A stretch of DNA of 64,000 nt from a cyanobacterium PCC 7702 (GTDB taxonomy: Bacteria > Cyanobacteriota > Cyanobacteriia > Cyanobacteriales > Nostocaceae): the NCBI GenBank assembly GCA_000332255.1, contig KB235926.1, positions 4,312,096 to 4,376,095 on the forward strand, given 5' to 3'. The stretch's first letter is position 1; the number at the start of each line of letters is the position of its first letter. The notes under the pieces are model-generated. The model had not been told where the DNA came from, did not search any database, and saw only the letters and a list, made by a program, of their open reading frames with translations. Positions 1-64,000 of this stretch are shown here, one piece after another. The position numbers and the translations under genes were made by a program.

Positions 1-375
1 GTTGGGAAAAGTAGCACGTAAATTAGCAGCACAGGGAACAGAACAAACAAAGGTTAGCTTGGGAACTAAATCTAAAAGCTTTTTGAGGGTAGCGACGCGG
101 TTGGGATTAAAATGTCCTAAAATTATGTAATTTAACTCTTCCCAATCACGAAGACATTGCCGCAATGCATCCAGATAAATTTCCGTAAAAGTCTCAGGTG
201 GCGGATCGATAATTGCAGTTTGATCGGCTTTAATTAAGTAGCAATTGGAGGTAGTACCTCTTGCAAGTGCGTATTCAATTTCAAAGCGCAGACGAGTCCA
301 ACTGCGGGCTCTTAGGACAGTCGTGTTTGTAGCGATGGGTAAAACCTGCACATCACGAGGATTGGAATTATTCAT
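1..375 (-). CDS. flv1: Flavodiiron protein Flv1-like, N-terminal 125 residues (cut by window edge)
   Basis: This is the start of a diflavin flavoprotein that continues beyond base 1. It opens at the ATG at 375 with MNNSNPRDVQVLPIATNTTV and resembles the downstream-reading neighbour Flv3 throughout. The decisive difference is the metal-binding segment: Flv3 has the canonical HxExDH, whereas here the equivalent reads HFNPNR, losing the Glu, Asp and second His ligands. Non-canonical ligands are known for cyanobacterial Flv1-type proteins, which pair with Flv3 in Mehler-like photoreduction of O2 to water downstream of photosystem I. The gene lies 123 bp after flv3 on the same strand, so co-transcription is likely. 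The C-terminal flavodoxin and flavin-reductase domains are expected but not visible. Assignment as Flv1 rather than another non-canonical paralogue is inference from the ligands and the pairing. Confidence 0.85.
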   Translation of the reverse strand, partial: MNNSNPRDVQVLPIATNTTVLRARSWTRLRFEIEYALARGTTSNCYLIKADQTAIIDPPPETFTEIYLDALRQCLRDWEELNYIILGHFNPNRVATLKKLLDLVPKLTFVCSVPCAANLRATFPN

Positions 376-498
376 AGGCTTGGTGTGAGGGGAGGGAAGT
401 TCTGGAGATAGGGGAGCAGGAGAGGAAAGAGGGAATCTTTTTGTTTGTGTATCCCAATTTCCCTGTACCTGTCGCCTTTTGTCCTCTGTTGGCGTTCT

Positions 499-2217
499 TT
501 AGTAGTAGTTGCCTACTTTGCGATGGCGAACGGCTGTTAAGCCTTCAGGTTTGGCTACCCGACCATCTGTGACAGTGCAGTATAAAATCCAATGGTCGCT
601 GCATTCCATGCTGCTGGTAACTTCGCATTCCATGTATGCGAGAGCATCTATGAGAATGGGAGCACCGTTTTTAGCTGTTTGGGTTTTTACTCCGGCAAAG
701 CGATCGGCACCTGGAAGTAAGCGTTTGAGAAAATGTTTCTTCAGTTCCTGATAATTTCCTTCTTCAAGGACGTTGAGGACAAATTTATCGCCTATTTGCA
801 ACAAGGAGTCGATGGCGCGGTCTTTGGCAACGGCGACCGTGAATCCCAAAGGTTGAATGCTCGCTTGCGCTACCCAGGAAGCAAGCATTGCTCCTTTAAC
901 TTCATTCTTTTTGGCAGTAATAATGTAAAGCCCACTGCTAATCCTACCCAGGGCTTTTTCTAAATTAACGTCGAGGGACTTAATCTGCTTGATGTTACGT
1001 TCTCGGACTAGCAATTGTCCCAAGTCAGTACCCGCTTCTTCACACAATTGATAGGTGGCTGGGGTGGGTGTTTCTTTAATACGAATAGCTGGAAAGGCTT
1101 CTTTGACACCAAAGTCAATGAATCTTCTGCGCAGTGGATCTATTGGTTCGTCGTCGCCGCCGTAACATTCAAAAAATCCGATGACTTGCTTTTCTTTGGC
1201 GACGCCCAACAGCGCACTGATGGCGGCTTGAGCCGCAACGTTGGCACTGGGAGGCATACCGATAACAATTCCAGCTGCTCTGGCGGCCAATTCTTGGATT
1301 TCTTGGATTTCTGCGGCGGTTAGATCCATCATTTCCACACCGACACCTGTTTTTTGGATGCCTTGGGAAATGGCTTGGGCGAGGCGATCGCTACAGCCGT
1401 AATCAGAGACGTAAAACAAGCCGACAATAGTTTCTGATTTTGCTTGTTTTTGGCTCCAACTTTGGTAACACTCTTTGAAAATATCTAAATGGTGGTAAAG
1501 TAAGGGTCCGTGTCCGTTGGCAATGATTTTAATGTTTCCCAACTCGCCCATTTTCTTCATGGCATTGAGCAAGGAACGGGCGTTTGGTCCCATCAAGCAA
1601 TCGTAGTAAAATCTAAAGTCGGGTTCGATTGCCTCTAGGTTGACGTCAAAGACATCATCGCTGCAATAGTGCATGCCAAAGGCGTCACAGGTATAGAGAA
1701 TTTGAGTTTTGTGGTCGTAGCTGAAGATTGTGTCCGGCCAGTGCAGGTTCGGTGCACTCACGAACTCAATTTCGTGTCCTTGACCAAGATCGATGCGATC
1801 GCCGCTTTTGACAATTCGCTTTGAAAAGGGTTCGTGGACAAGATTTTCCAGAAACTGAAGTGCAACTTTCGACGCTAAAACGGTAGCTCTCGGTGCTAAT
1901 TGCAGAACGTCTTCCACTAAACCGCTATGATCTGGCTCGGTGTGGCTGACAATTATATAATCTATTGCTTTGGGATTGACTAGTTTTTTGAGAGTCTCTA
2001 AATACAAGTCGCGAAACTTTGTGTGGGAAGTATCGACCAAAGCAATGCGGTCACTTTTAATTAAATATGAATTGTAGGTTGTACCATTTTGTAGCCCGAA
2101 TTCTATATCAAAGCGATCGCGATCCCAATCCAGAGAACGGATCGCTGTCGTGTTGGGAGCAATTTCAACAGTTTGTACGGTCAGTCGTTTTTGGACGTTC
2201 TCTGTGAGCGCTGCCAT
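499..2217 (-). CDS. flv3: Flavodiiron protein Flv3 (diflavin flavoprotein)
   Basis: A 572-residue protein with the three domains of cyanobacterial class C flavodiiron proteins. A metallo-beta-lactamase domain (about 30-255) has the diiron motif HTEPDH at 92-97, with further ligand candidates around H158, D177 and the NGHGP segment. A flavodoxin domain (about 263-400) includes VGLFYVSDYGCSDRLA. A C-terminal flavin-reductase domain (about 425-572) includes LGRISSGLYIITAKK. The protein uses NAD(P)H or ferredoxin electrons to reduce O2 to water, protecting photosystem I. Full canonical ligands plus the adjacent non-canonical Flv1-like gene support Flv3. The start MAALTENV fits the family. The gene reads leftward into flv1. 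Its promoter should lie in 2218-2398. Confidence 0.93.
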   Translation of the reverse strand: MAALTENVQKRLTVQTVEIAPNTTAIRSLDWDRDRFDIEFGLQNGTTYNSYLIKSDRIALVDTSHTKFRDLYLETLKKLVNPKAIDYIIVSHTEPDHSGLVEDVLQLAPRATVLASKVALQFLENLVHEPFSKRIVKSGDRIDLGQGHEIEFVSAPNLHWPDTIFSYDHKTQILYTCDAFGMHYCSDDVFDVNLEAIEPDFRFYYDCLMGPNARSLLNAMKKMGELGNIKIIANGHGPLLYHHLDIFKECYQSWSQKQAKSETIVGLFYVSDYGCSDRLAQAISQGIQKTGVGVEMMDLTAAEIQEIQELAARAAGIVIGMPPSANVAAQAAISALLGVAKEKQVIGFFECYGGDDEPIDPLRRRFIDFGVKEAFPAIRIKETPTPATYQLCEEAGTDLGQLLVRERNIKQIKSLDVNLEKALGRISSGLYIITAKKNEVKGAMLASWVAQASIQPLGFTVAVAKDRAIDSLLQIGDKFVLNVLEEGNYQELKKHFLKRLLPGADRFAGVKTQTAKNGAPILIDALAYMECEVTSSMECSDHWILYCTVTDGRVAKPEGLTAVRHRKVGNYY

Positions 2218-2398
2218 TAAAAGTCTCCGAGCACCAATTATCGGTCTGCTTTTCTGTTTTTATTTTGCTCATAATTATTTTTGTAAAGTTGTTCAAAACT
2301 CTATTTTTTGGAAAAGTCAATATGTAGTTAAAATGTCTATTTTTTTGGCATTAACTGTTACTGAAAATTAGTTAATCCTTTTTTTTAGCCTGCTAAAC

Positions 2399-2441
2399 CA
2401 AAAAACAAAGCCCACCCAAACATCTTGGTGCCAGGTGGACT
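2399..2441 (-). terminator. Rho-independent terminator of ssrA
   Basis: On the minus strand just past the tmRNA 3' end, an 8-bp stem (AGTCCACC with GGTGGGCT, one G-U pair; arms at 2434-2441 and 2409-2416) is followed by a T-rich run, seen on the plus strand as the A-rich tract at 2399-2408. It is well placed to end tmRNA transcription before the flv3 promoter region. Confidence 0.7.
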
Positions 2442-2459
2442 TGGTGACGATTTTATAAG

Positions 2460-2844
2460 TGGATCCGAGCAGAGTCGAACTGCTGTCCAGACTGGGTATT
2501 GACCCCCTGCTCTTTCACAGGTTTAGCCTTTTTTACCCTCAAGGCGGGGGACGTTCTTTTTCCCGAGCGTCAGGGATCTCTGGTAATATCTTTGCCGATA
2601 AGTCTACCAGAGAAAACTTATCAGCGCATCCGTTGGGGTTTGCCCCTAGCCCTTAACGGAGTCGGACTAGAAGCGCTCGAGCCTATCTGAGGCTATTAGG
2701 CAGCTACGAGAGCTTCCTTACGAGCAAAAGGAACGATGTTGTTCGCATTTACTTTTTTTGAGCCTTTGATTTTCGAGAGGTGGCTCGCTCTCGACCTGCA
2801 TCACAGAGTAGCTTTCGCCAGCCTGTCGAAACCGGTACGGACCC
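2460..2844 (-). ncRNA. ssrA: tmRNA (transfer-messenger RNA), one-piece
   Basis: The 5' end GGGTCCG (complement ending at 2844) pairs with 3' CGGATCC (2461-2467) to form the 7-bp acceptor stem, with an A discriminator at 2460 and no encoded CCA. The 5' domain carries the conserved GGTTTCGACAGG. The T-arm is AGCAG-TTCGACT-CTGCT. The tag reading frame runs from 2746 to 2699 and encodes ANNIVPFARKEALVAA, followed by TAA and TAG; this is the cyanobacterial tag type with a hydrophobic VAA end. tmRNA with SmpB rescues stalled ribosomes and marks the nascent chain for proteolysis. Both tRNA-like ends and the mRNA-like part lie in one continuous transcript, so this is not the permuted two-piece form. 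Short open frames across this region are artefacts. Confidence 0.97.
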
Positions 2845-2863
2845 ATGAGATCTTACACTTCCA

Positions 2864-2891
2864 ATTATAGCGCGGGATTTGCAACTGGAAA
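2864..2891 (-). promoter_or_regulatory. Sigma70-type promoter of ssrA
   Basis: On the minus strand a perfect TATAAT (2864-2869) lies 19 nt upstream of the mature tmRNA 5' end. A TTTCCA -35-like element (2886-2891) precedes it with a 16-nt spacer. The few extra transcribed bases would be removed by RNase P. The assignment rests on sequence match only. Confidence 0.6.
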
Positions 2892-2919
2892 GCAACATCA
2901 GGAGGCAAAAATTTTTTTG

Positions 2920-2939
2920 AGTGCGGGGGTCTCCCCACT
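2920..2939 (-). terminator. Possible terminator hairpin after atpC
   Basis: Directly after the atpC stop, AGTGGGG and CCCCGCACT form a short GC-rich hairpin with one bulged base. On the minus strand it is followed by CA7T5, so the T-run is displaced by about 8 nt from the stem. It is plausible as the end of the ATP synthase operon but weaker than a classical terminator. Confidence 0.4.
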
Positions 2940-2947
2940 TTTCGAGC

Positions 2948-3895
2948 CTAACTTAACGCTTCAGCACCGCCTACAACTTCAAGAATTTCCTGGGTAATGG
3001 AAGCTTGCCGGGCTTTGTTGTAAGACAAAGTGAGAGTATTAATTAACTCGGCTGCATTATCGCTGGCGTTGCTCATGGCTGTCATCCGCGCTGCTAGTTC
3101 GCTGGCGGCTGATTCTTGTAGCGCCCGCAATAGCTGGTTTGTTAAGTAAAGAGGTAGCAAAGAATCCAAAATTTGCACCGGATCTTGTTCGAAAATCATG
3201 TCACTCGGAAGAGAGCGAACCTGGGTGGAGACTTTCTGTCTTTCTACTTCAAATTGACCGCCACGAGTTGTCAGACGGAAAATTTCGTCGTCTGCGGTTT
3301 CTAAACCTTGGGGGTCGAGGGGAAGTAGGGTTTGTACTACCGGACGGGAGCTAACCAAGGAGACGAAGCGGGTGTAAATTAACTCGATTCTGTCTACGCT
3401 TTCGGAAAGGAATAAAGAAAGCAGTTCGTTAGCTATGTTAGAAGCTTCTGCGGCGGTGGGAATTTGTTCTAAGCCAGAGTAGGTAGCGTCAATGGGTTGG
3501 TTGCGGCGTTGAAAGTACTGCGTGGCTTTGCGCCCGACGATGACAAATTTATAGTCTATTCCTTCGGCTTTTAGTTCCTGGGCGCGGGTTTCTGCACGTT
3601 TGATGATGTTGTTGTTGTAGCCGCCGCACAGACCCCGGTCGCCTGATATTACTAACAATCCTACTGATTTGACTTCCCGTTTTTTCAGCAAGGGTAGATT
3701 TGCTTCTTCAAATCGCAAACGGGCTTGCAAACCGTAGAGTACTTGGGCCAGGCGATCGGCAAACGGGCGAGTTGCCAGTACTTGTTCTTGGGCGCGACGT
3801 ACTCTGGCGGCAGCCACAAGTCGCATGGCTTCTGTAATTTTTTTAGTGTTTTTAACTGATTGAATGCGATCGCGTATTGCTTTCAGGTTTGCCAT
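2948..3895 (-). CDS. atpC: ATP synthase F1 subunit gamma
   Basis: A 315-residue central-stalk gamma subunit. It begins [24 protein letters not shown], the family N-terminal helix, and ends with the paired C-terminal helix ([30 protein letters not shown]). The region after about residue 195 ([22 protein letters not shown]) is the insertion expected in cyanobacterial and chloroplast gamma. In chloroplasts this insertion carries the redox Cys pair; no such pair is present here, as in cyanobacteria generally. It is the last gene of the eight-gene operon and follows atpA by 75 bp, a gap holding a palindromic repeat. Confidence 0.97.
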
Positions 3896-3910
3896 AATTT
3901 TTATTCCTGA

Positions 3911-3970
3911 TTAATTGCTAATCGCTAATAGCTAATCGTCGCGGACAATTAACTATTAGCTGTTAGCTAA

Positions 3971-3973
<3 letters not shown>
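3911..3973 (-). repeat. Imperfect palindrome between atpA and atpC
   Basis: Arms of about 24 nt (3911-3936 and 3949-3973) built from GCTAAT-like heptamer units can fold into a long AT-rich hairpin, and the outer arm includes the atpA stop codon. Short GCTAATNGCTAAT-like units are common in cyanobacterial intergenic DNA. It may set the atpA to atpC transcript ratio, but that is inference. Confidence 0.55.
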
Positions 3974-5521
<1,548 letters not shown>

Positions 5522-5524
5522 TTA

Positions 5525-6079
5525 CTAGGCACTGGTTAGGCGCAAGGAAAGACGACGCAGTTGACCGCGCAAACTCGCGTCGATTACTTGAGAACCCACT
5601 TTAATAATGACACCACCAATGATGTCGCGATCTATTTTGGTGTCTAGTTCTACTTCCCGGGCGTTGGTCATGGCTATGATCTTTTCTTTGACAGCTTTTT
5701 GTTGGGCTTCGCTCAAAGGTACGGCAGATATTACTTCTGCTAGCACTATTTGCTTGATTTGCCGCCAAAGGGCTAAATACTGCTGGCAAATTTCTTCCAG
5801 TAAGAAAATGCGCCGTTTATCCACCAGCAGCATTAAAAAGTTGCGCAGATAAATATTAGCACCTTCACCGAGAATGCGCTTGAGGACTGCTTTTTTGTCT
5901 TCTGGTTCAATAAAGGGGATGTTCAAAAAGTTTCGTAGTTGCTCGCTGGCGGATAACAAGCTTAGCAGCGAGCGTATGTCTTGGCCGAATTCTTCTATGA
6001 GGTTGTTTGCTTGCGCTACCGACATTAAGGCTTGTGCGTAAGGCTGGGCTATTTCCGTTGTGGCGACATTACTTTTCAT
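5525..6079 (-). CDS. atpD: ATP synthase F1 subunit delta
   Basis: A 184-residue delta (OSCP-type) subunit that joins the peripheral stalk to the top of F1. The N-terminal helical domain has [15 protein letters not shown], and the C-terminal region has the family motif [21 protein letters not shown]. Its start codon overlaps the 3' end of atpF by four bases, indicating translational coupling of two stalk components. Confidence 0.96.
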
Positions 6080-6636
6080 TTTTTGCCTCCCAGTAGCGCA
6101 ATGCTGCGGTCGATTAGTTGTTGTTGGACGTTGTCAGAAATTCCGCTTTTGAGTTCTGACTCTGCTTTTTGCAATGCCATTGCTACTATTTGTTGTCGCA
6201 GTTGAGCGATCGCCCGCTCTTTTTCTGCATTTAAATCCCGGGCTGCTATTTCTTTTAAACGCTGCACGTCTTGTGCTGCTTTCGCTAGAATTGCTTCCCG
6301 AACTGCTTGAGCGTTTTCTTCAGCTGCCTGGCGAATTTGTTGTGCCTCTTTTTGTGCTGCAGTCAACTTCTGTTGTGCTTCAAAAACAGCTGCTTGTGCT
6401 TGTTTTAAGCGCTCTTCTGCTTCTTGAATTGCTCTTTCAATATTCGAGCGCCGCTCACTCAATGTATTACCTACAACTTTACGCCCAAAATAGAGTAGTA
6501 CGCCGATGAGAATCGCTAAATTAATTATGTTGGTTTCTAAAATATCTAGATTCAGACCGAAACCACCTGCTGATTCTTTTTCTGCCAATGCTTCTGTGGC
6601 TAACAATAAGACTCTTCCTACAATATCCATCTCCAA
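6076..6636 (-). CDS. atpF: ATP synthase F0 subunit b
   Basis: A 186-residue b subunit. One hydrophobic N-terminal segment (about 30-48, [15 protein letters not shown]) is followed by a long charged amphipathic helix rich in Ala, Gln and Glu forming the peripheral stalk. It heterodimerises with b' encoded upstream. Initiation could be at M1 or at M3 (MDIVGRV); M1 is kept. The start of atpD overlaps its stop by four bases. Confidence 0.95.
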
Positions 6637-6765
6637 CTGCGCTGCTCCCTTGCTAGTAAGTTTTGAACTTTCCCTGAAGGCAAAAAGGGAAAAAGTGTCA
6701 CTGTTGACACTTAATTCAGCGCCTACTGGACTAATATGCCCTGCTGCGCGTATGGTTTTTAGAAC

Positions 6766-7200
6766 CTACTTGCTCACTAAAGTTGGTTCCAATAATTTTT
6801 CTAGAATTTGCCTGCTGAAGGCATCTACTTGTTGTTCTAGCGAACATAAAGCTTCCTGCTTTTGCTGTTCTATTTCTCGGGCCACCTGCTCTCGTTGGGC
6901 TTGAGCTTCTCTTTGCGCTGCAGCAATTTTCTCAGCAGTAATTCTCTGAGCTTCTTCTTGAGCTTGAGTCACTATTGCTTGGGCTTGCCTGCGAGCGTTT
7001 GCAAGCTGTTGCTCGTATTCTTTGAGCAATCGCTCAGCTTTTGCCAAGCGCTCCCGAGCCTCAAGGTTATTCGTTCGGATGTAATTATCGCGATCGTCCA
7101 ATGCCTTGGTCAGTGGCTTGTAAAAAATCACATTTAGCACAGCTGTCAACAGCAGGAACTGCAATGCCATTAAGGGCAAGGTAGCATCGAAATCAAACAT
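6766..7200 (-). CDS. atpG: ATP synthase F0 subunit b'
   Basis: A 144-residue b' subunit. The N-terminus [30 protein letters not shown] supplies a membrane anchor. The rest is a continuous charged helix. Photosynthetic bacteria and chloroplasts use distinct b and b' subunits rather than a b homodimer, and the atpG-atpF order here is the cyanobacterial one. A 129-bp gap separates it from atpF. Confidence 0.95.
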
Positions 7201-7357
7201 TTCTCTCCTTTTTGGCTGGGACAGCAGTTATCATGGCAAGCAAGTTAATTCAACTGATTGGTTTTTTGTACGCTATTAACCCTATTACCTTCCAAAGATT
7301 TTATCCAGACCAGAGACGTGATATTTCACGTCTCCAAAGCACAAAGGAGTTTAGGTC

Positions 7358-7654
<297 letters not shown>

Positions 7655-7722
7655 TTAGATTCGGAACTGAATTCTAAATGCTTCCAGGGTCCAAAATCTA
7701 AAATTACATCAATTTGAGGACT

Positions 7723-8478
7723 TTAATGTTCCTGATGTTCTTCACCGCCATGTCCCTCCATTGCCTCGTGAATGTAGGCGCCTGCTAAGGTAGCAAAAAC
7801 TAGGGCTTGAATGGCACTGGTAAATAATCCCAAAGCCATTACCGGTAGAGGAACAAACAAAGGAACTAGAAGAACCAGGACTGCTACCACTAGCTCGTCC
7901 GCCAAAATGTTGCCAAAAAGACGGAAGCTCAGGGACAAAGGCTTGGTGAAATCTTCTAAAATTGCGATCGGCAGCAAAATCGGTGTTGGTTCGATATACT
8001 TTTTAAAGTATCCCAAACCGCGCTTGCTAAAACCGGCGTAAAAGTAAGCCAAAGATGTCAATAACGCCAGTGCTACTGTCGTATTAATGTCGTTAGTCGG
8101 AGCGGCTAACTCACCCGACGGCAACTTGATGAGCTTCCACGGTACCAAAGCACCCGACCAATTTGAGACAAAGATAAACAAAAACAACGTGCCGATAAAT
8201 GGCACCCATGGGCGGTACTCTTTCTCACCAAGCTGGTTTTTTGTCAGATCCCGAATAAATTCCAAAGCGTATTCCATCAAATTCTGGATTCCGTTTGGAA
8301 CTCTCTGAATGTTTCGAGTCGCGGCTAGTGACGCCACTACTAAAATGGCAATCACAAACCAAGAGGTGAGAAAAACTTGCCCGTGTAATTTCAAATTACC
8401 CAATTGCCAGTAGAAATGTTGACCGACTTCTAGTTCGGCAAGGCAAACAAAATTGAAGAAGTTCAGAAAATTCAGCAT
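7723..8478 (-). CDS. atpI: ATP synthase F0 subunit a
   Basis: A 251-residue polytopic a subunit. The essential arginine next to the c ring lies in [21 protein letters not shown]. Further conserved helices include [18 protein letters not shown] near the C-terminus. It forms the proton half-channels. The cyanobacterial symbol is atpI (atpB in enterobacterial naming). Confidence 0.97.
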
Positions 8479-8576
8479 TTCCTTCCCATATCAATTATTT
8501 CTCCAATCTTAGCTGGAGACAAAAGCAGGAGCTTGGCAGCGTGAATTTTATTCTCACAAAACCGGCGTTGAGGTTT

Positions 8577-9035
8577 TTATGGTTGTCGGGGGTTTGGTAA
8601 AGCCCAGAGAAGTGACTCTCTGATGACGTAGATGATGAGCGTTGCTTTATAAGTGAGGAAACCCAAAAATATGGGCATTATTTGTAGCTGGTGCCACCGA
8701 GATGCCAGTAGAGTTATTACTACTAGCAAAGCAAACCGAGTTTTACTCAGCTGTCTCGATTCTTGGCTTATCCGCTCAACATCCTTTGCCAACATCCTGA
8801 CATAAACCATGCCCGTGATCGCCCCCAGTAGATAGCTGAGGGCAATGTTGAGAGAATAAAAAATCCACACAGAGATAAAAATAATCCCCGTCAAGACAAG
8901 TGTGATTACCAAAAACTCCTTGTAGAGTTTATAAAACTCTTGCATGGAGTCAACTGGTTCTGTGTCCTCAAAACCAGATGGAGTTTCTTGTCGTGTTATT
9001 GGTGTGGGATCGGTTGATTCATCAGACAAGCTCAC
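8577..9035 (-). CDS. atp1: Atp1/UncI-family protein of the ATP synthase operon
   Basis: A 152-residue membrane protein that opens the ATP synthase operon. The N-terminal 40 residues are acidic and polar. Membrane segments follow (about 42-62 and 65-82), then a basic loop ([17 protein letters not shown]) and two more hydrophobic stretches. It matches the position and topology of cyanobacterial Atp1, thought to help c-ring or F0 assembly. The specific role is from family knowledge. The operon promoter should lie in 9036-9375. Confidence 0.85.
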
Positions 9036-9375
9036 GGGACTCGAAACCAGTACAGCTAATTATGTTGACTGCACATTCAGCCAGCTAAATCATATCACGA
9101 TTGGGTAACAATACTTTAAAAAAAACAATTGGCATTGTTAACCTATAGAAGGTGTGGAGACTGTGGAATAGCAAGCTGAAATTGGCAAAAACAAAAGCAT
9201 CTTCTTCAGATTGTGTCTCTACTATGCTATCTCATGTGTCTTGAAAATGGTGTTTTTCAGACCTCCTCTAGTGCAGAGGAAAGTTGTCACTAATAAGTAC
9301 CCGAACTTTTTCGGAAAAGATGTGGGTGCGGGCTTTTACCACCAGCGGCTAGCTGTTCTGGAGTCACAAAACTTT
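9036..9375. promoter_or_regulatory. Intergenic region upstream of the ATP synthase operon
   Basis: A 340-bp gap with no convincing gene. It must contain the promoter of the leftward atp operon and the end of the methyltransferase transcript. A short CCGAA/TTCGG hairpin is present near 9300-9320 (minus strand). I do not see a confident -10/-35 pair. Confidence 0.4.
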
Positions 9376-10572
9376 CTAGCTTGGGTGTAATTGGGCAGGT
9401 GTTAGTAAAATTAACTGTTGCTGCAGGAATTTTCTCACTTGATTCAAGTCCAGCGGTACATTTTTTAAAATATCTGCCACTGTTAATTGACCGTTACATT
9501 TTTTTAAAAAATCTAAGTCCGATGCTGACAAGTGAACAATCTGGTAATCGTAATTAAATACACACTGACTGGGAAATCCGTCAATACATGGGCTGAGTTC
9601 GGGAATAGCTGTCAACAGAGCTTTATCCTCTGACCAATCAGCTTTTGCTATAGGAGGGCGACCGAGGAAAAATTCATAATGGCTGACTTGAGGATCTAGT
9701 AATTCTATGAGGCGGTAGCGTTGGCGATCGCTCAAATTTTCTGCTCGTTTCATTAACTCTGGAGCTTTGCCTAAAAGTCGGTGTAAATCCCAAAAAGCGG
9801 GATTAGAAAAACCAATAAATTCCAATCCCGATGCATCGATTAATTCAAATAAAGTCTCGATGTTGTAGTCTATTTCTTGGGGATGAAGGTACATGTCGGC
9901 AAAGCATTCATCTCGTTGATTTTCCAGTGACCAACGTTCTTTTTCCCGCTTGACAAGTCGATTATTTTCTGGTAAGGAGGCAAATATCTTTCGTCCTACC
10001 TGGACACCGTCGCGGTAATCACCTCGTTTTTCGCCTTGAAGCAGGGCGATCGCTTGTTGCATCAGTCGAATTTCCCAGCGTCCCAACTCTCCATACACAA
10101 AGATATGCATTAAGCCGCCCGGGGCTAACTTTTTTGCTAAAGCTCGAATACCGGCAATCGGATCGGGTAAGTGGTGCAGTACCCCCACACAATTAATCAA
10201 GTCAAACTCACCCGCAAGTTGCTCCACATCGTACAAGCTCAGGTGATGAAACTCGACGCGGTAAGCTTGGGAACGCTGACAGCGCTGTTTGGCTACTTCT
10301 AACGCACCAGCGCTCAGGTCAATAGCAACAACAATAGCTTCCGGATTGAGGTGGACTAAGTACTCTGTTCCTACTCCCGTACCGCACCCTGCATCTAAAA
10401 TTCGGATCTTTTGCCTTGCGGGTTTGCGTCCGGTGCAAAAGTTGTACGCGGCTAGCCAGTTCCAGCGCCAGTTATAACCTGGAGGTGGCTCATCCAGTAA
10501 CGGCTCTGGAGGAAAGGGGTAGGTATTGTATAAATTAGCAACAGCAGTGCTAATTGCTTGTGAGTCGGACAT
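9376..10572 (-). CDS. Class I SAM-dependent methyltransferase
   Basis: A 398-residue protein with a Rossmann methyltransferase core near residues 55-170. Motif I reads RILDAGCGTGVGTEYL, the acidic ribose-binding residue is in VAIDLSAGAL, and motif IV-like FDLINCVGVLHHLPDP is followed by PGGLMHIFVYGE. The N-terminus YNTYPFPPEPLL and the long C-terminal part resemble a widespread cyanobacterial methyltransferase group. The last 80 residues (CIDGFPSQCVFNYDYQIVHLSASDLDFLKKCNGQLTVADIL) look like a PqqD/winged-helix-like tail. Substrate unknown. It is monocistronic as far as can be seen, convergent to nothing and upstream of the atp operon. Confidence 0.8.
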   Translation of the reverse strand: MSDSQAISTAVANLYNTYPFPPEPLLDEPPPGYNWRWNWLAAYNFCTGRKPARQKIRILDAGCGTGVGTEYLVHLNPEAIVVAIDLSAGALEVAKQRCQRSQAYRVEFHHLSLYDVEQLAGEFDLINCVGVLHHLPDPIAGIRALAKKLAPGGLMHIFVYGELGRWEIRLMQQAIALLQGEKRGDYRDGVQVGRKIFASLPENNRLVKREKERWSLENQRDECFADMYLHPQEIDYNIETLFELIDASGLEFIGFSNPAFWDLHRLLGKAPELMKRAENLSDRQRYRLIELLDPQVSHYEFFLGRPPIAKADWSEDKALLTAIPELSPCIDGFPSQCVFNYDYQIVHLSASDLDFLKKCNGQLTVADILKNVPLDLNQVRKFLQQQLILLTPAQLHPS

Positions 10573-14522
<3,950 letters not shown>

Positions 14523-14547
14523 ACGTTTTTCATAACTTGGAATCCAC

Positions 14548-14578
14548 TAACCAGGGAAGTTATATGCTTCCTTGGTTA
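14548..14578 (+). promoter_or_regulatory. Stem-loop after apcE
   Basis: TAACCAGGGAAG (14548-14559) pairs with CTTCCTTGGTTA (14567-14578) with only one G-U, leaving a 7-nt loop. There is no downstream T-run, so it looks like an attenuator or mRNA 3'-end stabiliser separating apcE from the far more abundant apcAB message rather than a full terminator. Confidence 0.6.
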
Positions 14579-14895
14579 CCTTAGCTGCTTGTAATGGCAA
14601 CTTTTCGTAACATTGCTTTCAGAATCGAAATTCCAGTGAAAACATGAAAAGTAATGTTACAAACTATTAAAAGCAGTCATATGTGCTCAGCATAATGCCC
14701 GAAAATAATTCCGGAAGGTAGCTGAGTTTGAAAGCTTGTTGACTCCTAATTACTCAAACAGGCTCGGAATCTCATAATTCCAGCAGCTTTTAAGCATTGA
14801 GTTAAAAAAATCAAGAGAAAACGAGCTCGGTCAGCCCACAAAGTCGCACCAGTTTCATCAAATTCTGGTTTTATTCGTATTGGAGGAATCCATTA
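14579..14895 (+). promoter_or_regulatory. apcA upstream region
   Basis: A 317-bp non-coding stretch between the post-apcE hairpin and apcA. Separate apcA promoters are common in cyanobacteria and are likely here, since ApcA and ApcB are needed in large excess over ApcE. GGAGG (14881-14885) sits 10 nt before the apcA ATG and is a strong ribosome binding site. No gene is seen. Confidence 0.5.
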
Positions 14896-15381
14896 ATGAG
14901 TATCGTCACGAAGTCTATCGTGAATGCAGATGCAGAAGCCCGCTATCTTAGCCCTGGCGAACTGGATCGAATTAAGAGCTTTGTTTCTAGTGGTGAAAAG
15001 CGCCTGCGGATTGCTCAAATTTTGACAGATAACCGCGAGCGGATTGTGAAGCAAGCTGGCGATCAGCTCTTCCAAAAACGCCCCGATGTTGTTTCTCCTG
15101 GTGGCAATGCTTATGGTCAAGAAATGACCGCTACCTGCTTGCGCGACCTGGATTACTACCTCCGCCTGATTACCTACGGTATTGTTGCCGGTGATGTTAC
15201 CCCCATCGAAGAAATTGGTATTGTGGGCGTGCGGGAAATGTACAAGTCCCTCGGTACTCCCATCGATGCTGTGGCTGCTGGTGTCAGCGCCATGAAGAAC
15301 GTTGCTTCTTCCATACTATCTGCTGAAGATGCTGCTGAAGCTGGCGCTTACTTTGATTATGTCGCTGGTGCTTTAGCATAG
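14896..15381 (+). CDS. apcA: Allophycocyanin alpha subunit
   Basis: A 161-residue phycobiliprotein starting [21 protein letters not shown]. The phycocyanobilin-attachment cysteine is C81 ([16 protein letters not shown]). It forms (alpha-beta)3 trimers with ApcB in the phycobilisome core and passes excitation to the terminal emitters. A strong GGAGG Shine-Dalgarno precedes it. The apcB start is 64 bp downstream. Confidence 0.98.
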
Positions 15382-15445
15382 GTAAAGCTGTTTAGCTGCT
15401 GAAACGGAAGTATTGCAATAACGTTGGAAATAAGGAAATAACAAC

Positions 15446-15931
15446 ATGCAAGACGCAATTACCGCTGTTATTAATTCTTCAGACGTTCAAGGTAAGTACT
15501 TGGACACCGCTGCTCTGGAAAAACTCAAGAGCTACTTCTCAACTGGCGAACTGCGCGTACGTGCTGCTACCACCATCGCTGCTAATGCTGCTGCGATTGT
15601 CAAAGAAGCTGTGGCTAAGTCCCTCCTTTACTCTGACATTACTCGTCCCGGCGGTAACATGTATACCACTCGTCGCTATGCTGCTTGCATTCGCGATTTG
15701 GACTACTATCTCCGCTATGCTACCTATGCCATGTTAGCTGGTGACCCCTCCATTTTGGACGAGCGCGTGCTCAATGGCTTGAAGGAAACTTATAATTCCC
15801 TGGGCGTACCCATTAGTGCTACCGTACAAGCTATCCAAGCAATGAAGGAAGTAACCGCTAGCTTGGTTGGTCCCGATGCTGGTAAGGAAATGGGTGTTTA
15901 TTTCGACTACATTTGCTCTGGCTTGAGCTAG
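15446..15931 (+). CDS. apcB: Allophycocyanin beta subunit
   Basis: A 161-residue beta subunit starting [20 protein letters not shown]. The chromophore cysteine is C81 ([21 protein letters not shown]). N71 in GGNMYTTRR is the asparagine that is gamma-N-methylated in beta-type phycobiliproteins. It is the partner of ApcA and has the same length, as expected. A long stem-loop follows before apcC. Confidence 0.98.
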
Positions 15932-15973
15932 GGAGCTAGTTTGCGCTTAATAGCTTAGGTGCGACTTAAGATT

Positions 15974-16080
15974 AAGGTCTGGAAATCAGTCGTGAGTGCT
16001 AGAACGTTATGTCGCTTATCAAGCTAAATTAAGTTGATGAGTGTAAACTGTCTAGTATTGACGCTTGATTTCCAGCCTTT
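15974..16080 (+). promoter_or_regulatory. Long imperfect stem-loop between apcB and apcC
   Basis: The perfect 10-bp arms CTGGAAATCA (15979-15988) and TGATTTCCAG (16066-16075) sit inside near-complementary flanks of about 30 nt per arm. An inner pairing CTTATCAA/TTGATGAG extends the hairpin. Such structures after apcB in other cyanobacteria leave the abundant apcAB message intact and let only a fraction read through to the linker gene. That role here is inference. Confidence 0.65.
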
Positions 16081-16145
16081 GAGTGAATAAAGACAAGATT
16101 TTGAAATAAAAAAGTTTTCACTTTTATTACAGGAGATTTACAACA

Positions 16146-16352
16146 ATGGGGCGCTTGTTTAAAATTACTGCTTGTGTTCCAAGCCAAACTAGAATTCGCA
16201 CTCAGCGGGAATTACAAAATACTTACTTTACTAAGTTAGTTCCTTATGAAAATTGGTTCCGCGAACAGCAACGCATTCAAAAAATGGGTGGGAAGATTGT
16301 CAAGGTTGAATTAGCAACTGGAAAGCAAGGAATAAACACAGGTTTAGCTTAA
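16146..16352 (+). CDS. apcC: Phycobilisome 7.8 kDa core linker
   Basis: A 68-residue CpcD-fold linker, MGRLFKITACVPSQTRIRTQRELQNTYFTKLVPYENWF, matching the standard length and sequence of ApcC. It caps the outer allophycocyanin trimers of core cylinders. An AGGAG Shine-Dalgarno lies just upstream. Lower expression than apcAB is implied by the hairpin before it. Confidence 0.97.
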   Translation: MGRLFKITACVPSQTRIRTQRELQNTYFTKLVPYENWFREQQRIQKMGGKIVKVELATGKQGINTGLA

Positions 16353-16594
16353 AATCTCAATGTTCCTTTGCTGCGAGAGATGATAACCTCCCCGGAAGGA
16401 TACAGTAGCGAAAGTATCCAATGAACAGACGCCGAAATCAATCTGAGGAGTAGTCTTTCTTTATCGAGCCGACTTGACTTGAATAAGTAAGTTATCAATG
16501 GAAGGTTCAAAAACCTCGCACGTGGGGAAAAGTGGAGTGCGTAGCTAGTTCATTGTAATTAATTACTATAGAGGAATTATTCTAGGGAGTTGTA

Positions 16595-16618
16595 AGAGGT
16601 CTGTTTGACCTCTTTTTT
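16595..16618 (+). terminator. Rho-independent terminator of the apc operon
   Basis: A 7-bp stem AGAGGTC/GACCTCT with a 5-nt loop is followed by T6 ending at 16618. It lies about 240 bp after apcC and ends the operon just before the convergent gene at 16628. Confidence 0.9.
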
Positions 16619-16627
16619 GTGCTTTAG

Positions 16628-17629
16628 CTAGATAAAATCAAACATTTTTAGGAGACGGTATCCATGGGTATATAGGGGAACCGGGTCTTCAACTTTTTGT
16701 TTTCTTTTTAGCTGTTCGACAGTTTCGTCAAATATGATGAGCGTTTCTTTACCAACTTTTAACCACTCTTGATAGGGTACGCTCATATCTTCTTCCACAC
16801 GGACAATACTTGCTGGTACCATTGCCCGGTATGCTTCGTTGAATTTTCTGCGAAATCTAAAATCTACTGAAATTCTTAGTCCTTCTGCTTTTCGCCTGAC
16901 TGTTTGGTGCAATCCACGAGCATCGTTGAAGTACATCGTACCGTGTTGCAATCGGGCTTCTGTATAAGAAACAACCATGGGAATGTCTTTTCCTTCATCG
17001 AAGTCGGACATAAACCGCATTGCTTGTAGTTCCATTTCGCGCGGCATTTCACCAGCTTCGATAGTTATATTTTCTATATCGCCAAATAATGGCAAAATTA
17101 CGACTGTAGCATCTGCTGGGACACCTGCCCAAACATCACTGTGAAGTTTTGAACTGGCAAAGGGTAAACGGGCTTTTTGCGGATCGGTTTTGCCATATAC
17201 GATGCGGAGATTTACCGGTAAATCTACTGCATCAATCAAATCATTGGCTGCAAATTGGTAAAAAGCTTCAGCGACACTTTTTTGAAAAAGGTTAAAAGCG
17301 AGAGTGTGTTCGCGCTTTGGCATTAAAAGTCCAGTTCCAGTGTAGTTGGGCAAGGTATTCCTCGCTTCCAGCAATCTTTGCAGAATTTCCTCCTCTGAAA
17401 GAATGATGGGGCTATTTAAACATGCTGAAATATAAGTTGCCGCTGCAATTTTGATGTGTTGAAATAATTCTGGCTTCAATTTGTGTTCGAACAGCAGTCG
17501 ATACTGGCGTTTGGTAGCCATGCGATCGCTCAACTCGTCAAACAAGCGATCGCCTAGTTGAGAGAATGCGATCGCTCGTTCGTATTCCGACTGCTTGTTT
17601 AGTCCTGCTTTTGTTAACAATCCTTTCAT
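16628..17629 (-). CDS. StrG-like putative Fe(II)-dependent oxygenase
   Basis: A 333-residue protein I relate with moderate confidence to the StrG (streptomycin biosynthesis) family. What is visible is a facial-triad pattern: H163 and D165 in KLHSDVWAG, H241 in ARGLHQTV, and R252 in EGLRISVDFRF as a candidate 2-oxoglutarate carboxylate binder. The segment VVILPLFGDIENITIE fits a jelly-roll strand. A GTG 15 codons upstream extends the frame, but ATG 17629 has AAGG about 9 nt before it and is preferred. The gene is convergent with the apc operon and divergent from the methyltransferase at 18214. The substrate is unknown; a secondary-metabolite or carbohydrate role is only suggested by the family name. 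Confidence 0.5.
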   Translation of the reverse strand: MKGLLTKAGLNKQSEYERAIAFSQLGDRLFDELSDRMATKRQYRLLFEHKLKPELFQHIKIAAATYISACLNSPIILSEEEILQRLLEARNTLPNYTGTGLLMPKREHTLAFNLFQKSVAEAFYQFAANDLIDAVDLPVNLRIVYGKTDPQKARLPFASSKLHSDVWAGVPADATVVILPLFGDIENITIEAGEMPREMELQAMRFMSDFDEGKDIPMVVSYTEARLQHGTMYFNDARGLHQTVRRKAEGLRISVDFRFRRKFNEAYRAMVPASIVRVEEDMSVPYQEWLKVGKETLIIFDETVEQLKRKQKVEDPVPLYTHGYRLLKMFDFI

Positions 17630-18213
17630 AATTATTACCTTGAGGTTTTTGTGCGTGATTTTTTTTACAAACACAATAATTTCATCTTGCCTAAACGGAA
17701 ATGAGCTCTAGTAGAGTAATGCTTCGGATTCTTCACATAAATTTCCGGTCAAAATCCCACGCAAAAACATAAAGATATCTGTAAGTATTAAGCTTTATTG
17801 AAAACACATGAAATTTTCTTAATTTATTTATGTTCTTCCTTGATAGTTTGGGAGCACCTTAAAAACAAGAGTTAGAGAATTGTCAAAAGCACTCTCGTGC
17901 CAGTTCTCTTTCATCTTAATCGTGTGCTTCTGTCCTTGCGACGTACCATATACAAGGTCCTTTCGTTTCTGAAAACACTTATTTTTAATTTCCTTTTTCC
18001 CACTTACTATTTTTTAATATCCCAATAAGTAACTTCAACATTTTCAAGTAAAGATAAACTTGCTAAATTTTAATCTAGTATATTTTGCCTGGAAATAGTA
18101 AGGTTGCTCTCATATTTTATTTACCTAAGAAATCTTGTTTTGCTCCTCATCATTTTTAGCATAAAAACAGTTGATAATGAATCAATTTATTTGCGTTCAA
18201 AACAAAAGTAAAA
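17630..18213. promoter_or_regulatory. AT-rich divergent intergenic region
   Basis: A 584-bp stretch without a gene between the StrG-like gene and the methyltransferase. It must carry both divergent promoters. A nested hairpin is visible: outer AGAGAA/TTCTCT (17874-17879 with 17904-17909) and inner GCAC/GTGC around a TCTC loop. Nothing else is recognised. Confidence 0.4.
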
Positions 18214-18984
18214 ATGACAAATTTCGAAAATAGAAATGTCACCAAAGACCTTTACGACAGTACAGCATCACAATGGATTAGACAAGAACCTTCTTCTCTT
18301 TCTGACTTTACAGCACGTCCGTTTGTCCTAGAACTATGTGAACCAGTTAGGGGTTTGCGAGTGCTTGATTTGGGTTGCGGAGAAGGTTATTGCAGTCGAG
18401 AGTTACGCGCACTAGGTGCAACACAAGTATGTGGTTTAGATATTTCTGAGGGTATGATCGCTGCAGCAAAGTTGCAGGAAGCTCAACAACCTTGGGGTAT
18501 TGACTACGAAGTAGGATGTGCTACTAACCTTCAACAATTTGGCGATCGCACTTTTGATTTAGTAGTTGCAGTTTTTCTGTTTAACTACTTAACTACTGCT
18601 CAAACCCAGCAATGCATAGCAGAAATAGCACGCGTACTTTCTCCTGGCGGTAGATTTGTTTTCAGCGTTCCCCATCCATGCTTTCCATACATGCGAGAAG
18701 CTGCATATCCCTTTTATTTTGAAGTCGAGGGTAGAGGCTACTTTAGCAAACGAGATTGGCAATTTCCAGGACGTATTTGGAAGAGAAATGGTTCTTGGCT
18801 AAATGTGCAATTAATTCACAAAACTTTAGAAGACTATTTTGATGCTCTCAAAAATGCTGGCTTCAATACAATGCCAACCTTAAAGGAATTACGAGTTACT
18901 CCAGAACACATAGCGCTGGACGAATCGTTCTTCTCTCCTTTAGTTGACTTACCACTTCATTTAGCAATACAAGTATGGCGATGA
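18214..18984 (+). CDS. Class I SAM-dependent methyltransferase
   Basis: A 256-residue enzyme with motif I VLDLGCGEGYCSRELR (about 50), the acidic residue in GLDISEGMI, and FDLVVAVFLFNYL as the post-II/motif IV region, then PGGRFVFSVPHPCF. It belongs to the Methyltransf_11/25 type, which acts on small molecules. Its TGA overlaps the next start (ATGA at 18981), showing tight coupling to the diiron-family protein downstream. The two probably act on one metabolite. Substrate unknown. Confidence 0.8.
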   Translation: MTNFENRNVTKDLYDSTASQWIRQEPSSLSDFTARPFVLELCEPVRGLRVLDLGCGEGYCSRELRALGATQVCGLDISEGMIAAAKLQEAQQPWGIDYEVGCATNLQQFGDRTFDLVVAVFLFNYLTTAQTQQCIAEIARVLSPGGRFVFSVPHPCFPYMREAAYPFYFEVEGRGYFSKRDWQFPGRIWKRNGSWLNVQLIHKTLEDYFDALKNAGFNTMPTLKELRVTPEHIALDESFFSPLVDLPLHLAIQVWR

Positions 18985-19715
18985 AAAACTTATCTTCTTT
19001 TGTGCAGGTTCAGGAATCTCTACGTGAAATTACGGCTAACCATCCCCTTTGGAATCATGAGTTCCTCAATCGTTGCCGTACTAGACAATTAGCTTTACAA
19101 GAAGTACAATTACTGGCTATTCAAATGTATAAATTCTCTAAAGAATTTAGCCGTATCTTGGCTAGCATCTTATCTTGCTGTCAAGATGAAAGTGTTCAGT
19201 TGGCGATCTTAGAAAACCTATTCGATGAAATGGGACGAGGAGATTTGACTCAGTCCCATCCAGAATTATTTCGGCACTTTACCCGCGCGTTAGGTATTGA
19301 CGACAATATCCTTGCTATACAGGCTCCCAATCTTGAAACTGAAGCCTTAATTAATACTTACCTGCGCATACCACACCAGTACGGTTTTTTAGCTGCACTT
19401 GGTGCCGTTTGTTATGCCTCAGAAGGAATTGTGAGTGCGCTGTACATTCAACTTTATCAAGGAATTATTGGTGCTGCACCCTTGCCAAAAGAATCTCTCG
19501 TATTTTTTGAAGTTCATATTCACTTAGATGATAGCCATGCAGCAAAATTAGCAGCATTGATTGAAGCTCGAGTTACAACAGTTGAAGAATTAGAAAATAT
19601 AAAACTCGCCGTTCTTGAAGCAATGAATGCTCGCGTACAATTCTTCAATGGAATCGAACGCCAAATTATTGAATATCAAGTTAATGCTAATCCATTTAAC
19701 TTATTAAAGGTATAG
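18981..19715 (+). CDS. Heme-oxygenase-like diiron protein (iron-containing redox enzyme family)
   Basis: A 244-residue all-helical protein of the TENA/PqqC/heme-oxygenase-like superfamily. Candidate metal ligands are Glu in LFDEMGRGD and His in LTQSHPELF, Glu in YASEGIV, and the cluster EVHIHLDDSHA, which together fit the heme-oxygenase-like diiron oxidase (HDO) pattern. Members known to be active do N-oxygenation, desaturation or C-C cleavage. The start at 18981 gives an ATGA overlap with the methyltransferase; an in-frame ATG lies two codons upstream. Whether this member binds two irons is inferred. Confidence 0.7.
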   Translation: MKNLSSFVQVQESLREITANHPLWNHEFLNRCRTRQLALQEVQLLAIQMYKFSKEFSRILASILSCCQDESVQLAILENLFDEMGRGDLTQSHPELFRHFTRALGIDDNILAIQAPNLETEALINTYLRIPHQYGFLAALGAVCYASEGIVSALYIQLYQGIIGAAPLPKESLVFFEVHIHLDDSHAAKLAALIEARVTTVEELENIKLAVLEAMNARVQFFNGIERQIIEYQVNANPFNLLKV

Positions 19716-19897
19716 CAGTAAGAGTAAAAACACTCTGGCAGCTAAACTAAATTTAACAATGACAATTACAGCGACATTTTTTATTTTTTTCTATCGTGGC
19801 AAACAAACAATCTCAATTTTGATCAGAGCTAAATTTAAAAAACATAATTTAGTTTCATCAAAACATGTAAATTAAATACTGTCATAAGGAGACTTGA

Positions 19898-20449
19898 ATG
19901 TACGGATTAGTTAATAAGGCGATTCAGGACATGGTATGCAGCCGTTTCGGCGAAAATACTTGGCAAGAAATTAAGCAAAAAGCAGGAATAGAAGTAGATT
20001 TTTTTATGACAATGGAAGCTTATCCAGATGAAATTACCCATAGGTTGGTAAAAGCAGCCAGTGCCGTACTTAATCTCTCACCCCAAGAGGTTATGCAAGC
20101 TTTTGGAGAATACTGGGTACAGTATACAGCATGGGAAGGCTATGGTGAACTTATGGATATGAGTGGAGATAATTTACCTGAATTTCTCGAAAACCTCGAC
20201 AATCTTCATGCTCGTGTCGGAATTAGTTTTCCCCAGCTGCAACCTCCATCTTTTGAATGTGCCGATATAGAAGAAGAATCTTTGAAACTTCGTTATCATT
20301 CAACTAGAGAAGGTTTAGCTCCAATGGTAATTGGTTTAATTAAGGGGTTGGGGAAAAAATTTCATACAGAAGTTGATATTTCTCAAACCCAAAGTCGAGA
20401 CGCGGGAGCTGAACATGATGAATTTTTGGTGAAATATAAACCACAATAA
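19898..20449 (+). CDS. H-NOX heme nitric-oxide/oxygen sensor
   Basis: A 183-residue H-NOX (HNOB) domain protein. The proximal heme ligand is H104 in [10 protein letters not shown]. The heme-propionate signature YxSxR is Y133-S135-R137. W73 occupies the distal-pocket position where the characterised Nostoc H-NOX has a Trp. No distal Tyr for O2 is apparent, so NO/CO sensing is expected. It is followed after three bases by a cognate histidine kinase. It regulates that kinase according to family knowledge. The upstream 182 bp would hold its promoter. Confidence 0.93.
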
Positions 20450-20452
20450 GAC

Positions 20453-21889
20453 ATGGTTTTTACTAAATTTAGTCTTTCCTTTGATTCATTTGCCAAAGCA
20501 TTTCCGTTTCATTTTGTAATTAATCGTCATCGAGAAATTGTACAGGTTGGTTCTGTTCTGGAGCGCCTTTGTCCTGAACAAATAATTGGTACATCTTTTA
20601 CCCAGCATTTTCAGCTTAAGCGTCCAAATATTACAGTTGATTTTGATGATATTATCAAGCATTCCCGCACTCTTTTTATTTTGGAATTTCTGCATAATGG
20701 AATGCAGCTGAAAGGACAAATGATGTATCAACTAGAGCAGGATGTAATATTTTTTCTGGGTTCTCCTTGGGTTACTGATACTGCTAGTCTTGCTCCTCTT
20801 GGTCTAAAACTTAAGGATTTTGCTATTCACGATCCGATTGTTGATTTTATTTTTCTTTTACAAGCTAAGAACACAGCGATCGCCGATAATGAAAAATTAA
20901 CAGCAGAATTAATTAAACAACAGATAGAATTAAAGGCTGCTCTCAAACTTAAAGATAATTTAGCTAAAATTGCCAAAGCCCAGGCAGAAAAGCTAAACCA
21001 ATCTTTAATAGCATTACAGAACACCCAAACTCAACTAATTCAAGCAGAAAAAATGTCCAGCCTGGGACAATTAGTAGCAGGTGTAGCTCATGAAATTAAT
21101 AATCCGATTAACTTTATATACGGCAATATAAATTACCTGGAAGAATACACGCAATATCTGTTACATTTATTTGCACTTTATCAAAAATTTAGTTGCCATC
21201 AAATTCGAGAAATTGAAGAGTATGCTCAAAAAATAGACCTGGAGTACTTAATTGATGATTTACCAAAAATCATCGGTTCTATGAAAATTGGTGCTGAACG
21301 TATCATAGAAATTGTATCATCTCTGCGGAATTTTTCTCGTTTAGACGAAGCAGAGATGAAAAAAGTTAATATTCACGAAGGGATAGATAGTACTCTATTA
21401 ATTTTAGAGCATCGACTCAAAGGACAAGGAAATAGTCCTCCTATAGAAGTTGTCAAAAAATATGGAGATTTACCTTTAGTAGAGTGCTATCCCGGTCAAC
21501 TTAATCAAGTATTCATGAATATTATTAGTAATGCGATTGATGCACTGGATAACCACAATACTAAAAGCTCTAGGCAAATTACTATTGCTACAGAATTATT
21601 AGTAAGTAACTTGGTTGCGATCAAAATTGCCGATAATGGTCCGGGAATTCCAGAAGTAGTTAAATCGCGAATTTTCGATCCTTTTTTTACTACTAAACCT
21701 GTGGGTAAGGGTACAGGGCTAGGCTTGTCAATTAGTTATAAAATAGTTGTAGAAAAGCATAAGGGGCAGTTGAAGTGCATTTCGCAACCAGGACGGGGAA
21801 CGCAGTTCTGGATAGAAATTCCTTTAGCAGTGCATACCGACAAGGAAAATGGCTTGGAATTAAAGATGGGTGCTTTTGAGTTGAGTTAG
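20453..21889 (+). CDS. H-NOX-associated (HNOBA) sensor histidine kinase
   Basis: A 478-residue cytosolic kinase. The N-terminal part (about 1-135) is an HNOBA (heme NO-binding associated) PAS-like domain with [18 protein letters not shown] coiled coil (about 138-200) leads to the phospho-acceptor H213 in [15 protein letters not shown]. The ATPase domain has the N-box [18 protein letters not shown] and [11 protein letters not shown]. There is no transmembrane segment. The three-base gap from hnoX and the HNOBA domain make it the direct partner. No response regulator gene is adjacent, so its target is elsewhere. Confidence 0.92.
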
Positions 21890-22037
21890 TATTACGAAGG
21901 TTTGTGAACAGTTGCTCGTAATTTTGCCTGTTTGGAATTACGTTCAAACAGCTTGCCCGATCGCGTAATATCATTAACGTCAATTCCGTTTGCACAGCAA
22001 ACCGGAAGCTGGAGTTAAGAATTTACTGGTACAGGTT

Positions 22038-23234
22038 GTGAGTTTACACCGTCTGATTCCGTTTTTCGATCGCACTGTCTCTAGTTGGGGAACAGAAGCA
22101 CGCCTTCTACGCTGGTTAACACTAGTTTGGTTGTTTTTTGGTTTAGTGATGCTGTTTTCAGCGTCCTATCCAGTTGCTTATGCTCGCAACAACGATGGAC
22201 TGTACTACTTTAAGCGCCAAATACTTTGGGTTTTAGTTTCTCTGATACTATTCAACATCATCGTTAACCTGCCTCTGCGTAAAGTTTTAGGGGTATCCCA
22301 CTGGTTTATATTCTTACTGCTGGGGTTAATTTTCCTTACCCTTGTACCAGGAGTGGGTAAAAAAGCTTTTGATGCTTCTCGTTGGATTTCCCTAGGACCA
22401 ATTCCGATTCAACCTTCTGAATTAATTAAACCATTTTTGGTACTGCAAAGCGCGCGGCTTTTTGGTCAGTGGGACAAACTCAGCTGGCGCGTTCGCTTTA
22501 CTTGGTTGGGTATTTTTTGTCTTGTAGTTTTGGGAATATTGGCACAGCCAAATTTGAGTACAACCGCACTTTGCGGTATGATTGTTTGGCTAATTGCCTT
22601 AGCAGCTGGATTGCCTTATAAATATCTGGCAGGTACAGCAGTTGGGGGGATAGCCTTAGCAATACTGAGTATCAGCATTAAAGAGTACCAGCGCAAACGA
22701 GTAATGTCATTTCTTAATCCTTGGGCTGATGCTACTGGAGATGGCTATCAATTAGTACAGAGTTTGCTTGCAGTGGGTTCTGGCGGTACATGGGGTGTTG
22801 GTTTTGGGCTTTCTCAACAAAAGCAATTTTATTTACCAATTCAGGATACCGATTTTATTTTTGCAGTGTTTGCAGAGGAATTCGGTTTTGTTGGTGGTAT
22901 AGTGCTGCTGTTGATGTTGGTCACCTACGCCACCTTGGGACTCATTGTTGCTCTCAAGACGATTAATCCTATTAATCGACTAGTGGCTATCGGCGTGACA
23001 GTTTTGATGGTAGGACAGTCATTGCTTCACATTGGTGTGGCGACAGGTGCTTTACCGACTACTGGTTTACCGTTGCCAATGTTTAGTTATGGCGGTAATT
23101 CTATGATTGCTAGTTTAGTAGCAGCGGGATTATTGATTCGAGTAGCAAGGGAAAGTAGTGAAGCTGAGATATTACCTTTTCAAAAAAGAATAAAAAATAG
23201 ACCACAACGGCGAGTTGTTCGAAAAATAAACTGA
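22038..23234 (+). CDS. ftsW: Septal peptidoglycan glycosyltransferase FtsW (SEDS family)
   Basis: A SEDS protein of about 398 residues with around ten transmembrane segments. Family signatures include VMLFSASYPVAYA in the first helix region, RWISLGPIPIQPSELIKP, LNPWADATGDGYQLVQSLLAVGSGG and LPLPMFSYGGNSMIASLVAAGLL. It polymerises lipid II with a class B PBP during division; FtsW is favoured over RodA by overall similarity to cyanobacterial FtsW, but the split is not certain. The start is unclear: the frame is open from a TTG at 21990, and I prefer GTG 22038, giving VSLHRLIPFFDRTVSSW. Neither has a strong Shine-Dalgarno. Confidence 0.88.
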   Translation: MSLHRLIPFFDRTVSSWGTEARLLRWLTLVWLFFGLVMLFSASYPVAYARNNDGLYYFKRQILWVLVSLILFNIIVNLPLRKVLGVSHWFIFLLLGLIFLTLVPGVGKKAFDASRWISLGPIPIQPSELIKPFLVLQSARLFGQWDKLSWRVRFTWLGIFCLVVLGILAQPNLSTTALCGMIVWLIALAAGLPYKYLAGTAVGGIALAILSISIKEYQRKRVMSFLNPWADATGDGYQLVQSLLAVGSGGTWGVGFGLSQQKQFYLPIQDTDFIFAVFAEEFGFVGGIVLLLMLVTYATLGLIVALKTINPINRLVAIGVTVLMVGQSLLHIGVATGALPTTGLPLPMFSYGGNSMIASLVAAGLLIRVARESSEAEILPFQKRIKNRPQRRVVRKIN

Positions 23235-23245
23235 ATTTATGCTCT

Positions 23246-23446
23246 CTACTCAGAGATAATTTGAAAATCATCTGGGGTTAGGGACACGACTATGTTTTCC
23301 GAATCGACTCTAACCAGCCAGCGATCGCTTGGCTGATTGTCTGAAAATATTTCTCGACCGCAGACGACTCCAATTTTGCCAGCAACATAGGCTGGATGTA
23401 ATATTAACACTTTGTCTCCAATACGAACATTTTCCGGGGTTTGCAA
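23246..23446 (-). CDS. Small conserved-looking protein, KOW/SH3-like
   Basis: A 66-residue protein with a probable TTG start preceded closely by AGAAGG. VRIGDKVLILHPAYVAGKIGVVCGRE resembles a small beta-barrel (KOW/SH3-like) strand pattern, followed by RWLVRVDSENIVVSLTPDDFQII. It ends 11 bp from the convergent ftsW stop. Function unknown. The composition is protein-like and fits small cyanobacterial orphan proteins, but I cannot name the family. Confidence 0.6.
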   Translation of the reverse strand: MQTPENVRIGDKVLILHPAYVAGKIGVVCGREIFSDNQPSDRWLVRVDSENIVVSLTPDDFQIISE

Positions 23447-23708
23447 TAGCCTTCTTTAATCCTCAGTACAAGTAGAATTTGCCAATTGTATAATCTTTTA
23501 TTAACCTTAGCTTAACCTAAGATTAATCAATATGTTTTTCTTTGGGGAGGTAGGTATTATACCTAATTACAGCTGGGAACTATAGCAAATCATTCCATTA
23601 CTTCTAGAAAGCAGTTAGTGAGAAATTTTACTAATTTAAATTTATTTTTGTAACAAAATCAGTCAGATTAAATTAATTAATAAAGCATTTAACAATTTTT
23701 TATCGAAC

Positions 23709-24509
23709 ATGCACAGCTTTATTCCTCCAGAACGCTTTTTCCCCTACCTGAGTTGGACTGACATTCAGGCTATGCCAAACAAGGAAAATGTGGTAATAAT
23801 TCAGCCAGTGGGAGCAATTGAGCAACACGGTCCTCACTTACCGTTGATAGTAGATGCTGCTATTGGCGTGGCGGTACTGGGAAAAGCCATGGAAAAGCTG
23901 GATAGCAAAATTCCTGCTTATGCTCTACCAACTCTTTATTACGGTAAATCTAACGAACATTGGCATTTTCCGGGTACGATTACCCTTAGTGCTCATACCC
24001 TGCTGACAACATTGATAGAAATAGGAGAAAGTATCTACCGCGCCGGGTTTAGAAAGCTGGTGTTGATGAACTCTCACGGGGGACAACCCCAGGTAATGGA
24101 AATTGCTGCTCGAGACTTACACGTCAAGTTCGATGACTTTTTAGTATTTCCGCTTTTTACTTGGCGAGTTCCCCACATTACCTGGGAATTACTTTCACCT
24201 CAGGAAAAACAATTAGGTATTCATGCTGGGGATGCTGAGACCAGCATTATGCTAGCGATTCTACCACAGCAAGTGAAGATGGAAAAAGCAGTTGCTGAGT
24301 ATCCTCCACCACAGCCAGAAGATAGCTTGTTAAGTGTAGAAGGCAAGTTAAGCTTTGCTTGGGTAACACGGGATTTGAGTAGAAGCGGGGTTGTGGGCGA
24401 TCCGACCACAGCAACAAAGGAAAAAGGCGATCGCATACTCGAATCTGTGTCTGATGGTTGGGTACAACTGATCGAAGAGATATATCGCTTTCAACAACTG
24501 CGACCCTAA
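23709..24509 (+). CDS. Creatininase family protein
   Basis: A 266-residue creatininase/creatinine amidohydrolase family metalloenzyme. Metal-ligand motifs are GAIEQHGPHLPLIVDA (about 36-50), NSHGGQ (about 119-124) and HAGDAETS (near 176). The family includes creatininase and amidases of cofactor biosynthesis such as MftE, so the true substrate is unknown. It is followed 12 bp later by the PrsW-like gene, likely one transcript. Confidence 0.88.
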   Translation: MHSFIPPERFFPYLSWTDIQAMPNKENVVIIQPVGAIEQHGPHLPLIVDAAIGVAVLGKAMEKLDSKIPAYALPTLYYGKSNEHWHFPGTITLSAHTLLTTLIEIGESIYRAGFRKLVLMNSHGGQPQVMEIAARDLHVKFDDFLVFPLFTWRVPHITWELLSPQEKQLGIHAGDAETSIMLAILPQQVKMEKAVAEYPPPQPEDSLLSVEGKLSFAWVTRDLSRSGVVGDPTTATKEKGDRILESVSDGWVQLIEEIYRFQQLRP

Positions 24510-24521
24510 TAAGTACAACAG

Positions 24522-25319
24522 ATGAATTATATGGTTTTTTTTCAACGTCGGTGGGTTCAAATCTTTGTGAGTGGAGTTTTCCTTCTGTATTTAATTGAAA
24601 AGACTCTAGTTGCAACTGGTAATCCCAATTTTGTACCGAGCGCGATTCTGCTTGGCTCCTTTCTAGTACCAGTGACCTTTGTTACTTATTTATATGAAAC
24701 TTTACCTAATTGGGACGTTTCCTTAGCCGCAATGGCTATCTGTTTTCTTTGGGGTGGGGTCTTTGGAACAGTAGTGGCGGGAACTATTGAGTACGATGTC
24801 TTAAAGACTTTGGGTTTTCTACCCATGTTGGGCGTTGGATTAATAGAGGAAAGCGCAAAGTTAATTTTTCCTTTAGGATATTATTTTCAAGGTCGTTACC
24901 GTTCACAAGCAGCCGGGATTCTTTTAGGTACAGCTACAGGTATGGGTTTTGCTGCACTAGAGACCATGGGCTATAGTTTTGTCACTCTTTTACTATCTAA
25001 GGGAAACATACTCGTACTGGATGGAGTTTTGTTTGCTCGTGGACTGTTTTCTCCAGCTGGACACGCAGCTTGGACCGGATTGGTATGTGCTGTGTTGTGG
25101 AAAGAGCGGGAAAAATCAGGACATCAGGTCTTGAACTTGCAGGTTATAGGTGCTTTTGCAACGGCAGTATTGCTTCATGCCTTGTGGGATACATTTAATA
25201 GTTGGAGAGGAGCTAGCTTTATTCAATTTTTGAACGTAGAGTTACTGAGTTTAATGGTTGCTTTAACAAGTTTGAATTTACTCCACAGGCGGGTGCAAGA
25301 AGCACGAACCGACCTGTAA
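24522..25319 (+). CDS. PrsW-family glutamic intramembrane protease
   Basis: A 265-residue membrane protein with about eight hydrophobic segments. The PrsW catalytic motif EExxK is E109-E110-K113 in VGLIEESAKLIFP. Conserved histidines lie in SPAGHAAWTG and LLHALWDTF. In Bacillus PrsW cleaves an anti-sigma factor; related CPBP proteases process prenylated proteins. No anti-sigma gene is beside it here. The start ATG at 24522 is followed by a second ATG three codons later. Confidence 0.85.
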   Translation: MNYMVFFQRRWVQIFVSGVFLLYLIEKTLVATGNPNFVPSAILLGSFLVPVTFVTYLYETLPNWDVSLAAMAICFLWGGVFGTVVAGTIEYDVLKTLGFLPMLGVGLIEESAKLIFPLGYYFQGRYRSQAAGILLGTATGMGFAALETMGYSFVTLLLSKGNILVLDGVLFARGLFSPAGHAAWTGLVCAVLWKEREKSGHQVLNLQVIGAFATAVLLHALWDTFNSWRGASFIQFLNVELLSLMVALTSLNLLHRRVQEARTDL

Positions 25320-25422
25320 AAGTAGAATAATTGACCGTAAACAAGGCAATACAGAAATTTCCCAACGCAAGAAGGCAGAACTCAGGGACTTAAGACCATC
25401 TTTAGTACTTTCCTAGTATATT

Positions 25423-26598
25423 CTACAAATTACTTGGTATTGTTTTAAACTTATCCCCAGTTGCCAAAGAATAATCCTTTAGCTTAAAGTCAGCAAAAGA
25501 TTTGTTTTTTAACCTATTTCGCAGTGCTTCATCTATATTTACACCTTCTGATTTTTTTCTAACACCGATAATAATAAGACTTCTTTGGTAGGTGGTTTCA
25601 TTGCGGTGGGATTGACATTGCTGAGGACGAAATTGACCAAGATTCAATATTCTATAGTCTTTAACACTCGAACCTTCCTGAAAAAATAATTTTTTTACTA
25701 ATCGTTGAATTTGTTTTGCGCGTTCAAAAGCCGTACGTTCTTCAAATTGTGGTGTTCCTTCGCAAGCAGCTGTCCCTACCGAGATAATCTCAGTTGGGTT
25801 TTCCATAATAGTTTGAATTCCTTGTTGTTCTAGCTTTGCTCTCAAATCATCCACATTAATAATTTGATTTTTATATTTAATTTGCTCGTTACTACCACTA
25901 AGCCATTTATATTTAGTTGATAAAACAGCTATATTAAATTCTGCTGTTCTGCCTTGACTGTCCTTACCTTCTTGATAGGCAAAATAATCAACTTTACCTT
26001 TTTTTTCTGGTATTTGACGGTAGCCTGGAGGATAAAAGGTAAAATTAACAGCAACAGCAGGTACGAGCGCAGCTCCTCCCAAAGAAGCTCGTGCTGCTAG
26101 TGCAGCTAAACCCAGCAATCCAAATGAGACTAGCATCATGGCGAATAATTTTGGTAGGGGTACCGAGTGGCGCTGCTGGGATTGTGATATGAAATTTTCA
26201 GGTAGTGACGGCGCTAGCTGTTTGGTGTTTGGACTTTGTACCCTTGGTTGTTGCTGCTTTAGCCTTTTGAGTTCGAGCTTAGTTGTGGCGGTTTGTTCCA
26301 TAACAGTGCAGTACAAAACCAATCCTTGTTTTGTTCGATACTGGAAAGATTGCTCCCCAAGACAAGCTTGTTGTGGAAGTGTATTTGTGTTTGGATTTTC
26401 CTCGGTTACTGCAATGACTTTGGGTCGATCCTGGTCGTAAGCTTCGTAAACTTTTCCAAGACCGCTTTGGTGACTTAACAAACGCCTGACCCGATAACGT
26501 CCGATTTCCAGTAACGAACCGCAGCTTGTGCAAAAGCGGTTTTTGCTGTTATCTGGGTGGTTTGGTTGGGGACAGTTAGGGTTAATACAAAGGCTCAT
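25423..26598 (-). CDS. Zinc-ribbon membrane protein with a truncated kinase-like N-lobe
   Basis: A 391-residue protein. Residues 1-26 form a four-Cys ribbon (C4, C9, C23, C26) of the kind that opens many cyanobacterial Ser/Thr kinases. Residues 33-70 (GRYRVRRLLSHQSGLGKVYEAYD) look like the start of a kinase N-lobe, but there is no HRD, no DFG and no C-lobe. A Gln-rich linker leads to one transmembrane segment (about 150-175), then an extracytoplasmic domain of about 210 residues containing FYPPGYRQIP. It may be a kinase-derived sensor or scaffold. A genuine kinase lies about 0.9 kb away on the other strand. The function is unknown. Confidence 0.6.
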   Translation of the reverse strand: MSLCINPNCPQPNHPDNSKNRFCTSCGSLLEIGRYRVRRLLSHQSGLGKVYEAYDQDRPKVIAVTEENPNTNTLPQQACLGEQSFQYRTKQGLVLYCTVMEQTATTKLELKRLKQQQPRVQSPNTKQLAPSLPENFISQSQQRHSVPLPKLFAMMLVSFGLLGLAALAARASLGGAALVPAVAVNFTFYPPGYRQIPEKKGKVDYFAYQEGKDSQGRTAEFNIAVLSTKYKWLSGSNEQIKYKNQIINVDDLRAKLEQQGIQTIMENPTEIISVGTAACEGTPQFEERTAFERAKQIQRLVKKLFFQEGSSVKDYRILNLGQFRPQQCQSHRNETTYQRSLIIIGVRKKSEGVNIDEALRNRLKNKSFADFKLKDYSLATGDKFKTIPSNL

Positions 26599-26902
26599 AA
26601 CTGAACTTAGAGTTGTACAAGTTAGCGATCGCTACTACTCTTTCTTCAGACAGATGTTAAAAGGCTAAAGTTGCAGTATTAAGAGAAAAGTCTACCAAAA
26701 TGTTTTCCGTGGCTTTTTGTCAAACCCTAAAAGTGCAGTTAACACACGGGAAAAAGGGTATTTCAGGCTTTCACCATTAAATCTAGTAAAGGCTGTTAAC
26801 CTTGATTTTAATTAAATCCTGCACCGATAGGGGCTGAACAAGGATTTGTTGGTGGCGAGGAATTTGCAGTCCTGGATTTGGAGAAACGGATACAAAGAGA
26901 AT
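26599..26902. other. Intergenic region without a visible gene
   Basis: A 304-bp gap between two leftward genes. It should contain the promoter of the zinc-ribbon protein. No RNA, repeat or terminator is recognised. Confidence 0.4.
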
Positions 26903-27391
26903 TTAATTGGGTAAATTTGCAAAAACTTGCTCAACTAACTTTTTTGTTTTGGCATCCAAGGCATTCCAATCCACATCACCTGTTTCATCGATTAAACTAG
27001 TATCAACCTCAACTGCATCGTTACTTAAATAACTGTAGTTAAGGAAACATACTTGATAGCACAGTTCCCACAAATCTATGCTGACTTGTTGCTGTTGACG
27101 CTGCAAGCACAAATGATATCCTGGATGGGGCATTGGTAGATGAGCAAGAGCCTCTCTAATTTCTAGTGTTTTTTCCGGGGTTGCAGTTTCTAATTCTTGC
27201 AATAGCCTTGTCACAGATGCTTTTGTTTCAGCGCTGGTATCAGGGGGCCAAATCAGTACATCTTGGTAAGTTCCCTTCCAATCAGAGACATCAAGCAGCT
27301 TGCGAATATTATCAACCACACGAATGAAGGCAGGTTGCATAAGGAGTTCAGCCTGCTGCCATGCGGTCAGGTTTGTTATTTTAGGTGGCAT
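26903..27391 (-). CDS. Hypothetical protein, 162 residues
   Basis: An unrecognised soluble protein starting MPPKITNLTAWQQAELLMQPAFIRVVDNIRKLL. It is predicted to be largely helical, acidic at the C-terminus (DAVEVDTSLIDETGDVDWNALDAKTKKLVEQVF), with no signal peptide or membrane segment. The mid-region MPHPGYHLCLQRQQQQVSIDLWELCYQVCF is the most distinctive part. Its promoter faces that of the Ser/Thr kinase at 27539 across 147 bp. No function can be assigned. Confidence 0.65.
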   Translation of the reverse strand: MPPKITNLTAWQQAELLMQPAFIRVVDNIRKLLDVSDWKGTYQDVLIWPPDTSAETKASVTRLLQELETATPEKTLEIREALAHLPMPHPGYHLCLQRQQQQVSIDLWELCYQVCFLNYSYLSNDAVEVDTSLIDETGDVDWNALDAKTKKLVEQVFANLPN

Positions 27392-27538
27392 AGCTAAAGA
27401 TCGACAATTGTGTATCTACAAGCAAAAATTGCATATTAAATCCAGAATCTTTTCCCAAGATAACGAATTTTATCGCGGAAGTTTTGGAGATATTCATTAC
27501 CATCCTGAGAAAATGGGTGTTAATACTAGGGAGGGAAT

Positions 27539-29491
27539 ATGATTGGCAAGTTACTCGACCACAGGTACCAAGTAATTCAAGTCTTGGCAACGGGGGGATT
27601 TGGCGAAACCTACATTGCCCAAGATACCAAGCGACCGGGCAATCCTATTTGTATGGTCAAGCACCTCAAGCCAGTCAGCGTTACTCCTTCTTTATTTGAA
27701 ACGGCTAAGCGTTTGTTTCAAAGCGAAGCTGAAACTTTAGAAAAATTGGGCAATCACGATCAAATTCCCCGGCTTTTAGCTTACTTTGACGAAAACCAAG
27801 AATTTTATTTGGTACAGGAATTTATAGAAGGCCATCCCCTCAGTCAGGAACTAGCTTCTGAAACAAAATGGACAGAAGACCAAGTTATCGATTTGTTAAT
27901 AGAAGTTCTCAATATCTTGGATTTTGTCCACGGTCATGGGGTAATTCACCGCGATATCAAGCCAGATAATATTATCCGACGTGCCTCGGATCACAAGTTA
28001 GTGTTGGTAGACTTTGGAGCGGTCAAACAACTGCGATCGCCCTTTGGATTAGCTACGCAAGCATCTGCTTTCAACGCCGCCCACTTCTGTGCTACCGTAG
28101 CTATTGGTACTCCCGGTTACATGCCCACCGAACAAGGACAAGGCAAACCCCGCCCTAACAGTGATATCTATGCTTTGGGCATTATTGCTATTCAAGCATT
28201 AACTAAAGTAGCGCCAGTGGATTTGCAAGAAGATCCGGAAACCGGCGAAATCCTTTGGCAACACTTAGTATCTGTAAGTCCGCAGTTGGCTGCGGTGTTG
28301 AATAAAATGGTACGCTATCACTTTAAAGACCGCTACCAAACTGCTAAAGAAGCATTGCAAGCTTTGCAGGCCATCGATAACCGTTATCAAAGACAAGAAA
28401 ATGATGGGCGAAATCTTACTCATCAAGCTAGCAATTTTCCCTTAGTAGTTCCATCTCAACAAAAAACTATTGCTGTTGCACCAGCAAATTATGCACTTCC
28501 TCCTGTTGCAGCAGTAGCAGGACCAGTTTCTCAACCCACTTCTACCAACACGGGTTCTAGCGGTCCTGATTTGTTGCAGCTGTTTATTTTGTTCGTCTTA
28601 GCAGGTAGTGCTGCTGCTGTAGCGCCATTGGTGGTTAAGAATGCTCAAAATTGGGCTGCTAATTTGATGCGAGCAGGAGAAAATGATGTTGCAGCACAAA
28701 CTTGTGTGGTGGTGGTGGGAGCAAACCAAGCTAATATTCGTTCTGAACCAAGCGCGATCGCAAGCAATAACATACTACAAGTTGCCAACAAAGGTAGTAA
28801 ATTAGAAGTAACTGGCAGACGTACAAAACGTGGCTGGGTAGAAGTAAAACTAGACTCGGAACGCTTGGCTTGGATCCACTCGGATACGATCAAAAATAAT
28901 TTTGGATGGGTTTCTTGTTTGCGAGATAAAGGTATTGCAGTTAAAACCCTAGACGATGATAATTTGATCGGCACTCGCCCAACTTTCCAACCAAAATCAT
29001 CTGTACATGTAGAAACTCCATCGCCGCAGATACCACAAGCATTACCTTCGCCATCTCCCACAGCAACTTCAGAAAAAGTACAACCGAAAAAATCTTCTCC
29101 AACCGCTATAGATATTTTAGAAAAAGCAAGAAACAAGTATGAGTCTGGAGATTTACAAGGAGCAATTGATTTGCTGAAGTCTATTTCTACCAACAATGCC
29201 AATTGGAAACAAGTGACAGAGACGATCGCTCAATGGCAGCAAGATTGGGCGAAATCAGAAGCTTTTTTTAATGATATAAATCAGGCTTTGGAGAACGGTC
29301 AGTGGGATAAAGTTTTGGCTTACAAAAAACATCCTGAAAAGCTTCCTAATATTCAATACTGGCGAAATAAAATTGAACTTTTATTCAAGCAAGCTGCCGA
29401 AAATCTTACTAAACAAAAGTTGATTCCAGAAAACATTTCTAGCAGTAATTCTTCAGCCAAAATTTCCCATCCTGCTCAACAGCACAGATAA
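27539..29491 (+). CDS. Ser/Thr protein kinase with C-terminal SH3-like domain
   Basis: A 650-residue Hanks-type kinase. The glycine loop is LATGGFGETY (16-25), the ATP-binding lysine K41, the catalytic loop HRDIKPDN (137-144, D139) and the metal aspartate D158 in VDFGAVKQL; GTPGYMPTEQ is the activation-segment end. A single membrane segment lies near 335-360 (LLQLFILFVLAGSAAAVAPLVV). Beyond it are a bacterial SH3-like domain (about 395-460, ANIRSEPSAIASNNILQVANKGSKLEVTG), a Pro/Ser-rich stretch and a helical tail. The SH3-like part may sense the cell wall. GAGGGA supplies a Shine-Dalgarno. All catalytic residues are present. Confidence 0.93.
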   Translation: MIGKLLDHRYQVIQVLATGGFGETYIAQDTKRPGNPICMVKHLKPVSVTPSLFETAKRLFQSEAETLEKLGNHDQIPRLLAYFDENQEFYLVQEFIEGHPLSQELASETKWTEDQVIDLLIEVLNILDFVHGHGVIHRDIKPDNIIRRASDHKLVLVDFGAVKQLRSPFGLATQASAFNAAHFCATVAIGTPGYMPTEQGQGKPRPNSDIYALGIIAIQALTKVAPVDLQEDPETGEILWQHLVSVSPQLAAVLNKMVRYHFKDRYQTAKEALQALQAIDNRYQRQENDGRNLTHQASNFPLVVPSQQKTIAVAPANYALPPVAAVAGPVSQPTSTNTGSSGPDLLQLFILFVLAGSAAAVAPLVVKNAQNWAANLMRAGENDVAAQTCVVVVGANQANIRSEPSAIASNNILQVANKGSKLEVTGRRTKRGWVEVKLDSERLAWIHSDTIKNNFGWVSCLRDKGIAVKTLDDDNLIGTRPTFQPKSSVHVETPSPQIPQALPSPSPTATSEKVQPKKSSPTAIDILEKARNKYESGDLQGAIDLLKSISTNNANWKQVTETIAQWQQDWAKSEAFFNDINQALENGQWDKVLAYKKHPEKLPNIQYWRNKIELLFKQAAENLTKQKLIPENISSSNSSAKISHPAQQHR

Positions 29492-29676
29492 TGCAACTGC
29501 CGTGTGCTCCAGGACCAATTGGGCAAAGAAAACTTGACACATAGTGTATTCCTAGACAGGAACTGGATCGAGATTTAGAGAAGAATTTGCTCGTGGAAGT
29601 ACCCAGCTTGCGCCTCCTGACACAAACACCTAAAAGACCTTATGATTTGTGAAGAATTAGTGATAGCCATACCTCA

Positions 29677-30810
29677 ATGTCATCTATAGTTAAACTAGTT
29701 AAAACTCTACAAACTAAAAATCTGTTTTCCATCGGTTTGCTTTTCTTTGTACCGACGGCGATCGCTGCAGAAAAGTTAGGGTGGAGCGCGCTGGCGGTAT
29801 TTGCACTTTCGGCGCTGGCGATCGTACCTTTAGCCATTTGGCTCAGTACAGCAACCGAAGAAATTGCTTTAATTTTGGGACCATCAATAGGAGGTTTGCT
29901 AAACGCAGTCTTTGGCAATGCAACAGAGCTAATTATTGCTTTGGTGGCCTTGAAAGAAGGCTTAGTAGATATCGTCAAAGCGAGCATCACCGGGACAATT
30001 ATCAGCAATCTGCTGTTAGTAATGGGACTGTCGATGCTGCTGGGAGGATTGCGTTATAAAGAGCAACATTTTCAACCAATGGCGGCGCGAGTCAATGCTT
30101 CGACCATGACCCTAGCAGTGATTGCCATTGTGCTGCCTGCTACTGTGATTAGCACATCTAACGTAGTCGCACCAAGTGCCATTAACAACTTGTCAATTTT
30201 TGTAGCAATTGTTTTGATTGCAGTCTACGCCTTTACACTACTGTTTTCCTTGAAAACTCACAGTTACCTTTACGAAGTTGGTGTTGTGGATCAAGAAGGT
30301 GAAACTTCTCCCCACCATGGAAAAGAACGAACAACAAAGCATCCAAAATCCAACTTGTGGCTTTGGGTCGGTGTTCTGCTGGTAGCTACAGCTGGTGTAG
30401 CATTTTTGTCTGAGATTTTTGTCGGTGCGGTAGAAGAAGCAATCCAGGGATTAGGACTAACGCCTCTTTTTACTGGAGTAATATTGTTACCTCTGGTGGG
30501 AGGTGCAGCGGAATATGTCACTGCGATTCGGGTTGCGATCAAAAACAACATGGACTTGTCGGTTTCTGTAGCCATGGGATCGAGTTTACTGGTTGCTTTG
30601 CTAGTAGCACCCATCCTGGTATTAGTCGGACAAGCCATAGGACAACCAATGGACTTAAATTTTAATTTGTTTGAGGTGATTGCGGTAATTATTGCCGTAG
30701 TAATTGCCAACTTGATTAGTTTGGACGGTCGTTCTAATTGGCTAGAAGGAATGCTGCTGCTTGCAACCTACGCTATTGTTGGGGCCGCTTTTTATTTTCA
30801 TCCTGTTTGA
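29677..30810 (+). CDS. cax: Calcium/proton exchanger (CAX family)
   Basis: A 377-residue antiporter with about eleven transmembrane segments. The two alpha repeats are recognisable: GGLLNAVFGNATELIIALVAL in the N half, and PLVGGAAEYVTAIRVAIKNNMDLSVSVAMGSSL in the C half, each with the conserved acidic residue. A hydrophilic His-containing loop (HHGKERTTKHPKS, about 212-225) separates the halves. It exports Ca2+ in exchange for H+. A standalone gene with a convergent neighbour 22 bp away. Confidence 0.93.
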   Translation: MSSIVKLVKTLQTKNLFSIGLLFFVPTAIAAEKLGWSALAVFALSALAIVPLAIWLSTATEEIALILGPSIGGLLNAVFGNATELIIALVALKEGLVDIVKASITGTIISNLLLVMGLSMLLGGLRYKEQHFQPMAARVNASTMTLAVIAIVLPATVISTSNVVAPSAINNLSIFVAIVLIAVYAFTLLFSLKTHSYLYEVGVVDQEGETSPHHGKERTTKHPKSNLWLWVGVLLVATAGVAFLSEIFVGAVEEAIQGLGLTPLFTGVILLPLVGGAAEYVTAIRVAIKNNMDLSVSVAMGSSLLVALLVAPILVLVGQAIGQPMDLNFNLFEVIAVIIAVVIANLISLDGRSNWLEGMLLLATYAIVGAAFYFHPV

Positions 30811-30832
30811 TGAAATTTCCCAAAGAAGACTA

Positions 30833-32020
30833 CTACCAAACCACTTGCGATCGCTCTTGCACTACCCGTTTGTAAACATCTTCTGTTTGCTTGGCTAACT
30901 TCGGCCAGCTAAAACGTCGTTGCAGATCTTCATAGGCGTTATCAACTAACCATTGTCTATATCCAGGGTTTTTCAAGACTTCTAAAATTCCCCACGCCAG
31001 GGAATCAGGATTATTGGTGTAAGTAACTATGCCGGTTTTGGTATGTTGCACTACCTCAGGAAAACCACCAGTATCCGATACTACTACCGGAACCCGGGAG
31101 GCAAAGCTTTCCAAGGCAACTATACCAAAGGGTTCGTAAAGACTGGGAAAAACGGCACAATCGGCAATGGTTTGAAATTTATCTAAGTATTCATCGGACA
31201 TAAAGCCGGTGAAATAGCATTTGTGCCAAATTCCCATATCCCAAGCTTGCTTTTTCAAGTTGTCGGTATTACCACCACCAATGATGACAAATTTTACGCC
31301 TCCCCCCATTTCCGACAATACCTTAGGAGCAGCACTTAATAAAACAGATACTCCCTTTTCGTAGGTCATTCGCCCTACATAGTAAACGATTTTTTCGCTA
31401 TCTTCGGCAAATTGGCGGCGAAAATCTTGGGCGTGAAAATATTCGTGACGGCGTTTTTTTTCTGGACGGATACCGTTGTAGATGACATCAATTTTATCCC
31501 AGGGAGTGTGCAGCACTCGTTCTACTTCCCGACGCATGTAGTCAGTGCAGACAATAATCCGCCAAGCGTTGTATGCCAAAAGTTCTTCTTTGCCGCTAAT
31601 ATAACGCTGGGTATCTGTGTGAATGCCGTTATGGCGACCGTGTTCGGTGGCGTGAATGGTAGCTATCAAGGGAACTTTAAAATTGTGCTTGAGGGCGATC
31701 GCTCCGTCTCCCACTACCCAATCATGAGCGTGAATAATATCAAAGGGACCTTCTTCCAACATCAATTTACCACCGTGACTGCCCATGCTTTCGTTCATGT
31801 TTGCTATCCAGTGGAAAAAGTCGTTTCCCCCTGAAACGGGAATTCTGTGTACTCGCACACCTTCCACAATTTCGTACAAGGGAGCATGGCCAAACTCCGG
31901 TGTAATCAGGTGGATTTCATGTCCCAGCTTGACTAATTCTGGATACAACTCCGACACGTGACGGGCGATTCCTCCCACGATCCGCGGTGGAAATTCCCAA
32001 CTCATTACTAGTATTTTCAT
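30833..32020 (-). CDS. GT4-family glycosyltransferase
   Basis: A 395-residue GT-B enzyme. The N-terminal domain begins MKILVMSWEFPPRIVGGIARHVSELYPEL with the nucleotide-sugar glycine loop. HAHDW and the C-terminal FPSLYEPFGIVALESFASRVPVVVSDTGGFPEVV give the GT4 EX7E signature (Glu in YEPFGIVALE). The sequence resembles bacterial glycogen-synthase-like GT4 proteins, but the acceptor is not known. It lies 41 bp downstream of the DUF2079 membrane protein on the same strand, suggesting a shared transcript. Confidence 0.88.
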   Translation of the reverse strand: MKILVMSWEFPPRIVGGIARHVSELYPELVKLGHEIHLITPEFGHAPLYEIVEGVRVHRIPVSGGNDFFHWIANMNESMGSHGGKLMLEEGPFDIIHAHDWVVGDGAIALKHNFKVPLIATIHATEHGRHNGIHTDTQRYISGKEELLAYNAWRIIVCTDYMRREVERVLHTPWDKIDVIYNGIRPEKKRRHEYFHAQDFRRQFAEDSEKIVYYVGRMTYEKGVSVLLSAAPKVLSEMGGGVKFVIIGGGNTDNLKKQAWDMGIWHKCYFTGFMSDEYLDKFQTIADCAVFPSLYEPFGIVALESFASRVPVVVSDTGGFPEVVQHTKTGIVTYTNNPDSLAWGILEVLKNPGYRQWLVDNAYEDLQRRFSWPKLAKQTEDVYKRVVQERSQVVW

Positions 32021-32061
32021 TTACCGCTATCCCCTAGCCTTGACACAAAATGTTTGTTTTT

Positions 32062-33678
32062 CTAAAGTTTCAGCTCGAGCTGGCGAAATTGTAACCAAGC
32101 TGCTGTGGCTTGGGTGTCCGAATTGGCATCTTTTTGGAGTAGAATGACGCCATCTTGAAAGTCAATGATTCCATATTCTCGGTTACTGCTGACTCGGTCA
32201 ATGAGATTTGTCAGATCTCGAAGCAGGTGGCGATCGCTTTTGAATGCGGGTTGATATTTTTGTAATTGCCATAAATCGGCGATCGCGTAATCTACCTTAA
32301 TCACTTGTTTAGCATCGTTGCGTAACTCTAAAGCAGGTAAGCGCAGAATTTCTCGCCGACTGGAAAGATGGGGAGCAATGTAGGTAGTTGCAGATACACT
32401 AGCATCCTCAGGAATTTTTGCCAGCAACGGCCCCATCTTACTGACATGCTGCCATTGTCGTATTAAAGACACATGGACCCAAGGTTTTACAGAATCAGGA
32501 ATGAGAAAGTAAAAAGTCCGGTGAGGGTTAGATGCCACGCTAAAAAACAAGGATAGACAAATACAACCTAGCCAGAGGCGACGAAATGAAGGTGTAAATT
32601 TTTGCTGCGAACGCGACCACCAAAGGATGGCTCCGTAAAATAATCCCGGCACTACAGTTAAAGCATAGCGAATTGTAATTGCTAAAACAGATTCTCCCCT
32701 ACTCAGAAGTATTTGTAAGAGGGGAAAACCAGCAATCATCCAAGAGGCCGGAGCAGCAGCAGGTACAAAGGCCAAAGGCAACCATTGACCGAGCAAATAC
32801 CTAATGGTTTTATCTACTGGTGTAACCAATTCTATTAACAAACGTAGGGGATTGGCAATCATTCCCCAAAGAATTTCCAAGGTAGAAGCTTCTTTTCCTT
32901 GGGTATATTGTCCAAACCTCTCCAACATGAATCTTTGCGAAATATCCTTGGAAAACAAGGGCATGATTAAATTGGTGAGAATTAATACATAACCAAAGCT
33001 GAGAAGACATACGCCTATTCCGGCGCGCGGGAAGCGCTTGCTTAAAACCATGTATACTCCCACGCCAAACAAACCTATCCCCGCATCTTCTCGCACGGCT
33101 AAAACCAAAATTGCCATCAGCCAAAACAACCACCACCAGCGTTTTTCCATTGCCAACAGCAAGGTAAAAATAAACAAGGGAATTTGACTAATGTCATGAA
33201 AATTACTTAAGGTCGGCCCAATCACCGCGTTGGCAGCATAAAAGCTAGCAGTAATAAATACCGCTAATGAGGGTTGGAGATACTGTCGCGCCAAAAGATA
33301 CAAAACTAAACCAGCTGTAGTAATAAATATAACTTTTAGTACTGATAGAGTGGCGGGAGAAGGAAATAAAGCGTAAATTGGTAGCCACAGCAGCAACGCT
33401 GGTGTAAAGTGCTGGCCGAGGCGATGGTAGTATACCGTGGGAACTTCCCCCCCATGGACAACGTTAGTAGAGAGACAGGAAGAAAGGGAACTCTGAAAAA
33501 AACGACCGTGGAGGTTATTCCAAAAAACTTGGTTGAAAATACCTTGGTCAAAGGAAGCATAGAAAGTATAATAGCGGTGCAAGGAAAATAGCAAACACAA
33601 AATAAAAAACATTCCTGCTAATTTGAAAACAGTAATGTTTGGATTGCCTAGTTTTGAAATTTTGTTTGTATTGATCAC
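32062..33678 (-). CDS. DUF2079 polytopic membrane protein
   Basis: A 538-residue membrane protein with about ten hydrophobic segments and a C-terminal soluble domain. FYASFDQGIFNQVFWNNLHGRFFQSS and RLGQHFTPALLLWLPIYALFPSP are typical DUF2079 features, a family with the layout of lipid-linked-sugar glycosyltransferases (GT-C like). Start is GTG at 33678. Its neighbour is a GT4 enzyme, consistent with surface-glycan work; the reaction is unproven. Confidence 0.85.
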   Translation of the reverse strand: MINTNKISKLGNPNITVFKLAGMFFILCLLFSLHRYYTFYASFDQGIFNQVFWNNLHGRFFQSSLSSCLSTNVVHGGEVPTVYYHRLGQHFTPALLLWLPIYALFPSPATLSVLKVIFITTAGLVLYLLARQYLQPSLAVFITASFYAANAVIGPTLSNFHDISQIPLFIFTLLLAMEKRWWWLFWLMAILVLAVREDAGIGLFGVGVYMVLSKRFPRAGIGVCLLSFGYVLILTNLIMPLFSKDISQRFMLERFGQYTQGKEASTLEILWGMIANPLRLLIELVTPVDKTIRYLLGQWLPLAFVPAAAPASWMIAGFPLLQILLSRGESVLAITIRYALTVVPGLFYGAILWWSRSQQKFTPSFRRLWLGCICLSLFFSVASNPHRTFYFLIPDSVKPWVHVSLIRQWQHVSKMGPLLAKIPEDASVSATTYIAPHLSSRREILRLPALELRNDAKQVIKVDYAIADLWQLQKYQPAFKSDRHLLRDLTNLIDRVSSNREYGIIDFQDGVILLQKDANSDTQATAAWLQFRQLELKL

Positions 33679-33843
33679 ATCACTTACCCTGGAAAAATTT
33701 CAAAAATATTGAGAAACTGATTGTCTGTTTTGCAACAAGGGGTAAAAAAAGTTCTAACAGAAACCTCAAGAATATCTTCTCGCAAAGGGTGTTGTGGAAC
33801 AAACTTATAGGAAAATAAATGCAGTGGTCTTTGTGCCTGGAAA

Positions 33844-35247
33844 ATGGCTGCCTTAATTAAAGACGTTCAAAACTTGCTTGCCGAGTTAATCGCTCGCTAC
33901 TCGCCTAGGGTAGATTATTTGATGATTCGCTTGGAAGAAGCTGAAGGTACAGATATCTTGTTGCGTGGCGATAAGGTGGAAACCCTTAGTGAAGGTATTT
34001 CCATTGGCGGACACATTCGTGCTTGTTATAAAGGTGGATGGGGATTCAGTAGTTTTAACCGCCTGACAACAATTAAAGACCGCATCGAAGAAGCGATCGC
34101 CGCAGCGCGAATGGTTGGCGATGAAAAAACCATGCTCGCAGAAGTGGAACCGGTGCAAGCAGTATGTCAGGTACCGCTGAGAGGTAGCGATCCCCGCAAA
34201 GTACCCTTGAGCAGAAAAAAAGAATTATGCGATCGCTACAGCGAACTTCTCAAAACTGTAGACCAACGCATTACCACAACTTCCGTACGCTACAGCGACT
34301 GCAGTCAAAGAGTCATAATTGCCAGCAATGAAGGAACTTTGATCGAGCAATCCTGGGTAGACATGGAAATGCGCTTTGCTGCAACTGCAAGAAATGGTGA
34401 AACCGTACAAACTGGTAGAGAAACTACTGGCTCGCGCCAAGCTTTTGAAGATTTAATTAGTTTAGACGAACAAGTCAAAAGTGCAGCCCAAAGAGCAGTA
34501 GCTGCCTTATCTTTACCCTCGGTCAAAGGCAATACCTACACTGTCGTTATCGACCCCATTCTCACTGGTTTATTCGTCCACGAAGCCTTTGGACATCTTT
34601 CGGAAGCAGATATGGCCTACGAAAACCCCGATTTGTTGGAAGTGATGACCATAGGTCGCAGATTTGGTCCCGAGGAATTACAAATTTTTGACGGCGCCGC
34701 CCTCCCCGGACATAGAGGTAGTTATTTTTACGATGATGAAGGAACTCCCGCCACAACTACGCAACTAATTAAAGATGGCATTCTCGTAGGACGCCTTCAC
34801 TCTCGAGAAACTGCTGGCTCGCTTCAAGAAGCAGCCACCGGTAATGCTAGATGTCTTAATTATCACTATGCTCCCCTGGTACGGATGACAAATACTTGGA
34901 TCGCCAGGGGAAAAACTCCAGTAGCAGATCTATTTTGCGATATCAAAGAGGGAGTTTATGCCCGCAACTGGCTAGGTGGTATGACCAACGGAGAAATGTT
35001 CACCTTCAGTGCTGGAGAAGCATGGATGATCAGAAACGGCAAAATCGCCGAACCTATAAAAGATGTAACGCTATCGGGAAACGTTTTTCAAACTCTAAGA
35101 GATATAGAAGCAATCGGCGATGATTTTTACTGGGACGAGTCGGGTGGTTGCGGTAAAGGCGGACAAAACGGTTTACCTGTAGGTTGCGGTGGTCCGAGTC
35201 TGCGCATCCGTGATGTAGTAGTAGGTGGAGAAGCTGCAGAGATTTAA
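33844..35247 (+). CDS. tldD: TldD-type metalloprotease subunit
   Basis: A 467-residue TldD/PmbA family protein. The zinc motif HExxxH is in TGLFVHEAFGHLSEADM (near residue 245). Other TldD signatures are DDEGTPATTTQLIKDG and LIKDGILVGRLHSRETA, with the C-terminal VVGGE. With PmbA/TldE it forms a heterodimer that degrades or trims unfolded peptides, including RiPP leaders. The HExxxH marks this as the catalytic subunit. The partner is not in the window. Confidence 0.93.
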   Translation: MAALIKDVQNLLAELIARYSPRVDYLMIRLEEAEGTDILLRGDKVETLSEGISIGGHIRACYKGGWGFSSFNRLTTIKDRIEEAIAAARMVGDEKTMLAEVEPVQAVCQVPLRGSDPRKVPLSRKKELCDRYSELLKTVDQRITTTSVRYSDCSQRVIIASNEGTLIEQSWVDMEMRFAATARNGETVQTGRETTGSRQAFEDLISLDEQVKSAAQRAVAALSLPSVKGNTYTVVIDPILTGLFVHEAFGHLSEADMAYENPDLLEVMTIGRRFGPEELQIFDGAALPGHRGSYFYDDEGTPATTTQLIKDGILVGRLHSRETAGSLQEAATGNARCLNYHYAPLVRMTNTWIARGKTPVADLFCDIKEGVYARNWLGGMTNGEMFTFSAGEAWMIRNGKIAEPIKDVTLSGNVFQTLRDIEAIGDDFYWDESGGCGKGGQNGLPVGCGGPSLRIRDVVVGGEAAEI

Positions 35248-35355
35248 GACAAAAGGTAAAAAGCTCTAGGACAGAGAATAGGCATTTTCTTGGTTTGTAG
35301 TAAGCACAAAGCTTGCTAGGATCTGAAAGAAACAGATGGCTAGAAATAACTTGGT

Positions 35356-35958
35356 TTATAATTTCTGGGTCGGGACTTTAGCTAATGCCGCATCAACTTG
35401 TAAAAATAGGACTTGTGGAGTAGAAGTATTATCTAAAACAACATCGGCAAGTTTTACTTTTTCGGCTATGGGCATTTGACTGTTAATTCTAGCTTGTGCT
35501 TGTTCTGGAGTAAGATTGTTTCTTTGCATTAATCTTTGTATTTGCTGTTGTTCCCAGCAGCGCACCACCCAAATTTCTGTAACTATATCCGTCATCCCTG
35601 CTTCGAATAATAAAGGTATGACCAACACTAGTGTTTCTGCGGAGGATGCTGTAATTTCTTGGCAAAAGCGATCGCGTACGTAGGGGTGAATAACACTCTC
35701 TACCCAACGTCGTTGCTCTGAATCAGTAAAGATAATTTCACCTAATTTTTGCCGGTTGAGGCTACCGTTTGCTAGTAAAATTTCTGGCCCGTAACGGTGG
35801 GCGATCGCATCGAGAATAGGTGAACCCACAGCAACTGCTTCTTTTGCATAAATATCTGCATCTAAAATTGGTAAATGATGAACCCCAGCCAAATAGTTGG
35901 CAACAGTTGTTTTGCCAGTAGCAATACCTCCAGTTAAACCAATAATGCGTTTTGCCAT
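35356..35958 (-). CDS. coaE: Dephospho-CoA kinase
   Basis: A 200-residue P-loop kinase for the last step of coenzyme A synthesis. MAKRIIGLTGGIATGKTTVANYL holds the Walker A motif; LDADIYAKEAV carries the conserved acidic substrate-binding segment; VLVIPLLFEAGM and MQRNNLTPEQAQARI are the LID-region signatures. Length fits the family. It follows hemD by 17 bp on the same strand. Confidence 0.96.
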   Translation of the reverse strand: MAKRIIGLTGGIATGKTTVANYLAGVHHLPILDADIYAKEAVAVGSPILDAIAHRYGPEILLANGSLNRQKLGEIIFTDSEQRRWVESVIHPYVRDRFCQEITASSAETLVLVIPLLFEAGMTDIVTEIWVVRCWEQQQIQRLMQRNNLTPEQAQARINSQMPIAEKVKLADVVLDNTSTPQVLFLQVDAALAKVPTQKL

Positions 35959-35975
35959 GGATAATTAGCCAATAA

Positions 35976-36815
35976 CTACGAGGAAGCAGCCCATTTCACC
36001 AGTGCTTGCGTTAATCCTTCCAGAGTGTGTTCTTCTGCTTCTACATCCACACGTCCGAATAAAGAACGACAAGTTTTAGAAGTTTGCGGTCCAATAGAAG
36101 CAATACAAATTCCCTCTAAATAATTCGCGAGTGTAAATGACTGATTTTCTGTCTCAGGATTGGGAAAAATTTTTTCAAGCAACTTGCAGAAAAATTGCAC
36201 GGTTTTGGAACTAGCAAAAGTGATAGCATCAATGGTTTTATTTTGCAAGGCAACTGCTGCCGAAGTCGGGATGCTCCTCGGACAACAGGATTGATACGCC
36301 GCTACCTCCACTACCTGTGCACCTTTAGCAGTTAATTGTTGAACCAAAACTTCCCGTCCACCACTTTCTACTCTAGGAAATAAAATCTTTCGATCCGCAA
36401 CTTGTTCGGGAAAATTTTCTACTAACGAGTCGGCGATAAAGTTTGGCGGTATAAAGTCTGGTTGCAAATCGTATTGTCTGAGACTTTGGGCTGTTTTTTC
36501 CCCAACAGTAGCAATTTTAATTGCTGTCAAGGCGCCAGTATCCTGACCGTGTACTGTTAATCTGTGCACAAAGTAGTCTACAGCGTTGCTAGAAGTGAAA
36601 ATTAACCAATGGAAATCAGACAATTGCGCGATCGCCCGATCTAAAGCTTCCCAGCTCGAAGGCGGGCTAATTTCCAAAGCAGGCATTTCGATGACGTTTG
36701 CACCTGCTGCTTGCAAAAGTTCTGTAAACTGACTCGATTGTCCAGCGGAGCGCGTTACCAAAATTGTTTTGCCACGAAGGGGAAAAGCTTGCAAAAGTGG
36801 AAAATTAGTTGCCAT
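35976..36815 (-). CDS. hemD: Uroporphyrinogen-III synthase
   Basis: A 279-residue HemD that closes hydroxymethylbilane into uroporphyrinogen III. Two alpha/beta lobes are evident: GKTILVTRSAGQSSQFTELLQAAGANVIEMPALEI and the second half with DAITFASSKTVQFFCKLL and CIASIGPQTSKTCRSL. The frame runs from 36860, but ATG 36815 (MATNFPLLQAF) avoids overlapping cobA and fits the family N-terminus. cobA lies directly upstream, so two successive tetrapyrrole enzymes are coupled. Confidence 0.93.
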   Translation of the reverse strand: MATNFPLLQAFPLRGKTILVTRSAGQSSQFTELLQAAGANVIEMPALEISPPSSWEALDRAIAQLSDFHWLIFTSSNAVDYFVHRLTVHGQDTGALTAIKIATVGEKTAQSLRQYDLQPDFIPPNFIADSLVENFPEQVADRKILFPRVESGGREVLVQQLTAKGAQVVEVAAYQSCCPRSIPTSAAVALQNKTIDAITFASSKTVQFFCKLLEKIFPNPETENQSFTLANYLEGICIASIGPQTSKTCRSLFGRVDVEAEEHTLEGLTQALVKWAASS

Positions 36816-36837
36816 AGTGTTTACAGGTAGAAAGCTT

Positions 36838-37596
36838 TCACTGCGAAAAATTCTCCTCATCTATATTCTCAGGTTGAAAGTATCTTCGTAACCCCACTAC
36901 TTCTCCAATTACTATTACTGCAGGCGAAAGGGACACACCTGCTACTTGCTGCACGATAGTTTCTAACGTACCTGTCCAAATTTTTTGTTGTTTAGTACCT
37001 GCCCAACGAATAATAGCAATGGGTGTGTGTGGCGATCGCCCGTATTGCAATAATCGTCGCACAATTTCAGCTAAATTCTGTCCTCCCATTAAAATTACTA
37101 ACGTTTCTATGCTTGTCAGTACTTCCCAATTCAAAGCATCGGGTTCGTGGGCGGTACATACGGCAAAACAACGACTCAAAACCGGATCTGTTAGGGGAAT
37201 ATTTGCAAGCAAAGGTGCAGCCAAAGCAGAGGAAATTCCCGGTACTACTTCCAAATCGCAACCCGCAGCGATCGTCGCTTGTATTTCTGCACTCGAGCGA
37301 CCAAAAACGAACGGGTCCCCTGCTTTGAGGCGGACTACCTGTTTTCCTTGCTGACAGTATTTAATTAATAACTGATTGATTTCAGCTTGGGAAGTGCTGG
37401 GTTTACCTCCACGTTTTCCTACGTCCAGCTTCAGGCAATCGGGTGGTACTAGCTGCAATAATTCCGCATCTACCAGGGCATCGTAAACTAACACTTGGGC
37501 GATCGCCAGCAGCTTTTTAGCTCTCAGGGTTAGGTATGCTACATCTCCCAGTCCCGCACCTACTAGGTAAACTTTGCCCTTTGGATGATTCATCAC
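36838..37596 (-). CDS. cobA: Uroporphyrinogen-III C-methyltransferase (SUMT)
   Basis: A 252-residue SUMT. GKVYLVGAGLGDVAYLTLRAKKLL is the SAM-dependent tetrapyrrole methylase start; YDALVDAELLQL, LKAGDPFVFGR and VPGISSALAAPLLANIPLTD are family motifs. It makes precorrin-2 for siroheme and cobalamin. There is no CysG-like dehydrogenase domain. It sits immediately upstream of hemD, so branch-point enzymes are co-expressed. Confidence 0.95.
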   Translation of the reverse strand: MMNHPKGKVYLVGAGLGDVAYLTLRAKKLLAIAQVLVYDALVDAELLQLVPPDCLKLDVGKRGGKPSTSQAEINQLLIKYCQQGKQVVRLKAGDPFVFGRSSAEIQATIAAGCDLEVVPGISSALAAPLLANIPLTDPVLSRCFAVCTAHEPDALNWEVLTSIETLVILMGGQNLAEIVRRLLQYGRSPHTPIAIIRWAGTKQQKIWTGTLETIVQQVAGVSLSPAVIVIGEVVGLRRYFQPENIDEENFSQ

Positions 37597-37698
37597 TCGA
37601 TACTAGCTTGACACGGCCCTACTAATGTGTGCTGCACAAATTACCTTGCTTTTATTATTTTGTCAAAATGCACCGGTTTTAGCGAGTACGCCGTGAAA

Positions 37699-38475
37699 CT
37701 ACTGCTTTGATGCAGATTGTGCATAACATACCGGAATAATATCAATATGTTTTTCACCCTGCATAGCTGGTCTGAGAGGGATTTCTGTCGTTGGCCACAT
37801 ACTCCTATCTTCGTACAGAAATAATTGATATTTTGCTGGCAAACAGTTGGATGTATACTTTTTAACTTTGGAAAACCAGGGTGCGTATCTATCGAAGTAA
37901 TCAAATCCAGGTGCGCGTACGTGGTCAGCTTCATACGGATTTGGCTGCGGATATTCGATGGTCCTTTCCGCCACTACTGGTACCGGTAGGATAGCTATAC
38001 CATTTGGTTTGAGAATTCTGCGTATTTCTTGTATTGCTTTTCGATCATCAGGAATATGTTCTAATACGTGAGAAGCGAAAACAAAATCGTAAGTCGAATC
38101 GGTAAAAGGAAGATTTTGAATATCAACCTTATGATCTACACCTTCCATGTAGAGATCGGCTGTTTCATACTTGCCAAATTGCCGTGAAAAAAAGCTTCTT
38201 AAACATTCTTCAGGAGCAATATGAAGCATTTTCATTTGTGAGACATTCAGTCCCGCCAATACTGATTGAAGCACCAAATATTGAAACCTGTGTCTTTCTA
38301 ATGCCAAACAGCTTGGACATTGAGCATGTTTTCGCAAACCGGTAGGAGGACAGATATCTTTAAAAGGTCCTTTGTAACCGCAAATCGGACATTCGAATCT
38401 TTCTTTACGGAAATTTCTAAGTTGAAATGCTAGCGCCGAGATTCTTCTGAAGATTTCTCTGAAATGTGATGACAT
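37699..38475 (-). CDS. Zinc-ribbon class I methyltransferase
   Basis: A 258-residue protein. An N-terminal Cys pattern (CPICGYKGPFKDICPP, then AQCPSCLALERHR) forms a zinc-binding module. The methyltransferase fold follows: MLHIAPEECLRSF, YMEGVDHKVDIQNLPF, FVFASHVLEHIPDDRKAIQEI and PNGIAILPVPV. The classical GxGxG is replaced by the HIAPE variant seen in such small methyltransferases. ATG 38475 is preferred over a TTG two codons upstream. Substrate unknown, perhaps glycan or lipid in nature. Confidence 0.75.
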   Translation of the reverse strand: MSSHFREIFRRISALAFQLRNFRKERFECPICGYKGPFKDICPPTGLRKHAQCPSCLALERHRFQYLVLQSVLAGLNVSQMKMLHIAPEECLRSFFSRQFGKYETADLYMEGVDHKVDIQNLPFTDSTYDFVFASHVLEHIPDDRKAIQEIRRILKPNGIAILPVPVVAERTIEYPQPNPYEADHVRAPGFDYFDRYAPWFSKVKKYTSNCLPAKYQLFLYEDRSMWPTTEIPLRPAMQGEKHIDIIPVCYAQSASKQ

Positions 38476-38642
38476 GCGCAAGAATTTTGAAGACGGATTG
38501 CTTTTGCTTTTTTCAAAGAATTATGGGCTCGATATATAAGGTCTTGATAAGATAAATCTAAGAAGAATGAAGCTAGCTAAAGTTTGTACTCTTAAGTAAA
38601 TTTAGAGGCTTGAGACCTTGTCCTTATGTTTTGTGGCAGCAA

Positions 38643-39650
38643 CTAAAACCTTACAACCACTTTGCCGCAGTTTTGGCCGCTGAGTAAATATTCTACTGCT
38701 GCCGGGATAGACTCTATACCCTGAAATGGAGTTGCATCGACTACAACTTTGAGTTGATTGCTATAAAACAAGTCTAACAGGCGATCGCGTGCCGCAGCAG
38801 CATGTTCTTGATAAAAAGGCATAACAAAGCCATGTACGGAAGCAGCTTTCCAAAATATTTTGTGATAAATGCGAGGTTGGGTTACTTCCTCTATGTTTTT
38901 ACCGTATTCGGAAATAAAACCAACTACAACTAAACGTCCTCGAATTGCTAAATTGTCTGCACAGACATCAAAAACTTGGCTACCAACACAATCGAAAACC
39001 AAATCGATTCCGTGGGGATATTCTTGTTTGAGCACTTGCTCTAGGTTTTCTGTGCGGTAGTTAATTGGGCGATCGCATCCTAAATTTGCAAGCAGCTGCA
39101 CCTTTTGTTGAGAACCACAAGTACCGATAACATGATTTCCTGCTAGCTTCGCCAATTGCACTGCAATGTGTCCCGTTCCTCCTGCTGCTGCTGTAACTAA
39201 AACTACTTCATTACTTTTCATTTTTCCTACTTTTTCTAGCGCCACCAAAGCTGATATTCCTGTAGGTATGAGAGTTAATACTTCTGGTGTAGCTTGGCGA
39301 ACTTTAATGGCAAGATTCGCATCGATTAGTTGGTATTCGCGATATCCTCCTCCTTTTGCTGTAGTCACCACAGCATCACCAATATGAAAGTTTTGAACGT
39401 TATCTCCTACAGCTACTACTTCCCCAACAGCTTCTACACCCAAATCAAAAGGGGGCGTTAAGTTCACATAAGCAACTTTTCCTTGACAAACTAAAGTATC
39501 AAACCCACCATTAATTCCAGCAAATTTGTTACGAACTAAAATTTCATCCGCAGCCGGCTCAGGAATAGGAACTTCTATAATTTCTACAGCTGCTTTAAAA
39601 TCCACAGCAAACTGTTTTGCTATTAACTTTCTGTAAACTTTTGAACTCAT
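38643..39650 (-). CDS. Zinc-type alcohol dehydrogenase / quinone-oxidoreductase-like (MDR) protein
   Basis: A 335-residue medium-chain dehydrogenase/reductase. The GroES-like part has GINGGFDTLVCQG and FDLGVEAVGEVVAVGDNVQNF. The NAD(P)-binding segment is VTAAAGGTGHIAVQLAKLAGNHVIGTCG, the AxxGxxG variant of NADPH-dependent quinone reductases. No zinc-ligand set is seen, supporting the zinc-free QOR/PTGR group. It is near the decayed hydroxylase locus; its substrate is unknown. Confidence 0.87.
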   Translation of the reverse strand: MSSKVYRKLIAKQFAVDFKAAVEIIEVPIPEPAADEILVRNKFAGINGGFDTLVCQGKVAYVNLTPPFDLGVEAVGEVVAVGDNVQNFHIGDAVVTTAKGGGYREYQLIDANLAIKVRQATPEVLTLIPTGISALVALEKVGKMKSNEVVLVTAAAGGTGHIAVQLAKLAGNHVIGTCGSQQKVQLLANLGCDRPINYRTENLEQVLKQEYPHGIDLVFDCVGSQVFDVCADNLAIRGRLVVVGFISEYGKNIEEVTQPRIYHKIFWKAASVHGFVMPFYQEHAAAARDRLLDLFYSNQLKVVVDATPFQGIESIPAAVEYLLSGQNCGKVVVRF

Positions 39651-39783
39651 TATTTGATATGATTACCAAGCGAGTGGCTTTGATGCAAGCCGATAACTAA
39701 AAAAAGAAATTCTTAATTATTTGCGAGCATCCAGTCAAACCTGAAAGTGTTTCTCCTTTGGTTCGAGTTCGAGAAGATACTCT

Positions 39784-39917
39784 TTATGCAGTACGACGAA
39801 GTAATTGCGCTCCTAAATTACCTAAAGTTGCTAGTATTTTCTTGATTCCAGCTTCCTTAAGATAAGCATGGTATTCATTTGCTTTAGTAGTTAAAGTTCT
39901 GCTTTTTGTCTCTTCAT
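39784..39917 (-). pseudogene. Small gene with apparent frameshift (about 44 codons)
   Basis: An AGAGG ribosome binding site and ATG (39917) open a frame that stops after eight codons. Shifting by one base at an A5 run (plus-strand T5 at 39903-39907) opens a frame reading SRTLTTKANEYHAYLKEAG to the stop at 39784, with a basic helical tail. One missing base would explain it. It lies just downstream of the nonsense-interrupted hydroxylase. No homologue is recognised; a chance open frame is possible. Confidence 0.35.
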
Positions 39918-39926
39918 TATTTCCTC

Positions 39927-40727
39927 TTAAGCTTTTAAGGCTTGATCCCACTCCAGTTGATGCGCTAAACCGTACTTGATAAAGTCTTCTTCTTTGGCGC
40001 GATCGTTTTTACCAAAAACGCCCAAGCTGTAGGGATTGTCTTGCATGCGCTGCGCGACTTACTCTTTTTCGAATTGAATCGCTTCTTCTCGAGACCAGTC
40101 TGGTTTCAAAAAGTCTACAACCAAAACAGTTCTATCATAATTGGTGTAATTGTGCGGGCAGTGGGGATAGCTGTGGTCTAGGACCATGAATTCTCCTTCA
40201 TGCCAATAAAGTTTTTGGTGGCATATTTTCATAGCCACATCTCCTTCTGGGACGATCAATCCCAGATAACCGCGATTCATGTGAGGGTTGTAGTTAACGT
40301 GCAGCTTAACGTCTAAGCCGGGATGGAATGTACTGTAGTAAACATTTCTAATAATATTATCATGGCTAGAGTTAACTTTTTCTATTACCTTAGTTAAATT
40401 AGGAAAATATTTATTTCTCAATAGCGAAGCTTTTTCGGGGGCATATTTACCGTTGTAATCGGGATAGTTAATTTGATGTGCTTGAATATATTCCTCAATA
40501 AACATGCCTTGAAATAAAATTCCAAAGGCGCTATATTTAGATTTTTTTTTAGTTTTAATGGTTTTACTTTTCGGACCAAGAACATTGTAGGTAAATTTTA
40601 ATTCTTCTGGAGAAGCGTTATTAACAAAGTTGAGATATTCATCTCGAATTAATTGCCAATTATCTTGAAAGAGTTTGAGAAAAGGAAACTGCTCGGGATT
40701 GAGATGATACTCGTTAAAATTTTCCAT
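39927..40727 (-). pseudogene. Aspartyl/asparaginyl beta-hydroxylase-like gene interrupted by an in-frame TAA
   Basis: The first 222 codons (40727-40062) encode a hydroxylase-like protein with HPGLDVKLHVNYNP, GYLGLIVPEGD, HEGEFMVLDHSYPHCPHN and YDRTVLVVDFLKP, resembling the double-stranded beta-helix of the AspH family. A TAA at 40061-40059 ends it. The same frame then runs 43 more sense codons, VAQRMQDNPYSLGVFGKNDR onward to EWDQALKA, before the true-looking stop at 39927. That tail has normal codon use. CAA to TAA is the simplest explanation, because it restores a Gln between EKE and VAQRM. The core fold with its likely Fe ligands is upstream of the stop, so a truncated 222-residue enzyme may still be made. 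Confidence 0.65.
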
Positions 40728-40842
40728 AAATTTTTCTCCTCAACAACAGCGAGTAAAAAACAGTTACACAATGAGGGAATTGGCCTTGTGTGCCAGTACG
40801 ATTGATTTTGAGTTCTGTACTCATTTTAATGTGAGGTTTACC

Positions 40843-42318
40843 GTGTCTGAAGCTTCTTTATTAGATCTCATTATTAAAAAAGTGCGGGTGGTGCGTCCCC
40901 ATCAGGAGGCTGTGGAATTGCTGGATTTAGGAATTAAAGATGGAAAGTTTGTGGAAATTGCTGCAAATATTAGCCCCAGCAAAGGCAAAGAGATATTTGA
41001 TGCTCAAAATTTATTGGGTTTTCCTGGGGTTGTAGATGCTCACATGCACATTGGTATTTACCAACCGCTTGATAGGGATGCTGTGACAGAAAGCAAGGCA
41101 GCAGCAAGCGGCGGTGTAACTACTAGTTTGAATTACATTCGCACAGGACAGTATTATCTTAATAAGGGAGGTCCTTACAAAGATTTTTTCCCAGAGGTAT
41201 TGGCATTATCGCAAGGAAATTTTTTTGTTGATTACGGCTATCATATTGCCACAATTAGTGCAGCTCATATAGATGAGATGCCAATGCTGTTTGAGGAATA
41301 TGGAATTAGATCGTTTAAAATCTTTATGTTTTATGGGGGCTATGGTTTGCATGGTCTTAGCGATCGCCAAGATTTGTTTTTGATGATTAATAAAGAGGAA
41401 AGGTATGACTTGGCTCACTTTGAATTTGTGATGCGCGGTCTGGTAAAGCTTCAACAAATGTATCCGCAAGCAAGCGATCGCCTCAGTCTCAGTCTCCATT
41501 GCGAAGTGGCGGAAATTCTCAGCGCCTACACCAAAATTGTCCAGCAAGATCCTAACCTTACGGGTTTACGAGCATACAGTGCAGCCCGTCCTCCCCACTC
41601 GGAAGGATTAGCAATCTGTATTGCTTCCTATTTAGGATACGAAACCAACTGTCTCAATATCAATTTATTGCACCTTAGTTCCCGCAAGGCAGTAGAAGCT
41701 GCTTTGATGATGCAAAATTTATTTCCGCACATTAATTTTCGACGGGAAGTAACAGTGGGACACCTTCTTTTGGATACAAATGCACCTGCAGGTCAGCTAG
41801 CAAAAGTAAACCCGCCCATTCGTTCTCGTGCAGACGTTGAATACTTGTGGCAAGCCGTACTCAATCACCAAATTGATTGGATTGTCAGTGACCACGCCTG
41901 TTGTTCTGCGGAGAAAAAAGTTAGTCAAAAACATCCCAATAACGTTTGGCTTGCCAAATCTGGCTTTGGCGGTACAGAATATCTGCTTTCCGGCGTTTTT
42001 AGCGAAGGTAGCAAACGCGGTATGTCCTACAATCACATGGCTAGATTGTTAAGCTGGAATCCTGCACAACGATTTGGACTGGATTGCAAAGGTGATATCG
42101 CCCTTGGTTATGATGCAGATTTAGTGCTGCTAGATCCCCGCGAAACTTTTGTAGTTCGGGCTAGTGAGTCGCAGTCACAACAAGGCTATACTCCCTTTGA
42201 AGGACTAGAGTTAACAGGACGGGTAAAAAGTACCTTTTTACGCGGAAACTTGATTTACGACAAAGGGGAAGTTTTGGGTCAACCTACTGGGCGTTACCTT
42301 CTGACTTCCACCAAATAG
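40843..42318 (+). CDS. Dihydropyrimidinase / dihydroorotase-family cyclic amidohydrolase
   Basis: A 491-residue amidohydrolase with a complete binuclear metal site: VDAHMHIG (first His pair), the carbamylatable Lys in SFKIFMFYGG, His in LSLHCEV, His in LLHLSSRKAV, and the catalytic Asp in IVSDHACCS. The frame opens at ATG 40771, but GTG 40843 (MSEASLLDLIIKKVRVVRP) has AGG seven bases before and matches the family N-terminus. Members hydrolyse dihydropyrimidines, hydantoins, allantoin or dihydroorotate; this one is not assignable to one substrate. It is divergent from the decayed hydroxylase and convergent with the cupin gene 33 bp away. Confidence 0.87.
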   Translation: MSEASLLDLIIKKVRVVRPHQEAVELLDLGIKDGKFVEIAANISPSKGKEIFDAQNLLGFPGVVDAHMHIGIYQPLDRDAVTESKAAASGGVTTSLNYIRTGQYYLNKGGPYKDFFPEVLALSQGNFFVDYGYHIATISAAHIDEMPMLFEEYGIRSFKIFMFYGGYGLHGLSDRQDLFLMINKEERYDLAHFEFVMRGLVKLQQMYPQASDRLSLSLHCEVAEILSAYTKIVQQDPNLTGLRAYSAARPPHSEGLAICIASYLGYETNCLNINLLHLSSRKAVEAALMMQNLFPHINFRREVTVGHLLLDTNAPAGQLAKVNPPIRSRADVEYLWQAVLNHQIDWIVSDHACCSAEKKVSQKHPNNVWLAKSGFGGTEYLLSGVFSEGSKRGMSYNHMARLLSWNPAQRFGLDCKGDIALGYDADLVLLDPRETFVVRASESQSQQGYTPFEGLELTGRVKSTFLRGNLIYDKGEVLGQPTGRYLLTSTK

Positions 42319-42351
42319 CAACAAAGCCAGTAATTACGATCGCCCCTCATC

Positions 42352-43284
42352 CTAAGAGATATCATATGACAAAACAGTTCCAACTTGTGACAAATCCCTA
42401 TCAACTCGGATAAAGAACAAGCAGCCATCATCCGTGCGATGCCAAGGGGCGGTAGCAAAGCTGGGACAGTAGCCAAAGTGATCTTTGGCAAAATGATAAT
42501 CTCCTATGTTGCAGTACCCGGCTAAGCAATAGGACTCCTCATTGTAGCATTGAATCATTGGATACCTGCCATTATAGTGGGGTAAAATCGCAAGCAACCA
42601 TACTCCACCGCCGTTGCCATCTTTTCTCAGCCACTTTTTGTTTGCTTGCAGGAATTGTGCTGTATCAGTTTTGCCCCAGGGCAGCAATCTAGTATCCAAG
42701 GCTGGAATAAAATTACTTAATACAGCGTCCGGGTGATCTGCTTGGGCATTTTTATACTCAAAAGAAGCGTTTGCCATCCACAGGGCTTCTACTTCTTCGT
42801 TATCCAAGACCTTCCAAGGTCCAACTTTTACTCCTGCTGGTATAAAAGAGTAACCGTGTTTGCCTAGTCGCCACTCACCTACTCGAATAGTACCCTTGAG
42901 TACGAATATTTCCAAATCAGCTGTAAATATGCCAGAAGGAGCCTCGAACTCGGGTGGTAGTACTACTTTTGCAGTTGATGCACCGCAATAATTATGCCAG
43001 GTTAGCAACCGACGCCTTCCAGAAACAACTTCCTTTGGCATACCAGTAATTCGCCATTCATCTTCTTCGGGTAGTGAATTGGTATCAAAAAACTGATACT
43101 GTCGCGGTATATACTCTTTGGAAATGGCGGTGCATCTTCCAGAAAGATTCATCCGTCCTCTACCGTCTCCTCCCCAATCTTCTTTGATGAAGACTGTTTG
43201 CAAATCGAAATTTCTATTTTTTTGACCCACAATTGTATCTAAAATAAAAAACCTTGCCAAAGTCTTGTTTGTTTGCTTGCTCAC
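42352..43284 (-). CDS. Cupin-like protein of unknown function
   Basis: A 310-residue protein with a probable GTG start. Two cupin-like halves seem present: LTWHNYCGASTAKVVLPPEFEAPSG, then LEIFVLKGTIRVGEWRLGKHGYSFIPAGVKVGPW, which has the strand pattern and the Gly-rich turn of a cupin barrel; the C-terminal half has GYCPSFATAPWHRTDDGCLFFIRVDRDLS. The usual two-His plus Glu metal set is not obvious. It lies 36 bp downstream of the hisS-like gene on the same strand. Function unknown. Confidence 0.6.
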   Translation of the reverse strand: MSKQTNKTLARFFILDTIVGQKNRNFDLQTVFIKEDWGGDGRGRMNLSGRCTAISKEYIPRQYQFFDTNSLPEEDEWRITGMPKEVVSGRRRLLTWHNYCGASTAKVVLPPEFEAPSGIFTADLEIFVLKGTIRVGEWRLGKHGYSFIPAGVKVGPWKVLDNEEVEALWMANASFEYKNAQADHPDAVLSNFIPALDTRLLPWGKTDTAQFLQANKKWLRKDGNGGGVWLLAILPHYNGRYPMIQCYNEESYCLAGYCNIGDYHFAKDHFGYCPSFATAPWHRTDDGCLFFIRVDRDLSQVGTVLSYDIS

Positions 43285-43320
43285 AAACTAAATAATACGG
43301 GTAAATAATGTTGTTATTTT

Positions 43321-44724
43321 TCAGGTAAGCTTGTGATTTTGCAGTCTCTGCTTGATTTCTGCTGCTAAATTTGCGAGCGCCACTTCTACTTGTTCGCCTG
43401 TTTTTAAATTTTTCAGGGAGGATTTTTGATCTGCAGCTTCATCGGGACCTATAATCACGCAAAATTGGATTCCTTGTTTATCAGCAAATTGAAATTGTTT
43501 GCTCAATCCTCGTTTCTCAAAACTAGTGATAACATTAATACCTGCCTGGCGTAAATCTTGAGATACTTTTAAATACAGTGGCATCAAATCTTCTTGCAAG
43601 TTTACTACCAGCACCTGTGCTGGTGTCGGAGCCAAAGTATTTAAAATTCCAGCTTTGAGCAAGCGACTGAGCAAGCGGGTTAAGCCGATAGAAATTCCGA
43701 CACCGGGCATTTTTTCGCCTAAAAATATCCCGACTAGTTCTTCGTATCTACCGCCAGAACAAATACTGCCTAAGGCTTCATGTCCTAGTAAAGTTGTTTC
43801 GTAAACTGTTCCTGTATAGTAATCAAGACCGCGAGCGATGGATAAATCGATGCAGAAACGATTTTCAGGAACTCCTAAATTACGAACACCTGCAATCACC
43901 GTTTCTAGTTCTGTGACTCCCAGACTAAATTGTTCGTTTTCCGGCAGATTTTGACTGAGGTATTTGAGTTTATCTAATACTTCATCAACCGTACCATTAA
44001 TTTTTATAAAATCGATAATTTTGCGACTTTGTTCCGATAGAATGCCTTGTTTTTCTAACTCTTGTTTGACTCGGTTCTCGCCGACTTTTTCTAATGTATC
44101 GATAATGCTGATACAAGATTTAATTTTGTTGGTCTCAATTCCTGCTGCTTGAAACAAGCCAGTGAGAATTTTACGATTGTTAATGCGAATAATAAAATCA
44201 CCAATGTTGATGGCTTCAAATATTTCGGTGATGATTGCAGGCATTTGCGCGTCGTAGAGCAAGCTTAATTCTCGACGGCCAACAACGTCAATATCACACT
44301 GGCGAAATTGACGAAACCGTCCATCTTTTGCTCTTTCTCCCCGAAATACAACATCCATTTGGTAGCGGGCAAAAGGAAATGTTAATTCGTGCAGGTGGCG
44401 AGCGATGTATGCGGCCAAAGGAACTGTTTGGTCAAATTTTAAAGCGCGTTCTTCGGAATTTGTTTCTCCGGCTTTATCTTTTTCTGCTTGTCGATTGGGA
44501 GGTAAGATGGGACTAATGCCATAAATAATATTGTCTCCTTGATTGCCTTTGGCTTGTAGAACTTCTAATCTTTCTACGGCGGGGGTTTCAATAGGAGTAA
44601 ATCCGTAGCTTTCAAAAACTCTGCGGATAGTATCGAGCAAATATATTTCTAGGCGTTTTTCGCCGGGAAGAAATTCTGGAAAGCCGCTGGGGGTGGAAAA
44701 ATTTATTTTTTCGCCTTTGGTCAT
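43321..44724 (-). CDS. hisS: Histidyl-tRNA synthetase, archaeal/eukaryotic-like type
   Basis: A 467-residue class II synthetase. Motif 2 is RYQMDVVFRGERAKDGRFRQ with QCDID; the histidine-specific LDYYTGTVYE and motif 3 GVGISIGLTRLLSR are intact, then an anticodon-binding domain (VLVVNLQEDLMPLYLK). The ALKFDQTVPLAAYIARHL segment resembles the archaeal and eukaryotic HisRS form, unlike the usual bacterial one. ATG 44724 (MTKGEKINFSTPSGFPEFLP) is preferred over TTG 44781. Whether the genome has a second, standard HisRS is not visible. All key residues are present, so an active enzyme is likely. Confidence 0.85.
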   Translation of the reverse strand: MTKGEKINFSTPSGFPEFLPGEKRLEIYLLDTIRRVFESYGFTPIETPAVERLEVLQAKGNQGDNIIYGISPILPPNRQAEKDKAGETNSEERALKFDQTVPLAAYIARHLHELTFPFARYQMDVVFRGERAKDGRFRQFRQCDIDVVGRRELSLLYDAQMPAIITEIFEAINIGDFIIRINNRKILTGLFQAAGIETNKIKSCISIIDTLEKVGENRVKQELEKQGILSEQSRKIIDFIKINGTVDEVLDKLKYLSQNLPENEQFSLGVTELETVIAGVRNLGVPENRFCIDLSIARGLDYYTGTVYETTLLGHEALGSICSGGRYEELVGIFLGEKMPGVGISIGLTRLLSRLLKAGILNTLAPTPAQVLVVNLQEDLMPLYLKVSQDLRQAGINVITSFEKRGLSKQFQFADKQGIQFCVIIGPDEAADQKSSLKNLKTGEQVEVALANLAAEIKQRLQNHKLT

Positions 44725-44788
44725 GCCTGGAATGGATGGTGGGTAATAGATAAGTTGGGCAGTGGTTTTTGAGTTTATCAACTTAACT

Positions 44789-45235
44789 TTATCGCATTCG
44801 TTCTTCTTGAATTAAGGTGCGTTGATAAATTTGATGGTTTTTAAACCATTGCCAGGTGCGGGCGCGATAGTTATTGCAGGGACTGATTTGAATCATTTCG
44901 TACAAGTAGGTTTCTGGAATTTTTTTGTAGGAAAACCATAAAATAATTGTGGAGTTGTCAACTTCCCAGGCTTTGCCTTGAATGCGGTCTGTATCAAACC
45001 ATAAGGTTTGCTCTCGATAAATTCCGGGAAATTTGTGTTCTTCTTGTCTGCCATCTGACCATTTGTAACGATTGATTTGATAGTAGGGGTAGGGGCCGTG
45101 TGTTGGGAATTGGCAGGTAAGATGAGATTGGTGTTGGTCGAGAATTTTTCCTTGTGGGTCGACGAGTATGTAAGTACCTTTCCAATCTCCTTCGTGGCGG
45201 GAAAGAACGGGCATTTCTTCTCGGATGGCGGACAT
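44789..45235 (-). CDS. DUF3598-like lipocalin-fold protein
   Basis: A 148-residue protein. MSAIREEMPVLSRHEGDWKGTYILVDPQGKILDQH and the Trp/Tyr-rich beta pattern (WSDGRQEEHKFPGIYREQTLWFD, IILWFSYKK) resemble cyanobacterial DUF3598 calycin-like barrels. There is no signal peptide. It lies between hisS and the aldehyde dehydrogenase, on the same strand. Function unknown, possibly small-ligand binding. Confidence 0.65.
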   Translation of the reverse strand: MSAIREEMPVLSRHEGDWKGTYILVDPQGKILDQHQSHLTCQFPTHGPYPYYQINRYKWSDGRQEEHKFPGIYREQTLWFDTDRIQGKAWEVDNSTIILWFSYKKIPETYLYEMIQISPCNNYRARTWQWFKNHQIYQRTLIQEERMR

Positions 45236-45296
45236 ATCAACCTTTTTTTGTGAATTTCTAGTAAAGGTAGAGTTGACGTTGTGCTTTCTATGTTAC

Positions 45297-46748
45297 TTAC
45301 TGGTGGGCATCTCTACGAGAAGCCGTGCTACGCGCGTCTACAAACCACCAAGGATCGGGAATGGATTTTGTTTTTACAAGCAATGCTTTTTTGCGCAGAA
45401 ATCGTGTTAGTGCTGCTGGTCCCATGCGCGAGCTGCCGAGACCGGAGTATTTAAAGGAATTTTTCTCTCCTTCGTGTATGAGAGCAGTAAGGGCTGCGTC
45501 GTTGATACTGATACTACCTGCCTCTATGTGCTGGGCGAGGGCGATCGCTTGTGCTTCTTCCTTGGCAAATATTGCTGCACTGAGTCCGTAAATAGTGTCG
45601 TTAGCTAAAAAAATTGCTTCTTCAACACTGGAAAATGGCATGACAGGCATAATCGGACCGAAAGTCTCTTCTTTCATGACTTTCATCGAGTGATTAACTT
45701 GAGTCAGGACTGTGGGACGACACCACCATCCCCCCCCGATCTTTTCGACTTGACCGCCGCAGTGGGCGATCGCTCCTTGTTCTCTGGCGTCTTGCAAATG
45801 GTCGCTAATTATTGCTGCTTGTTTTTCTGAGATTATAGGACCGATTTCTCCGCTTTCTGTTGTGGGGTAAGCTAATTGCAGGCGTAGGGCTTTGGTGACC
45901 AGCAGTTCGACAAATTCTTCAAAAATCGGTTGTGCAACGTATATTCGCTCAATAGAAAGACAAGACTGTCCGGTGTTGACAACCGAACCCCACAAAATGG
46001 CTGAGGTTGCTAGTTCTAAGTCTGCTGATTCTAAAACGATCGCCGGATCTTTGCCTCCTAATTCTAAAAAAGCTGGAATGAACCGCTTTGCAGCTTTTTC
46101 TCCTACTTTTTTTCCTGTGGCTACACTTCCTGTAAAGCAAATCAAATCGACATTTTCAACCACAGCTGCACCCGTTTCTCCTCCTCCTTCTACAAAGGCT
46201 AATACATCTCGTAGCTGAGGTACGGCGTTCACTGTTAATGACAGTGGAGCCATAAAGCGGGGAGCTATTTCACTGGGTTTGACGATGACTGCGCAACCTG
46301 CTAGTAATGCTGGGATGGTATCGATGGTGGAAAGCAACAGTGGAAAATTCCACGGACTGATTACTCCCACCAAGGGGTAAGGAACTGCAGTTTGGTGGAG
46401 ATCGATAAATGGTATGCTTGTCGATTGTCGAGTGGATTTGAGCAATTTTGGTCCTAGCTTGCACCATCTATCAATACTGGCGAGGAACGAACCAATTTCC
46501 AATTCTGAAACTGACAACCTTCCCGTGTCGGTTACTAATGCTTGAGTTAGTCGGTCTTGAGTAGAAATTATAACTTGTTTCCACTGTTGTAAAGCTGCGA
46601 TCCTTCCTTCTAAACCGATTTGCTGCCAACTTTTTTGTGACCTCCGCAACCGAGTGCATGTTTGTGTTAAAATTATTGGTGGCGGTGGTACAATTACGTA
46701 GTCATGTTGCCCCGTGCGAGGGTTGCGAACTTCTATAGGTTCAGTCAT
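45297..46748 (-). CDS. Aldehyde dehydrogenase family protein
   Basis: A 483-residue NAD(P)-dependent aldehyde dehydrogenase. The general base Glu is in PAFLELGGKDPAIVL (near 240), the catalytic Cys in VNTGQSCLSIERIYV (near 275), GSVATGKKVGEKAAK binds cofactor, and PWNFPLLLSTIDTIPALLAG is the family signature. The last dozen residues (DARSTASRRDAHQ) derive from a short dispersed repeat at 45306-45341 and are not conserved-looking. Substrate unknown; it could oxidise an aldehyde made in the neighbouring cluster. Confidence 0.9.
   Translation of the reverse strand: MTEPIEVRNPRTGQHDYVIVPPPPIILTQTCTRLRRSQKSWQQIGLEGRIAALQQWKQVIISTQDRLTQALVTDTGRLSVSELEIGSFLASIDRWCKLGPKLLKSTRQSTSIPFIDLHQTAVPYPLVGVISPWNFPLLLSTIDTIPALLAGCAVIVKPSEIAPRFMAPLSLTVNAVPQLRDVLAFVEGGGETGAAVVENVDLICFTGSVATGKKVGEKAAKRFIPAFLELGGKDPAIVLESADLELATSAILWGSVVNTGQSCLSIERIYVAQPIFEEFVELLVTKALRLQLAYPTTESGEIGPIISEKQAAIISDHLQDAREQGAIAHCGGQVEKIGGGWWCRPTVLTQVNHSMKVMKEETFGPIMPVMPFSSVEEAIFLANDTIYGLSAAIFAKEEAQAIALAQHIEAGSISINDAALTALIHEGEKNSFKYSGLGSSRMGPAALTRFLRKKALLVKTKSIPDPWWFVDARSTASRRDAHQ
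45306..45341. repeat. Short dispersed repeat at the 3' end of the aldehyde dehydrogenase gene
   Basis: The sequence containing CTCTACGAGAAGCCG and CTACGCGCGTCTAC is like short dispersed repeats abundant in filamentous cyanobacterial genomes (from memory of such genomes). Here it contributes the last codons of the gene. Only one copy is in this window, so the repeat status rests on recognition. Confidence 0.45.
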
Positions 46749-46852
46749 TAGTTGTTGGTGAGTAATTTAGTTAGTAGGGGTAAGTGGTTATTTTGAGTGC
46801 AGCTTATACCCGTACGGTGGTTCGACCCAGATTTTCAATTTAATTTTCCATC

Positions 46853-47914
46853 TCAAATTATCCCTAATTTAGCCAAACGTTCGATAGTTATTTGCTGAGT
46901 TTTGAGAAAGTGTTGGCGATCGCGCAGCGGAAGGGATGGCATATCGCTGTTGGAAACGAGCATGGTATTGGCAGGATAAAAGTGCGATTGACTGTAGCTG
47001 TGGGCGTATAACTCCAATCGCTGGCGAGAAAGTAAATTATTTAGTCCCGGACGGCGACGATCGCGTCGTAAAGCTGCTAGGTCAATTTCTGCAAAAGCAG
47101 CCATACTTTCTCCTGCGGCTGTCTGAGCCAATATTATTCCCCGATGGTCGATGATTTGAGAGCCACCATCAACAGAAGCTTCTGGAATGGGTGCGTTGGC
47201 TATTCCAGCGGTATTAGCTGATACTATATACGCCATGTTTTCCACTGCCCGACAAATTTTGGCAGCTTGTTTGGCAGCGTACTCCTTTCCGTAAATTTCC
47301 GATGTGGAATGTAAAAAAATTTCTGCACCGCGCATGGCCAAGCAGCGAGCAACTTCTGGATATAAAATTTCTTCTGATGCGAAAGCTGCTAAGTTACCTA
47401 TTTCTGTTTTTGCTACTGGAAAAACACCATCCCACCCATAGCAGTCAAGATACTTGTCCCAAACATCATGTGGTGTGGGAGTAAACATGGAATTGAGCCG
47501 ACGATAGCGCAAGATGACATTACCTGATGGATCGATGACAAAGCAAGTTTGAAAGTATAACTCTGGAAAGTTCGGATCTAATTCGTAGGCGTTACCAGCA
47601 AGGAAAATACGGTGTTTTTGAGCAATTTTACCGAGAGCTTCGTACTCTGGACCTGCTATTTCCAAACAGGCTTTTTGCGTCCAGTCAGCGAAGGATTCTT
47701 GTATGGGAAAGCCTGTGAGAAAGTACTCTGGTAAAACTATTAAGCGACAATCAGAGCCGATAAAAGCAATGCTGGCGGCGATTTGCTTTGCCAAGCGTTG
47801 GATAGAATCTTGCATTATACAACGAGCTTGTTGGCGATCGCGCGCTTGGTTGACTGCATAACACTTCAGTTGAAGTGCCAAAGCCCGGAAGGATTCAATG
47901 GTGTTATTGTTCAT
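46853..47914 (-). CDS. Nitrilase-superfamily protein with substituted catalytic residues
   Basis: A 353-residue nitrilase/carbon-nitrogen hydrolase fold protein. The catalytic Glu is kept (E63, VLPEYFLTG). The Lys of the YRK motif is Arg here (R139, RYRRLN). Aligning GNLAAFASEEILYPEVAR with family motifs such as GxLxCLICWExxMP places S180 where the nucleophilic Cys should be. Without Lys and Cys, ordinary amide or nitrile hydrolysis should fail, so it may be a binding or regulatory homologue, or use altered chemistry. The rest of the fold is full length with the DGGSQIIDHRG segment. It is the farthest upstream gene of the leftward run into ALDH and hisS. Confidence 0.82.
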   Translation of the reverse strand: MNNNTIESFRALALQLKCYAVNQARDRQQARCIMQDSIQRLAKQIAASIAFIGSDCRLIVLPEYFLTGFPIQESFADWTQKACLEIAGPEYEALGKIAQKHRIFLAGNAYELDPNFPELYFQTCFVIDPSGNVILRYRRLNSMFTPTPHDVWDKYLDCYGWDGVFPVAKTEIGNLAAFASEEILYPEVARCLAMRGAEIFLHSTSEIYGKEYAAKQAAKICRAVENMAYIVSANTAGIANAPIPEASVDGGSQIIDHRGIILAQTAAGESMAAFAEIDLAALRRDRRRPGLNNLLSRQRLELYAHSYSQSHFYPANTMLVSNSDMPSLPLRDRQHFLKTQQITIERLAKLGII

Positions 47915-48123
47915 AATTTTATCTCGTGTTTGTACTCAAGTAGGAAAAGGCGGAGGGCAGAAGGTGTCAATTTTTGCTTACTGTTGACGTTAATAACTGG
48001 AGCGATCGCTACCTTTTGTTCATATTTTGAAGCCAAGCAACTAATTCTTCCAATACAAGACGTAGATATTTTGTAAGGTGATAGTGCTGGTGACAAACTC
48101 CAAAGTCAGGAAAGCTTTGACGG

Positions 48124-48171
48124 TCAAAAAAATAAAAAAATAGGACTGGTGAATTACTTTTGCTCCAGTCC
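48124..48171 (-). terminator. Rho-independent terminator of the SDR gene
   Basis: GGACTGG/CCAGTCC (arms at 48165-48171 and 48143-48149) with a 15-nt loop is followed on the minus strand by TAT7AT7. It lies 50 bp after the SDR stop and is a convincing terminator. The remaining 47915-48123 stretch shows no gene. Confidence 0.8.
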
Positions 48172-48223
48172 GAAGAAGTTGGAATTACAAATTTATTGCA
48201 GGTTAGCTGCGACCTTTCCCATC

Positions 48224-49000
48224 TTATGCTTGAAATTGTTTTTCCAAAATCTTTACTAAAGTTTTGCGGGGAACAATACCAGCTAATTGGGTAATTAAAT
48301 GGGTTGTAAATCCTCCAATCACCACGGTTGAATCTCCTTGTTCCAAGGCCTGGAGAGTTTTATGCACTACTTCCTGTGGTGTGGAAATTTTATTTGTTCT
48401 CTGTGCTAAACCTGCAGGAAATTTAGCATTCTTAAAAAAATTTGTATCAACTGGTCCCGGACAACAAACAAGAATGCGAACTCCATAGTGGCGATTTTCT
48501 GCCCATAATGCTTCACTAAAATTGCGAATAAAAGCTTTAGTAGCAGCGTAAACAGAAAGATAGGGCATTGGTTGAAATGCAGCCAAAGAAGATACGTTAA
48601 TAATGCTTCCGGAACGACGCTGTCGCATCAGGGGTAAAAATTTACGGGTAAGGGCTACTACTGCTAAAACGTTCAATTGCACTATCTGAATTTGCCTTTC
48701 TTCGTCTGTTTCGACAAAGTCCCCGTATTCGGCAATACCGGCATTATTAATTAATAGGTCTATTGTCAATTCCTTTTGTTTGGTAAAATCAAATACAGCA
48801 TTGACAGCTTCTAATTTTGTCAGGTCTTCAACTATAATCTCAACTTGAATTTGATATTTTTCTCGTAACTGTTTTGCTAGTTCGTTTAATTTTTCTTGCG
48901 AACGAGCGACAAGAACAAGATTTGTATGGCGTGCAGCTAATTCTTCAGCAAAGGCTTTTCCGATGCCAGCGGAGGCTCCTGTAATTAAAGCTGTTGGCAT
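48224..49000 (-). CDS. Short-chain dehydrogenase/reductase
   Basis: A 258-residue SDR. The cofactor motif is TGASAGIGKAFAEEL (TGxxxGxG), NNAGIAEYG is the NNAG motif, SSLAAFQPMPYLSVYAATKAF carries the Ser and YxxxK catalytic residues. The Arg after VLVAR suggests NADPH preference. It is of the classical DltE-like type (C-terminal TTHLITQLAGIVPRKTLVKILEK is hydrophobic). Substrate unknown. Confidence 0.9.
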   Translation of the reverse strand: MPTALITGASAGIGKAFAEELAARHTNLVLVARSQEKLNELAKQLREKYQIQVEIIVEDLTKLEAVNAVFDFTKQKELTIDLLINNAGIAEYGDFVETDEERQIQIVQLNVLAVVALTRKFLPLMRQRRSGSIINVSSLAAFQPMPYLSVYAATKAFIRNFSEALWAENRHYGVRILVCCPGPVDTNFFKNAKFPAGLAQRTNKISTPQEVVHKTLQALEQGDSTVVIGGFTTHLITQLAGIVPRKTLVKILEKQFQA

Positions 49001-49271
49001 TATCAGTACTAAAATAATTTTTCTATCACTTTATTAAGATACTAACAATATTTGGCAGTAGAAATGAAAACTGAGGGAATAAGTTCTCAAAAATATTTAA
49101 AAGTAATTAATTTCGAGGTAAATTTTCAAGAAGAATTAGCAGAAAACCAAGTTGGACACACAATAAAAACCACGATAGCAGATCTTGGTAGAGTAGGAAA
49201 CAACAAGCCACGCTTTTTTTGTGAAGTTGCTTTTTTAGCTAAATCTGTGCTACGATTGGGGAGTTGTAAAC

Positions 49272-49345
<74 letters not shown>

Positions 49346-49427
49346 TTTGACAAGCGGTAGTTTGGCGATCGCCCCGTCCTGTGTCGAGATGTAGTATGAA
49401 GGGAAGGCACACTAAGCTGTACTAATA

Positions 49428-50906
49428 ATGACTTTAGCAGAAACATCCAAAGACACCTGTTCTAAAAATCCATTTTTAACACTTAAGTACGAACCCGCAT
49501 TGGAATCTTTGGGCGATGACTACTATGACGAAGTAGTAGCAGCAAAATTTCCCCTACACATTCTGCGCTGGCGTAACGATGCACTGCTACCAAGGTTGGG
49601 ACTAAATCCCCAAGCAGTAACAGACGAAGATTTTATCGTTGCTTTTGGTAAATTTGAAGGACGCATACCGCTGTTAGCACTGCGTTACCACGGCTATCAG
49701 TTTGGAGAATATAATCCTTTGCTGGGTGACGGTAGAGGTTTTCTCTACGGACAAGTGCGCGGTAGAGATGGCAATTTGTACGACTTTGGTACCAAAGGTT
49801 CTGGTAAAACGCCCTACTCTCGCGGTGGCGATGGTATGCTCACCCTCAAAGGCGGTGTACGTGAAATTTTAGCTGCAGAGATGCTCAATGCTATGGGTGT
49901 GCGTACTTCCCGCTGTTTGAGTGTTGTCGAAACTGGTTTATCTTTGTGGCGGGGTGATGAACCTTCTCCTACCCGTTCTTGCGTGATGGTACGAATGAGT
50001 CGCTCGCACATTCGCTTCGGTACTTTTGAACGTCTTCACTATTTTCAGCGTCCTGATTTAACTAAAAAGTTACTAGATCACGTTATAGAACAATATTATT
50101 CGCACTTGGTTGATGAAGCAGAAAAATATGCTTGCTTCTATGCAGAATTAGTCAAACGAATCGCTGAATTAGTAGCGCAGTGGATGGCAACTGGTTTTTG
50201 TCATGGAGTCTTAAACACTGACAACATGTCGATTACGGGGGAGGGTTTCGATTACGGTCCCTACGCTTTTATCCCTAATTACGATCCTTACTTTACCGCT
50301 GCGTATTTCGATTATTACAAACGCTATTGCTATATCAATCAACCGCAAATTTGTAAAGAGAATTTAGAATTACTTCAACAAGCATTAAAAGCTGTGATTT
50401 CTCCTGCTGATATGGAAGCTGGATTGAGAATGTTCGATGAATGTTATCTGGCAGAATATCAGAGGTTAATGTGGAAAAAATTAGGTTTTGTGCAACAACT
50501 ACCACCACGAGAAGCTGAAGAATTATTAAAAGCAACAATTGCCTTTTTAAAACATTATCCAGTGAGTTATCATCATTTTTTTGCAGATATAGCTCAAGGC
50601 TTTTCGAGAAAATGGCAAGAGGATGCCAGTGAGATTTTGAGAGAGTCAGAAATTGGAAAATCATTAGGTAAATCCGAGCTCTTCCAACATTGGTCTGGAG
50701 TCTACCATCGCATTTTAAGCAATTTTACTTCTGGGGAAGAATTAGAGACAATTGCTCAAACTTTGCTTTGTTCTAATCCCAAAATAACGATCGTAAGACC
50801 TGTAATTGAATCAGTTTGGGAACCAATCGCTCAAGAAGATAACTGGCAACCTTTTTATGATTTAGTAAAGCAAATTCAGTCTAGCGCTTGTACTAAGCAG
50901 TTTTAA
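49428..50906 (+). CDS. selO: Protein adenylyltransferase SelO (YdiU/UPF0061)
   Basis: A 492-residue pseudokinase-fold AMPylase. Family motifs are [65 protein letters not shown], and [25 protein letters not shown]. SelO binds ATP in an inverted orientation and AMPylates proteins in redox stress. No selenocysteine is present, as usual in bacteria. Start ATG at 49428. Its 3' end overlaps the convergent neighbour by 14 bp. Confidence 0.94.
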
Positions 50907-51693
50907 AAAATCTTATAATCTCGCGTACGTGCTCCAGGAATTGTCCATCTGCAGATAGTTGAGCAATTGCTTGTCTTGCTTGTAAGGCTAAATGTTCGTG
51001 TTCTGTTTGATTAGTGGCGCGTAATTCTTCTAAATTAGCAGCAAGACGGCCTAATTCTTTTCGTGTTTCTTCTGAAGAAAGCTGTTGTTTAGCTACTAAA
51101 GAATAGGAATTTTCCGGGTCAAATTGTTCTTCTAGACGCTTGATACTGTCCTCTAAAGCACTAAAGCGGTTGCGAAGTTCGACAATATCTTCTCGAGGAT
51201 ACTTCCATTCTTGGCCAATTCTTTGCAAGCGCTGGTAAAGGTACTCGTAAGCACTAATTGCAGGGCGCAAACCTGTTAGTAACAAAGCAGCTCCAGAACC
51301 GATGTACCCAACAGCGCTAATACCGGTAGCAGCGAGGATATAAAGACCAGCAGCGGAAAGTAAGTGTAGGGTAAGAGCAACAAATAGCGATCGCTTAGCC
51401 AAAACTTTCACGTAGTTGATTTGTTTTTCATCTACGGGAATTCCTTTTTCTGTGGATTGTGCTCCTTCCACCAACACTTGCTTGGCTTGAAAATATATAT
51501 TCCACGGGACAGTAACAATTACTAACAACCACCAAAAACTGGCGCCACCAATTACCCAATCTAAAAAATTGCCGGTAGGTACGTGAAACCACTGCAATAT
51601 GCTAAAAATTAGCAACATCAAAATCGCTATGCAAATGCTGGAAAAGATTAAAAAATAATGCGATGAGATTAAATTATTTGATGCTTCTTCCAT
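50893..51693 (-). CDS. Membrane protein with C-terminal coiled coil
   Basis: A 266-residue protein of unknown function. Hydrophobic segments at about 12-35, 46-65, 103-125 and 127-145 anchor it. The C-terminal half (about 160-250) is highly charged and helical, [24 protein letters not shown], likely coiled coil. It is not recognised as a known family. It ends 14 bp inside selO on the opposite strand. No sign of a CRISPR role beyond proximity. Confidence 0.7.
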
Positions 51694-51791
51694 AGGCTGT
51701 CAGAGTAGCTTAATAGTTGCTATACCGGTATGGTACTGAGTTTTGCTAAATGTAATACACTGCTGGTGATAGTTGCCAAACTGTTACATGC

Positions 51792-52643
51792 TCAAGCTTC
51801 GTAAAGTTTGCGTAATATAGAAAGCTTTTCCTTGATGCGATCGCGCATGGATGCAGGTGAAACAATTACGCACTCATCCCAGTAACGTGCAACTTCTCGA
51901 ATTAACCAAAAATGATTGACAACTTTTCGTACCACTTGACGTACGTCTCCAATCGTTTCGTCTTCTAAGTCATCTTCCCGAGGTTGATAGGATTTTACCA
52001 TCGAGCCCCGAAATTGTAAGTGCACTTTCAGAAAATCTAATCCCTCTCGCCATTCCCCGGGTGCGGGAAGGATGGAGTAGATTCTATTGAAGGTCAAACA
52101 GCGATTGTGCCAAAGCTCTGGTAGATCGGGAATGTTGTTTTCCACGTCTTCGGTTTCTTCACACCAGATCATTAAATAAAAGCGTTTATCAAAGAATCTA
52201 GGTTCTGCATAACGTACCGTGTACTGTAGTTCTTCATCTTGGGAATTTTTGTACAGCAGGTAAAAGGGTTGGCGATTTTTTCGGTATTCATCTATTTGAA
52301 TTCGCCATGGCTCTATATGCTTACTTACTTGTTTGAGCAGAGATTGGCGGACAGATGCATTTAGATTTCCCCGTTCTAATAAAAGTGTAATTACAGTTTC
52401 GGCTTCGCCAATCCGACCTGCATCGTTCAAAGCTTTAATAGCTTCTTGCAAAGCGTTAACTTGGTTGTTATCCAGTGTAAAAGGCTTTCCTATCTCCAGA
52501 TGCTTTTGAGCGATCGCGACAATCAAGCCGGAAATACTAGGTTCTTTACCCCAGGTAATGCCAAATTTGCGAGCGATTTCTTCTAGCTGTTCCTTGGTTC
52601 CAGGGGGAATTGACAGTGTAATTGTGTCTTTTTTCCGAGCCAT
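51792..52643 (-). CDS. WYL-domain transcriptional regulator of the type I-D CRISPR-Cas locus
   Basis: A 283-residue regulator. The N-terminus MARKKDTITLSIPPGTKEQLEEIARKFG looks like a ribbon-helix-helix DNA-binding segment; a linker follows; the C-terminal part (about 110-270, including LPELWHNRCLTFNRIYSI) fits a WYL domain, and the ending DECVIVSPASMRDRIKEKLSILRKLY is typical. The equivalent gene in Synechocystis 6803 (Sll7009) represses the I-D locus. It is divergent from the cas operon, with 155 bp between; a dyad overlaps the region just before its ATG. Confidence 0.82.
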   Translation of the reverse strand: MARKKDTITLSIPPGTKEQLEEIARKFGITWGKEPSISGLIVAIAQKHLEIGKPFTLDNNQVNALQEAIKALNDAGRIGEAETVITLLLERGNLNASVRQSLLKQVSKHIEPWRIQIDEYRKNRQPFYLLYKNSQDEELQYTVRYAEPRFFDKRFYLMIWCEETEDVENNIPDLPELWHNRCLTFNRIYSILPAPGEWREGLDFLKVHLQFRGSMVKSYQPREDDLEDETIGDVRQVVRKVVNHFWLIREVARYWDECVIVSPASMRDRIKEKLSILRKLYEA

Positions 52644-52644
52644 T

Positions 52645-52703
52645 GCAAAAATGTACTTGCATTTTGGAATTTTTTATTTTATTATCTTGATTAATGCATT
52701 TTG
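52645..52703. promoter_or_regulatory. Candidate WYL operator: dyad plus repeated half-site
   Basis: AAAATG-N6-CATTTT (52648-52653 and 52660-52665) forms a perfect dyad two bases from the WYL start codon. The half-site GCATTTTG recurs exactly at 52659-52666 and 52696-52703, 37 bp apart. Placement between divergent regulator and cas genes is what an autoregulated repressor would use. Binding is inferred. Confidence 0.5.
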
Positions 52704-52804
52704 AGAAAAAGAAGTGGATATAACCAATCTAATATCCGTAAAAACAACACTCTCAAAGCAGAATTTTTGTAAATAAACTGAATTATGTATCAGAGTTTTT
52801 GCGT

Positions 52805-53041
52805 ATGCCAAAAGCGACAAGACTTTTAAACCGACCTCCCCAAAGCTTAGAAGAAGCCTATTTCAGCGAAATTCGTCCCAAACTTTATGAAAATCACGCA
52901 CATCACCACCAGTACGGTGTCAGAACAGGAACAACTCTTGCACAGCACCTAGATTCAGCTTGTCAATTCGCACTTACAGCTACTGGGATTGCTGGGGTCA
53001 CTGCTGGATCGCTGATATATATTCGTTTCTCTGACAAATAA
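52805..53041 (+). CDS. 78-residue CRISPR-linked protein, HD-like N-terminus
   Basis: A small protein starting MPKATRLLNRPPQSLEEAYF at ATG 52805 (a TTG lies two codons upstream). LYENHAHHHQYGVRTGTTLAQHLDSACQFALTATGIAGV has a His-rich patch and then HLDSA. It resembles the opening of HD-type nuclease domains of CRISPR helicases and Csc3-like proteins, but stops after TAGSLIYIRFSDK, before a second HD could appear. It begins the cas operon and ends six bases before cas3'. It may be a free HD-remnant, a small accessory subunit or an anti-leak control. I do not recognise a named family. Alternatives: truncated gene or upstream-ORF-type leader peptide. Confidence 0.55.
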   Translation: MPKATRLLNRPPQSLEEAYFSEIRPKLYENHAHHHQYGVRTGTTLAQHLDSACQFALTATGIAGVTAGSLIYIRFSDK

Positions 53042-53047
53042 CCTCAC

Positions 53048-55228
53048 ATGTCTGAAAGTTACAAAATTACTCTCAAACCAATTTATTCTGAAACCATACC
53101 CACCCCTAATGGCGTGAAATTACCTAAAAATTGGTCACTTTCTTGGCATCAAGCAGCAACATTAGAAGCTCTGCGCACTGCAGATATTGATGTAGTATTT
53201 AATACTGCTATGACTGGTGATGGTAAAAGTTTGGCCGCTTATTTAGAAGTTCTTCAAGGTGAACTTTGCGCGATTGGACTTTACCCAACTAACGAACTCG
53301 CTCGTGACCAAGAAATACAAATTAGAAGTTATGTAGAAGAATTTCAGTTCCCAGAGCAACCGCGAATCGCGCGACTTAGCAGTGCGGATTTAGAAACTTA
53401 CGCAGAAAATGAAGGATTGAGAAAAAAAGCAGCGATCGCAACTCTCGCCGGTCAACGAGAAGTACTATTAACTAACCCCGACATTTTCCATTACCTACAT
53501 CACGGTGCATACATTATTCATGGCGACAGTCCCGACCAGTTGTGGGGAAAAATTGATAAAGATTTTGACTTATTTATATTTGATGAATTTCATGTTTTTG
53601 GAGCTCCCCAAATTGCTAGCATTATTAATACAATGCTTTTAATTCGCTGTACCAATCGTGGTAAAAAATTTTTATTTCTTTCTGCTACACCAGACAAAAA
53701 TTTAATTTCTAAATTAGAAATAGCAGGATTTCGGTGTCGAGAAATCAATCCCCAAGCACAAAATAAATATCAATTTCCTGACACCCCAGCACAAGAACAG
53801 CAACTCAAATCTCAGGCGTGGCGACAAGTAGCACGAACGATTTCACTAAATTTTATTTCCTTAGAACCTACTGACAAAGCTTCTGAAACTTGGTTAAAAG
53901 AAAATAGCGAACTGATTGTCAGCCAATTTCAACAATATCGAGGAAGCAAAGGTGCAATTATTCTCAATTCTATTGCAGTAGTCAAGCGACTAACTCCATT
54001 TTTTCAAAAAATTTTACAGCCTTATGATTTAAAAGTGAGAGAAAATACAGGCCTATCCAGTCAAAGTACAAGAGAGCAAAGCCTTGCTGCTGACTTAGTT
54101 ATCGGTACTAGTACGATAGATGTTGGTGTAGACTTTAAAATTAATTTTCTAATTTTTGAATCTTTTGACGCGGGAAATTTTATCCAACGCTTAGGAAGGT
54201 TAGGAAGACACGATGGATATAAGCAAGAAGGTCAGGAAATTAAATTTGCAAACTTCACAGCTTATGCTCTTGTTCCTAATTTTTTAGTAGAGCGTTTGTT
54301 TCAAGTAGAGTCTCCACCTTTAACAGTTAATTGTGTTTGCGATCGCCTGACTTTTCAAAATATTATCAAAGAGCAATATCGCCAAATTAATGATTTTCAA
54401 GGCTACTATCGCCGTTGGGGCGCAGTACAGTCATTTTGCTTGTATCATCGACTGAACAATCCCACAATTCAACAACAGTATGCCCGAAGTCGAGAACAGT
54501 TTCAACAAGCGTGTGAAAAAGTATTTGAAACTAGCTTGAAATCTGTAGCTGGACGCATTTGCGCATGGAAACAAGATTGGCAAAAACTTTCCGGAAAATC
54601 AGCAGGGAACCCCATCGCTGAAGATGCTGCTAGTTTTCGGGGTTCTAGTCCTTTACAATGTGGTTTGTACGATTTAACAGAAGCAAACGAAGCAGATAGG
54701 TTCAAAACCTACGACCTACCGGGGATTTTGAGTAATTTAGAAATTGACATGTGGACGGAAACAGCATTTATAGAGATGCTGAAAGAAACCGCACAACGCA
54801 TCGGACAACCCATCCCCAAAGGAAGATTTGCTCATTGTTTAGCATTTATGAAGTTACGTTCCTATCGTGAGGAACGTCTCAACTGGAAATTTATCTACTC
54901 TGAAGATTTACAGGTAATTGCTGATGCTTGGAAGGTTCAAATTCTAAAGGGTATAGAAATTTGGCAACCAGAAAACCGCTGGATTGAGGAAATTAACAAA
55001 TGTTTGAGAAAAAAAGCTTTGGTTTGTTATGTAATTCGTCGTCCGGTCTCAGACGTGCGGATGCGGTTGCGTCTACCAATGCATTTTCAGATTTATCCCA
55101 TCAGCGATCGCTATAGCTTTCATGATGTTACTGCACCTTATGCGATCGCTTTTGGTCACTCTGCATTACTGCTAGATACACTAGCATACACCTTGAAAAG
55201 CAAAGGAGATGAAGTGTGGATTACTTAG
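53048..55228 (+). CDS. cas3: CRISPR type I-D Cas3' helicase
   Basis: A 726-residue DExH helicase. Walker A is AMTGDGKS (54-61), motif II DEFH (179-182), motif III SATP (212-215), and motif VI QRLGRLGRHDG (about 378-388). No HD domain is fused, as in type I-D where nuclease activity resides in Cas10d. It unwinds DNA during interference. The 3' end overlaps cas10d by 13 bp. No truncation is seen. Confidence 0.93.
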   Translation: MSESYKITLKPIYSETIPTPNGVKLPKNWSLSWHQAATLEALRTADIDVVFNTAMTGDGKSLAAYLEVLQGELCAIGLYPTNELARDQEIQIRSYVEEFQFPEQPRIARLSSADLETYAENEGLRKKAAIATLAGQREVLLTNPDIFHYLHHGAYIIHGDSPDQLWGKIDKDFDLFIFDEFHVFGAPQIASIINTMLLIRCTNRGKKFLFLSATPDKNLISKLEIAGFRCREINPQAQNKYQFPDTPAQEQQLKSQAWRQVARTISLNFISLEPTDKASETWLKENSELIVSQFQQYRGSKGAIILNSIAVVKRLTPFFQKILQPYDLKVRENTGLSSQSTREQSLAADLVIGTSTIDVGVDFKINFLIFESFDAGNFIQRLGRLGRHDGYKQEGQEIKFANFTAYALVPNFLVERLFQVESPPLTVNCVCDRLTFQNIIKEQYRQINDFQGYYRRWGAVQSFCLYHRLNNPTIQQQYARSREQFQQACEKVFETSLKSVAGRICAWKQDWQKLSGKSAGNPIAEDAASFRGSSPLQCGLYDLTEANEADRFKTYDLPGILSNLEIDMWTETAFIEMLKETAQRIGQPIPKGRFAHCLAFMKLRSYREERLNWKFIYSEDLQVIADAWKVQILKGIEIWQPENRWIEEINKCLRKKALVCYVIRRPVSDVRMRLRLPMHFQIYPISDRYSFHDVTAPYAIAFGHSALLLDTLAYTLKSKGDEVWIT

Positions 55229-58200
55229 ATAATCATGATTTTGGTTTTGAGGGGAATAGCGATCGCACTATCGAAACTCAAGAAGAATTACTGACCCTGA
55301 GACTCTTGCGTGAAGCTATTGAAGCACAAAATCCTGGCGATACAGTCATGAAAGATTTTGCCAATTATGTTGTACCAAATCTGCTACGAATAGCAACCGG
55401 CGTGACTGCTAAAGGCGGTAAATTTTTTGATAGAATCGACCAACAAAGACAGACAGAAGGTTTAACTAAAGTTAGACGAAATAACGCTGCCGATCAATCG
55501 CTAAATGCACACTTATTAAATGGATTATTTCCAGCTAACCTCATAGAGAGACGTTTACAGCAGCTCGATACAACAGTTAGGCGAGCAGTAGAAGAAAAAG
55601 AACGACGCATAGCAATTGCAGGGTTTATTTTACATGACTTTGAAAAATTCCCCGATGTACCGGAAAATAGCCGCACATTATCACCAGCAAAACATCGCCA
55701 AATTATTGATGAAAAAATCAGACAGTTAGGACTGGATAAGTTCATCGACCCAAAGCATCCAGAAACTTATCAGAATTATCTAGACGACTTGTTATGCTTA
55801 GCTTATAACGCTCAACGACGCTGGGATACTAACTGGAATTTTTCTGAATCTGGATTGCGCCCTGCTCTCAAAGACCGTACCCTCCGTAGTTTGTCTGATT
55901 TAACTTGTTTAGCTGATTCTCTTGCTTCTATTGTTAAACGCCCCCAAGATGCAGAAAATCCTAGACTAAAGGAGATTATCCATAATTTAAGTGATGGACA
56001 GCTGAAACTTACATATCACAGCATAGCTGAAAATCGAGGCGTATTAACCAATATAGTCAACAACGCTTTAATTCAAGCTCATATTACTCTAAATACAGAC
56101 ACACAGACATACTACGAACCTTTGCTGTATTTACCAACAGGCGTGATTTATTTAGCTACACGTCATGCTCCTCCTGTTTCCACAGAAAATTTACCAGAGC
56201 TTGTAGTTAATAAAATTAAATCCCTTTGCACAGAAAAGTTAAAACTCAAGCAAACAGGATTTAATCGAGATGGTAAAGGCATAAAATATGCTGAATATTA
56301 CGACTTATTTTTTGATCCTCCCAGCTTAATGCAAGTAGCTTTAGATGCAACGCTAAGGATTGTAAATTCTCAAAAAGAATCTTATGCTAGAAGTCGCAGT
56401 GAAAAATTAGTCAATTTAGTCAAACGTCAAAAACAAGGAAATTTACCTGTAAAAAATTTTGAATTCTCTGATGATATCCGCATCGACCAAATAGCGGAAT
56501 TTTGTGATTTAGTCAGTCGCAAAATTTGGAATGCAATAGTTAATCGTATCCGAGCAGTTTCTAAAAAAAATAAAAACTCACCCTCAATACCTACTCTCGA
56601 TTTAACTGATGAGATAGTTAAATTTTGGAACTTAGAACAATATACTCAGGAAATTCGTCACATTCAGGACCTTAGTAATACCGGTGGAACTCCTTATGAA
56701 TGGTATTATATAGCAGCTAAATACCTTCAAAAAAATCCAGGTATTGAAGATGTACGCCAAACTTGCACGCAACTTATTAACTACTTGACTAATATCATCT
56801 CTCCCATACTAGCACAGTATAAATTCCCTGACGGCTGGGAAGATTTAAGGCAGTGGGTGTTGCAAGTTGTAATGTTACCAACTGTAGACCAACAACTCTC
56901 ACCTCACACTCGAACTGAGAATTTTCTAAAGGAATTAAATAACTATAATGCTGCTAAGAAATCAGGACGGGGACGGCAATTAATATGTTCAATTTCTCAT
57001 TCTGCTTACACAGTAACTGAACAAATGGAATCAGCAGTTTTATTTACACCGCAAGTATACACCAACAAACAAATGTTAGGTGGTTCTGATGCCAAGCGCC
57101 ATATTTCCAGTATTGCCGGTTTGGAAATCATGCTCAGGCAAATTCTGATGAATCAAACCCAAGCAGTCGGAAAAAAATTTGAAGACAGTAACTATCGCTA
57201 TCTATATTTATACCCTACCTATTACTTCACTCCAGAAACTAACAAATTCTTGCACAAAGTTTATAGTAGAATAGCTCAAACTCGCTTTGACACAAGTATC
57301 CGCAATCATTTTATTACTCAAGATTTGCAAGCACATTTAGAAAAGGAAAATTATCAAAGTGTGGACGCTTTCTTAATAAATGAAAACCCAGATAGCAAAA
57401 CCTTTAAACTTTCTTATCCGGAGGATGAGCCTTTAACATTTTATTTTATGGCACTACCACCAGAACAAAAAAACACCAAACCACCAGAACAAAAAAACAC
57501 CAATACAGAATCTTGGATAATGCCTTGCTGGTTAGCGCTTACTTTTCCAATAATTTTAGATGTGAAAACAGTAGTTTCCGAATCGCCAATTCCACCATTT
57601 AATGATGGTGCAGAATTTGAAGAAACTGTTTTTTTTGATAGTGCACCCTATGCCTTTCGCACTTTAGTAAAAAGAGATAAATTTCGTTTAGATTACATTC
57701 TCGAAGGTTGGAACGAAAACGATATTCAATACCCTGCGCCTCTAAATGTTTTGACTGCTGCTTACGCCATTCATTTAGATGTAAATGCACGAAGGGAAAA
57801 GTCGGTTTACAATCCCAACTGGGGAAAGTTTACAGAACTAGCGCAGGATTTTGAAACTAGTCCGCTTTATGTCTTCTCTTATCTCAATCGCTGGGTACGC
57901 AAGCAAAAACTAGAAACAGCCAGAATTGAAAAAATTCGGCTTTATACCTATTATTTTTACCCTTGTTTTGACCCTTATGCCAAATTTGACCCTATGAGAG
58001 AAGAATTAATTATACAACAAGAATCAAGTCTCAATCATCCTCAAAAATTAACAGAACTTTATCGCCGTTTTTATAGAGCGAATAGGCGTTATAATCCCAA
58101 ATCTAATGCTATTTTAAAACCGATTAATATTGCGGCTGAAACTATACTCAAAGCTGAGTCAAGCGTGTTTCATGGAGAAACATTAATTGCAGCGGTTGCA

Positions 58201-58482
58201 GCAGAAATTTTTAAACTCATGGACCGCGTTCGTGCTTCTACTGCTGAAGGACGTTGGGTAATAAGTAAACGTGAAGAAGAACGACAAGCGATTTTAGATT
58301 TTGCACGGTATTTTGTTGTGGAGGTATTTGAGAAATCATTTGCAGGCGATCGCGCTCGTTTAGCAGGACGCCAACTCAACCTAATTCGAGATACTTGTGA
58401 ATTTCTATATCGTCTGGAAGATGATAAAGAAAATGCCCAAAATCATGAAAACTCTCCGGAATCAGATCGTGAAAACGAGTAG
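55216..58482 (+). CDS. cas10d: CRISPR type I-D Cas10d (Csc3) large subunit
   Basis: A 1088-residue type I-D signature protein. Start is GTG 55216 with AGGAG seven bases before. The HD nuclease motif is H140-D141 (GFILHDFEKF), with H99 a candidate partner ligand. The body carries Cas10-like palm/zinc parts that are hard to place by eye; no GGDD cyclase motif is seen. With Csc2 and Csc1 it builds the I-D Cascade, and its HD cleaves target DNA. A 24-bp tandem duplication (57457-57504) sits in the C-terminal half. It overlaps cas3' and is followed by csc2. Confidence 0.93.
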   Translation: MDYLDNHDFGFEGNSDRTIETQEELLTLRLLREAIEAQNPGDTVMKDFANYVVPNLLRIATGVTAKGGKFFDRIDQQRQTEGLTKVRRNNAADQSLNAHLLNGLFPANLIERRLQQLDTTVRRAVEEKERRIAIAGFILHDFEKFPDVPENSRTLSPAKHRQIIDEKIRQLGLDKFIDPKHPETYQNYLDDLLCLAYNAQRRWDTNWNFSESGLRPALKDRTLRSLSDLTCLADSLASIVKRPQDAENPRLKEIIHNLSDGQLKLTYHSIAENRGVLTNIVNNALIQAHITLNTDTQTYYEPLLYLPTGVIYLATRHAPPVSTENLPELVVNKIKSLCTEKLKLKQTGFNRDGKGIKYAEYYDLFFDPPSLMQVALDATLRIVNSQKESYARSRSEKLVNLVKRQKQGNLPVKNFEFSDDIRIDQIAEFCDLVSRKIWNAIVNRIRAVSKKNKNSPSIPTLDLTDEIVKFWNLEQYTQEIRHIQDLSNTGGTPYEWYYIAAKYLQKNPGIEDVRQTCTQLINYLTNIISPILAQYKFPDGWEDLRQWVLQVVMLPTVDQQLSPHTRTENFLKELNNYNAAKKSGRGRQLICSISHSAYTVTEQMESAVLFTPQVYTNKQMLGGSDAKRHISSIAGLEIMLRQILMNQTQAVGKKFEDSNYRYLYLYPTYYFTPETNKFLHKVYSRIAQTRFDTSIRNHFITQDLQAHLEKENYQSVDAFLINENPDSKTFKLSYPEDEPLTFYFMALPPEQKNTKPPEQKNTNTESWIMPCWLALTFPIILDVKTVVSESPIPPFNDGAEFEETVFFDSAPYAFRTLVKRDKFRLDYILEGWNENDIQYPAPLNVLTAAYAIHLDVNARREKSVYNPNWGKFTELAQDFETSPLYVFSYLNRWVRKQKLETARIEKIRLYTYYFYPCFDPYAKFDPMREELIIQQESSLNHPQKLTELYRRFYRANRRYNPKSNAILKPINIAAETILKAESSVFHGETLIAAVAAEIFKLMDRVRASTAEGRWVISKREEERQAILDFARYFVVEVFEKSFAGDRARLAGRQLNLIRDTCEFLYRLEDDKENAQNHENSPESDRENE
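57457..57504 (+). repeat. 24-bp tandem duplication inside cas10d
   Basis: Two adjacent copies of a 24-bp unit starting CCACCAGAACAAAAAAACAC differ only in the last base. They add an octapeptide PPEQKNTK/N twice, in frame. The duplication includes A7 runs, consistent with recent replication slippage. It is a surface-loop insertion, since no neighbours are disturbed. Confidence 0.95.
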
Positions 58483-58540
58483 AGATAAATTTCAAACAAA
58501 TTTTGACCAAAACAAACAATTAATCAAGGGAGATTTCACC

Positions 58541-59557
58541 ATGTCATTGTCATTTTTAACGACCGTTGATGCTAAATTGTTTCTAACCGAAATTCCCTAT
58601 AAACCTATGGGAAAATATGCCCATTTTCTCACTATCCGCGTTACCGAATCTTATCCTCTTTTTCAGACCGACGGAGAACTCAATAAAGCACGAGTCAGAG
58701 CGGGAATCAAAGACAGCACTACTATTAGCCGTATATCTATGTTCAAGCGCAAACAGTCTACTCCAGAGCGTTTAGTTGGTCGCGAATTGCTGCGTAATTA
58801 TGGTTTGATGACTGCTCAAGAGTGTGAATACAATGTCAATTTTGCCATGAATAATCCCGATTGTATTATTTACGGCTTTGCTATTGGTGATTCTGGATCT
58901 GAAAAATCAAAAGTTGTTGTCGATACGGCATTTTCTATTACAGCATTTGATGAGTCACACGAAACATTTACTCTTAATGCTCCTTATGAAAATGGAACGA
59001 TGACTTCTAAAGGTGAAAATGGTTCCAAAGGGGAAACCAGCAATCTTATCAATCAGCAAGACCACATCAAACCGCAAGTTTTCTTTCCTAGCATTATCAC
59101 GCTCAAAGATCCAACAGAAGCTAGTTTTCTCTACGTATTTAATAATATTCTACGCACTCGCCACTATGGAGCCCAAACTACTCGTACAGGTCGCATTAGA
59201 AATGAATTAATTGGTGTTGTATTTGCAGATGGAGAAATTACAAGTAATCTGCGCTGGACTCAAGCAATATACGATTATATGAAATCTAATAAAACTTTGA
59301 ATCCACCCGATCCTTTGAATGAAGATGACGTAACTACTGCTGCTAAAAGTACGATTCAGACTTTAATGGCTGATGAATTTATTGTTCATACTGACTTTAT
59401 TGGTGATGCTTTTATACCTCTTTTGGATGAAGTCAAGACACTCACAAGCAGCGAAAAAAAAATGAAAGCAATTTTGGAAAAAGCTGATGCAGAAGCTAAA
59501 AAATATGCCAATAAATATATTAGTAAAAAGAAAACTGCTGCTAAAGCGGAGTCATAA
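58541..59557 (+). CDS. csc2: CRISPR type I-D Csc2 (Cas7-like backbone)
   Basis: A 338-residue Csc2 starting MSLSFLTTVDAKLFLTEIPYKPMGKYAHFL. An in-frame extension starts at 58397, but ATG 58541 has AAGGGAGA at normal distance and matches the family. It is the crRNA-binding backbone subunit with an RRM-like fold. The segment KRKQSTPERLVGRELLRNYGLM and NVNFAMNNPDCIIYGFAIGD are typical. csc1 starts two bases after its stop. Confidence 0.93.
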   Translation: MSLSFLTTVDAKLFLTEIPYKPMGKYAHFLTIRVTESYPLFQTDGELNKARVRAGIKDSTTISRISMFKRKQSTPERLVGRELLRNYGLMTAQECEYNVNFAMNNPDCIIYGFAIGDSGSEKSKVVVDTAFSITAFDESHETFTLNAPYENGTMTSKGENGSKGETSNLINQQDHIKPQVFFPSIITLKDPTEASFLYVFNNILRTRHYGAQTTRTGRIRNELIGVVFADGEITSNLRWTQAIYDYMKSNKTLNPPDPLNEDDVTTAAKSTIQTLMADEFIVHTDFIGDAFIPLLDEVKTLTSSEKKMKAILEKADAEAKKYANKYISKKKTAAKAES

Positions 59558-59559
59558 TA

Positions 59560-60270
59560 ATGGCTATTATTTACCGCTGTCGATTAGAATTACATGACAG
59601 CCTTTATTACGCCACTCGTGAAATAGGGCGATTGTACGAAACTGAACCAATAATTCACAATTACGCCCTTTGTTACGCCCTGGGATTGATTGATAGTGAG
59701 GAATATTCCACAAATGTCCCAGAAGAACATTCCTACCGCTATTTTTGTCCGGAACAAGTTCCCAAATATGAAGAACATTTGACACCACTGAATCAACAGG
59801 GTATTTACGTTACTCCAGCGCGATCGCTCAACCATTCTAGTATTCTCAACACCTGGAAGTATGCTAACAACAACTATCATGTGGAAATGAAAAAAACTGA
59901 GAAGAATATTCCTAGCTTTGGTAGAGCTAAAGAAATTGCACCAGAAAGTCAATTTGAATTTTTTGTGATTTCTCAAAAGCAACTTCAATTACCAAAATGG
60001 ATTCGCTTGGGAAAATGGATGAGTAAGGCTGAAGTAATACAAAAAGAACCACCATTAGCACATAAAATCAAAGAAGATGTGTTTGTCTGTTCTCATCCTT
60101 TGAATCCTTTGGATGTTATGTTTACCAATCGCATTATCAGCTACGATGTAGTAAACATGCCTCCAGTTAGCCTCATCCAAAATGTGAAAATGCAAGGAAA
60201 ATACTACCAATTTGATAGTATTGAAGACTTGAAAATTCCAGTGCAAATGAAATATTGTTTTCGCAGTTAA
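59560..60270 (+). CDS. csc1: CRISPR type I-D Csc1 (Cas5-like)
   Basis: A 236-residue Csc1 beginning MAIIYRCRLELHDSLYYATREIGRLYETEPIIHNYALCYALG, the family N-terminus. It is the Cas5-like subunit that holds the crRNA 5' handle. The body includes VTPARSLNHSSILNTWKYANNNYHV and ends with QMKYCFRS. It is tightly coupled to csc2. Confidence 0.93.
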   Translation: MAIIYRCRLELHDSLYYATREIGRLYETEPIIHNYALCYALGLIDSEEYSTNVPEEHSYRYFCPEQVPKYEEHLTPLNQQGIYVTPARSLNHSSILNTWKYANNNYHVEMKKTEKNIPSFGRAKEIAPESQFEFFVISQKQLQLPKWIRLGKWMSKAEVIQKEPPLAHKIKEDVFVCSHPLNPLDVMFTNRIISYDVVNMPPVSLIQNVKMQGKYYQFDSIEDLKIPVQMKYCFRS

Positions 60271-60443
60271 TCAATATCGGGCGATCGCCCAAAAGCTTTC
60301 CTTCTCCCAATCAAAGAAGATTTACGGGTGTAGAAAGCGCGATCGCTCCTTTCACCCACAGTCAAATAAACGCGATTTACTGTCTCGACCCAGAGTCTTG
60401 GGCGATCCCGCGCTCTTACACAACTAGCAGAACAACCTTAACT

Positions 60444-61286
60444 ATGCCATACAGCTTAGTTCTTAACCTTTTACCTCAGTCCCCCATTCCACCTCAATAT
60501 CTTAGCGGTAGACATCTCCACGCTCTGTTCTTAAAACTTGTCAGCTCCGTGGATACCGCATTAGGCGATCGCCTCCATAGTTCTACCGCTGATAAAGCTT
60601 TCACCCTCTCTCCCCTGCAAGTGGTCAAAACAAGAGAATTTGCTAAACATAAATCCCGAATTCACACAACCAATACCTTGCAATGGCAACATCAAAAACC
60701 CATCCCCACCGGAACGCCCTGTTGGTGGCGCATCTCCCTACTCGACGATACCCTCTTTGGCCAATTAATGCAACTATGGCTAAATTTAAATCCTTCTCAC
60801 CCTTGGCATCTTGGTCCTGCTGACTTATACATTACTAGCATTCAAGGTACCCCCCAACCAAGTCAACCGTGGGCCAATGCTTGCTCCTACGCTCAATTAT
60901 ACGAACAAGCTAGCGAGAGCGATCGCACCATTACCTTCACCTTCGCAACACCAGTAGCTTTCCGTCAAGGCGAATACGATACCTTTCTTCCCACTAAAGA
61001 ATCTGTATTTAATAGTCTTCTTCATCGTTGGAATAAATACAGTGGAATCGAATTTACTAACATCAACTTGGAATCAATTCATCCCATTTTTTTTAATATC
61101 AATACGCAAATTGTGGACAACTACGACACTAAATTTATCGGTTGTGTCGGCGAAATTAGCTATCGAATTTTAGGAGATGTAAAACCAGAAGAAATTAAGC
61201 AAATAAACGCCCTAGCTGACCTAGCCTTGTATGCAGGAGTAGGACGCAAAACAACCATGGGTATGGGAATGGTGAAAAGGAAATAA
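60444..61286 (+). CDS. cas6: CRISPR Cas6 endoribonuclease
   Basis: A 280-residue Cas6 starting MPYSLVLNLLPQSPIPPQYLSGRHLHALFLKLVSSVD. The Gly-rich C-terminal signature is LYAGVGRKTTMGMGMVKRK. It cleaves pre-crRNA at the repeat hairpin to leave an 8-nt 5' handle. H27 or H29 (GRHLHALF) are candidate catalytic histidines. A longer frame opens at 60255, but its first 63 residues do not look conserved. The 173-bp gap from csc1 holds several HIP1 octamers. Confidence 0.9.
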   Translation: MPYSLVLNLLPQSPIPPQYLSGRHLHALFLKLVSSVDTALGDRLHSSTADKAFTLSPLQVVKTREFAKHKSRIHTTNTLQWQHQKPIPTGTPCWWRISLLDDTLFGQLMQLWLNLNPSHPWHLGPADLYITSIQGTPQPSQPWANACSYAQLYEQASESDRTITFTFATPVAFRQGEYDTFLPTKESVFNSLLHRWNKYSGIEFTNINLESIHPIFFNINTQIVDNYDTKFIGCVGEISYRILGDVKPEEIKQINALADLALYAGVGRKTTMGMGMVKRK

Positions 61287-61321
61287 AGGATAGGAAATTC
61301 ACATGGCAATCTTAAATAATA

Positions 61322-61440
61322 ACTAAAGCTTTAACTACCGACTGTTAGTAGTAATACGATTTATCGCCGTTAGTTATTTCCGGGCTAAAGCTCTAACTAC
61401 CAACTGTTAGTAATACAATTGCTCGCTGTTAGTCTTATAA
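61322..61440 (+). repeat. Two-copy imperfect direct repeat between cas6 and cas4
   Basis: Two 57-62 bp units (from 61322 and 61384) share ACTAAAGCTTTAACTACC-like and ACTGTTAGTA blocks. The second lacks three bases. Similar GGGCTAAAGCNCTNACTAC units are dispersed in cyanobacterial genomes (from memory). They fill most of the 179-bp cas6-cas4 gap and may mark an insertion between interference and adaptation modules. Confidence 0.8.
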
Positions 61441-61465
61441 ATTTATCTTCCATTACGCAAATACT

Positions 61466-62134
61466 ATGACACTAAATCAAAACTCAATTAACTCAATCTC
61501 TCCTTTTTCTTATTTCCCATCTTATGCAAACTCTTATTTATCCTTGCAAGAAGAATATATCCCCATTTCAGCATTAAACCACTATATCTATTGTCCTCAC
61601 CGTTGTTGGCGAATGTTTTGTGCAGGAGAGTTTTTTGATAACCAGTACACCATTGAAGGTTCAAGCTTACACGAACGCGTTCACACAGTCGGAGATGGAA
61701 ATCGCGAACAAACTTGGCAAATAAGAGCAATTTGGTTGAAATCCGACCAATACAAACTTATTGGTAAAGCCGATTTAATTGAATTAGAAAACGGTGAATG
61801 GTATCCAGTCGAATATAAACGCGGACACAGAGGTGAATGGGATAACGATAAATTACAACTTTGTGCTCAAGCACTATGTTTAGAAGAAATGACAGGAAAA
61901 ACCGTTAACAATGGCTATGTCTACTACGCACTCTCACATCAACGCCAGTTAGTAGAAATTACTGAGAAACTGCGTCAAAGCGCGATCGCCACCATTGAAG
62001 CTGTCAAACAACTACTACGTTCTGGTAAAATGCCAAAACCCACTAAAACTAAACGCTGCGACGAATGTAGTCTTTACTCATCGTGCTTACCTCAAGCTAG
62101 TGAAAAACTTAGGCGCTATCTAGAAGATAGGTAA
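61466..62134 (+). CDS. cas4: CRISPR Cas4 exonuclease (Fe-S)
   Basis: A 222-residue Cas4. Iron-sulfur cysteines are C43 and the C-terminal C198, C201, C207 (KRCDECSLYSSC); C47 is also near. The RecB-type nuclease residues are D103 (GKADLIE), E116 and K118 (PVEYKRG). It trims prespacers and helps PAM selection with Cas1-Cas2. It begins the adaptation module. Confidence 0.93.
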   Translation: MTLNQNSINSISPFSYFPSYANSYLSLQEEYIPISALNHYIYCPHRCWRMFCAGEFFDNQYTIEGSSLHERVHTVGDGNREQTWQIRAIWLKSDQYKLIGKADLIELENGEWYPVEYKRGHRGEWDNDKLQLCAQALCLEEMTGKTVNNGYVYYALSHQRQLVEITEKLRQSAIATIEAVKQLLRSGKMPKPTKTKRCDECSLYSSCLPQASEKLRRYLEDR

Positions 62135-62248
62135 TTTGATTAAGTCAATAACAACTAGCATAGGTCCTGGGTATAAAGTTGTAAGGTTTTTCCATCTGTT
62201 CAAATCTAACTTTCTTTTTTAACAATTTCCACTTGCTTTAAGAAAATT

Positions 62249-63252
62249 ATGGGTACAGTTTACATCACTCAAGAAGATGCTTTTATCGGCAAAACAGATG
62301 AACGTCTCCACGTCAAATTCGAGAAAAAAACAATTCTGGACGTACCATTAATTAAAGTAGATGGTGTTGTAGTTTTGGGACGCGCGACAATTTCACCCGC
62401 CGTAATCTCTGAATTACTGGAGCGCCACATACCCCTAACTTTTCTCACAGAAAATGGTCGTTATTTGGGACGGTTAGAACCAGAGGTAACTAAAAACATT
62501 TTTGTCCGAAAAGCACAATGGCAAGCTGTTGGTGAATCAACTCAAGCCATTCACATAGTACGAGCGTTTGTACGCGGAAAACTAAAAAACTATCGAAACC
62601 TCCTCATCCGTCGTCAACGTGAATGTTCTGATTTAAACTTATCTGAAAACATAGCACGTTTAGAACAAGCAATTGTACCCATTGACACTACTGAAAATAT
62701 TAGTTCTCTTTGTGGGTTAGAAGGTGCTGGTAGTGCAGCTTATTTTGGCTGTTTCAACCAGCTCATTCGCACTCCAGAATTTACTTTTCACAAGCGCAAC
62801 CGTCGTCCACCAACAGATCCAGTCAATTCCTTACTTAGTTTTGGCTACTCCTTATTGCGACACGATATTCAAGGTGCAATTAATATTGTCGGTTTCGATC
62901 CCTATATAGGATACTTGCACAGCGATCGCTACGGTAGACCCTCACTAGCATTAGATTTAATGGAAGAGTTTCGTCCCTTGGTGGTAGACGCAGTCGTTTT
63001 AACTGCTTTGAATAAGGGTATACTAACACCTGCAGACTTCACAGCAGAACCATTAAGCGGTGCTGTTTCTCTACTCCCGGAAGGGCGAAAAACATTTCTG
63101 CGCTTGTACACCCAAAAAAGCAATCTGAATTCAAGCATCCGGTAATGGGACGCAAATGCACCTATCAAGAAGCCTTTGAACTACAAGCACGCCTACTAGC
63201 CAAATATCTCATGGGCGAAACAGAGAAATACCCACCTTTGGTTTTGAAATAG
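62249..63252 (+). CDS. cas1: CRISPR Cas1 integrase, frame broken near the 3' end
   Basis: The catalytic metal residues are E158 (GLEGAGSA), H224 (YLHSDRYG) and E239 (LMEEFRP). The continuous frame stops at 63145 after 298 residues, ending in non-family KSNLNSSIR. At an A6 run (63114-63119) moving to the -1 frame gives QKKQSEFKHPVMGRKCTYQE and 44 tail residues to the TAG at 63250-63252, for a total of 334, the usual length. One missing A (A7 to A6) or frameshift/slippage explains it. The active site precedes the break. I list the full length; the uninterrupted frame is 62249-63145. Confidence 0.85.
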
Positions 63253-63461
63253 AAACTGCAAAAGGCAGAATATACAAAACAAAACGAAACAGTCCTGACT
63301 ACCAATTGAGCGTAGCATCACATCCTAGAATACCCAAGGCAAAGAAAATAAAGGAATTTCATGACAGAATTCTGTCCTCTAACCTTCCCATGTCCGCCTT
63401 GTATGGTACTCAGTCGAATTATTTTTGCAATACTTCCTGTGGAAAAGGAGAAAAATGCTTC

Positions 63462-63746
63462 ATGAATGTTGTTGTGTCTTACGATGTTTCAGAAGATAAG
63501 CGCCGTACAAAAATCCACAAAGTTCTTAAGTCATACGGACAATGGGTGCAGTATAGCGTGTTTGAATGTCAACTTACTGATACTCAATATGCAAAGTTGC
63601 GATCGCGCCTGCAAAAGTTAATTGAACCTGATACTGATAACATTCGCTTCTACTTTTTGTGCGCCTGCTGTTTCGGTAAAGTTGAACGAATTGGTGGTCC
63701 ACAACCCTGGGACGAAAGTATTTTCTTTGCTGAATCGCGCGGATAG
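63462..63746 (+). CDS. cas2: CRISPR Cas2
   Basis: A 94-residue Cas2, MNVVVSYDVSEDKRRTKIHKVLKSYGQWVQYSVFECQL, with the ferredoxin-like fold and the conserved first-strand Asp (YDVSEDKRR). It bridges Cas1 dimers. The frame is open upstream to 63306, but the first 52 codons are not Cas2-like. AGGAG lies 11 nt before the ATG, somewhat far; another ATG at 63455 makes a 14-codon out-of-frame peptide. The cas1-cas2 gap is 209 bp, longer than usual, and holds the palindrome GACAGAATTCTGTC (63363-63376). Confidence 0.93.
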   Translation: MNVVVSYDVSEDKRRTKIHKVLKSYGQWVQYSVFECQLTDTQYAKLRSRLQKLIEPDTDNIRFYFLCACCFGKVERIGGPQPWDESIFFAESRG

Positions 63747-63963
63747 GTAGGTGTAAAAAAATCTCTTGCTACAAAAATGGCTGGAATCCCCTTGGCACAA
63801 CAATTAGGAGCAATATTGCCTTCTCACCCATCCGCGCTCCCTGTCCAGACTAGATTTCAGCCATTTACACCCCTAGTCAATCCAAATTTTCCATGCTATG
63901 ATTACACTATCCGCGCAAACGAACCTTGAAAAGTTAATACCAGCTTCCTTTCCGACTACTGCA
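63747..63963 (+). promoter_or_regulatory. CRISPR leader region with crossing inverted repeats
   Basis: The 217 bp between cas2 and the first repeat hold two pairs of inverted repeats: GCGCGGATAGGT/ACCCATCCGCGC (63737-63748 with 63826-63837) and ATGGCTGGAATC/GATTTCAGCCAT (63777-63788 with 63853-63864). They interleave, so both cannot form as simple nested hairpins at once. No gene is seen. The leader promoter and integration signals should be here. Confidence 0.55.
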
Positions 63964-64000
63964 GTCGAAATTCTAATTACTCCCTATTAGGGATTGAAAC
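63964..64000 (+). CRISPR. First CRISPR repeat (array continues past the window)
   Basis: The window ends with a candidate repeat of up to 37 bp: ...TCCCTATTAGGGATTGAAAC. TCCCT-ATT-AGGGA is the Cas6 hairpin, and ATTGAAAC is the standard 8-nt crRNA handle. Its exact start is not set, because only one copy is visible. Placement after cas2 and a leader supports it. Confidence 0.75.

What the first reader, a model, noticed from the sequence alone, without database searches (positions are those of the whole stretch)
52805..53041. Unnamed 78-residue ORF at the head of the type I-D cas operon
The sequence shows a small protein between the WYL regulator and cas3' with its own ATG, ending six bases from cas3'. 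It has HAHHH and, in LAQHLDSACQF, a pattern like the first part of HD-type nuclease domains, but it stops before a full HD fold. Cas10d already has its own HD, so this is not simply the missing nuclease. It could be a conserved accessory subunit of cyanobacterial I-D systems, a remnant of an HD domain split from cas3, or a leader peptide.
Basis: partly seen in the sequence, partly recalled or inferred. Interest (0 to 1): 0.75.

Follow-up and report, generated by a model that had tools for sequence, protein, structure and literature searches.

The report
Stub of a swapped-out cas10d gene
This small gene carries the first 65 codons of a different version of the CRISPR gene cas10d, likely left behind when two type I-D immunity operons recombined, so it is probably a scar of module swapping rather than a new defence protein.

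Summary
The 78-codon ORF is really there. It is not a recurrent accessory subunit, and it does not come from cas3. Codons 1-65 match the N-terminus of Cas10d (Csc3) from a second cyanobacterial I-D lineage ('B type': WYL, cas10d-csc2-csc1-cas3'). The window's own cas10d belongs to another lineage ('A type': WYL, cas3'-cas10d-csc2-csc1). B-type homology stops at codon 65; A-type homology starts at the cas3' ATG. The divergent WYL regulator also belongs to the B-type clade. So the locus is a hybrid: B-type regulator, promoter region and cas10d 5' end, fused to an intact A-type operon. Of 104 genomes searched, 20 match the ORF: 18 with an intact B-type cas10d, one with an internally deleted cas10d, and this one. 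The HD motif is incomplete (first His kept, His-Asp lost). Swapping of effector modules over a common adaptation module is already published; this is a legible scar of it. Possible residual role: a translated leader for cas3' under the B-type regulator, inferred and untested. The direction of the swap, its right-hand end and the origin of the last 48 bp are unresolved.

The parts
51792..52643 (-). WYL-type regulator of the B-type clade
   Evidence: 59-79% identical to the WYL beside 9 of the 10 B-type cas10d loci, and 39% to the tenth, L009; inside the WYL-B clade of a 39-row tree; WCX domain just above cut-off, PADLOC WYL
52644..52804 (.). regulatory region of B-type origin; keeps the block AATGTACTTGCA near the WYL start
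   Evidence: alignment with five B-type intergenic regions, four of which have the same block and L023 a near copy; single 75% DNA match to L003 running from WYL into the stub
52805..52999 (+). codons 1-65 of a B-type cas10d (stub of the HD domain; H48 kept, HD at 80-81 lost)
   Evidence: codon-by-codon comparison mostly identical or synonymous up to codon 65
53000..53047 (+). junction segment of unknown origin: codons 66-78, stop and 6 bases
   Evidence: 18-23% ungapped DNA identity of codons 66-78 to five B-type genes; no source found in the held loci; apparent match to cas10d codons 188-196 not above chance
53048..55228 (+). cas3' helicase, A type; homology to A-type loci starts at its ATG
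   Evidence: TIGR03158, 421 bits; 85% to same-genus G001; base comparison with L064
55216..58482 (+). cas10d/csc3, A type, intact, with its own H99 and HD 140-141
   Evidence: TIGR03174, 1039 bits; PADLOC PDLC02019; residue numbers
58397..59557 (+). csc2 (cas7d), as listed from the first GTG
   Evidence: TIGR03157; 79-86% to the 14 fetched A-type loci of the same family, 35-38% to B-type loci
59560..60270 (+). csc1 (cas5d)
   Evidence: TIGR03159; 24-28% to B-type loci
60255..61286 (+). cas6; start of the backbone shared by A- and B-type loci
   Evidence: TIGR01877; tree mixes A and B loci
61466..62134 (+). cas4
   Evidence: TIGR00372
62249..63145 (+). cas1 (type I-D)
   Evidence: TIGR04093 best match at 377.6 bits, just under its cut-off of 385; TIGR00287 above cut-off
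63306..63746 (+). cas2, as listed from the first TTG
   Evidence: TIGR01573
63964..64000 (+). first CRISPR repeat (37 bp) of the array that continues beyond the window
   Evidence: four copies in L012; similar repeats beside B-type loci L010 and L011

Best explanation
Codons 1-65 of the ORF are the 5' end of a cas10d gene of a second I-D lineage, sitting beside that lineage's WYL regulator and fused to an intact A-type operon, which likely arose by recombination between two I-D loci that exchanged whole effector modules. Shown: the B-type kinship of WYL, of the intergenic region and of codons 1-65; the start of A-type homology at the cas3' ATG; no further match to B-type Cas10d in the genome. 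Inferred: a single recombination event, most likely an A-type effector module replacing a resident B-type one (the order of events is not settled). Inferred working today: the protein fragment has no nuclease function because it lacks the His-Asp pair. The stretch probably serves as promoter, 5' leader and start region for cas3', so the A-type operon would now be under the B-type WYL regulator. Ribosomes that finish the 78 codons would stop 6 bases before the cas3' start and could re-initiate there.
For: PADLOC Cas10_Id model PDLC02021 matches residues 5-66 at profile positions 2-63 of 893, and the full B-type gene L003 matches the same model with 1786 bits, while the window's cas10d is best matched by a different model. 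Ten loci encode the same N-terminus, each in front of a csc2 and behind a WYL gene. DNA homology to L003 runs from WYL into the stub in one piece. WYL tree: the window lies in the WYL-B clade with L002, L003, L010, L011 (support 94). Codon comparison breaks after codon 65; A-type homology begins at the cas3' ATG. The A-type regulatory region with CGGACA boxes is missing. A search of the own genome with full B-type Cas10d finds only residues 2-65 at E up to 1. Of 29 other genomes with an A-type cas3', only G007 matches the ORF, in a separate B-type locus. The AlphaFold model of the B-type N-terminus (260 residues) best matches Cas10d of the type I-D Cascade, 7sbb and 7sba. cas6, cas4, cas1 and cas2 trees mix A- and B-type loci about as much as shuffled labels do, as module exchange predicts.
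Against: The last 48 bases (codons 66-78, stop and 6 bases) have no identified source. The right-hand crossover was not located: the window's cas6, cas4 and cas1 are most identical to the same-genus A-type locus L064 (78, 79, 87%), so the adaptation genes do not specifically speak for a resident B locus; the nearest B-type loci by WYL (L002, L003, L010, L011) were held without their cas6-cas1 genes. SelO, a neighbour in the window, and the I-D locus lie on different contigs in G001 and in G002 (both drafts), so synteny does not settle the order. The stub branch shows dN/dS 0.058, no relaxation, so either truncation was recent or something still constrains it. Four other A-type loci have a WYL-B-like regulator without any stub, so the regulator alone is not diagnostic.
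Confidence: 0.92

Rival explanations
1. Reverse order: an A-type locus was resident and only its front end (WYL-A, promoter) was replaced by a B-type front end (WYL-B, promoter, 65 codons of cas10d). The result is the same hybrid, but the event was capture of a regulator and promoter.
For: cas3' 85%, csc2 86%, cas1 87% identical to the same-genus A-type locus G001/L064; no match to the ORF in the other two genomes of the genus.
Against: G001's I-D locus and its SelO gene, a neighbour in the window, lie on different contigs, so the A-type locus is not shown to be in its old place; published cases replace the effector genes and leave the adaptation module (PMC5704561, passages).
Confidence: 0.4
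2. The stub is retained as a functional translated leader: its 78 codons carry ribosomes to the cas3' start and set its expression.
For: Stop codon 6 bases before the cas3' ATG; the A-type leader is gone; branch dN/dS 0.058 with 1 rejected (LRT 55).
Against: One genome only; the branch also covers time as an intact gene; a stop about 13 codons past a junction is nothing unusual; cas3' of most fetched A-type loci has no such leader.
Confidence: 0.3
3. Conserved accessory subunit of cyanobacterial I-D systems (one of the first reader's guesses).
For: Real ORF in the operon; low dN/dS.
Against: 0 of 23 A-type loci match it; 16 of the 19 fetched A-type loci with WYL and cas3' in view have at most 200 bp between the two genes, too little for it; the 18 intact-frame matches among 104 genomes are in frames of 899-927 residues, the length of cas10d.
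Confidence: 0.02
4. Split HD nuclease (cas3'') detached from cas3.
For: HD-like His in LAQHLDSACQF.
Against: Homology is to Cas10d, not Cas3; the His-Asp pair is missing; the window's Cas10d has its own HD.
Confidence: 0.01

Closest known systems
Type I-D Cas10d/Csc3, second cyanobacterial lineage (PADLOC PDLC02021 / PDLC01588)
   Same: Codons 1-65 are homologous from the start codon on, 75-81% identical in the ten loci, with the first His of the HD motif.
   Different: Only about 7% of the gene; no His-Asp, no later domains; ends in 13 unrelated residues.
[quoted passage not shown] 2017, PMC5704561)
   Same: Different effector genes beside related adaptation genes (cas6-cas4-cas1-cas2); that paper clustered Cas10d of I-D to look for such cases.
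   Different: Here the left boundary falls inside the large-subunit gene, and the old regulator stays with the other type's effector genes. The passages read do not mention leftover gene stubs ('remnant' occurs nowhere in the main text); figures and supplements were not seen.
Synechocystis type I-D operon with WYL regulator Sll7009 (PMC10212523, passages)
   Same: A WYL regulator associated with the I-D system; Sll7009 is reported as a negative regulator.
   Different: The window pairs an A-type operon with a WYL of the B-type clade and an extra ORF in front of cas3'.

Membership tests
Cas10d/Csc3 (as a working large subunit) | N-terminal sequence of the family | tested here: met
   PDLC02021 E 1.5e-29 over residues 5-66
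Cas10d/Csc3 (as a working large subunit) | complete HD motif (His ... His-Asp) | tested here: not met
   H48 present; HD at positions 80-81 of B-type Cas10d lies beyond the break
Cas10d/Csc3 (as a working large subunit) | full length (about 900 residues) | tested here: not met
   78 codons; no match to the rest of B-type Cas10d in the genome
In situ effector-module replacement | divergent effector genes on a shared adaptation module | tested here: met
   window against B-type loci: csc2 35-38%, csc1 24-28%, but cas1 63-85%; A/B labels mixed on cas6, cas4, cas1, cas2 trees
In situ effector-module replacement | boundaries of the replaced segment visible in the sequence | tested here: inconclusive
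   left boundary between 53000 and 53047; right boundary not located
In situ effector-module replacement | conserved flanking synteny with an unreplaced locus | tested here: inconclusive
   WYL shared with B-type loci, but the two genes further left were not found in the held stretches of L002-L011; SelO and the I-D locus on different contigs in the other two genomes of the genus
Conserved I-D accessory subunit | recurrence in the same place in related loci | tested here: not met
   0 of 23 A-type loci; 104 genomes
Translated leader coupled to cas3' | stop codon next to the downstream start | tested here: met
   TAA then 6 bases then ATG
Translated leader coupled to cas3' | co-transcription and dependence of cas3' translation on the leader | not testable with these tools
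   needs RNA and reporter data

The most novel reading that the evidence does not exclude
The scar is a working regulatory graft: by keeping the B-type WYL, promoter and first 65 codons, the locus put an A-type CRISPR effector under a different ligand-sensing regulator, and the cas10d stub now acts as a translated leader that sets cas3' output. That would be rewiring of CRISPR control by a partial module swap.
Probability: 0.3. Interest if true: 0.5.

Novelty: new member of a known kind. Interest (0 to 1): 0.27.

Why it matters
It turns an apparent unknown CRISPR protein into a recognisable event: a partial swap between two I-D operons whose left breakpoint can be placed within 48 bases. It warns that small ORFs at the head of cas operons can be gene stubs. 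It also shows that regulator and effector can be separated by such swaps: in the WYL tree 6 of 39 rows pair a regulator of one clade with an effector of the other type (two of the six, L032 and L079, sit on long branches and are less sure). That makes it testable whether WYL regulators are interchangeable between I-D lineages.

Tried and rejected
Accessory subunit: rejected, no recurrence. Split from cas3: rejected, homology is to Cas10d. Codons 66-78 as a piece of cas10d around codons 188-196, suggested by an alignment: rejected, 808 of 1000 shuffled tails scored as well at DNA level (five genes) and 315 of 1000 at protein level (17 genes). Remainder of the B-type operon elsewhere: a genome search with B-type Cas10d found only the stub; B-type cas10d, csc2 and csc1 queries found nothing in 35 kb downstream, part of which reads N; the rest of the genome was not searched for B-type csc2, csc1 or cas3'. 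Sigma-70-like promoter before the ORF: none on the plus strand. Structure of the stub alone: mean pLDDT 68.7, no PDB match. PDB sequence search with L003 Cas10d: no match. The 195-base DNA tree could not place the stub firmly, so a WYL plus Cas10d tree was used for the codon test; L009, whose WYL is of the other clade, and L023, whose cas10d has a deletion, were left out of it; the fits ran a limited number of steps. Of 29 foreign A-type cas3' loci at 48% identity or more, 20 were fetched with long flanks; nine were not, but their genomes were searched with the ORF.

Full report
Observation. The ORF is at 52805-53041 (+), 78 codons, ATG start, its stop 6 bases before the cas3' ATG, with a WYL-type gene on the opposite strand upstream. 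cas3', cas10d, csc2, csc1, cas6, cas4, cas1 and cas2 follow, each open and matched above cut-off by an NCBIfam model. Pfam and NCBIfam list nothing for the ORF itself.

What it is. A protein search returned seven relatives besides the ORF, four of them named Csc3 by a source. All seven share the N-terminus and then run on into a VHDLNKL motif that the ORF lacks. A scan of genome contigs gave ten loci; in each the match is the start of a long cas10d gene of another type, followed by csc2. The PADLOC model Cas10_Id PDLC02021 matches residues 5-66 of the ORF at profile positions 2-63 of 893, E 1.5e-29, and matches the full L003 gene with 1786 bits; the window's own cas10d is best matched by PDLC02019. 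The NCBIfam Csc3 model misses the L003 gene and falls below its cut-off on L010. A review states that Cas10d falls into four lineages, two of them cyanobacterial (PMC10212523, passages). That A and B type are those two lineages is my inference, and the names are mine.

Two operon plans. B type: WYL (-), cas10d, csc2, csc1, cas3'. A type: WYL (-), cas3', cas10d, csc2, csc1 (annotated record L032). The window's csc2 is 35-38% and its csc1 24-28% identical to those of B-type loci, whereas its cas6, cas4, cas1 and cas2 are 57-87% identical to the B-type ones in view. On trees of cas6 (27 rows), cas4 (25), cas1 (25) and cas2 (21) the A and B labels are mixed: 7, 6, 6 and 3 changes against shuffled means of 6.3, 6.2, 5.5 and 2.9; few B rows (7, 7, 6, 3) and weak branches limit these trees. 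On the WYL tree (39 of 42 loci gave a row) the labels do cluster: 6 changes against 12.8, none of 500 shuffles as low. So regulator and effector mostly travel together over a common backbone. Replacement of effector genes beside an untouched adaptation module, also within one subtype and with boundaries visible at nucleotide level, was reported in 2017 (PMC5704561, passages).

The window is a hybrid. Its WYL lies in the WYL-B clade, next to L002, L003, L010 and L011 (support 94). It is 59-79% identical to the WYL of nine of the ten B-type loci (the tenth, L009, 39%) but 36-42% to that of 16 of the 19 fetched A-type loci that show one. The other three (L071, L078, L079; 55-59%) and the plasmid locus L032 (47.5%) fall in the WYL-B clade without a stub. 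DNA homology to L003 runs from 51799 to 52968 in one alignment; the intergenic block AATGTACTTGCA is kept. Codon by codon, identical or synonymous codons dominate up to codon 65; ungapped DNA identity to five B-type genes is 68-73% over codons 1-65 and 18-23% over codons 66-78. On the other side, homology to the same-genus A-type locus L064 starts at the cas3' ATG, and the CGGACA boxes seen in most A-type intergenic regions are missing. The junction therefore lies within about 53000-53047, whose source was not found.

How rare it is. The ORF was searched in 60 relatives (9 of 60 match) and in 80 genomes of the family (18 of 80), 104 different genomes in all. Of the 20 that match, 18 have open frames of 899-927 residues, G009 has a cas10d with an internal deletion, and G000 has the stub. 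Of the 29 other genomes with an A-type cas3' at 48% identity or more, only G007 matches, in a separate B-type locus. None of 23 A-type loci matches the ORF (L031 and L080 hold little sequence before cas3'), and 16 of the 19 fetched A-type loci with both genes in view have at most 200 bp between WYL and cas3'. A profile search for short relatives gave 26 proteins. Of these, 19 run into HDLNK, two end near codon 65 and are named partial, and five break before the HD pair: this ORF, P0133 (81 residues, 27 kb contig, break near codon 66), P0143 (contig length that of G009's), P0145 (517-base contig) and P0146 (39 residues, 568 kb contig). Broken starts of B-type cas10d thus occur elsewhere; their context was not seen except for G009.

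HD motif. In B-type Cas10d the His of TLAEHLDSA is residue 48 and the His-Asp is 80-81. Of the 28 columns in which the 11 B-type rows of an alignment agree, the ORF keeps 27, H48 among them, and has Q for E47; the His-Asp is lost. An AlphaFold model of the first 260 residues of L003 (pLDDT 81.9) best matches Cas10d in 7sbb and 7sba (E 2.5e-4 and 3.2e-4). The model of the stub alone has mean pLDDT 68.7, two helices of good confidence and no PDB match. A nuclease role is therefore very unlikely.

Selection. A codon model on codons 2-65 with 17 rows gives dN/dS 0.058 on the stub branch and 0.089 elsewhere (LRT 1.1, not different); a value of 1 is rejected (LRT 55). Codons 2-55 give the same picture (0.057 and 0.077). 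The branch includes the time as an intact gene, so this says that truncation is recent or that the stub is constrained, and cannot separate the two.

Mechanism proposed. Shown: hybrid structure, loss of the A-type regulatory region, stop-to-start spacing. Inferred: recombination between two I-D loci, then use of the B-type promoter by the A-type operon under the B-type WYL; translation of the stub and re-initiation at cas3'. In Synechocystis the WYL regulator Sll7009 is reported as a negative regulator (PMC10212523, passages). Order of events: an A-type module replacing a B-type one is my first choice because published cases run that way, but the window's cas6, cas4 and cas1 are most identical to the same-genus A-type locus, so the reverse order is nearly as likely.

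Literature. Six searches of open-licence PMC papers gave, in the listings shown, no title or abstract start that describes such a stub. Three papers were read in passages only: PMC10212523, PMC12669027, PMC5704561; supplements were not available. Module swapping as such is known, so the finding is filed as a new member of a known kind.

Noticed in passing
L023 7109-8217 (genome G009): A B-type cas10d with an internal deletion (about codons 51-569 missing, frame lost) behind an intact WYL; an independent broken cas10d.
   Followed up: partly
L004 4562-6001; L064 6772-7377; L071 6874-7483: A block of about 0.6 kb is shared between a B-type locus (between WYL and cas10d) and A-type loci (between cas3' and cas10d), 82-90% identical in DNA; a common block upstream of cas10d that could guide recombination.
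   Followed up: partly
L009 4155-6001: The mirror case: a B-type effector behind a WYL of the A clade with CGGACA boxes; its 1 kb intergenic region is a mosaic of pieces found upstream of cas3' and between cas3' and cas10d in A-type loci such as L072.
   Followed up: partly
L071, L078, L079, L032: A-type effector operons beside WYL-B-like regulators without any cas10d stub.
   Followed up: no
window 55216-55228: cas3' and cas10d overlap by 13 bases, whereas the fetched A-type relatives have about 0.2 to 3 kb between them, filled in annotated plasmid loci by small genes such as HepT-like, nucleotidyltransferase and DUF433 proteins.
   Followed up: no
proteins P0133, P0146: Two more short proteins that share the Cas10d start and break off, near codon 66 (27 kb contig) and near codon 33 (568 kb contig); their neighbourhood was not seen.
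   Followed up: no
G007 (contigs 22 and 138): One genome carries both a B-type and an A-type I-D locus, so the two can meet in one cell.
   Followed up: no
L003 6001-8697; L010 6001-8694: The NCBIfam Csc3 model TIGR03174 misses or underscores B-type Cas10d (no match; 29 bits against a cut-off of 60), so such genes and their fragments can go unnamed.
   Followed up: no
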